Virus record (IMG/VR): IMGVR_UViG_3300034092_001644
Location: 1-26,129 of that record
From: a virus
Reading direction: 5' to 3' (one strand)
DNA length: 26,129 nucleotides
The position numbers and the translations under genes are program-made. The notes beneath the pieces are model-generated. The model did not search any database. It was not told the DNA's origin and worked only from the letters and a program-made list of their open reading frames with translations. Position 1 is the stretch's first letter. Each line of letters starts with the position of its first letter. Positions 1-26,129 of this stretch are shown in pieces.

Positions 1-1
1 A

Positions 2-1174
2 TTAAGAACTTCAAATAGTAATGACTTTTATCCTGAAACATGGTTAGTTCAAGTTCATAAAGAAAAGATTGATTTAAGTGATGTTACATTTATCATTCCA
101 GTAAAGTACGACCACCCACACCGAGAAGAAAATTTGCTACTTAATATCTTGCATCTTCAAAAGTATTTTAACACCAATATTATAGTAGGTGAAATAGGCA
201 ATCATTTTAAATGGTTAGGTAATCATGTTAATTACGTGAATTTTGATTTATCAAAGTTTCACCGAACTAAGATGTTAAACGAAATGACTTTATTAACTGA
301 TACACCTTATATAATTAATTGGGATGCTGATATATTTATTTCGCCAGTTCAAATATGGCAGGCAGTAGATATGTTAAGAAGTGGAACGGATTTTGTTTAT
401 CCTTATGATGGCAGGTTTGCACGAGTGCCACGAACAGAAAGAAAAACAATAGCAAAATACTTAGATGTTGGTATGCTAAAATCAAACTATTCAGGAATGA
501 ATAAGGGTGATATGGTTAGCGTAGGTGGTGCAATAGCCTATAATAAGCAATCGTTTATCAATGCAGGTGGTGAAAATGAAAATTTTGTGAGTTATGGCGC
601 AGAGGATTTAGAAAGATATTACAGATTTAAGACATTAGGTTATAAAGTAGAAAGAATAAAAGGGGCATTATACCATTTAGACCATGCAATTACTATTGAC
701 AGTTCTAATAAGCACGAAGATTTTGAAGCTAATAAGAAAGAATATGATAAGGTAAGTAGAATGAATAAACAAGAATTAGAACTCTATACATATACATGGC
801 AATCTATAACAACAGATAAAAAAATAGAAAGTAAAAATTTATTACCTTTAAATATTAAAATAAATAGCACAATGAAAATTACATTAGATAAAAAGTTTTA
901 CGGTCAAACGGCAGTATTTCATGGCTTGAATATTAAGTTGGATGCAAACACTCCGCAGCATCATTTAGAAATATTAGCGGATAAGATGCCACACTTAGTA
1001 AGTGTTGATTACGATGTTGAAGTAAAAAAAAAGCACGAACCTTTGAACGTACCTATCCAACAGCCTACTACATTAACCTTGACCGAGCAACCGAAAGACG
1101 AAACAACTTTGAGCGAAGCGTTGCCAAAACAGCAATCAAAGCCGAGAGGCAGGAAGCCAAAGATGGCAAAGTAA
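2..1174 (+). CDS. Glycosyltransferase, GT-A fold with 7C-like C-terminal motif (5' partial)
   Basis: The reading frame is open to the left edge of the window, so the true start lies outside; the first in-frame NTG (TTG at 134) would cut off the conserved first strand, which reads like TFIIPVKYDHPHREEN and is typical of GT-A enzymes. A DAD triad (the DxD metal/nucleotide-sugar motif) lies at nt 323-331, followed by a YGAED motif near nt 593-607 and a conserved histidine segment, as in the galactosyltransferase C-terminal (Glyco_transf_7C) family. It should transfer a sugar from a nucleotide donor; the acceptor is unknown. The last 46 zero-frame codons are a low-complexity Pro/Thr/Lys/Gln tail ending in an AT-hook-like PRGRKPK. 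This tail overlaps, in the other frame, the start of a GT25 domain (see 1027-1033). Family-level call is firm; substrate is not known. Confidence 0.8.
   Translation, partial: LRTSNSNDFYPETWLVQVHKEKIDLSDVTFIIPVKYDHPHREENLLLNILHLQKYFNTNIIVGEIGNHFKWLGNHVNYVNFDLSKFHRTKMLNEMTLLTDTPYIINWDADIFISPVQIWQAVDMLRSGTDFVYPYDGRFARVPRTERKTIAKYLDVGMLKSNYSGMNKGDMVSVGGAIAYNKQSFINAGGENENFVSYGAEDLERYYRFKTLGYKVERIKGALYHLDHAITIDSSNKHEDFEANKKEYDKVSRMNKQELELYTYTWQSITTDKKIESKNLLPLNIKINSTMKITLDKKFYGQTAVFHGLNIKLDANTPQHHLEILADKMPHLVSVDYDVEVKKKHEPLNVPIQQPTTLTLTEQPKDETTLSEALPKQQSKPRGRKPKMAK
1027..1033 (+). other. Candidate -1 programmed frameshift site, A AAA AAG
   Basis: Nine A's (1024-1032) followed by G give, in the frame of the upstream glycosyltransferase, codons GTA AAA AAA AAG. 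The last seven bases are A AAA AAG in the correct phase, the slippery heptamer used by E. coli dnaX. A one-base backward slip enters the frame that encodes the GT25 domain up to 1641. That frame is stop-free from 1021 but has no ATG, GTG or TTG before 1207, well inside the domain. I see no convincing downstream stem-loop or upstream Shine-Dalgarno stimulator. Alternatives are transcriptional slippage on the A-run, phase variation, or a one-base sequencing error (A10 would fuse the frames). Confidence 0.6.
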
Positions 1175-1641
1175 TACAAGGTAATGAGTTTCTAAATTCC
1201 TATGAGTTGGGTTGTGTTCTTTCTCATATCGAAGTAATTGAAAAAGCCAAAGCACAACAATTACCATGTGTGTTAATATTTGAAGATGATGTTACTTTTC
1301 CTTTAGATTTTGATTTTAGGTTTCAACAATGTTTAAATGATTTACCCGAAGATTGGGACTTATTCTATTTATCAGGAACGCCAAAAACAACACCACAACC
1401 GATAAGCGAACACGTATGTAAAGGCGGGGGAATGTGGGGAACGTTCGGATATATGATTAGGGAAACCGTTTACGATTTTATCTTAATGGAGTTCAAAAGA
1501 CAACGGTTAACAGCCGATAATGCACTGATAAAAATTGCAGGTCTACTAAATGTGTATTGTGCAAAAAATAAATTAATTTCACACGCAGCAGGATATTCGT
1601 ATATTGCTCAAAAAGAAAGAAACGTACAATGGCTGATATAA
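1033..1641 (+). CDS. GT25-family glycosyltransferase domain, expressed by -1 frameshift or fused to upstream GT
   Basis: Read from 1033 in the -1 frame, the product starts with a short linker, then AYYINLDRATERR, the typical GT25 opening strand and arginine motif. Next come a KDGK segment, ELGCVLSHIEVIEKA (the GT25 'GC.LSH' motif), LIFEDDV with the acidic metal-binding cluster, a DWDLFYLSG strand and a glycine-rich segment near the C-terminus. GT25 includes lipooligosaccharide galactosyltransferases and collagen-type transferases. The first NTG codon, TTG at 1207, would delete the INLDR region, so independent initiation would give a broken enzyme; this argues for translation by frameshifting from the upstream GT, giving a two-domain enzyme of at least about 546 residues. 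The 3' end overlaps the portal gene by 13 bases. An AUU start at 1072 cannot be excluded. Confidence 0.75.
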   Translation, partial: ARTFERTYPTAYYINLDRATERRNNFERSVAKTAIKAERQEAKDGKVIQGNEFLNSYELGCVLSHIEVIEKAKAQQLPCVLIFEDDVTFPLDFDFRFQQCLNDLPEDWDLFYLSGTPKTTPQPISEHVCKGGGMWGTFGYMIRETVYDFILMEFKRQRLTADNALIKIAGLLNVYCAKNKLISHAAGYSYIAQKERNVQWLI

Positions 1642-2834
1642 AAGGAAAAGTTTATAAATTCTTTAACAGAATAGTTGAAGTAATAGATGATAAGAGCCGT
1701 AAAGATTGGATATTTTATGGCTATGATAACTTGTTTCCAAACAAATTACTTCGCTATATTAATGAAAGCGGAACAGCCAAGATGTGTACAGACAAAGTAG
1801 CTGAATACATAGAAGCCGATGGCTTTGTGAGTGCTATTACTACTGCATATAGATTTAATAAAGAGCAAAAAGGCGATGACTTCTTAACAGATATAGCGCA
1901 ACAAGTTGCAATATTTGGTGGGTTTGCTTTACTAATTAAAAGAAATTCATTTAACGAAGTAAAACAAGCCGAAGTATTAAGTTTAGATAAGATTAGAAAA
2001 GACAAAAACGACCCTAAAATACTTTGGTATAATAAGAACGTAGGTAATACACAATATCAAGAAAAAGAATGGAAACAATATCCAGCCTACAATCCTAATG
2101 CTACAAACATATTTACTGAATATCCACAAGGCGAAATAGCCTACTTCTATAAAAAGTCAGCAGACAATCCGCATTACCCAATACCGAGTTATTATGCAGG
2201 TATTGAAGATGTGATTAGTAGTGCCGAAATTTCTAAAATGGACTTAGAATTGGCATTAAACGGATTTATGCCGAGTTCATTAGTTACGTTTATAGGTAAC
2301 CCAAACCAAGAAATTCCAGATAGTCATGGTAAAACGGTTGACGATTACTATGATGAAGTATTAGAAAGTTTTACAGGTGGTATTAAAGACAGAGATGGGT
2401 TAAGCGGAAGGTTTAGCCTGCTTAAATTATGGGCTTCAACTAAAGATGAAGTGCCAGTGTTACAGTCGTTTGATGCTAAAGGTATTTTAGATGCAAGTAA
2501 CGCCAAGCGTGAATTAATTAATCGTGAAGTGTGCAGGTTGTTTAAAGTACCGCCAGTATTAGTTGGATTTAGCGAAGCCACAATATTAGGCAATCAGTTA
2601 GCTTTGGCAAATTCACAAAAAGTTTTGATTGATACTGTAAATCCGATGCAAAGATTTATAACTGATAGCTTAAAATATGTGTTTCCTGCAATGGATTTTA
2701 GTATTTCACAGAAACAACCGTTGGCGGTGGCTGATAGTGCTTTATTAGATGTATTGACAGCAGATGAGAAAAGAAATATATTTTGGGGCTTAGAACCTTT
2801 AACCGTTAATACTACTCAAAATGTTAATCAGTAA
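1629..2834 (+). CDS. Phage portal protein
   Basis: A 401-residue protein matching portal proteins of Bacteroidota phages in length and pattern: an N-terminal alpha/beta part, a YPIPSYYAGIEDV segment near residue 185, an 'ELALNGFMPSSLV' helix-to-core transition, and a C-terminal 'NREVCRLFKVPPVLVGF..ATILGN' segment typical of the portal stem/wing. Portal forms the dodecameric ring through which the terminase packages DNA and to which the neck attaches. The start ATG overlaps the preceding GT25 frame by 13 bases and the stop overlaps the next gene by 14 bases, suggesting translational coupling. The nearest upstream genes are glycosyltransferases rather than terminase, which lies at 24133. Confidence 0.8.
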   Translation: MADIKGKVYKFFNRIVEVIDDKSRKDWIFYGYDNLFPNKLLRYINESGTAKMCTDKVAEYIEADGFVSAITTAYRFNKEQKGDDFLTDIAQQVAIFGGFALLIKRNSFNEVKQAEVLSLDKIRKDKNDPKILWYNKNVGNTQYQEKEWKQYPAYNPNATNIFTEYPQGEIAYFYKKSADNPHYPIPSYYAGIEDVISSAEISKMDLELALNGFMPSSLVTFIGNPNQEIPDSHGKTVDDYYDEVLESFTGGIKDRDGLSGRFSLLKLWASTKDEVPVLQSFDAKGILDASNAKRELINREVCRLFKVPPVLVGFSEATILGNQLALANSQKVLIDTVNPMQRFITDSLKYVFPAMDFSISQKQPLAVADSALLDVLTADEKRNIFWGLEPLTVNTTQNVNQ

Positions 2835-3369
2835 AACAGACCTTAAAACATACGTTCAATTCAGTGATAACATTGAAGATAGGTTAATTGACTTTCATAT
2901 ATTGACAGTTCAAGAAACAGAAATAGAGCCATTATTAGACCCTATAATGTTTGCAAACCTTGAACAAGTAGTAAGCAATCCCTCACATACCTACCCTGAA
3001 TTAGAGGCATTATTTGAAAATTACATTAAAGCATGGATTTGTAATAGAACAATTTACTCTTTTTATTCAGAGCATGGCATGAATATTACTCAATATGGAA
3101 TTAGAGTAATGAATGAAGATACAAGTCAGCCAGTTGCACCTGAAGATAGGGCAGTTTTACTACAAAGAGTGAAAAATAAAGCCAATGCTTATTGGTTACG
3201 CTTAGATAAACGCATGGCAGATGATAACTATACTTACGATGGTATTACTTATAATGATGAAAATTGCAAAAAAGATAAAGGCATTAATTTAGGTATAAAA
3301 AGAGTTTCAAGGGTAGGCAAAAGATTTAATCCGTTTAACGATAATAGCGAAATATACAAGCATTTATGA
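2821..3369 (+). CDS. Putative head-tail adaptor / connector protein
   Basis: This 182-residue protein follows the portal directly and starts inside it. It has the N-terminal pattern of phage connector proteins: a helical segment 'MLISKTDLKTYVQFSDNIEDRLIDFHILTVQETEIEPLLD' style acidic region, then a mostly helical core with several aromatic residues and a short basic tail. DUF6712-like adaptor proteins of Bacteroidota phages have this length and position. The assignment rests mainly on position between portal and a neck-type protein and on the helical composition; I see no catalytic motif. Its stop overlaps the next ATG by four bases. Confidence 0.55.
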   Translation: MLISKTDLKTYVQFSDNIEDRLIDFHILTVQETEIEPLLDPIMFANLEQVVSNPSHTYPELEALFENYIKAWICNRTIYSFYSEHGMNITQYGIRVMNEDTSQPVAPEDRAVLLQRVKNKANAYWLRLDKRMADDNYTYDGITYNDENCKKDKGINLGIKRVSRVGKRFNPFNDNSEIYKHL

Positions 3370-4211
3370 CTTACCAAGACATAGTCAATATTATTCGCAA
3401 CGCTGCTAACTACGTTAACCCTAACGGCTTCTTTGTTCATGGCAGGAAAACAGATGGCAGTTTAAACTACAATGAAGCCACACCACAAATAATACTTCTT
3501 GAACCACAGCCAAACACAGTAATAAACAATAACACATTTGTTGAAACTATTGTTTTTCCGATAATTTTCGTAACTCAAGATAGCCCTGAAAGCACTGAAG
3601 TACAAAGGGAAAATTTAAAGCAACAAATGTATTTGCTTTCACGTAAATTATTGGCTAAAATAGACGAACAACCATTATTACAAAATGTACAATTTAGCGG
3701 AGGGCAGCCCGAAATAAGACAGCTAAGCGGAACGCTAACAGGATTTAGTTATTCATTAGAAGTAACCTATCCATTAAGCGAATGTAGCTTAGATTTAGAT
3801 TTACCACCTACTATTAAACTATTTGCAACACAAACAACGGTAGCAAGTGGCACTCAAATACAAATAGGTTGGATAGCTGAAAACGTGAATAGTGTAAACA
3901 TTACTCCGTTTGGTGTTTTACAAGGGCAATTTGGATTTGTAAACACCACAATAAATGCTACTACTTCGTTTGTTGGTACTGCCACTAATGATGCAGGAAC
4001 GGCAACAGATACGCTAACCATAACAGTTAGTAATGGTTGCGCTGATGCCACAGTAGAAAACAGCACACAGTCATATATTCAAACAGTTGCAAGTGGTGGA
4101 ACATTAGTATTACCTGATACTGACTTTGATGTGTATGTAGATGGCGTGTTGCAAGGTAGTTCAACCGCACCTACTTTAGAAAACAATACAATAAATATCG
4201 TATGGCAATAA
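3366..4211 (+). CDS. Neck/tail-completion-like protein with Ig-like domain
   Basis: The 281-residue product has three parts. Residues about 1-140 form an alpha/beta domain with alternating strands and a long helix, placed where a neck or tail terminator protein is expected. Residues about 145-222 are rich in Thr, Val, Ala and Asn in alternating hydrophobic strands, ending in 'AGTATDTLTITVSNG', which is typical of bacterial Ig-like modules on virion surfaces. The last 60 residues form a further short beta module with a TVASGGTLVLPDTDFDVYVDG pattern (a phage head/tail decoration-type motif). The gene overlaps both neighbours by a few bases. The Ig-like domain is clear as a type; the neck role is inferred from position. 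Confidence 0.5.
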   Translation: MTYQDIVNIIRNAANYVNPNGFFVHGRKTDGSLNYNEATPQIILLEPQPNTVINNNTFVETIVFPIIFVTQDSPESTEVQRENLKQQMYLLSRKLLAKIDEQPLLQNVQFSGGQPEIRQLSGTLTGFSYSLEVTYPLSECSLDLDLPPTIKLFATQTTVASGTQIQIGWIAENVNSVNITPFGVLQGQFGFVNTTINATTSFVGTATNDAGTATDTLTITVSNGCADATVENSTQSYIQTVASGGTLVLPDTDFDVYVDGVLQGSSTAPTLENNTINIVWQ

Positions 4212-6517
4212 CAACAATAAATATAGACAGTCAAGTATTAACGTTTGCTAACTTAGCAGCATTTCCATTAGTAGGAACTGTTAAGACTATTTATATTGCT
4301 GAAGATACCAACTTTCAATATTATTGGGATGGCAGTCAATATGAGCTGTTAGGTTCAGTTGGAACAGTAACATCGGTAGGGCTAACAATGCCATCTGCTT
4401 TTACAGTATCAAACAGCCCGATAACTTCAAGTGGCGATATAGCGGTAACAGGTGCAGGATTGGCTAATCAATATGTAAGAGGTGATGGTTCATTGGCTAA
4501 CTTTCCGACTAATGGCGGTGGTGGTTCATCAGTTAATTATTACCTAAATGGTTCAGTTAATCAGGGAACATTTGGTGGTGATACTTATTATGAGTTAAGC
4601 AAAACACCTATTATCGGTGCAGGAACTAACTTTACAAGAACTAATGCACAAGGTAATGGATATATTGCTTCATTCATAACAGATGCAGGCGACCCTAATT
4701 TATTGAATATACCTGCTGGGAATTGGCATTTAGAATTTTATTTTAACGCAAATTCGGGCGGTGGTTCACCTTCTTTTTATGGTGAATTGTATAAGGTAAG
4801 TAATACAAATGTTTTTACATTAATAGCAAGTGGCTCAACAAATCCTGAAGGTATTACACAAGGCACTACTGTTGACCAATATTTTACTTCAATACCTGTA
4901 CCACAAACAACATTATTAGCTACTGATAGGTTAGCTATTAGAGTGTACGTTAATACAGGCGGTAGAAATATTACTTTACATACAGAAGATAATAATTTAA
5001 GCCAAGTACTCACAACCTTTTCAACAGGTTTAAATGCCTTAAATGGCTTAACAGCACAAGTTCAAAATTTAGCGGTAGGAACGAGCGGAACTGATTTTGC
5101 AATAAATTCAGTAACAGATACACATACATTCAATCTTCCGACCGCAAGTGCTACAAATAGAGGTGCTTTAAGTAGTGCAGATTGGAGTACATTTAACGGC
5201 AAAGTAGATACAGGGACTATTACAAGTTCAGGGCTTACAATGGCTACAGCACGTTTATTAGGGCGTGGAACGGCAGGTTCGGGAGCAGTTGAAGAAATAG
5301 TAATTGGTTCGGGCTTGACATTAACAGGCACTACATTAAGCGCAGCAGGTGGTGGAATAACAATAGGAACAACAGCTATTGCAAGCGGTACAGTAGGTAG
5401 AGTATTATTTGAGGGTGCAGGCAATGTAGTTCAACAAGACAGTACGTTTGTTTGGGAAAATACAGATAAAAGATTAATATTAGGCACAGAAGCGGTTGCA
5501 GATACTAATTCAAGATTAGTAGTAATTGGAAAAGGAACAAGCACGAATACAACCTTTGCAGTTCACAACTTAACAGGCACAAATAATGCTTTAGTTGTTA
5601 GAGATGATGGTAGAGTAGGTATAGGAACAAGTTCGCCAAGCGGACAACTTCATATCAACGGAGCATTTCCAAGTAAAGTAGGCTTAATTATTAATGGTAC
5701 TAATCTTGCTTCAAACAACGGTTCATTTGCCGTTTGGCAAAATAATGGAGTTGACAGAGGTTACATTTATGTTGCTGATGCTGGTTCAGATGCTTTAAGA
5801 GGTTTAAAAATAAGTAACCCTACTGCTGGTTCAGAAGTATTTGTAGGAACAGGTAATAGAGGTGTAGTAGTAACTAATAGTGGCAGTTTTACTACTCAAA
5901 ACGCTTTTGACCCAGTACCTACTGCTACAATGGGTGTAACTACACCATTAACTGTTTTTGGTGTAGATGTTACATCAGGTACAATAGGTAGTACTATATC
6001 ACATATTCACGCAACTAATACTGTTGGTCGTCAATCACAATTATTACACAGATTTAGAACATCAATTAATCAAATAGCAGAATATGGTGGTTTTGGTACT
6101 GAATTAATGGTAAATACTAACGCTGCTCATAGCGGAGATTTATTTTGGCGAACTGCACTTACAGGAACATTTGCTGAAAGAATGAGATTAAAGGCAAGTG
6201 GTAATTTATTATTAGGCACTACATCGGAAGGCGCAAGTGCAACCAAAACATTAGTGATAAATAACGGAACATCCCCAACAGGGAATGTTACAGATAGTTT
6301 TCAGCAATATTCAGCAGATATAGTAGCAGGCAATGCAGCACCACATTTTAGAACGGAAAATGGAAACATCATAAAAATATATAGAGAAACAACCGCAATA
6401 GCAGCAGGAGCATTTGTGTCAAATACTTCATTAATTTTTGATGATACAGCGACTTATGGAGGTTACACAATGGGGCAGGTTGTAGCAGCACTAAAAGCAC
6501 AAGGATTATTAGCTTAA
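4202..6517 (+). CDS. Tail fibre / receptor-binding structural protein
   Basis: A 771-residue protein dominated by Gly, Thr, Ser, Asn and Ala, as in beta-helical fibres. Near residue 52 it contains 'GTVTSVGLTMPSAF' followed by an SSGDIAVTGAGLANQYVRGDG segment, a widespread arrangement in Bacteroidota phage tail proteins. Further on is 'TFNLPTASATNRGALSSADW', a fibre module also frequent in these phages, and 'DGRVGIGTSSPSGQLHING', a repeat found in fibre shafts. The C-terminus (AAGAFVSNTSLIFDDTATYG...) is an all-beta cap; I do not see the catalytic Ser/Asp pattern of an endosialidase-type chaperone. It probably contacts the host surface. It starts ten bases inside the upstream gene. Confidence 0.75.
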   Translation: MAITTINIDSQVLTFANLAAFPLVGTVKTIYIAEDTNFQYYWDGSQYELLGSVGTVTSVGLTMPSAFTVSNSPITSSGDIAVTGAGLANQYVRGDGSLANFPTNGGGGSSVNYYLNGSVNQGTFGGDTYYELSKTPIIGAGTNFTRTNAQGNGYIASFITDAGDPNLLNIPAGNWHLEFYFNANSGGGSPSFYGELYKVSNTNVFTLIASGSTNPEGITQGTTVDQYFTSIPVPQTTLLATDRLAIRVYVNTGGRNITLHTEDNNLSQVLTTFSTGLNALNGLTAQVQNLAVGTSGTDFAINSVTDTHTFNLPTASATNRGALSSADWSTFNGKVDTGTITSSGLTMATARLLGRGTAGSGAVEEIVIGSGLTLTGTTLSAAGGGITIGTTAIASGTVGRVLFEGAGNVVQQDSTFVWENTDKRLILGTEAVADTNSRLVVIGKGTSTNTTFAVHNLTGTNNALVVRDDGRVGIGTSSPSGQLHINGAFPSKVGLIINGTNLASNNGSFAVWQNNGVDRGYIYVADAGSDALRGLKISNPTAGSEVFVGTGNRGVVVTNSGSFTTQNAFDPVPTATMGVTTPLTVFGVDVTSGTIGSTISHIHATNTVGRQSQLLHRFRTSINQIAEYGGFGTELMVNTNAAHSGDLFWRTALTGTFAERMRLKASGNLLLGTTSEGASATKTLVINNGTSPTGNVTDSFQQYSADIVAGNAAPHFRTENGNIIKIYRETTAIAAGAFVSNTSLIFDDTATYGGYTMGQVVAALKAQGLLA

Positions 6518-6531
6518 CATAAAAAATAACA

Positions 6532-6951
6532 ATGGCACTACTAATTAGAAAAACAGACAATTTAAGAAAATCAGATGGTTCTGAAATTATTGTAAACCAA
6601 CAAGACCCTAACGATGGCATATTGATTAGGTTCATGCCACAGGGGCAGTTTAAAGGGTTTGCACAATCGTTCTTTCTGCAATACTACACTAAGTTGCAAT
6701 TTGACCAAGAGGGATTTGGCACTATTCAAGTTGTGAAAGTAGAAGATGACACACGAATAGACTTAACTAATAAGGTTGTTGTTGATAAAACATTTGCGGA
6801 ATTAACAGCAGATTATGATGCTATTGCACAAGCTATGCCACAAATGCACCCTTTGTTAATATTTGCTTATGGCTATCACAATTATATCAAACAAGCATTG
6901 GAAGAAATAATAGGTGAAGATACAATTGAAATACGCTTAGATTTGATGTAA
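6532..6951 (+). CDS. Hypothetical protein following the tail fibre
   Basis: A 139-residue acidic protein with no motif I recognise. It is predicted mixed alpha/beta, without signal peptide or membrane segment, and ends in a helix 'HNYIKQALEEIIGEDTIEI' followed by a strand. Its position directly after the tail fibre (15-base gap) and before the lysis genes suggests a minor structural or fibre-assembly role, but this is only context. Confidence 0.6.
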   Translation: MALLIRKTDNLRKSDGSEIIVNQQDPNDGILIRFMPQGQFKGFAQSFFLQYYTKLQFDQEGFGTIQVVKVEDDTRIDLTNKVVVDKTFAELTADYDAIAQAMPQMHPLLIFAYGYHNYIKQALEEIIGEDTIEIRLDLM

Positions 6952-6956
6952 TTAAT

Positions 6957-6964
6957 TAACTTTG
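6957..6964 (+). promoter_or_regulatory. TAnnTTTG -7-like box (TAACTTTG) before the lysis genes
   Basis: TAACTTTG ends four bases before the ATG at 6969 and matches the Bacteroidota -7 consensus. No TTTG/TTG is found 19-21 bases upstream, so it is a partial promoter at best. The same ATTAACTTTGAA string recurs before 20888. Confidence 0.3.
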
Positions 6965-6968
6965 AAAC

Positions 6969-7127
6969 ATGATAGAAGAAAAAGACTTACAGAACTTAGA
7001 AAGCGTGTTTTTGTTAGCACGTCAAGCATCAGTTAATAACGAACAAACACTACAAGACCTTATATTGTATAAGGCTGATTTGTTCAAGAGAATTAAGGAA
7101 CTTTTAGAGCCGAAAAAAGACGAATAA
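6969..7127 (+). CDS. Small acidic helical protein, 52 aa
   Basis: The gene begins MIEEKDLQNLESV and ends KELLEPKKDE. It is rich in Glu, Leu and Lys and looks like one or two amphipathic helices with no membrane segment. It fills the space between the 139-residue unknown and the holin, and its stop codon abuts the holin ATG (TAAATG), which suggests it belongs to the lysis operon. No family recognised. Confidence 0.6.
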   Translation: MIEEKDLQNLESVFLLARQASVNNEQTLQDLILYKADLFKRIKELLEPKKDE

Positions 7128-7589
7128 ATGAAAGCAACAATATTGAATTTAGGGTTTAAAGTAAAGACATATTTGAGCCAGTTATTAATACTATTCTTTG
7201 CGTTTGTTGCGCCAATTAAAGCGTTATTATTTTTGTGTGGCATGGTAATATTTGTTGACTTAGTTTTGGGCGTAATGAAGTCAAAAAAGCAAGGCAAAAA
7301 AATAACAAGCAAGGGACTTTATGAAACCGTTAGAAAGATGTTTATCTACCAACTAACAATAATTAGTTTCTATTTTATGGATATTACTCTATTAGGCGAG
7401 TTCATTTCTGTATTTATAGATATTCCTTTATTCTTAACCAAGATAGTAACAGCAGGCTTGGTATCGGTTGAGGTGTTTTCAATTCATGAGAATATTTATT
7501 TGTTGTGGAAAATTGACATACCAGCAAGAGTAATGGATATTTTAAGCAAGTTCTTTTCGTTTAAGAAAAAGTTTGATAAATATGAATAG
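7128..7589 (+). CDS. Phage holin (holin_4 / toxin-secretion lysis holin family)
   Basis: The 153-residue product has hydrophobic segments at about residues 16-48 (LSQLLILFFAFVAPIKALLF then LCGMVIFVDLVLGV) and again near 70-115 (FIYQLTIISFYFMDITLLG and a second stretch ending ITAGLVSVEVF). Between them lies the basic motif 'KSKKQGKKITSKGLYETVRK', very characteristic of Bacteroidota and Firmicute phage holins of the holin_4/5 type, with the 'D.vLGv' sequence before it and an 'EVFSIHEN' segment after. Holins open the inner membrane to release endolysin. The spanin-like gene begins within its last codons, confirming a lysis cassette. Confidence 0.8.
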   Translation: MKATILNLGFKVKTYLSQLLILFFAFVAPIKALLFLCGMVIFVDLVLGVMKSKKQGKKITSKGLYETVRKMFIYQLTIISFYFMDITLLGEFISVFIDIPLFLTKIVTAGLVSVEVFSIHENIYLLWKIDIPARVMDILSKFFSFKKKFDKYE

Positions 7590-8148
7590 GTTGGTATTTG
7601 CGATATTGGCAATAGCCTTAACTTCGTGCGGAACACAAAGACAAATTAAGAAATGCCAAAAGTGCTTTGAATTATTAGATACTTCTACGGTGGTTATAAA
7701 AGATACCGTTTACATAAAACAAGACACGATAACTAAGTACATTGAACTGCCAGCAGATACCACGATAACGATAGTAGAAATACATTGCGATAGTTCGGGA
7801 AAGGCAACCATCAAGAACACAAATAAATCTAAAGGCAATAGAAGCGATTTAAGCCTATCATTAACCGACAATAGGTTAGTAGCCGTTTCGACCTGCGAAA
7901 AGTTGTTAGACAGCATTCAGTCGTTAAATACAACTATTACAAAAGAAAGAAGTAAAACATCAACAGTATTCGTGCCAGTAGCAGTTGAAACAAAATTGAA
8001 GTGGTGGGAAAAAGTGAAAATACGCTTTGGCGGTTGGGCATTCTTAATTATAGCCATTTACATAGCCTATAAGGGGCTAAAGACCTACTATAAGGTCAAT
8101 ACACCTATGGGATTGTTATTGACGATTAGAAGGAAGTTGTTGCGCTAA
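7582..8148 (+). CDS. Lipoprotein with C-terminal membrane helix, probable unimolecular spanin
   Basis: I take ATG 7582 rather than the upstream TTG 7573 because it gives a clean signal peptide: MNR, a hydrophobic core, then the lipobox LTSC with Cys16 as the lipidation site. The middle about 120 residues are periplasmic in type, rich in Thr, Asp and Lys with beta-like alternation. A transmembrane helix lies near residues 150-167 (GGWAFLIIAIYIAYKGL) followed by a basic tail. An N-terminal lipid anchor plus a C-terminal inner-membrane helix is the layout of u-spanins such as T1 gp11, which fuse inner and outer membranes in the last step of lysis. Direct overlap with the holin gene supports this. 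Sequence similarity to a known spanin was not assessable here. Confidence 0.65.
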   Translation: MNRLVFAILAIALTSCGTQRQIKKCQKCFELLDTSTVVIKDTVYIKQDTITKYIELPADTTITIVEIHCDSSGKATIKNTNKSKGNRSDLSLSLTDNRLVAVSTCEKLLDSIQSLNTTITKERSKTSTVFVPVAVETKLKWWEKVKIRFGGWAFLIIAIYIAYKGLKTYYKVNTPMGLLLTIRRKLLR

Positions 8149-8274
8149 AAAGGCAAAGGTAAAACAGTAATAGCCTTATTGACTTCTGTAATAGTATTTT
8201 TTATTGAGTTATAGCTTATTGTTTTGTCTTTATATTCATACATCAGTAAGCCTCTATTAACAAATGGCTTTATT

Positions 8275-8346
8275 TGAATGACTTATCATACCTTATCGGG
8301 TATAATTATAGTTAATGAATGATATATCATACCCCTTCGGGTACAA
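8275..8346 (+). repeat. Two direct 31-nt hairpin repeats, period 41
   Basis: Copies at 8275-8305 and 8316-8346 match at 25 of 31 positions. Each contains ATCATACC followed by a CGGGTA half, so each can fold; the second gives TACCC-CTTC-GGGTA, a five-pair stem with a compact loop. No long T-run follows either hairpin. They may be terminators, RNA-processing sites or protein-binding sites. Confidence 0.65.
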
Positions 8347-8387
8347 ACTGCACATAAAAGCGTGTATATGAAAGTTTTGTATTGATA

Positions 8388-8422
8388 TTTTGTCGCAATT
8401 ATATGCTATTTTTGCGACAAAA
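8388..8422. terminator. 11-bp perfect inverted repeat, possible bidirectional terminator
   Basis: TTTTGTCGCAA at 8388-8398 and TTGCGACAAAA at 8412-8422 are exact reverse complements with a 13-base loop. The stem begins with T's and ends with A's, so transcripts from either side would end in a GC-containing stem with a U-tract. The position between converging transcription units supports termination. An operator is the alternative. Confidence 0.5.
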
Positions 8423-8454
8423 CCAACACATACACTCAAACGTTAGCAGTAATG

Positions 8455-8742
8455 CTAATACCTATCCTCATTCGGCTTATTTCCTGCAACAGTTTCAGTT
8501 TGGCAAGGTCTACAATGCCATACTTCACCATTAGCAACAGTTCTATCGTAGGCAAAGTCTGTAATTTTATCACATCCACATTCATTGCAATAAAAACTGT
8601 TTTCCCACTTCTCTAAATCGTCAAAGTATTTATCAATTCCACCAGTGTCCGCACTACTGCTAACAACAGGTTTATTCAATTGCTCACTTTCGTAGTCAGC
8701 AATTAGTTTTTTAGCTTCTAAGTAACTTTTTTCTGTTATCAT
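8455..8742 (-). CDS. Small zinc-ribbon protein, 95 aa
   Basis: The N-terminal 25 residues are a charged helix (ITEKSYLEAKKLIADYESEQ), followed by a Ser-rich linker. Residues 52-80 hold paired cysteines (C52, C55, C57 and C77, C80) spaced as in a zinc ribbon. Similar short 'EKsYLEAkkiI..YE.eQLN' proteins occur widely in Bacteroidota mobile DNA, with no known role. It is the most distal of five leftward genes and lies 43 bases beyond the next one. The function is not known. Confidence 0.7.
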   Translation of the reverse strand: MITEKSYLEAKKLIADYESEQLNKPVVSSSADTGGIDKYFDDLEKWENSFYCNECGCDKITDFAYDRTVANGEVWHCRPCQTETVAGNKPNEDRY

Positions 8743-8785
8743 AATTTTTCGTTTTTAAATCGCAACTAAATAAACCTGCAAACCG

Positions 8786-9007
8786 TTAGCGGTCATTGCG
8801 CCAACGCTCCCTGTCAAGTAAATAATGGTCATATAATTCTTCACTTGATAATTGCATTTCCAATATCCAAAATCCGTGCTTCTTATAAAGTGCCTCAAAT
8901 GTTCTTATCCATTCAGCAAATTCTATTGCCTCCACTCGCAACGAATTGCTAACATCGGTTTTGTTCAATGCGGGGTTTTCTGTTTTATTCAAATTTTCGT
9001 TTTTCAT
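8786..9007 (-). CDS. Small hypothetical protein, 73 aa
   Basis: The N-terminal 25 residues are polar and Asn-rich; the rest is a helical module with 'AIEFAEWIRTFEALYKKHGFWIL' like aromatic positions and the ending 'SSEELYDHYLLDRERWRND'. Short proteins of this type (with 'SSEELY..yL') are frequent in Bacteroidota mobile elements and phages. No enzyme motif is visible. Its stop codon lies inside the junction element CCGTTAGCGG, showing that coding sequence runs into that element. Confidence 0.65.
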   Translation of the reverse strand: MKNENLNKTENPALNKTDVSNSLRVEAIEFAEWIRTFEALYKKHGFWILEMQLSSEELYDHYLLDRERWRNDR

Positions 9008-9070
9008 TGTAATTTATTTTAAGTTGATAATTTTATTTCCATAATCCCGTACTAAACAAAGCCGAGAACC

Positions 9071-9272
9071 GTTATAAACAATAAAATTATTACTCGTGGA
9101 ATAGTCCATTATCATCTTCTATTATTTTAACATCACATTCACCTTCTACTACTTTACTAATGTTAGTCCAACCTATTCCACTTGGTTCAGTCATTATAAC
9201 AATCTTATCTTTATCCATTTTGGATAGTGTTTCAATCAAATCTTGTACAGTCATAATTTTACAGTTTATAAC
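9071..9272. repeat. 19-nt inverted repeats flanking the 54-aa gene
   Basis: Bases 9071-9089 and 9254-9272 are reverse complements at 17 of 19 positions. The left arm abuts the stop codon of the 54-residue gene and the right arm overlaps the first base of its ATG, so the arms enclose exactly the coding sequence. Confidence 0.6.
9090..9254 (-). CDS. Small hypothetical protein, 54 aa
   Basis: Reads MTVQDLIETLSKMDKDKIV then IMTEPSGIGWTNISKVVEG and an acidic end. This 'tv.eLie.L.kmd.d..V.i....g.gw..i..v' pattern occurs in small phage proteins that start with a helix and continue as a two-stranded sheet. Codon pattern and the fill of a gap between co-directional genes support it. Near-perfect 19-nt inverted repeats abut both ends (9071-9089 and 9254-9272). 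Confidence 0.7.
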   Translation of the reverse strand: MTVQDLIETLSKMDKDKIVIMTEPSGIGWTNISKVVEGECDVKIIEDDNGLFHE

Positions 9273-9283
9273 AAGCGGTAATA

Positions 9284-9577
9284 CTACTTTCTGAACTCAC
9301 GCTGAAATTCATATAAATCAACAGTTATGCTATGGTAGCAGTATAATGGCATTTTTTCATTTAATTTAGGTAGTTCAGTTCTTGAATGACCTACTCTTTT
9401 AATTGCACCATCCTCAATTAATTTATTGAATTGCTCATAAGTAATTTCTAAATCATACGGATTTTCATAACTATCCTTACTAAATTGCATATAGTATTTA
9501 GATGTAATCTCATCTTTATCATTGTCGGTATAAAATCTATAATAAATAGATTTAACCATTAATTTTTTTTCAAACAT
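9284..9577 (-). CDS. Small hypothetical protein, 97 aa
   Basis: An alpha/beta protein with many Tyr and Phe residues: beta-like N-terminus (MVKSIYYRFYTDND), a central helix (EITYEQFNKLIEDGAI) and a C-terminal helix ending VDLYEFQREFRK. No cysteine cluster, membrane segment or catalytic motif. It belongs to the leftward set of small genes; the ATG at 9575-9577 is preceded by an AT-rich leader. A second in-frame ATG six codons downstream is a possible alternative start. Confidence 0.65.
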   Translation of the reverse strand: MFEKKLMVKSIYYRFYTDNDKDEITSKYYMQFSKDSYENPYDLEITYEQFNKLIEDGAIKRVGHSRTELPKLNEKMPLYCYHSITVDLYEFQREFRK

Positions 9578-9630
9578 TGTTACGTTTTTTAATTTTAACC
9601 CTCGTAAATTAAACCGTACTACCGATAACG

Positions 9631-9792
9631 TTATTCGCCATCTTTATCTAGTTGAATTTCTGTAGCTTCTTTTACATACTTTGAAAAGTTAGTTTTCTTT
9701 TTAGTTTGAGTGTTAATCTTTTTTACTGCGTTTTCAATTCGCTTTTTTAAATAACCAAATCTTATTGATTTGCTTTGTTCTTCGTTTCTCAT
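9631..9792 (-). CDS. Small basic protein, 53 aa, first gene of the leftward operon
   Basis: I choose ATG at 9790-9792 (MRNEEQSKSIRFGYLKKR) over the ATG 21 bases upstream because it places the -7 box TACCTTTG (9800-9807, minus strand) seven bases before the start. The protein is helical and Lys-rich with 'SKYVKEATEIQLDKDGE' at its end, an arrangement like small DNA-binding or toxin-antitoxin-associated proteins, though no family is certain. Being first and divergent from a rightward gene, it could regulate the region. Confidence 0.6.
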   Translation of the reverse strand: MRNEEQSKSIRFGYLKKRIENAVKKINTQTKKKTNFSKYVKEATEIQLDKDGE

Positions 9793-9799
9793 AGTAATG

Positions 9800-9807
9800 C
9801 AAAGGTA
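9800..9807 (-). promoter_or_regulatory. -7 box TACCTTTG for the leftward genes
   Basis: On the minus strand TACCTTTG matches TAnnTTTG and ends seven bases before the chosen ATG at 9792. No TTTG at the usual upstream spacing was found, so strength is uncertain. It faces the rightward box at 9823-9830. Confidence 0.4.
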
Positions 9808-9822
9808 ATACAAATAATTTAA

Positions 9823-9830
9823 TAAATTTG
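9823..9830 (+). promoter_or_regulatory. -7 box TAAATTTG for the rightward genes
   Basis: TAAATTTG matches TAnnTTTG and ends four bases before the ATG at 9835. With initiation 4-7 bases downstream of such boxes, the mRNA would be leaderless or nearly so. No clear -33 element. Confidence 0.4.
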
Positions 9831-9834
9831 AATT

Positions 9835-10224
9835 ATGAGAATAACATTGAAAAGACTTTCAGACGATGGTGTTCAAACATTAGGAATAATGACATTACCT
9901 AATGGCAAAGTGTACCACACATTAGAATTAGCGTGGAAAAACAACAACAGAAAAGTTAGTTGCATACCTAAAGGAATTTATAAAGTAAGAAAAAGAACAA
10001 GCGCAAAGTATGGCGAACACTTTCATATACTTGATGTAAAGAATAGAGATTTTATTCTTATTCATTTTTCTAACTTTCATTCGGATTTGCTTGGATGTCT
10101 AGCACCTGGAAAAGGATTAAAAGACATTAATAATGATGGTAGGTTAGATGTAACAAGTTCTAAACAAGCCATGAAAGAAATATTAACTGTAATGCCTAAT
10201 GAGTTTGAATTACTAATATGCTAA
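9835..10224 (+). CDS. DUF5675 family protein
   Basis: The 129-residue product has the hallmarks of DUF5675: a start with alternating strands, 'CIPKGIYKVRKRTSAKYGEHFHI' (C/IP.G.Y), 'RDFILIHFSNFHSDLLGCLAPGK' (ILIH..N...D..GC) and a final 'DINNDGRLDVTSSKQAM' segment. Such proteins are common in phages of Bacteroidota and Proteobacteria, often close to lysis or structural genes. The H...D..GC arrangement is reminiscent of the L,D-transpeptidase (YkuD) HxnHGC motif, so a cell-wall role is possible, but that is inference. It is the first gene of a rightward unit and its stop overlaps the next start. Confidence 0.8.
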   Translation: MRITLKRLSDDGVQTLGIMTLPNGKVYHTLELAWKNNNRKVSCIPKGIYKVRKRTSAKYGEHFHILDVKNRDFILIHFSNFHSDLLGCLAPGKGLKDINNDGRLDVTSSKQAMKEILTVMPNEFELLIC

Positions 10225-10403
10225 AGCCTAAAACATATCAGATATTACAAGACTGCATAGATAGAGGACTGCTTATTGGACTCAACACCACAATAAATCA
10301 TTCAGAGGATATAAGTAATATTGACGAAGAAATATTATTATCTAATCAAAATCTCGCAATAATGAACGAGATTTGCGAATATTTTAATTTTGAACAGGAA
10401 TAG
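10218..10403 (+). CDS. Small acidic hypothetical protein, 61 aa
   Basis: A short protein with an N-terminal helix (KTYQILQDCIDRGLLIGL), a polar acidic middle (HSEDISNIDEEILLSNQ) and a final helix ending YFNFEQE. It overlaps the DUF5675 gene by seven bases and the following gene by 14, as in coupled operon members. No domain recognised; the shape suggests a small regulatory or structural adaptor, without evidence. Confidence 0.6.
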   Translation: MLKPKTYQILQDCIDRGLLIGLNTTINHSEDISNIDEEILLSNQNLAIMNEICEYFNFEQE

Positions 10404-10665
10404 CGAAATAAAAGTAGTTAGAAAGAAGTTGCGCAAAGCAAGGGGTTACTGCTATATGTTTCCGCCAAAGATTGAGATTGACAGTAGGTTAGAGAGTGTT
10501 GAAGAATTGGAAGTCTTCATACACGAATTCACACATCATATTCAGCCATACTTAGACGAAGATACCGTAGATAAGATAGGAAAAGATATGAGCGAATTCT
10601 TATTTAAACAAGGTTATCGTAAAACAAATATATGCCATACAAAATTTCAATTAAAGGCGAAATAG
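10390..10665 (+). CDS. Small HExxH protein, zincin-like
   Basis: The 91-residue product starts at TTG 10390; no ATG is available upstream in frame after the preceding stop, and the next ATG would remove 22 conserved-looking residues. Residues 44-48 are HEFTH, matching the HExxH zinc-binding motif of metallopeptidases, followed by a helix with acidic residues that could provide a third ligand. The protein is much smaller than typical peptidases, so it may be a minimal zincin (like SprT or ImmA-type folds) or a non-catalytic relative. It overlaps the phosphoesterase start by 34 bases. Target is unknown. Confidence 0.6.
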   Translation: MNRNSEIKVVRKKLRKARGYCYMFPPKIEIDSRLESVEELEVFIHEFTHHIQPYLDEDTVDKIGKDMSEFLFKQGYRKTNICHTKFQLKAK

Positions 10666-11621
10666 TTAAGAGATACTTAGCTGAATTTCCAAAACTAAAT
10701 CCTACTCAAATGGCTAACCGAATAATGAGTAATGATATTTCAAAAAATCATTTTAAAAATATTGAAGATGCTCGAAATATAGTGCGGTGTTACATGGGTA
10801 AAATGGGACAAAAAAATAGACAAAAAATGGCATCTAATCAGTTTTATAGAGATAAATTAAACATTCCATACGGTGAAAAAAACGAAATTAAACACTACAA
10901 GATACCAAGTAAGGTAAAAAAGATATTATTGCTTTCAGATATTCACGTGCCTTATCATGATGAAGTAGCTTTGCAAACCGCTTTAGAATATGGAATAGAA
11001 CAAGAAATAGACTGTATTATTCTCAATGGAGATTTTATTGATTTCTACGCTGTTTCACGATGGGAAACCGATTACAGAAAAAGAAACTTTGCCAACGAAA
11101 TAATGATAGCAAGAAACATCTTACAAGTTATAAGAGATGTTTTTCCTTTAGCACACATAGTTTACAAAATTGGAAATCATGACGATAGATGGTCGCAATT
11201 TTTGTTAAGAAACGAACTTAAAGGAATAGATGACATTGAGCTATCGGGGCTTTTAAAGTTTCAAGAATTAGGAATAACGGAAGTTGGCAGCATGGCAACC
11301 ATATGGGCTAATAAATTGGCGATTATTCACGGACACGAGCATAAGTACGGCATGATAGCACCTGTAAATCCTGCAAAGGGGCTTTTTCTCAGGACTAAAC
11401 AAAGTGCTTTAATGAGTCACGTTCATAGAGTTTCAGAACACACTGAAAAGACACACGATGGAAAATTAATCGGTTGTTGGAGTACCGGATGTCTTTGCGA
11501 ACTCACGCCCGAATATATGCCCTACAATAACCATAATCACGGCTTTGCATTGATTGAATTACACGATAAGGAAATGTTCACAGTATTTAATAAAAAAATA
11601 ATAAACGGCAAAGTTTACTAA
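10632..11621 (+). CDS. Calcineurin-like metallophosphoesterase
   Basis: All motifs of the calcineurin-like fold are present: SDIH at residues 102-105, NGDFID at 132-137, GNHD at 181-184, HGHEH at 233-237 and SHVHR at 262-266. These bind a two-metal centre that cleaves phosphomonoesters or phosphodiesters. The first 90 residues are an added, helical, basic segment (positions 12-60 read like a helix-turn-helix-type helical bundle), so nucleic-acid targeting is possible. Starting at 10632 keeps this domain; a later start is not favoured. Phage relatives include protein phosphatases and DNA-repair type nucleases; the substrate cannot be inferred here. It lies between a zincin-like protein and a small unknown. 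Confidence 0.85.
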   Translation: MPYKISIKGEIVKRYLAEFPKLNPTQMANRIMSNDISKNHFKNIEDARNIVRCYMGKMGQKNRQKMASNQFYRDKLNIPYGEKNEIKHYKIPSKVKKILLLSDIHVPYHDEVALQTALEYGIEQEIDCIILNGDFIDFYAVSRWETDYRKRNFANEIMIARNILQVIRDVFPLAHIVYKIGNHDDRWSQFLLRNELKGIDDIELSGLLKFQELGITEVGSMATIWANKLAIIHGHEHKYGMIAPVNPAKGLFLRTKQSALMSHVHRVSEHTEKTHDGKLIGCWSTGCLCELTPEYMPYNNHNHGFALIELHDKEMFTVFNKKIINGKVY

Positions 11622-11622
11622 T

Positions 11623-11811
11623 ATGGAAACATTTACTATTTATTTTGAATTTAGTGGGCATAAGTTCAAGCATAAAGTTATTGCTAAAAACAAAAACGAA
11701 GCAAGGTCTAAGGCAATAAGAGAAATAGAAAGTAAGATTAATATTGTTAAAATAGAAAAAGAAAAAGACCCTACAATAGAATTTTTTAAAGACATTTTTA
11801 ATTTAGAATAG
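11623..11811 (+). CDS. Small basic hypothetical protein, 62 aa
   Basis: Begins one base after the phosphoesterase stop. Pattern: two strands ('TIYFEFSGHKFKHKVIA') then a Lys-rich helix ('NKNEARSKAIREIESKI'), then a strand. Such a beta-beta-alpha module is common among small phage proteins of unknown function. Last gene before the terminator at 11873-11906. Confidence 0.65.
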   Translation: METFTIYFEFSGHKFKHKVIAKNKNEARSKAIREIESKINIVKIEKEKDPTIEFFKDIFNLE

Positions 11812-11872
11812 TCTTTAAGTTACAATTAAGTAAGTTATCTTAGCACTTTCATATTAATTTTGGTTGGGAATT

Positions 11873-11906
11873 GAAGCCTGTTGTTGCGAAACATCGGGCT
11901 TTTTTT
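11873..11906 (+). terminator. Intrinsic terminator after the phosphoesterase operon
   Basis: AAGCCTG (11874-11880) pairs with CGGGCTT (11895-11901), a seven-pair stem with one G-T pair and a 14-base loop, followed by seven T's. It closely resembles the terminator at 15730-15756, including the flanking TTTTTTTATG. Confidence 0.75.
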
Positions 11907-12012
11907 ATGCCATTTACCCACCAAATAAAAAAATATTTCAAAAATAATTACACGCTGAAACCATTGTAAAATAAAGGAAAATAAAAATAGTTGAAATTAT
12001 TTTGAAAAAAGA

Positions 12013-12043
12013 TTTGCAGAATAAAATAATTGTATTACTTTTG
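12013..12043 (+). promoter_or_regulatory. Canonical Bacteroidota promoter, TTTG-N19-TACTTTTG
   Basis: TTTG at 12013-12016 and TACTTTTG at 12036-12043 are separated by 19 bases, matching the Bacteroidota -33/-7 consensus in sequence and spacing. The predicted start lies about 20 bases before the ATG at 12065. It follows a terminator, so the downstream small-gene operon has its own promoter. It is the only full-consensus promoter I found. Confidence 0.75.
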
Positions 12044-12064
12044 TGATACCAAAACAACAACGAT

Positions 12065-12205
12065 ATGAAAACAAAACTAAAGCAATATGCAATTAATACA
12101 CATGATGGATTGCTTACTTATTATGCTACATCTGCAATAGCAGCAATGGAATATTTTTATAATGAGGGATATAATGTTTCTCTTAAAGATATTATTGTTT
12201 TATAA
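12065..12205 (+). CDS. Small hypothetical protein, 46 aa
   Basis: Starts at ATG 12065 and ends in TAA; reads as MKTKLKQYAINTHDG and continues with an Ala-rich helix. No membrane segment. It is the first gene after the canonical promoter, so it is likely an early protein. Function unknown. Confidence 0.55.
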   Translation: MKTKLKQYAINTHDGLLTYYATSAIAAMEYFYNEGYNVSLKDIIVL

Positions 12206-12225
12206 CTAACCCAAACCCAAACACA

Positions 12226-12363
12226 ATGGAAAAATTAAACAGCGAATACCAAATGGCAAAGCGTGAAACAATTAAATATTGGAACGCCAACAAAGACTAT
12301 CTTATTACGATAGCATTAACAGCCCTATTTATCTGGGCTTCAAGAAACGGATTTTTTAACTAA
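12226..12363 (+). CDS. Small membrane protein, 45 aa
   Basis: A charged N-terminal half (MEKLNSEYQMAKRETIKYW) precedes a hydrophobic helix at about residues 25-40 (YLITIALTALFIWAS). This is a single-pass small membrane protein of an early phage operon; roles such as host membrane interference are possible but not shown. Confidence 0.55.
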   Translation: MEKLNSEYQMAKRETIKYWNANKDYLITIALTALFIWASRNGFFN

Positions 12364-12375
12364 ACCAATAAATAA

Positions 12376-12555
12376 ATGACACTAACACAAATTAATTTGA
12401 ACCTATTACACAAATGGCGAAAGATGCCAGAAGATGTAAAGAAGAAAACAGCACGTCAGGTAGGCGTATCTGTTGAACGTATTAACGGATTTTTCATGGA
12501 CCGTAACGATATGACTTATAAAAAAGTTGTAGAGTTAGAAAGATTATTACAATGA
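12376..12555 (+). CDS. Small HTH-like DNA-binding protein, 59 aa
   Basis: The segment 'DVKKKTARQVGVSVERINGFF' followed by 'YKKVVELERLLQ' fits a helix-turn-helix: an 'AR.vGVS..ri..f' recognition pattern as in small XRE/Cro-type proteins. Length (59) matches Cro-like regulators. It is early in the operon behind a strong promoter, so it may control phage gene expression. The stop overlaps the next start by four bases (ATGA). Confidence 0.55.
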   Translation: MTLTQINLNLLHKWRKMPEDVKKKTARQVGVSVERINGFFMDRNDMTYKKVVELERLLQ

Positions 12556-12737
12556 CACACTACACTAAAAAAGTATTAACCGAATTGGCTTACTTAGCCG
12601 TTATGACGATATGCTGTTTGGCATTCGTACTAATTGCCCAACACTTAGAAAACAAGCCTAAAACACGCCCTAAAGCGAATTTAACAACTATTTATAATTT
12701 TAACCCCAAAACAAACAAATATGAAAACAACAATTAA
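12552..12737 (+). CDS. Small membrane protein, 61 aa
   Basis: Residues about 10-30 (LTELAYLAVMTICCLAFVLIA) form a membrane helix, followed by a basic, Pro/Lys/Asn-rich soluble tail. No lipobox. It is coupled to the HTH gene by ATGA overlap and overlaps the next gene by 17 bases. Function unknown. Confidence 0.6.
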   Translation: MTHYTKKVLTELAYLAVMTICCLAFVLIAQHLENKPKTRPKANLTTIYNFNPKTNKYENNN

Positions 12738-13050
12738 AATAACTACTACTAAAGAAGTAGAAGTATCATTGCCACAATTCAGAAAAGATGGCAACGAGTA
12801 TTATGCCTTTTACAGTGAAAATTATTTAGATAACATTTATTTTAGAATTTACAAAAACAAACTAATTTGCTTTATGGCATTTTGTGAATTACATAATATC
12901 AATAAGGGCAACCAAATAACAGAAATTGAATTTATCAAAGCGTTTAATTCAGTAAAAAACACTATTGATTTTGTGGGCGTTTCTCCTTCCATTACCAATG
13001 ATGAACAAGGCGAATACTACTTAACCGAAATAAACAACAGCCATGAGTAA
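12721..13050 (+). CDS. Hypothetical protein, 109 aa
   Basis: Mixed alpha/beta, rich in Asn, Tyr, Phe and Lys. Begins with a basic beta strand (MKTTIKITTTKEVEVSL). No motif recognised. It sits in the early operon between a small membrane protein and a cysteine-rich protein, with overlapping ends. Its pattern of 'QFRKDGNEYYAFYSE...I.iy' resembles uncharacterised phage proteins. Confidence 0.6.
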   Translation: MKTTIKITTTKEVEVSLPQFRKDGNEYYAFYSENYLDNIYFRIYKNKLICFMAFCELHNINKGNQITEIEFIKAFNSVKNTIDFVGVSPSITNDEQGEYYLTEINNSHE

Positions 13051-13282
13051 GAACTATCTAACAGAAATGGACTTTGTTAGCGACTGCTGCGGAGTTCCTC
13101 CAAGAGGTAATGGTGATTGCGATACTTCAGATATTGGCATTTGTCCTGAATGTGGCGACTATTGCGAGTATGTAGATTATTCAGAAGATGAGCCTGAATT
13201 GACAGATGACCAAAAGATGTACTACTACGAACAAGCAGAAAGAATAAAAATATTATCTAACCAAGAAAAATACAAATTATGA
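13043..13282 (+). CDS. Cysteine-rich zinc-binding protein, 79 aa
   Basis: Cysteines at residues 15, 16, 26, 34, 37 and 41 give a 'DCCG.p......IC.eCg..C' arrangement, commonly found in small phage zinc-ribbon proteins of this type. The C-terminal half is acidic, then helical. It overlaps the ERF gene by four bases (ATGA). A nucleic-acid-linked role is likely given the neighbour, but nothing more can be said. Confidence 0.65.
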   Translation: MSKNYLTEMDFVSDCCGVPPRGNGDCDTSDIGICPECGDYCEYVDYSEDEPELTDDQKMYYYEQAERIKILSNQEKYKL

Positions 13283-13812
13283 AAAACTTATTTAAGGCTT
13301 TAGCAGCATTTCAGCAGGAAGTGCCTACCATTCACAAAGGAACGCAAGGTTACGGATATACCTTTGCAGATTTACCAAGTATTTTTGAAGTAATCAATCC
13401 GTTGCTTAAAAAGCATGGCTTAGGCTTTACGCAACTGATTTGCGGGCAATCAGTTAAAACAGTTGTATTCCATTCAGAAAGCGGTGAGTTAATTGAATGT
13501 GCTACCGATATACCGCAAGGCGTACAACTTAAAGGGCAAAATGAATTTCAAGTATTAGGCTCTGCTATTACTTATATTCGTAGATATGCCCTATCAGCAG
13601 CGTTAGGCATAGTTACCGATAAGGACACCGATGCAGCAGGTGAACAAGCACCTAAAGAAGAAAAGCCTACCGATAATAAAGAATGGCTAAACATTGGCAC
13701 ACCAGCATTTGAGAAAGCCAAACAAGCCATTAAAGCAGGCACTCACACATTAGCCGATGTTAAGAAGAAATACAAAGTATCTAAAGCAACGGAGGACCAA
13801 CTTTATGTATAA
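13279..13812 (+). CDS. erf: ERF-family single-strand annealing protein
   Basis: The 177-residue product shows the ERF signature: N-terminal 'LFKALAAFQQEVPTIHKGTQGYGYTFADLPSIFEVINPLLKKHGLGF' style segment shortened here, a strand-rich middle, and the diagnostic 'GSAITYIRRYALSAALGI' segment near residue 95. ERF proteins anneal complementary single strands and drive phage recombination, replication and genome circularisation. After residue 115 is an acidic linker, then a small C-terminal helical domain. The gene overlaps upstream and downstream neighbours, so it is coupled. Family is highly secure; the small C-terminal domain probably binds a partner. Confidence 0.9.
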   Translation: MKNLFKALAAFQQEVPTIHKGTQGYGYTFADLPSIFEVINPLLKKHGLGFTQLICGQSVKTVVFHSESGELIECATDIPQGVQLKGQNEFQVLGSAITYIRRYALSAALGIVTDKDTDAAGEQAPKEEKPTDNKEWLNIGTPAFEKAKQAIKAGTHTLADVKKKYKVSKATEDQLYV

Positions 13813-14083
13813 TAACTGGCAAAATTTAGGTAACAACCTTCCTGCTGGATATTCGGACAACGGAGAACGACTTGACAACATAGGGTTGTCAGGTCGCTAC
13901 CACCGAAACATACAGAAGTGGGAAAAAGCAAACGAAGCGGAATTAACTGAACTTGAAAACGCTGTTAAAATTTATTACCGCCACCCTGACCATGTATTTG
14001 ATGCTGAATTTTGCAAGCGATTTGAAGAACTTAAAACCAAGTTTCCTGCACAGGCTATTTATTTTCTTAAAAAGCATTTTTAA
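13805..14083 (+). CDS. Hypothetical protein, 92 aa
   Basis: I choose ATG 13805 (MYNNWQNLGNNLP), overlapping the ERF stop by eight bases; an upstream TTG would run far into ERF. The protein has a Gly/Asn-rich N-terminus, then helices with 'KWEKANEAELTELENAVKIYY' and 'FCKRFEELKTKF'. No family recognised. Being coupled to ERF suggests a recombination accessory. Confidence 0.6.
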   Translation: MYNNWQNLGNNLPAGYSDNGERLDNIGLSGRYHRNIQKWEKANEAELTELENAVKIYYRHPDHVFDAEFCKRFEELKTKFPAQAIYFLKKHF

Positions 14084-14084
14084 G

Positions 14085-14534
14085 ATGGACATACAATGCC
14101 CCCATTGCTCCAGCTACCTAAACATAAGAGAAGTAGTAAGTAGATGTACTGAATGCAAAGAATTAATTTTTAATCTTAAAACACAAAAAATGAATCTATT
14201 TAAAGAAAAAGACACCGTTTATCATTACAAGCATGGTGAAGGGAAAGTAAAAGAAGTTTCACAAGACACAGTATTAGTTCAATACGAAAAATTAAGCCTT
14301 TGGCATTCAGATTTAACACTGCTTTCATTTACTCCTTATAAACTCGAAGGATTTACCCAAGAAAGACTGTTTGAACCAGAAGTAGGTAAGATGTATTTCT
14401 TTTGGGACGAAAAAGATTTAAAATGTAAATACGTAGTTTATGGCTTATTTACAGGAAAAATGAATATAAACCTATATGGATGTTCAGATGATTTGTTTTA
14501 CGAAAACATTTCAGAAACAAACCCTTTACTATGA
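14085..14534 (+). CDS. Zinc-ribbon fused to an unknown beta-rich domain, 149 aa
   Basis: The ATG at 14085, one base after the preceding stop, gives MDIQCPHCSS with cysteine pairs at C5, C8 and C21, C24: a classic zinc ribbon. The rest, from an internal ATG at 14190 (MNLFKEKDTVYHYKHGEG), is a beta-rich domain with 'GKVKEV..DTVLVQYE', somewhat KOW/SH3-like. The internal ATG could start a shorter independent product; the longer form is the default because the frame continues. Confidence 0.6.
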   Translation: MDIQCPHCSSYLNIREVVSRCTECKELIFNLKTQKMNLFKEKDTVYHYKHGEGKVKEVSQDTVLVQYEKLSLWHSDLTLLSFTPYKLEGFTQERLFEPEVGKMYFFWDEKDLKCKYVVYGLFTGKMNINLYGCSDDLFYENISETNPLL

Positions 14535-14800
14535 ACGCTGAACAAATATGTATAGACTACCTAAACGTAACTTTGCATACCGCTAAGAAAAAGCCTGAAT
14601 TATTGTACAAAATTATTCATATTTTGCAAGTCAAGCAGTTAACAGCAGTAGATATAGCAAAGCATTTAGATATTAAAGTTGATACGGTAATGAAGTATTT
14701 AGAGCGGGGTGCAATGTATAAAGCAACGCCACAGCAGTTAAGTTATGAGCAACAGCTAAGAATTAATAAATTTCTAAAAATAGAACACTTAAACAAATAG
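14531..14800 (+). CDS. Small HTH protein, 89 aa
   Basis: Residues about 33-60 contain 'LTAVDIAKHLDIKVDTVMKYLERG', which has the spacing of a helix-turn-helix with a second recognition helix. The N-terminal part is helical. Probably a DNA-binding regulator or replication accessory. It overlaps the upstream gene by four bases (ATGA). Confidence 0.6.
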   Translation: MNAEQICIDYLNVTLHTAKKKPELLYKIIHILQVKQLTAVDIAKHLDIKVDTVMKYLERGAMYKATPQQLSYEQQLRINKFLKIEHLNK

Positions 14801-14832
14801 CAATGCCAAAGTGTAAAGTCAAAAATTAAAAG

Positions 14833-15054
14833 ATGTTCAGCAGCCATAGAAACTTAGACCGTAAAGAGATCAACCCTATTAAGGGCAGTGTAGTAACTTC
14901 TTTAAAAACAGGCAATAGGTTTAGAATAGTAGGTATGGATTTTAACACTAAATTTGAAGTAATAAAATACTATTTTCAAACGGCATCTTCTAAAGATGGA
15001 CAAATACACGAATTAGATTTAGATATTTTTTGGGAAACATTTACAACTAGATGA
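14833..15054 (+). CDS. Small hypothetical protein, 73 aa
   Basis: Starts at ATG 14833 after a 32-base gap. A compact strand-rich protein ('IKGSVVTSLKTGNRFRIVGMD') that reads like an SH3/OB-type barrel, followed by a short helix. No family recognised. Confidence 0.55.
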   Translation: MFSSHRNLDRKEINPIKGSVVTSLKTGNRFRIVGMDFNTKFEVIKYYFQTASSKDGQIHELDLDIFWETFTTR

Positions 15055-15066
15055 AAATAATTTGAA

Positions 15067-15354
15067 ATGAAAAAGCCTTATAAATATACTGTGGTTAGTA
15101 ATAAAACTAAGCATGTATTATGGTATACAAATACACCACCACTTATACATGAATTGCATACATGGGAAGATTCTTTAGAACCAAAAACTAAAATTTTAAA
15201 GCAAACAAGAACTGTATTTGTAGACATAAGATATGAGGCTAAATTAAGATTATTTAACTATCTTAATTATACTAAAAAAGGTCTTAATATTCCAAAATAT
15301 AAACCATTTTATCAAACAGAAATTGGCAAATTAATACCAATACTTAATTTTTAA
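15067..15354 (+). CDS. Small basic hypothetical protein, 95 aa
   Basis: Lys- and Tyr-rich, with an N-terminal strand region and a C-terminal segment 'GLNIPKYKPFYQTEIGKLIPILNF'. No domain, signal or membrane segment recognised. It is separated from its neighbours by short AT-rich gaps rather than overlaps, unlike earlier genes of this operon. Confidence 0.55.
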   Translation: MKKPYKYTVVSNKTKHVLWYTNTPPLIHELHTWEDSLEPKTKILKQTRTVFVDIRYEAKLRLFNYLNYTKKGLNIPKYKPFYQTEIGKLIPILNF

Positions 15355-15383
15355 TTTATTTAAAAAATTATAAAACAAAGAAC

Positions 15384-15698
15384 ATGGCAACAACAAAAAA
15401 ACATTTAGTGCAATTAAGAAGCAATACTAATTTCACAGTAAATTATGAAAACAATAATTTAACTCCACAAATTGAGTTAATTATACTTAGTTATGAACCA
15501 AAGTATAATTTAACAAAAAAAGGAATAGTAAAAGAACACGAAATAGGAGAGTTTAGAATATTTGCCAATTTAGAGGGCATTAATGCCATGATAGGGGAGT
15601 TACAATTACTTGCTTCACAATTACAAAAGTTTGAACAACTTAGCGTTGGAATTAATTTATTGATTGAAAGCGCAAAAGAAAAAACAGAAGATAAATAA
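15384..15698 (+). CDS. Small hypothetical protein, 104 aa
   Basis: N-terminal strands (ATTKKHLVQLRSNTNFTVNYE), an acidic middle and a C-terminal helix pair with 'INAMIGELQLLASQLQKFEQL', possibly a short coiled coil. Last gene before the terminator at 15730-15756. Function not known. Confidence 0.6.
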   Translation: MATTKKHLVQLRSNTNFTVNYENNNLTPQIELIILSYEPKYNLTKKGIVKEHEIGEFRIFANLEGINAMIGELQLLASQLQKFEQLSVGINLLIESAKEKTEDK

Positions 15699-15729
15699 TT
15701 TTAATTTACCAAAATAAACCGCTATAACT

Positions 15730-15756
15730 AAGCCTCCAGAAATGGGGGCTTTTTTT
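15730..15756 (+). terminator. Intrinsic terminator after the early operon
   Basis: AAGCCTCC (15730-15737) pairs with GGGGGCTT (15744-15751), an eight-pair stem with one G-T pair and a six-base loop, then a run of seven T's. A strong Rho-independent terminator, similar to that at 11873-11906. Confidence 0.85.
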
Positions 15757-15899
15757 ATGGCATAATCCGAAAAAGTGAAAAAGTTGTGGCATTATAAATA
15801 ATTGTTATTTTACGGTCTCAAACGTAATGAAATATAGAAAAAAGAAAAAAGAAAAAGATTTTTCCCTATATTGCCCCTACTAATTTCAATTTTTTTTTT

Positions 15900-15933
15900 A
15901 ACTAACTAGTTAGTTGTACTAACAACAACTAAC
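15900..15933. repeat. Overlapping palindromes built on ACTAAC/GTTAGT
   Basis: AACTAACTAGTTAGTT (15900-15915) is a perfect 16-bp palindrome. Its right half also pairs with 15925-15933 (GTTAGTTGT / ACAACTAAC, seven-base loop). The hexamer ACTAAC thus appears repeatedly in both orientations within 34 bases, as in a multi-site operator or iteron. Confidence 0.7.
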
Positions 15934-16046
15934 GGAAAAAATCCGAAAACACTTTTTTTCTTTTACCTTTTTCGACAATGTAGCATTTACAATGCTTTAA
16001 AGCTTATAAATAGTTGAATAAGATAATAACTAACTTTTTCAACTTT

Positions 16047-16089
16047 TTCTAAATAAAATTTATTTGCTGAAAAGCTTTTTTATTTAGAA
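16047..16089. repeat. 12-bp perfect inverted repeat
   Basis: TTCTAAATAAAA at 16047-16058 and TTTTATTTAGAA at 16078-16089 are exact reverse complements with a 19-base loop; preceded by a direct repeat of AACTTTTTC. Easily melted, AT-only except for one base pair. Confidence 0.65.
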
Positions 16090-16232
16090 TATTTATTTTA
16101 ATATTGTGGCTGATAATGTCTTTTGCATTAGGTACAAGATGATGCAAATGTTTTAATAACTTTTATAGCCTTATTGGATTTTGGAAGGTGCTTGTACCAC
16201 CTAAAGAAGTTTGGTAAGGCTTTCTTAATTTT

Positions 16233-17171
16233 ATGAATATTGAATATGCACGATTTAGCACTATTGCTGAAATAAACAACCGTAAGGCATTTATTGAAAA
16301 GCAAAATAATGATAAGACACTTGGATTAAAATGGCTATCAGATAACAGTGAGTATGTTATTAATTCACATGAATTATATTTAGAGCAATATATTAATACA
16401 GAATATGAAAAATATACAGAAAACATAAATATTAAATATAATACAGCACTTCTTAATTATATTTTGTATAAATCTTTAGTTGCTGGTAATATACATAAAT
16501 GCCAATGCGGAGGTAATTTAAGGATAGTAAATGGGTATAATTTTATTGGATGTGAAAACTATAAGGCTATTACTAAACATGATACTTACAATCAATTCGA
16601 AGTGCCTGAAAAAATAATACTTGAAAAGAAAGAATGGATAATAAAAAACGACATAAAGCCAAATCAGCAATATTTATCTAAGTTTAAAGAATTGTTTAAT
16701 ATACCTAATACGGTTAAAGTAACTGATTTGATACTATTTTTTCAGCATAATAATATTGCATTACATAATAATGAAATTAGCTTAGATAAATTAATGGCAG
16801 TAAGAAATACTAAAGCTATTTCAGATAAGCAAGAAGATTACATAAAGCATTTATTAAAGCAAAAATTTGATAATGTTTTATATCAACAACAAATAACTTA
16901 TAAACTTGAAAATGAAAAAGAAAAATACTGCATACCTGATTATATTTGTGGCTCAAAAAACAATGAACTTGTATTAATATTAGACCTTAAAAAATCACCA
17001 GACAATTCAAATCTTAATCAATTAAATCGTTATCATAACTTAATAGAATACATATTTCGAGATAGGAATAAAATAATTAAGTCTTATCAATTATTTTTTA
17101 CAGTTCCAGAAAATATAGATTTACTTCCATTTAGGGGTATTACTTTAAACCAACTAACTTCTATACTATGA
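16233..17171 (+). CDS. Zinc-ribbon/PD-(D/E)XK nuclease-like protein
   Basis: The 312-residue product has a metal-binding-like segment at residues 88-107 (HKCQCGG...C) and a C-terminal nuclease-type motif: IPDYI (D236), a strand ending LILDLKK (D251, K253) and a helix LNQLNRYHNLIEYI with Q263. This fits the PD-(D/E)XK order, with the central Asp-x-Lys in place of Glu-x-Lys. N-terminal residues are helical and of unknown fold. The gene precedes the primase-helicase and overlaps it by four bases, so it likely acts in replication or resolution of DNA. Homology call is moderate because motifs are short; a structure-based search would settle it. Confidence 0.55.
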   Translation: MNIEYARFSTIAEINNRKAFIEKQNNDKTLGLKWLSDNSEYVINSHELYLEQYINTEYEKYTENINIKYNTALLNYILYKSLVAGNIHKCQCGGNLRIVNGYNFIGCENYKAITKHDTYNQFEVPEKIILEKKEWIIKNDIKPNQQYLSKFKELFNIPNTVKVTDLILFFQHNNIALHNNEISLDKLMAVRNTKAISDKQEDYIKHLLKQKFDNVLYQQQITYKLENEKEKYCIPDYICGSKNNELVLILDLKKSPDNSNLNQLNRYHNLIEYIFRDRNKIIKSYQLFFTVPENIDLLPFRGITLNQLTSIL

Positions 17172-19504
17172 ACCCACTAATAGATGAAGCACAAATGCTT
17201 TATGATGAAGGATTTAATCCTTTGCCATTATTCAATACGAAAGCACCTATGCTTAAAAAAGGGCATCCGTATTTATACGAGAAGATAGATAAAATAGAAT
17301 GGCGGTTTAAGAAAGCCGAAAAAATAGGCATTGCCTGCGGTGCAATATCGGAAGGATTTTACTGCATTGATTTCGATGCTCACAAAGGACAAAACATAAA
17401 ACAAGTATTTGACTACTTTATTAGTTTGCCTAATATTTATTATCTTATTAATACCGGTCAGCTATCAGTATATTCAACGGCAGGCGGTGGCTATCATATA
17501 TATTTTAAGCATACTGAAGAAGTTATAAAAGGCACTGTATTTGCTCACTGGGAAGATGGCGAAACGATGGTTGAGCTTCGTGGCAACGGTCAATATGTTG
17601 CCTGCTATCCTTCAACTGGATACCAATACATTACAGGCGTTGAAATAGTGAAATTACAGCCATTAGAAGAATATCAATGGATATTTGATTTGTTAACTAC
17701 ATTCAACCAATACCATAAAAAATCAAAAATTAAACTAGCCAACAACCATGAAGTAAGGAAGTGGGCTGAATATTGGCGAGAGAATACACCGACTGGAAAA
17801 TACAACTTAGAATTTGCTAATGAAGCGAAAGAATTACTTGTATCAATAGGATGGCAGTTATCAGATGTTAGACCTGATGGCGTTGAATATTATACAAGAC
17901 CGAATAAAGATCTGAAAGATGGATTTTCAGCTACTTTCGGTCATCAGCTTAATATGTTTTACATATTTACTTCTGATGCCAGCATTACACCGTTTGAGCC
18001 TAATAAAGGATATGCACCATTTGATATTTTATCAATAATCAAATACAAAGGCGATTGGAAAACTGCTAAAGAAGAACTGGCAGTGCGCTTTGGAATGGAA
18101 AATAACGATAAGTTTTGGAGTGTAAACCAAGAAGGTAAGCACTATCTTAATAATTATCGTTTCAAAAAGTTTCTTGAAGAAAACAACTTTTTCAAAATAT
18201 CGCCAAATGAACGGTCAACATTTGACTTCGTAAAAAAAGACGATATATTTTTAAAAATAGTTTATGAGAAAGACATTAAGGATTATGTAACATCATGGAT
18301 ATTAGATAACAATATTCAGGAAAGTGTGTATAATTTAATGACTGGCAACCTAAAATATTTTAGGCGTGACTTTTTATCAATGTTAGAAAGCAAAAACGTA
18401 AACATTCTTAAAGACACGAAGGATACAGCATATTTATTTTATCGTAATTGCATTGTTGAGGTAAAAAAAGAAGGCAAAAAAATACTATCCTATGCCGATG
18501 TTGACTTATCAGTATGGCGTGGTCAAGTGATTGATAGAGATTATATCCATACAGACCACCACGATAGCGAATACAGAACGTTTATTTGGAAAATAGCAGG
18601 CGAAAACGAGCAAAAATATAAGGCATTTCAAACAGTAGTTGGTTACTTATTGCATAGCTGGAAGTCAAACAGTAATAATAAAGCAATAATATTTAATGAT
18701 GAATTGATAAGTGATAGTCCAAACGGAAGGTCCGGTAAGGGTCTATTCTGGAACGCTCTTAAACATTTAAAACACGTACAGTCATTAGATGGTAAACAAT
18801 TTGATTTTACCAAAGCGTTTCCATATCAAAACGTATCAACCGATTGTCAGGTATTAGTATTTGATGATGTGAAAAAAGGCTTTGATTTTGAGAGTTTATT
18901 TTCTGTAATTACTGAAGGCATAACTATTGAATACAAAGGAAAAGATAGCATTAAGCTAAATGTAACCGAAAGTCCTAAAATTATTATTACTACTAACTAC
19001 ACTATAAAAGGCGATAGTGCATCATTTAACGCTCGTAAGCATGAAGTAGAAATGAGTACTTTCTTTAGTGATAAATTTACGCCAATAGATTTATTTGGGC
19101 ATGAATTATTTAACGACTGGGATAATGAAGAATGGGCAAGATTTGACTGCTACATGATAGAATGTTTGAGAATTTACTTAGATTTAGGGTTGTTAGAAAT
19201 GCCAACGGTAAACCTTGAATTTAAAAAGGTAATAAATGAAATAACTCAAGAACTGTATAATTTCTTTGAAGGATTAAACAGGAATGAATTTTATACTACT
19301 AAAGCACTTTATGAGGAATTTATAGCGCAATATCCTGAAAAACGAAATTACATAACTCAAAATAAAATGACTATTAATATTAGCAGATATTGCAAATATT
19401 TGAATTTTGAATTAGATAAAGTTACTTCAGGCGGAATAACTAAAATTAAGATAATTACTAACGAACAACCACAGCAAGAAGATGACACATTCAGCGATTT
19501 CTAA
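17168..19504 (+). CDS. Bifunctional primase-polymerase / SF3-type helicase
   Basis: Residues 1-180 are a prim-pol (AEP) domain: DFD at 68-70 as metal ligands, STAGGGYH at 103-110 with the catalytic His, and ELRGNGQYV at 136-144. A middle domain follows (about 190-310, PNKG-YAPFDILS type). Residues about 490-680 are an SF3/D5-like helicase: Walker A G520-x-x-GKG-L to 526, Walker B VLVFDDV at 562-568, and PKIIITTN with the sensor Asn610, then R623 as possible finger. This fusion makes primers and unwinds DNA at a phage origin, as in P4-alpha-like and Bacteroidota phages. Length (778) is normal. It overlaps both neighbours, and the palindrome-rich region upstream could be its origin. Confidence 0.9.
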   Translation: MNPLIDEAQMLYDEGFNPLPLFNTKAPMLKKGHPYLYEKIDKIEWRFKKAEKIGIACGAISEGFYCIDFDAHKGQNIKQVFDYFISLPNIYYLINTGQLSVYSTAGGGYHIYFKHTEEVIKGTVFAHWEDGETMVELRGNGQYVACYPSTGYQYITGVEIVKLQPLEEYQWIFDLLTTFNQYHKKSKIKLANNHEVRKWAEYWRENTPTGKYNLEFANEAKELLVSIGWQLSDVRPDGVEYYTRPNKDLKDGFSATFGHQLNMFYIFTSDASITPFEPNKGYAPFDILSIIKYKGDWKTAKEELAVRFGMENNDKFWSVNQEGKHYLNNYRFKKFLEENNFFKISPNERSTFDFVKKDDIFLKIVYEKDIKDYVTSWILDNNIQESVYNLMTGNLKYFRRDFLSMLESKNVNILKDTKDTAYLFYRNCIVEVKKEGKKILSYADVDLSVWRGQVIDRDYIHTDHHDSEYRTFIWKIAGENEQKYKAFQTVVGYLLHSWKSNSNNKAIIFNDELISDSPNGRSGKGLFWNALKHLKHVQSLDGKQFDFTKAFPYQNVSTDCQVLVFDDVKKGFDFESLFSVITEGITIEYKGKDSIKLNVTESPKIIITTNYTIKGDSASFNARKHEVEMSTFFSDKFTPIDLFGHELFNDWDNEEWARFDCYMIECLRIYLDLGLLEMPTVNLEFKKVINEITQELYNFFEGLNRNEFYTTKALYEEFIAQYPEKRNYITQNKMTINISRYCKYLNFELDKVTSGGITKIKIITNEQPQQEDDTFSDF

Positions 19505-19952
19505 ACTTGTAGAATTAAAGAAGCAACATTACCGAACTGAATATCCGAATATGCCAGAACATACACTGCCAACGCCAAAATATTCAGATAAAACGGCTAA
19601 CGGCTTAACTAAGTGTGTTATTGACTTTATTACTTTATCTGGAGGTATGGCTGAAAGAATATCTAATACAGGTAGATATGTAGATGGTAGGGTTAAATAT
19701 ACCGATGTATTAGGGCATACACGAGAATTTGGAAGCGGTAAATGGATAAAAGGTAGTGGAACTTTAGGAACTGCCGACATTAGTGCAGTAGTTAATGGAA
19801 AGACTATAAAAATCGAAATCAAGATTGGCAAAGACAGGCAAAGCGAACACCAAAAAAAGTATCAAGAAAGCGTAGAACGTGCAGGTGGTGAATACTGGAT
19901 AGTTTGTAACTTTGAAGAATTTTATAATAGATTTTTAAACATAAATACTTAA
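19482..19952 (+). CDS. PD-(D/E)XK nuclease, VRR-NUC-like
   Basis: The order of motifs is right for this fold: Glu58 in 'GGMAERISNTG', 'GTADISAVVNG' with D99, 'KIEIKIGKD' with E112 and K114, then 'QSEHQKKYQE' with Q124 and the strand 'AGGEYWIV'. VRR-NUC and related phage nucleases act on branched or flap DNA. It begins within the 3' end of the primase-helicase gene, so the two are translationally coupled and probably act together during replication or recombination. Catalytic residues are all present. Confidence 0.75.
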   Translation: MTHSAISKLVELKKQHYRTEYPNMPEHTLPTPKYSDKTANGLTKCVIDFITLSGGMAERISNTGRYVDGRVKYTDVLGHTREFGSGKWIKGSGTLGTADISAVVNGKTIKIEIKIGKDRQSEHQKKYQESVERAGGEYWIVCNFEEFYNRFLNINT

Positions 19953-19961
19953 ATTTACAAC

Positions 19962-20204
19962 ATGGAAAAGAAGTACGTAGGCAACAGCCGTAACATTCAA
20001 GGCAAGTTTGGCGAAATCCAAAAGATTAGCTTCAGCAAAAAAGATTTAGAGGTATTACTCGAAAATTTAAACGAAAAAGGCTATGTGAATTTAAACAGAG
20101 TTGCCAAAAAAGAAACAGATAAATACGGCAATACTCACTACATGGTGATTGATGATTGGAAGCCCGCAGCAACTACTAACGATGGGTTTAATATGCCGTT
20201 CTGA
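19962..20204 (+). CDS. Small hypothetical protein next to replication genes, 80 aa
   Basis: Pattern 'GKFGEIQKISFSKKDLEVLLENLNEKGYVNLNRVAKKE' with a C-terminal segment 'THYMVIDDWKP'. Proteins of this size and pattern recur beside replication genes in Bacteroidota phages. There is no enzymatic motif; a small replication accessory is a guess. Ends in tgATG overlap with the next gene. Confidence 0.65.
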   Translation: MEKKYVGNSRNIQGKFGEIQKISFSKKDLEVLLENLNEKGYVNLNRVAKKETDKYGNTHYMVIDDWKPAATTNDGFNMPF

Positions 20205-20374
20205 TGAAATACTTAATACCTATACTCTTATTTATTTCGTGTGCTAAACAACCATGTACTACTTCAGCTACCTGCAATAATGGCAGGTTAGAGTTTGGTG
20301 ATAAATGCGAATTATGTAAAGGAGTTGGAATTAAGTATATTTACGAATGTGAAGGTCAAATTATTAAGTGTTAA
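20204..20374 (+). CDS. Small cysteine-rich lipoprotein, 56 aa
   Basis: MKYLIPILLFISC is a short signal peptide with lipobox FISC and Cys13 as lipidation site. The mature part has several cysteines (C18, C24, C36, C39, C49, C56) that could form disulfides in the periplasm. Such tiny lipoproteins in phages can mediate superinfection exclusion, but this is inference. Too short for standard gene callers; start overlaps the previous stop and its stop overlaps the next start. Confidence 0.6.
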   Translation: MKYLIPILLFISCAKQPCTTSATCNNGRLEFGDKCELCKGVGIKYIYECEGQIIKC

Positions 20375-20490
20375 TGAGAAAAGATACTAATCACGTTAAG
20401 ACATCTTTCGGCAAAAGAAGGGGTGGCAAAGCTAAAAAAAGATATAGCCCAAAGGATAAAAGAAATTCTAAACATAGAGGACAAGGATAA
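20374..20490 (+). CDS. Very basic small protein, 38 aa
   Basis: The product is rich in Lys, Arg and Gly (KTSFGKRRGGKAKKRYS) and ends HRGQG. It resembles a disordered nucleic-acid-binding peptide or a ribosomal-protein-like tail. It overlaps the ends of both neighbours by one base (TAATG), strongly suggesting it is a real coupled gene despite its size. Confidence 0.5.
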   Translation: MRKDTNHVKTSFGKRRGGKAKKRYSPKDKRNSKHRGQG

Positions 20491-20870
20491 TGCTAAAAGA
20501 CATATTTGAAGACAAAATTATAACTGCAATAATAGGATTGCCTATAATTCTAATTGCATTACTAATTTTTGATTTATGCGCAACTACTAAAGAATATCAA
20601 AAGGGATTAGTAATAGATAAAAACTATCAAGCCAAAACCAATAGCACAGGATTAGGCACAGGCATAACCTCAAACGGAAAACCAACGGCAATGATTGTGA
20701 GTTTGTTCGAAAAAGAAAAATACTTACTAAAAGTAAAAGCAGATAAAATATTTACGGCACAATGTACAGCAGAACAATACTACTCTAAGAATAATGGTAA
20801 TATAGCGTATATCGAAATAAAAAGAGGAATACTATCAAATCATATTTGGAAAGTATCGGTTAAAGAATAA
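20490..20870 (+). CDS. Small membrane-anchored protein, 126 aa
   Basis: Residues about 10-32 (ITAIIGLPIILIALLIFDLCA) form one N-terminal membrane helix; the rest is a soluble, beta-rich domain with no cysteine pairs or catalytic motif that I recognise. The topology (one helix, soluble C-terminus) fits an inner-membrane-anchored protein. Its start overlaps the basic 38-residue gene. Function unknown. Confidence 0.65.
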   Translation: MLKDIFEDKIITAIIGLPIILIALLIFDLCATTKEYQKGLVIDKNYQAKTNSTGLGTGITSNGKPTAMIVSLFEKEKYLLKVKADKIFTAQCTAEQYYSKNNGNIAYIEIKRGILSNHIWKVSVKE

Positions 20871-20876
20871 AATTAT

Positions 20877-20884
20877 TAACTTTG
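20877..20884 (+). promoter_or_regulatory. -7-like box TAACTTTG before 20888
   Basis: TAACTTTG matches TAnnTTTG, identical to the box at 6957-6964, and ends three bases before the ATG at 20888. No TTTG at the standard upstream spacing. The mRNA would be leaderless if it is used. Confidence 0.3.
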
Positions 20885-20887
20885 AAT

Positions 20888-21346
20888 ATGCCAATACCGA
20901 AACCAAATAGCACCGAAACCAAAGACGAATTCATTCAGCGTTGCATGAGTGACGAAACGATGGTGAACGAATATGACGAAGCGCAGCGTTATAGAATATG
21001 CCTATCTTCGTTATCGGTTGACAACATCATTAAGGCTGAAGAAACATATAATGACTATCCACAGGCAGCATCAGAGAATGCTAAACGTGCATTGAAGTAT
21101 AGAGAAGAAAGCGGAAACCCTAAAGGTTGCGGAACGCCAGTTGGTTGGGCAAGGGCAAACCAATTAGCCAAGCGTGAAAAGATTAGTAGAGATACGATAG
21201 CACGAATGGCAAGTTTTGAACGACATAGGCAAAATAAAGACGTGCCTTATGATGAAGGTTGTGGCGGTCTTATGTGGGATGCTTGGGGTGGTGATGAGGG
21301 CGTATCATGGGCGCAAAGAAAGTTAAAACAAATAGATAGGAAGTAA
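20888..21346 (+). CDS. XkdF/prohead-protease-associated domain protein
   Basis: I choose ATG 20888 (MPIPKPNSTETKDEF) over TTG 20882. The N-terminus 'IPKPNSTETKDEFIQRCMSDE' and 'EAQRYRICLSSL' is the short Cys-containing motif often found at the start or end of Bacteroidota head-maturation proteins. The rest ('YPQAASENAKRALKYREESG', 'CGTPVGWARANQLA', 'SRDTIARMASFERHRQ', 'GGLMWDAWGGDEGV') is a well-conserved module seen in the same context. No protease catalytic residues are evident, so it is an associated domain rather than the enzyme. Role in head assembly is possible but unproven. Confidence 0.55.
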   Translation: MPIPKPNSTETKDEFIQRCMSDETMVNEYDEAQRYRICLSSLSVDNIIKAEETYNDYPQAASENAKRALKYREESGNPKGCGTPVGWARANQLAKREKISRDTIARMASFERHRQNKDVPYDEGCGGLMWDAWGGDEGVSWAQRKLKQIDRK

Positions 21347-21963
21347 TGAGCAAAACAACTAAAATAAAAGACTTAATACCTGACAACAAGAATTTCAACA
21401 AAGGCACTGAATACGGTAATAGCCTTATAGAGAAGTCATTAAGAAAGTTTGGAGCAGGTAGGTCAATTCTAATTGACAAAAACAACCGTATCATTGCAGG
21501 CAACAAAACAATTGAAAACGCTGCTGCAATAGGCTTAGAAGATTTACAGATAGTTGAAAGCGATGGCACTAAGATAATTGCCGTTAAACGTACAGATATT
21601 GATTTAGATAGCAAAGCAGGTAGAGAATTGGCACTTGCAGATAACGCAACGGCAAAGGCTAATATTGATTGGGATATTGAAACCACTTTTGAAGTAGCTA
21701 ATGAGTTTGGATTTGATGCAGGGGAGTGGGGAATAAACAACTTTGAAACAGCATCGGAAGTTGACTACTCAATTCTTGATGATGAAGATGTAAGTAAGCA
21801 ATTGGAAGAAATGACCAATGGAGTTAAGAAAGCTATTCAGATTGAATTTGAAGCCGAACACTACGAACAGGCTTATGAACTTGTAAAGTTTTGGCGTGAG
21901 CGGAATGCTTATGTAGGTGGTATGATAATGGAATACTTAAAAGCAGAGAAGGGAAAGATATGA
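21346..21963 (+). CDS. ParB-like N-terminal domain protein
   Basis: Residues about 8-75 form a ParB/Srx-like domain: 'LIPDNKNFNKGTEYGNSLIEKSLRKFG', 'GRSILIDKNNRIIAGNKTIENAAAIGLE', resembling phage ParB-type proteins often encoded beside DNA methyltransferases and terminases. Residues 90-205 are a partly acidic helical extension with 'AVQIEFEAEHYEQAYELVKFWRER'-like pattern. ParB-fold proteins bind or cleave nucleotides and DNA. It overlaps both neighbours by one to four bases, so it forms a unit with the methyltransferase and oxygenase that follow. The exact activity is unknown. Confidence 0.75.
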   Translation: MSKTTKIKDLIPDNKNFNKGTEYGNSLIEKSLRKFGAGRSILIDKNNRIIAGNKTIENAAAIGLEDLQIVESDGTKIIAVKRTDIDLDSKAGRELALADNATAKANIDWDIETTFEVANEFGFDAGEWGINNFETASEVDYSILDDEDVSKQLEEMTNGVKKAIQIEFEAEHYEQAYELVKFWRERNAYVGGMIMEYLKAEKGKI

Positions 21964-22655
21964 AATTAAACAAAGGAGAAATCAAAGGAATTAAATTTTA
22001 CTATCGTGAAGGCATGTCAGATAAAAAAACATTTGATGAAGTTTTAGGCAAAGAAGTTTATTTAAAAAAAGGAATGATAATTCAAGTAGGTGAAACTTGG
22101 ATGGACTGCGGTGGCAATGTAGGGGCGTTTACTTTATTAGCTTGTTCAAAAGGTGCAAAGGTTACAGTTTATGAACCAGATCCTTTCAACTGCGAAATGA
22201 TAAAAAAGAATTTAGAATTAAACGGATTTAGTGCAGAAGTAAAACAAGCCGCCTTAGTTCATAACGACACGAAAGAAATCATTTTATTTATTGGCAACAA
22301 TGGCAATGTGTGGAGGAACTCGATAGTAAAAAAATGGAATAACAAAGGGATAAAAGTGCCTTGTTTGAATTTTGATGTTGAAGCTAAAAACTTTGATTGT
22401 TGCAAGATGGATATTGAGGGTGCAGAAATGCTTATTTTAGAAAATACAAATAAGGTTTTTAAAAAGTTGGTTTATGAATGGAGTTTTGATATTGATGGCA
22501 GCCTAAATAGATTTAGAAAAGTTGTTGACAACCAAAAACAAATCTACAACAAAATAGATATTTCAGATAAAAGATATTATGAATTAGCAGATGAACATAT
22601 ACCTAAAAGATTTATAGTTCCTTGCACAAACGTATTTTGTTATGAAAAGAATTGA
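21960..22655 (+). CDS. FkbM-family SAM-dependent methyltransferase
   Basis: The Rossmann motif I is DCGGNVGAF (residues 49-57), with an acidic residue E72 after motif II strand (VTVYEPDP), and a 'KMDIEGAE' motif at 149-156, all typical of FkbM-type methyltransferases. The N-terminus is about 45 residues of strand-rich sequence. FkbM enzymes methylate sugars or other hydroxyl groups and some act on nucleic-acid-linked or lipid substrates in phages; no cytosine-methyltransferase PCQ motif is present. It is coupled to the ParB-like gene and the oxygenase that follows, suggesting a shared pathway. Confidence 0.8.
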   Translation: MKLNKGEIKGIKFYYREGMSDKKTFDEVLGKEVYLKKGMIIQVGETWMDCGGNVGAFTLLACSKGAKVTVYEPDPFNCEMIKKNLELNGFSAEVKQAALVHNDTKEIILFIGNNGNVWRNSIVKKWNNKGIKVPCLNFDVEAKNFDCCKMDIEGAEMLILENTNKVFKKLVYEWSFDIDGSLNRFRKVVDNQKQIYNKIDISDKRYYELADEHIPKRFIVPCTNVFCYEKN

Positions 22656-23436
22656 TTTAAAACAAGTTGAACACAACCGAAAAATCGGTGAAATGTGCGA
22701 ATACATTGAGCCAAATGTTACCGAAGATAGTATTTTTTACTTGGATGGCGAACCGATAGGCTTTTACCTGACAAAGATGCCCGAAAAGATGTGCAAGTTG
22801 GCAGATTTGGCGAATGCGGAATTGAGAAGCAAAAATGTTCCTAAAACGGAAATGAAACGCGCCCCTACAGATGGGGTAGATGAAAAAACAGGCAAATACA
22901 AATACAAAAATGTTGTTTTGCAATATTCTACAATTATTGGAGGAGTTCCACCAAAGCCACACATGAGAAGGAATTATGCAACATTATCAAGTGTTCATGG
23001 AGTTAAAACAGCACAAACATTCATAAAAGCAATGTTGTTATTAGCAAAAGAAAGTGAGCAGTTAATTAAAGAAATACTACCAAAACAATATGAGCAACAA
23101 GTAAAACTATTTGAGGATGTGCCAAATAAATGGAAGTTTGGAAACATATTTACGAGTTCAATTTCAAACTTTAATATATCAGCACCTTTTCACCGAGATA
23201 CAGGTAATATAGTTGGAGCAGTAAACGTGATAATTTGTAAAAAATTCAATTCAAAAGGAGGTGATTTGCATATTCCTGATTACAACGCCACTATAGGACA
23301 ACAAGACAATTCTATTTTAGTTTATCCAGCGTGGAAAAATGTTCATGGAGTAACACCAATTAAACCGACTTTTGAGGGAGGTTACAGAAACTCACTTGTT
23401 TTTTATCCATTAAAAGCATTTGTTAATCTAAAATAA
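22642..23436 (+). CDS. TET/JBP-like 2-oxoglutarate/Fe(II) oxygenase
   Basis: The C-terminal half has the double-stranded beta-helix oxygenase signature: FHRD with H184 and D186 (HxD iron ligands), a strand 'AVNVIICKKF', GGDLHIP at 206-212, 'NVHGVTPI' with the distal ligand H235, and 'GYRNSLVFYP' with R249 for 2-oxoglutarate. The 'GG.L.iP...i.......lvy....vHgv.P' pattern matches phage TET/JBP enzymes, which oxidise the methyl group of thymine or 5-methylcytosine in DNA. The N-terminal 170 residues are helical and phage-specific. It is coupled to the methyltransferase gene. The family call is good; the base it acts on is unknown. Confidence 0.75.
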   Translation: MKRIDLKQVEHNRKIGEMCEYIEPNVTEDSIFYLDGEPIGFYLTKMPEKMCKLADLANAELRSKNVPKTEMKRAPTDGVDEKTGKYKYKNVVLQYSTIIGGVPPKPHMRRNYATLSSVHGVKTAQTFIKAMLLLAKESEQLIKEILPKQYEQQVKLFEDVPNKWKFGNIFTSSISNFNISAPFHRDTGNIVGAVNVIICKKFNSKGGDLHIPDYNATIGQQDNSILVYPAWKNVHGVTPIKPTFEGGYRNSLVFYPLKAFVNLK

Positions 23437-23464
23437 AATTGCATATTTGTCTAAAATAAAGGAC

Positions 23465-23848
23465 ATGAATATAAAACAATACAACGGAACGCCTGCAACA
23501 TTTTACATTCAATGTAAAGGTGAACACAGCGGAAGACCATTAAAAAACCCGATACCAAATTGTTTTTCTATATTTACAGATATTCCAAACGCTTATGAGA
23601 TAGCTTATGCAGCATTTGTATCAAAACATTATCATAGACATATTAAAGGCTCGTGTGTACCTTACATTAGGATTGCTGATGCTAAAGAAGTATTATCATT
23701 GTTTATGGGTAAAATTGATGAACGTAAGCAAAAAAGCCTTAATCAAATTGAGCAAATAGATACAGCAATAATATCTATAAAAAAACAATTAGCTTTATTA
23801 GAACAAATGAAGGTAGCAACAGCAAGAAACTTCGTTAAATCTTCGTAA
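23465..23848 (+). CDS. Hypothetical protein with C-terminal coiled coil, 127 aa
   Basis: I choose ATG 23465 (MNIKQYNGTPATF) over TTG 23447. The first 80 residues are mixed alpha/beta with aromatic positions; the last about 45 form a coiled coil ('ERKQKSLNQIEQIDTAIISIKKQLALLEQM'-like heptads, shown partly). The coiled coil should give an oligomer. It lies between the oxygenase and terminase small subunit, so a packaging or modification accessory is possible. Confidence 0.6.
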   Translation: MNIKQYNGTPATFYIQCKGEHSGRPLKNPIPNCFSIFTDIPNAYEIAYAAFVSKHYHRHIKGSCVPYIRIADAKEVLSLFMGKIDERKQKSLNQIEQIDTAIISIKKQLALLEQMKVATARNFVKSS

Positions 23849-23849
23849 A

Positions 23850-24149
23850 ATGATGCGAGAAGGCAGAAATGGCGGTAAATTAAAGTCAGGAAATGATGGT
23901 AAAGGTGGCAGACCTAAAAAGCTTCCACAGTTAGATGTATTACTTGACAGCGTATTAGGTGAGGAAAAAGACGGCATAACAGCAGCAGAAGCTATTTTAA
24001 AGGCATTACGTATGAAAGCAAGTAAAGGTGATGTAAGGGCAGCAGAGGTACTATTAGATAGGGCTTATGGAAAGGCAAAACAAGTAAACGAGGTAACGAT
24101 AAAAGAACCTAAATTGCCTGAATGGTTTGAAGATGGCAGCCAACCCTAA
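23850..24149 (+). CDS. Terminase small subunit-like protein
   Basis: The 99-residue product begins with a Gly/Lys-rich segment (GRNGGKLKSGNDGKGGRPKKLP), the 'G..GGRPK' start seen in many small terminases, then a helical part with 'ITAAEAILKALRMKASKGDVRAAEVLLDRAYGKAKQ', very typical of terminase small subunits. It binds the packaging site and regulates the large subunit. It overlaps the large terminase gene. Shorter than many, so it could be a truncated or compact form. Confidence 0.75.
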   Translation: MMREGRNGGKLKSGNDGKGGRPKKLPQLDVLLDSVLGEEKDGITAAEAILKALRMKASKGDVRAAEVLLDRAYGKAKQVNEVTIKEPKLPEWFEDGSQP

Positions 24150-25278
24150 TTACTTATATTTAAAGGATAATGTTAAAAAACAGCGTGTAACATTATTGCA
24201 AGGTGGCACAAGGTCAGGTAAGACTTATGCTGCTATTTACTATTTAATGTGGCTATGCAAGCACTATTCAAATTTAGAAATAGATATAGTAAGGGACACT
24301 TTCACAGCATTAAAAGCTACTGCATGGAAAGATTTTAAAGATGTGTTAATTACACACGATATTTACAACGAAGCACACCACAATAAAACAGACCACAGTT
24401 ATAATCTTTGGGGCAACAATATAAACTATTACGGAGCAGACACACCAGCCAAAATACATGGAAGGTCAAGAGATATACTTTGGGTTAACGAAGCTCATCA
24501 GTTTCCTGCTGAAACAATCGACCAACTATTTCCAAGAACAAGGCATAAGATAATAGCCGACTACAACCCTGCATTAGGCTTAGAACATTGGTTGGATAGC
24601 TACATTGAACAATATCCACCTTGCATAACTACCTATAAGGATAACCCGCATTTAACCGAAGCCCAAATCCAAGACATTGAAAGCCGAAAGAACAATCAAT
24701 ATTGGTGGCAGGTTTATGGTTCAGGTCAAAGGGCAAATCGTGAGGGGGCAATTTTCACTAATTGGACAACAGGCGAGTTCGACACATCATTACCTTATTG
24801 TTACGGTCAAGATTATGGGTTTAGCGTAGACCCTACAACGTTGGTTAGGGTAGCAGTAGATAAAAAGGCTAATAAGATTTATGTAGATGAATGTTTTTAC
24901 AATAAAAATCAATTAGGAACTGATACCATCTTTGAACTAAACAAAGCGCACATACAAAAGCCGAGTGATTTGATTATTGCTGATAGTGCCGAACCAAGAC
25001 TAATAGATGAATTAAGGCGTAAAGGCTTGAATATTCGAGGTGCTATCAAAGGTCAGGGTAGCGTAACAGCAGGCATAACACAAATGCAAGACTATCAGAT
25101 AGTTGTAACCGAGCGTTCAACTAATACCCGTAAAGAACTATCTAACTATTGTTGGAATGATAAGAAAGCAGGCATTCCTATTGATGACTATAATCACATT
25201 TTAGACCCTATACGCTATACCCTAAAAGAATTAACACAAACCTCACTATCTTTGCCTAAACACTTTGCTAATAGATGA
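24133..25278 (+). CDS. terL: Terminase large subunit (PBSX-like)
   Basis: I choose ATG 24133 over TTG 24127. Residues 24-31 are the Walker A GGTRSGKT, 114-121 the Walker B strand with ILWVNEA, then the coupling motif region. The C-terminal nuclease has acidic residues D227 (GQDYGF), D284 (IADSAEP) and D358 (HILDPIRY), all in the order of large terminases. It is an ATP-driven DNA packaging motor and headful or site-specific nuclease. Length (381) is at the short end but complete. The start lies within the small subunit gene and the stop overlaps the next ATG. Confidence 0.9.
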   Translation: MAANPNYLYLKDNVKKQRVTLLQGGTRSGKTYAAIYYLMWLCKHYSNLEIDIVRDTFTALKATAWKDFKDVLITHDIYNEAHHNKTDHSYNLWGNNINYYGADTPAKIHGRSRDILWVNEAHQFPAETIDQLFPRTRHKIIADYNPALGLEHWLDSYIEQYPPCITTYKDNPHLTEAQIQDIESRKNNQYWWQVYGSGQRANREGAIFTNWTTGEFDTSLPYCYGQDYGFSVDPTTLVRVAVDKKANKIYVDECFYNKNQLGTDTIFELNKAHIQKPSDLIIADSAEPRLIDELRRKGLNIRGAIKGQGSVTAGITQMQDYQIVVTERSTNTRKELSNYCWNDKKAGIPIDDYNHILDPIRYTLKELTQTSLSLPKHFANR

Positions 25279-25952
25279 TAACCGTAAAAACAAATAAGAA
25301 CACCTACGAAGTGCCTACTAACTTTGATGAACTAACATGGAATAAATATGTGGCATTGGTTGCAGCATCAGATGGCAATATTATCGAACGGTTGAAAGTA
25401 GCCACAGGCATAACAGAAGATGAACTACTTGAACTATCAATAACGGATTTAAAGACCATTGCAGAAATTACCTGCTATACTGATATTTTATTTGTAGCTG
25501 AAAAGTATGGTGGCATTGAATTAGATATTAACATAGGCAAAGAAACATACGGCAAATTAGAACTTGCAAGGCAGGCAATAATTCAGTCAGGTAACTGGGT
25601 TAAGGCAGCGCAAAAAGTAGGCTTAGTATATTTGAATGAAGATATTTCAGAATATCAGTTACCTTTAGCAATGGCAAAAATTAAGACCGTATTTGAATTA
25701 TTAAATGAGTTTTTGACTAAATTCAAGAAATTGTATGAGGGCGAAACAGAAGCCGAAGAAGAAATGGCAGGCGTTGAAGTGTTCAGGCGGTTTGGTAGTT
25801 TTCCAACTATTGACCGATTAGCTATTACTTATGGCATCACACACGATGAAGTTTTAGAAATGCCAGCAGAAATAGTTATGACTAAATTACTATACGATTT
25901 AGAAAAAGCAGAATACGATGAACGACTAATGAAAATCAAAACAACCAAATGA
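25275..25952 (+). CDS. Putative tail assembly chaperone or structural protein
   Basis: This 225-residue, strongly helical, acidic protein starts with a short strand segment (MITVKTNKNTYEVPTNFDELTWNKYVAL) followed by helical modules, ending in a charged helix. Patterns such as 'ELTWNKYVAL' and 'FELLNEFLTKFKKLYEGE' resemble tail assembly chaperones or tail proteins of Bacteroidota phages. I found no slippery sequence near its end. It overlaps both neighbours by four bases. Assignment rests on size, charge and position after the terminase. Confidence 0.5.
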   Translation: MITVKTNKNTYEVPTNFDELTWNKYVALVAASDGNIIERLKVATGITEDELLELSITDLKTIAEITCYTDILFVAEKYGGIELDINIGKETYGKLELARQAIIQSGNWVKAAQKVGLVYLNEDISEYQLPLAMAKIKTVFELLNEFLTKFKKLYEGETEAEEEMAGVEVFRRFGSFPTIDRLAITYGITHDEVLEMPAEIVMTKLLYDLEKAEYDERLMKIKTTK

Positions 25953-26129
25953 GTTTCTTAGATACCATAGGACAACAAGCGGTCCAGCGTTTAAAGAATA
26001 ACATCTTGAATGTTACCTATAACGGCATTCAGCCAGCAAACAACACAGGCAAGTTAGCCAATAGCATAAGATATGAGGCAACCGAAACAAGGGTAACAGT
26101 CTATGCTGAAAACTATGTTTATAATGTTT
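25949..26129 (+). CDS. gp10-like neck/tail structural protein (3' partial)
   Basis: Only about 60 codons are inside the window: MSFLDTIGQQAVQRLKNNIL..., followed by 'GIQPANNTGKLANSIRYEATETRVTVYAENY'. The 'NTGKLA.SI....' segment followed by strands is typical of phage HK97 gp10-like proteins (tail completion). The gene continues beyond the right edge. It begins in an ATGA overlap with the previous gene. Confidence 0.6.
   Translation, partial: MSFLDTIGQQAVQRLKNNILNVTYNGIQPANNTGKLANSIRYEATETRVTVYAENYVYNV

Follow-up and report, generated by a model that had tools for sequence, protein, structure and literature searches.

Organization of the locus

The window, i.e. the whole stretch of DNA analysed (26,129 nucleotides), is a 26-kb record from an uncultured tailed phage. 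An ORF open at the window edge (2..1174) encodes in succession a GT7C/GT2-like glycosyltransferase, a linker module of 54 codons (872..1033), which has a conserved ATG at its start and a run of nine adenines (A9, 1024..1032) at its end, and a tail of 46 codons beyond the run (1034..1174). In this zero frame, positions 1022-1033 read GTA AAA AAA AAG, and A9 together with G1033 contains the heptamer A_AAA_AAG (1027-1033) in the zero-frame phase. The frame lying -1 relative to this ORF is closed by a TGA just 5′ of the A run (1018..1020) and opens right after it (1021-1641); it overlaps the 46-codon tail and encodes, following the shift, 202 aa of a family 25 glycosyltransferase (GT25, 1033..1641). 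Its earliest ATG, GTG or TTG is a TTG at 1207, well within the domain. The portal gene (1629..2834; phrog_11226 portal, E 8e-25) is directly 3′ of GT25, and all of these features are on the plus strand. The first-pass annotation had described a GT25 frame that lacked a start before 1207, overlapped the last 46 codons of the upstream ORF and would be entered by -1 slippage at the in-phase A_AAA_AAG; these points were borne out by the sequence, and every coordinate that we checked holds.

From residue 10 after the shift, the predicted protein matched PF01755 (E 5e-14), its 53 bits exceeding the cut-off of 24. In common with members of this family, it scores above the Pfam cut-off and has the INLDR and EDD motifs, but it differs in having no start codon of its own and in being reached, as it appears, only via the slip site. 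Shuffling predicted 7.6 A9 matches in the window, compared to the 3 present. The run is therefore not rare by composition, and the evidence lies in its position and conservation and not in the run alone.

Conservation in related contigs

A search of related phages for the same split with a conserved A run, as had been proposed in the first-pass annotation, found it in eight further contigs, all with A9. Including the window, A9 and a GT25 in the -1 frame were thus present in nine contigs belonging to three lineages. Protein searches yielded five close relatives from other metagenomes, comprising three distinct sequences (GT25 87-93% identical to that of the window), with GTAAAAAAAAAGCA at the same place in all five; a run scan that was agnostic to length revealed A9 alone among them. 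A second scan, for AAAAAAG shortly 5′ of a Y-x-INLD motif, added three more distant contigs, namely G007 and G008 (GT25 58-59% identical) and G009 (36%), in which GT25 is in the -1 frame directly after A9 and the TGA closing this frame shares the first A of the run. Most other matches to this pattern were unrelated sequence. The GT25s of G007 and G009 also matched PF01755. Near the GT25 start, ATG, GTG and TTG were absent in all lineages, save for one GTG located seven codons into the GT25 frame in G004 and G005. An ordinary ATG is present 5′ of the motif in further GT25-like genes, such as those of L077 and L080, and in the GT25 of LR756508. Several of the contigs compared are fragments, and since the lineages share a common ancestry, they do not represent independent events. 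These comparisons give strong support to a conserved recoding event by which GT25 becomes fused to the upstream ORF.

The lack of a start codon was specific to GT25. When plus-strand ORFs of 180 codons or more in five contigs were tested for a start in their first 30 codons, the startless ones (4 of 123) were solely those of GT25 in the window, G007, G008 and G009; the fifth contig, G005, has the GTG seven codons into this frame. In a scan of all A or T runs of at least 8 on both strands of eight contigs, the sole run joining an ORF to a startless ORF was that before GT25; this was so in seven of the eight contigs, the exception, G005, falling outside the filter solely on account of its GTG.

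The best terminase relatives, approximately 35% identical, came from Bacteroides and Phocaeicola phages, and on this basis the hosts of the phage group are most likely Bacteroidota. Named phages had distant GT25s only and no relative for the linker module or the capsid protein, and bacterial genomes gave just two distant GT25s. The search for further distant capsid or portal relatives gave a single portal (24%, in L033), on a contig without GT25 or the A9 join. Two further observations concern the terminase genes of related contigs. In G009 (L092, G009:C1, 9545-9586), the terminase large subunit seems to start with MKSNPNFRFLKKK followed by a stop, its reading resuming in the -1 frame after another A9 run at 9574, which gives A_AAA_AAG and then TAG; since it was seen in a single contig, this split may be an assembly error. 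In G008 (L091, G008:C1, 30331-32397), the LLQGGTR motif of the terminase ORF is split by an insert that starts with CFVGSTLVMAEHGPKKIQDI and by eye looks like an intein.

N-terminal partner, linker and gene order

The genes are arranged in the order of protease, capsid, a 200-aa gene, variable glycosyltransferase and methyltransferase genes, the N-terminal partner, A9, GT25 and portal. In the stretch from the capsid region to the portal, the glycosyltransferase and methyltransferase genes present differed among L016, L017, L088/L089 and L090. The partner varies as well: 1) in the window it is the GT7C/GT2-like protein (PF02709, E 6e-8), 2) in G002 and G003 it has GT11 and GT7C domains, the ORF beginning with GT11, 3) in G001 it is an ORF without a family match that is glycosyltransferase-like by eye only, 4) in G007 and G008 it is a GT2, and 5) in G009 it is a small protein without a family match, with glycosyltransferase-like genes elsewhere in the contig. 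The upstream ORF of G004 and G005 is interrupted by a TAG. A TAG inside the upstream glycosyltransferase ORF was observed at 4468-4470 of L006 and 3409-3411 of L005, originating from two metagenomes, with the linker, A9 and GT25 intact in both.

Three different upstream ORFs (window/G002, G001 and G007) were each found to enter the linker in frame with no stop. The linker is 83-96% identical in the near lineage and 46-48% in G007 and G008, and it has its own ATG in all contigs but G009, in which it is not recognisable; homology of the G009 partner to the linker was unsupported (hhalign probability 0.05%). Modelling of the linker fold gave a low-confidence model with no meaningful PDB match.

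A double glycosyltransferase, as claimed in the first-pass annotation, would be formed in some lineages but is not a general feature, given the TAG in one lineage and the lack of a glycosyltransferase match for the G009 partner. As the partner may be GT7C-like, a GT2, an ORF without a family match or a small protein, the double enzyme is not what is conserved; judging from the nine sequences, the constant unit is A9 plus GT25, situated between the capsid and portal genes. Since A9 has been retained even where the preceding gene was replaced, the slip is probably a genuine signal that serves the phage, and not an error.

Reading frame under selection

In the near lineage, variable sites at the first, second and third zero-frame codon positions numbered 9, 3 and 25 in the linker before the run (p=3e-5), 7, 19 and 8 in the overlap (p=0.02), and 18, 72 and 32 after the overlap (p=4e-9). 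The peak of variability thus shifts across the run from the third base of the zero frame to the third base of the GT25 frame. The overlap is short, with 34 variable sites; read in the GT25 frame, 20 of the 34 substitutions were synonymous compared to 23% expected (p=1e-5), whereas in the zero frame 6 of the 34 were synonymous compared to 21% expected (p=0.68). The synonymous excess in the GT25 frame, with none in the zero frame, indicates that selection acts on the GT25 reading. When the window is compared with G009, the proteins are similar from the lysines onward, as KKKxRxF. The zero-frame tail ends with a basic stretch in every lineage (KPRGRKPKMAK, KQKGKKQKTVKN and SKKRGRPAKVTA), and the overlap substitutions revealed no detectable constraint on it. 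Selection therefore gives no support to a useful short form, nor to the regulated ratio of short to long products that had been suggested on first reading.

Proposed slippage by RNA polymerase or by the ribosome

We consider it very probable that A9 is a selected recoding site giving rise to the GT25 fusion. The comparisons show the arrangement, its conservation and the frame-specific selection; that slippage takes place, whether in transcription or in translation and how often, is inferred from them. A fraction of expression events would shift into the GT25 frame at A9, through either the addition of an A by RNA polymerase, to give an A10 mRNA, or backward slippage of the ribosome by one base, and translation would then pass from the C-terminal linker of the upstream protein into GT25. 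Both routes would generate the identical VKKKARTF junction and identical proteins. One product would be the upstream protein ending in the 46-residue tail, which is apparently free of constraint, and the other would be that protein with a C-terminal GT25. There appears to be no credible way other than such a slip for GT25 to be produced in this phage.

Slippage by RNA polymerase, in which a share of the mRNA would be A10 and be translated normally into the fusion, has in our estimate an even chance of being the route; -1 ribosomal frameshifting at A_AAA_AAG or A_AAA_AAA is a real but lesser possibility. The length of the run is conserved and its codon phase is not, with GTA AAA AAA AAG in the window lineage and GAA AAA AAA AGC in the other two (G007-G009), the in-phase heptamers being A_AAA_AAG and A_AAA_AAA, respectively. 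No downstream stimulatory RNA structure was found in any lineage, the folding energies being no better than those of shuffles, and the slip region had no match in Rfam. By eye, an upstream Shine-Dalgarno-like element is not conserved, only G009 having GAGGTGG approximately 15 nt upstream. With a variable heptamer phase and neither a hairpin nor a conserved Shine-Dalgarno-like element, slippage by RNA polymerase is at least as likely as a dnaX-type event. Nine A's allow efficient slippage by RNA polymerase in bacteria (PMC5009743); poly-A slippage operates in tssM (PMC4256274), and frameshifting was 40% with a reporter cassette of nine A's (PMC3711429). However, the shift is always in the -1 direction, which is taken as a sign of ribosomal frameshifting in PMC3711429, and all lineages have a slippery heptamer in the zero-frame phase, that of the window lineage, A_AAA_AAG, being one at which shifting occurs very readily in E. 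coli (PMC5009743). Set against the ribosomal route, besides the missing stimulators, are the weaker heptamer (PMC5009743) in two of the three lineages and the retention of nine A's, not of a heptamer, in every lineage. The window lineage has the heptamer and phase of dnaX in common with that system, but here the phase is not conserved and the stimulators are lacking, and the shift would give a longer product whereas that of E. coli dnaX gives a shorter one. The dnaX-type ribosomal mechanism originally proposed is consequently not established by a run whose phase varies while A9 stays.

Explanations without such a slip were also weighed. In bacteria, phase variation is seen in surface-glycan genes that contain poly-A tracts of 8-9 (PMC3441752), and by analogy the run could toggle in the DNA between A9 (off) and A10 (on) within the phage population; this is very unlikely, since the run is A9, which does not read through, in every one of the nine contigs, and neither A8 nor A10 was found in the close relatives, so that no run-length polymorphism between genomes was found. 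We give just as little credence to GT25 being a separate, unfused gene with a non-standard start, such as the ATT or ATC of the INLDR motif or the GTG of G004 and G005. Although that GTG is suitably placed, the other lineages have no ATG, GTG or TTG in the N-terminal part, a start at ATT or ATC would cut into the conserved motif, the KKKxRxF residues 5′ of the motif are conserved, and GT25-like genes elsewhere possess an ordinary ATG before it. Homopolymers are error-prone, but the chance that the window merely has a sequencing error or a decaying pseudogene is negligible, because the occurrence of the same split in nine contigs, from different datasets and with protein divergence of up to 64%, excludes an error or a lone pseudogene, and because the GT25 frame is under purifying selection.

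Relation to known systems and possible role

Phage recoding is known mainly from tail chaperones and binding-domain extensions, and no report of recoding to attach a glycosyltransferase was found in the open-access subset of the literature. In the recoded Ig-like domains, the SPP1 tail protein and TpeX of lactococcal 936 phages, a domain from another frame is likewise added to some copies of a protein encoded in the late region (PMC5009743, PMC6669499), and at the present locus, too, an extension in another frame follows the slip site. The Ig-like and TpeX extensions are binding domains, whereas here the added domain is an enzyme, and their recipient is a phage structural protein, whereas here the recipient is placed only by its position between the capsid and portal genes. 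In poly-A transcriptional slippage, as in Thermus dnaX, Citrobacter tssM and Shigella secretion genes, approximately nine or more A's set the short versus the long product (PMC5009743, PMC4256274). Similarly, nine A's are conserved here whatever the codon phase (nine contigs, two phases), but the setting is a phage glycosyltransferase and the slippage a putative one.

The EDD motif is kept in all nine GT25 sequences, and hence the enzyme is likely to be active. Its site in the capsid-portal region, beside changing glycosyltransferase genes, suggests a late role in infection, in modifying glycans of the virion or of the host surface. Elsewhere in the window (21346-23436), a gene without an assigned function, an FkbM-type methyltransferase and a TET/JBP-type oxygenase were noticed in a row, for which no match was found in the related contigs, some of which are fragments. 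A link to DNA-base glycosylation via the oxygenase was rejected, since the oxygenase has no match in these relatives and is thus not needed for the A9-GT25 arrangement.

It is conceivable, albeit doubtful, that the linker-bearing protein is a head or connector component carrying a limited number of glycosyltransferases added by slippage. If true, the phage would glycosylate the particle itself or, with the enzyme acting from there, the surface of the host, and the fusion would parallel the recoded Ig-like domains, with an enzyme as the added part. Should slippage at A9 be shown, selection would be acting on a poly-A run rather than on a stimulated heptamer, and an enzyme of this kind would be truncated or missed by gene callers. 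The A9 site would also offer a compact natural test of slippage by the ribosome versus RNA polymerase in what are likely Bacteroidota hosts.
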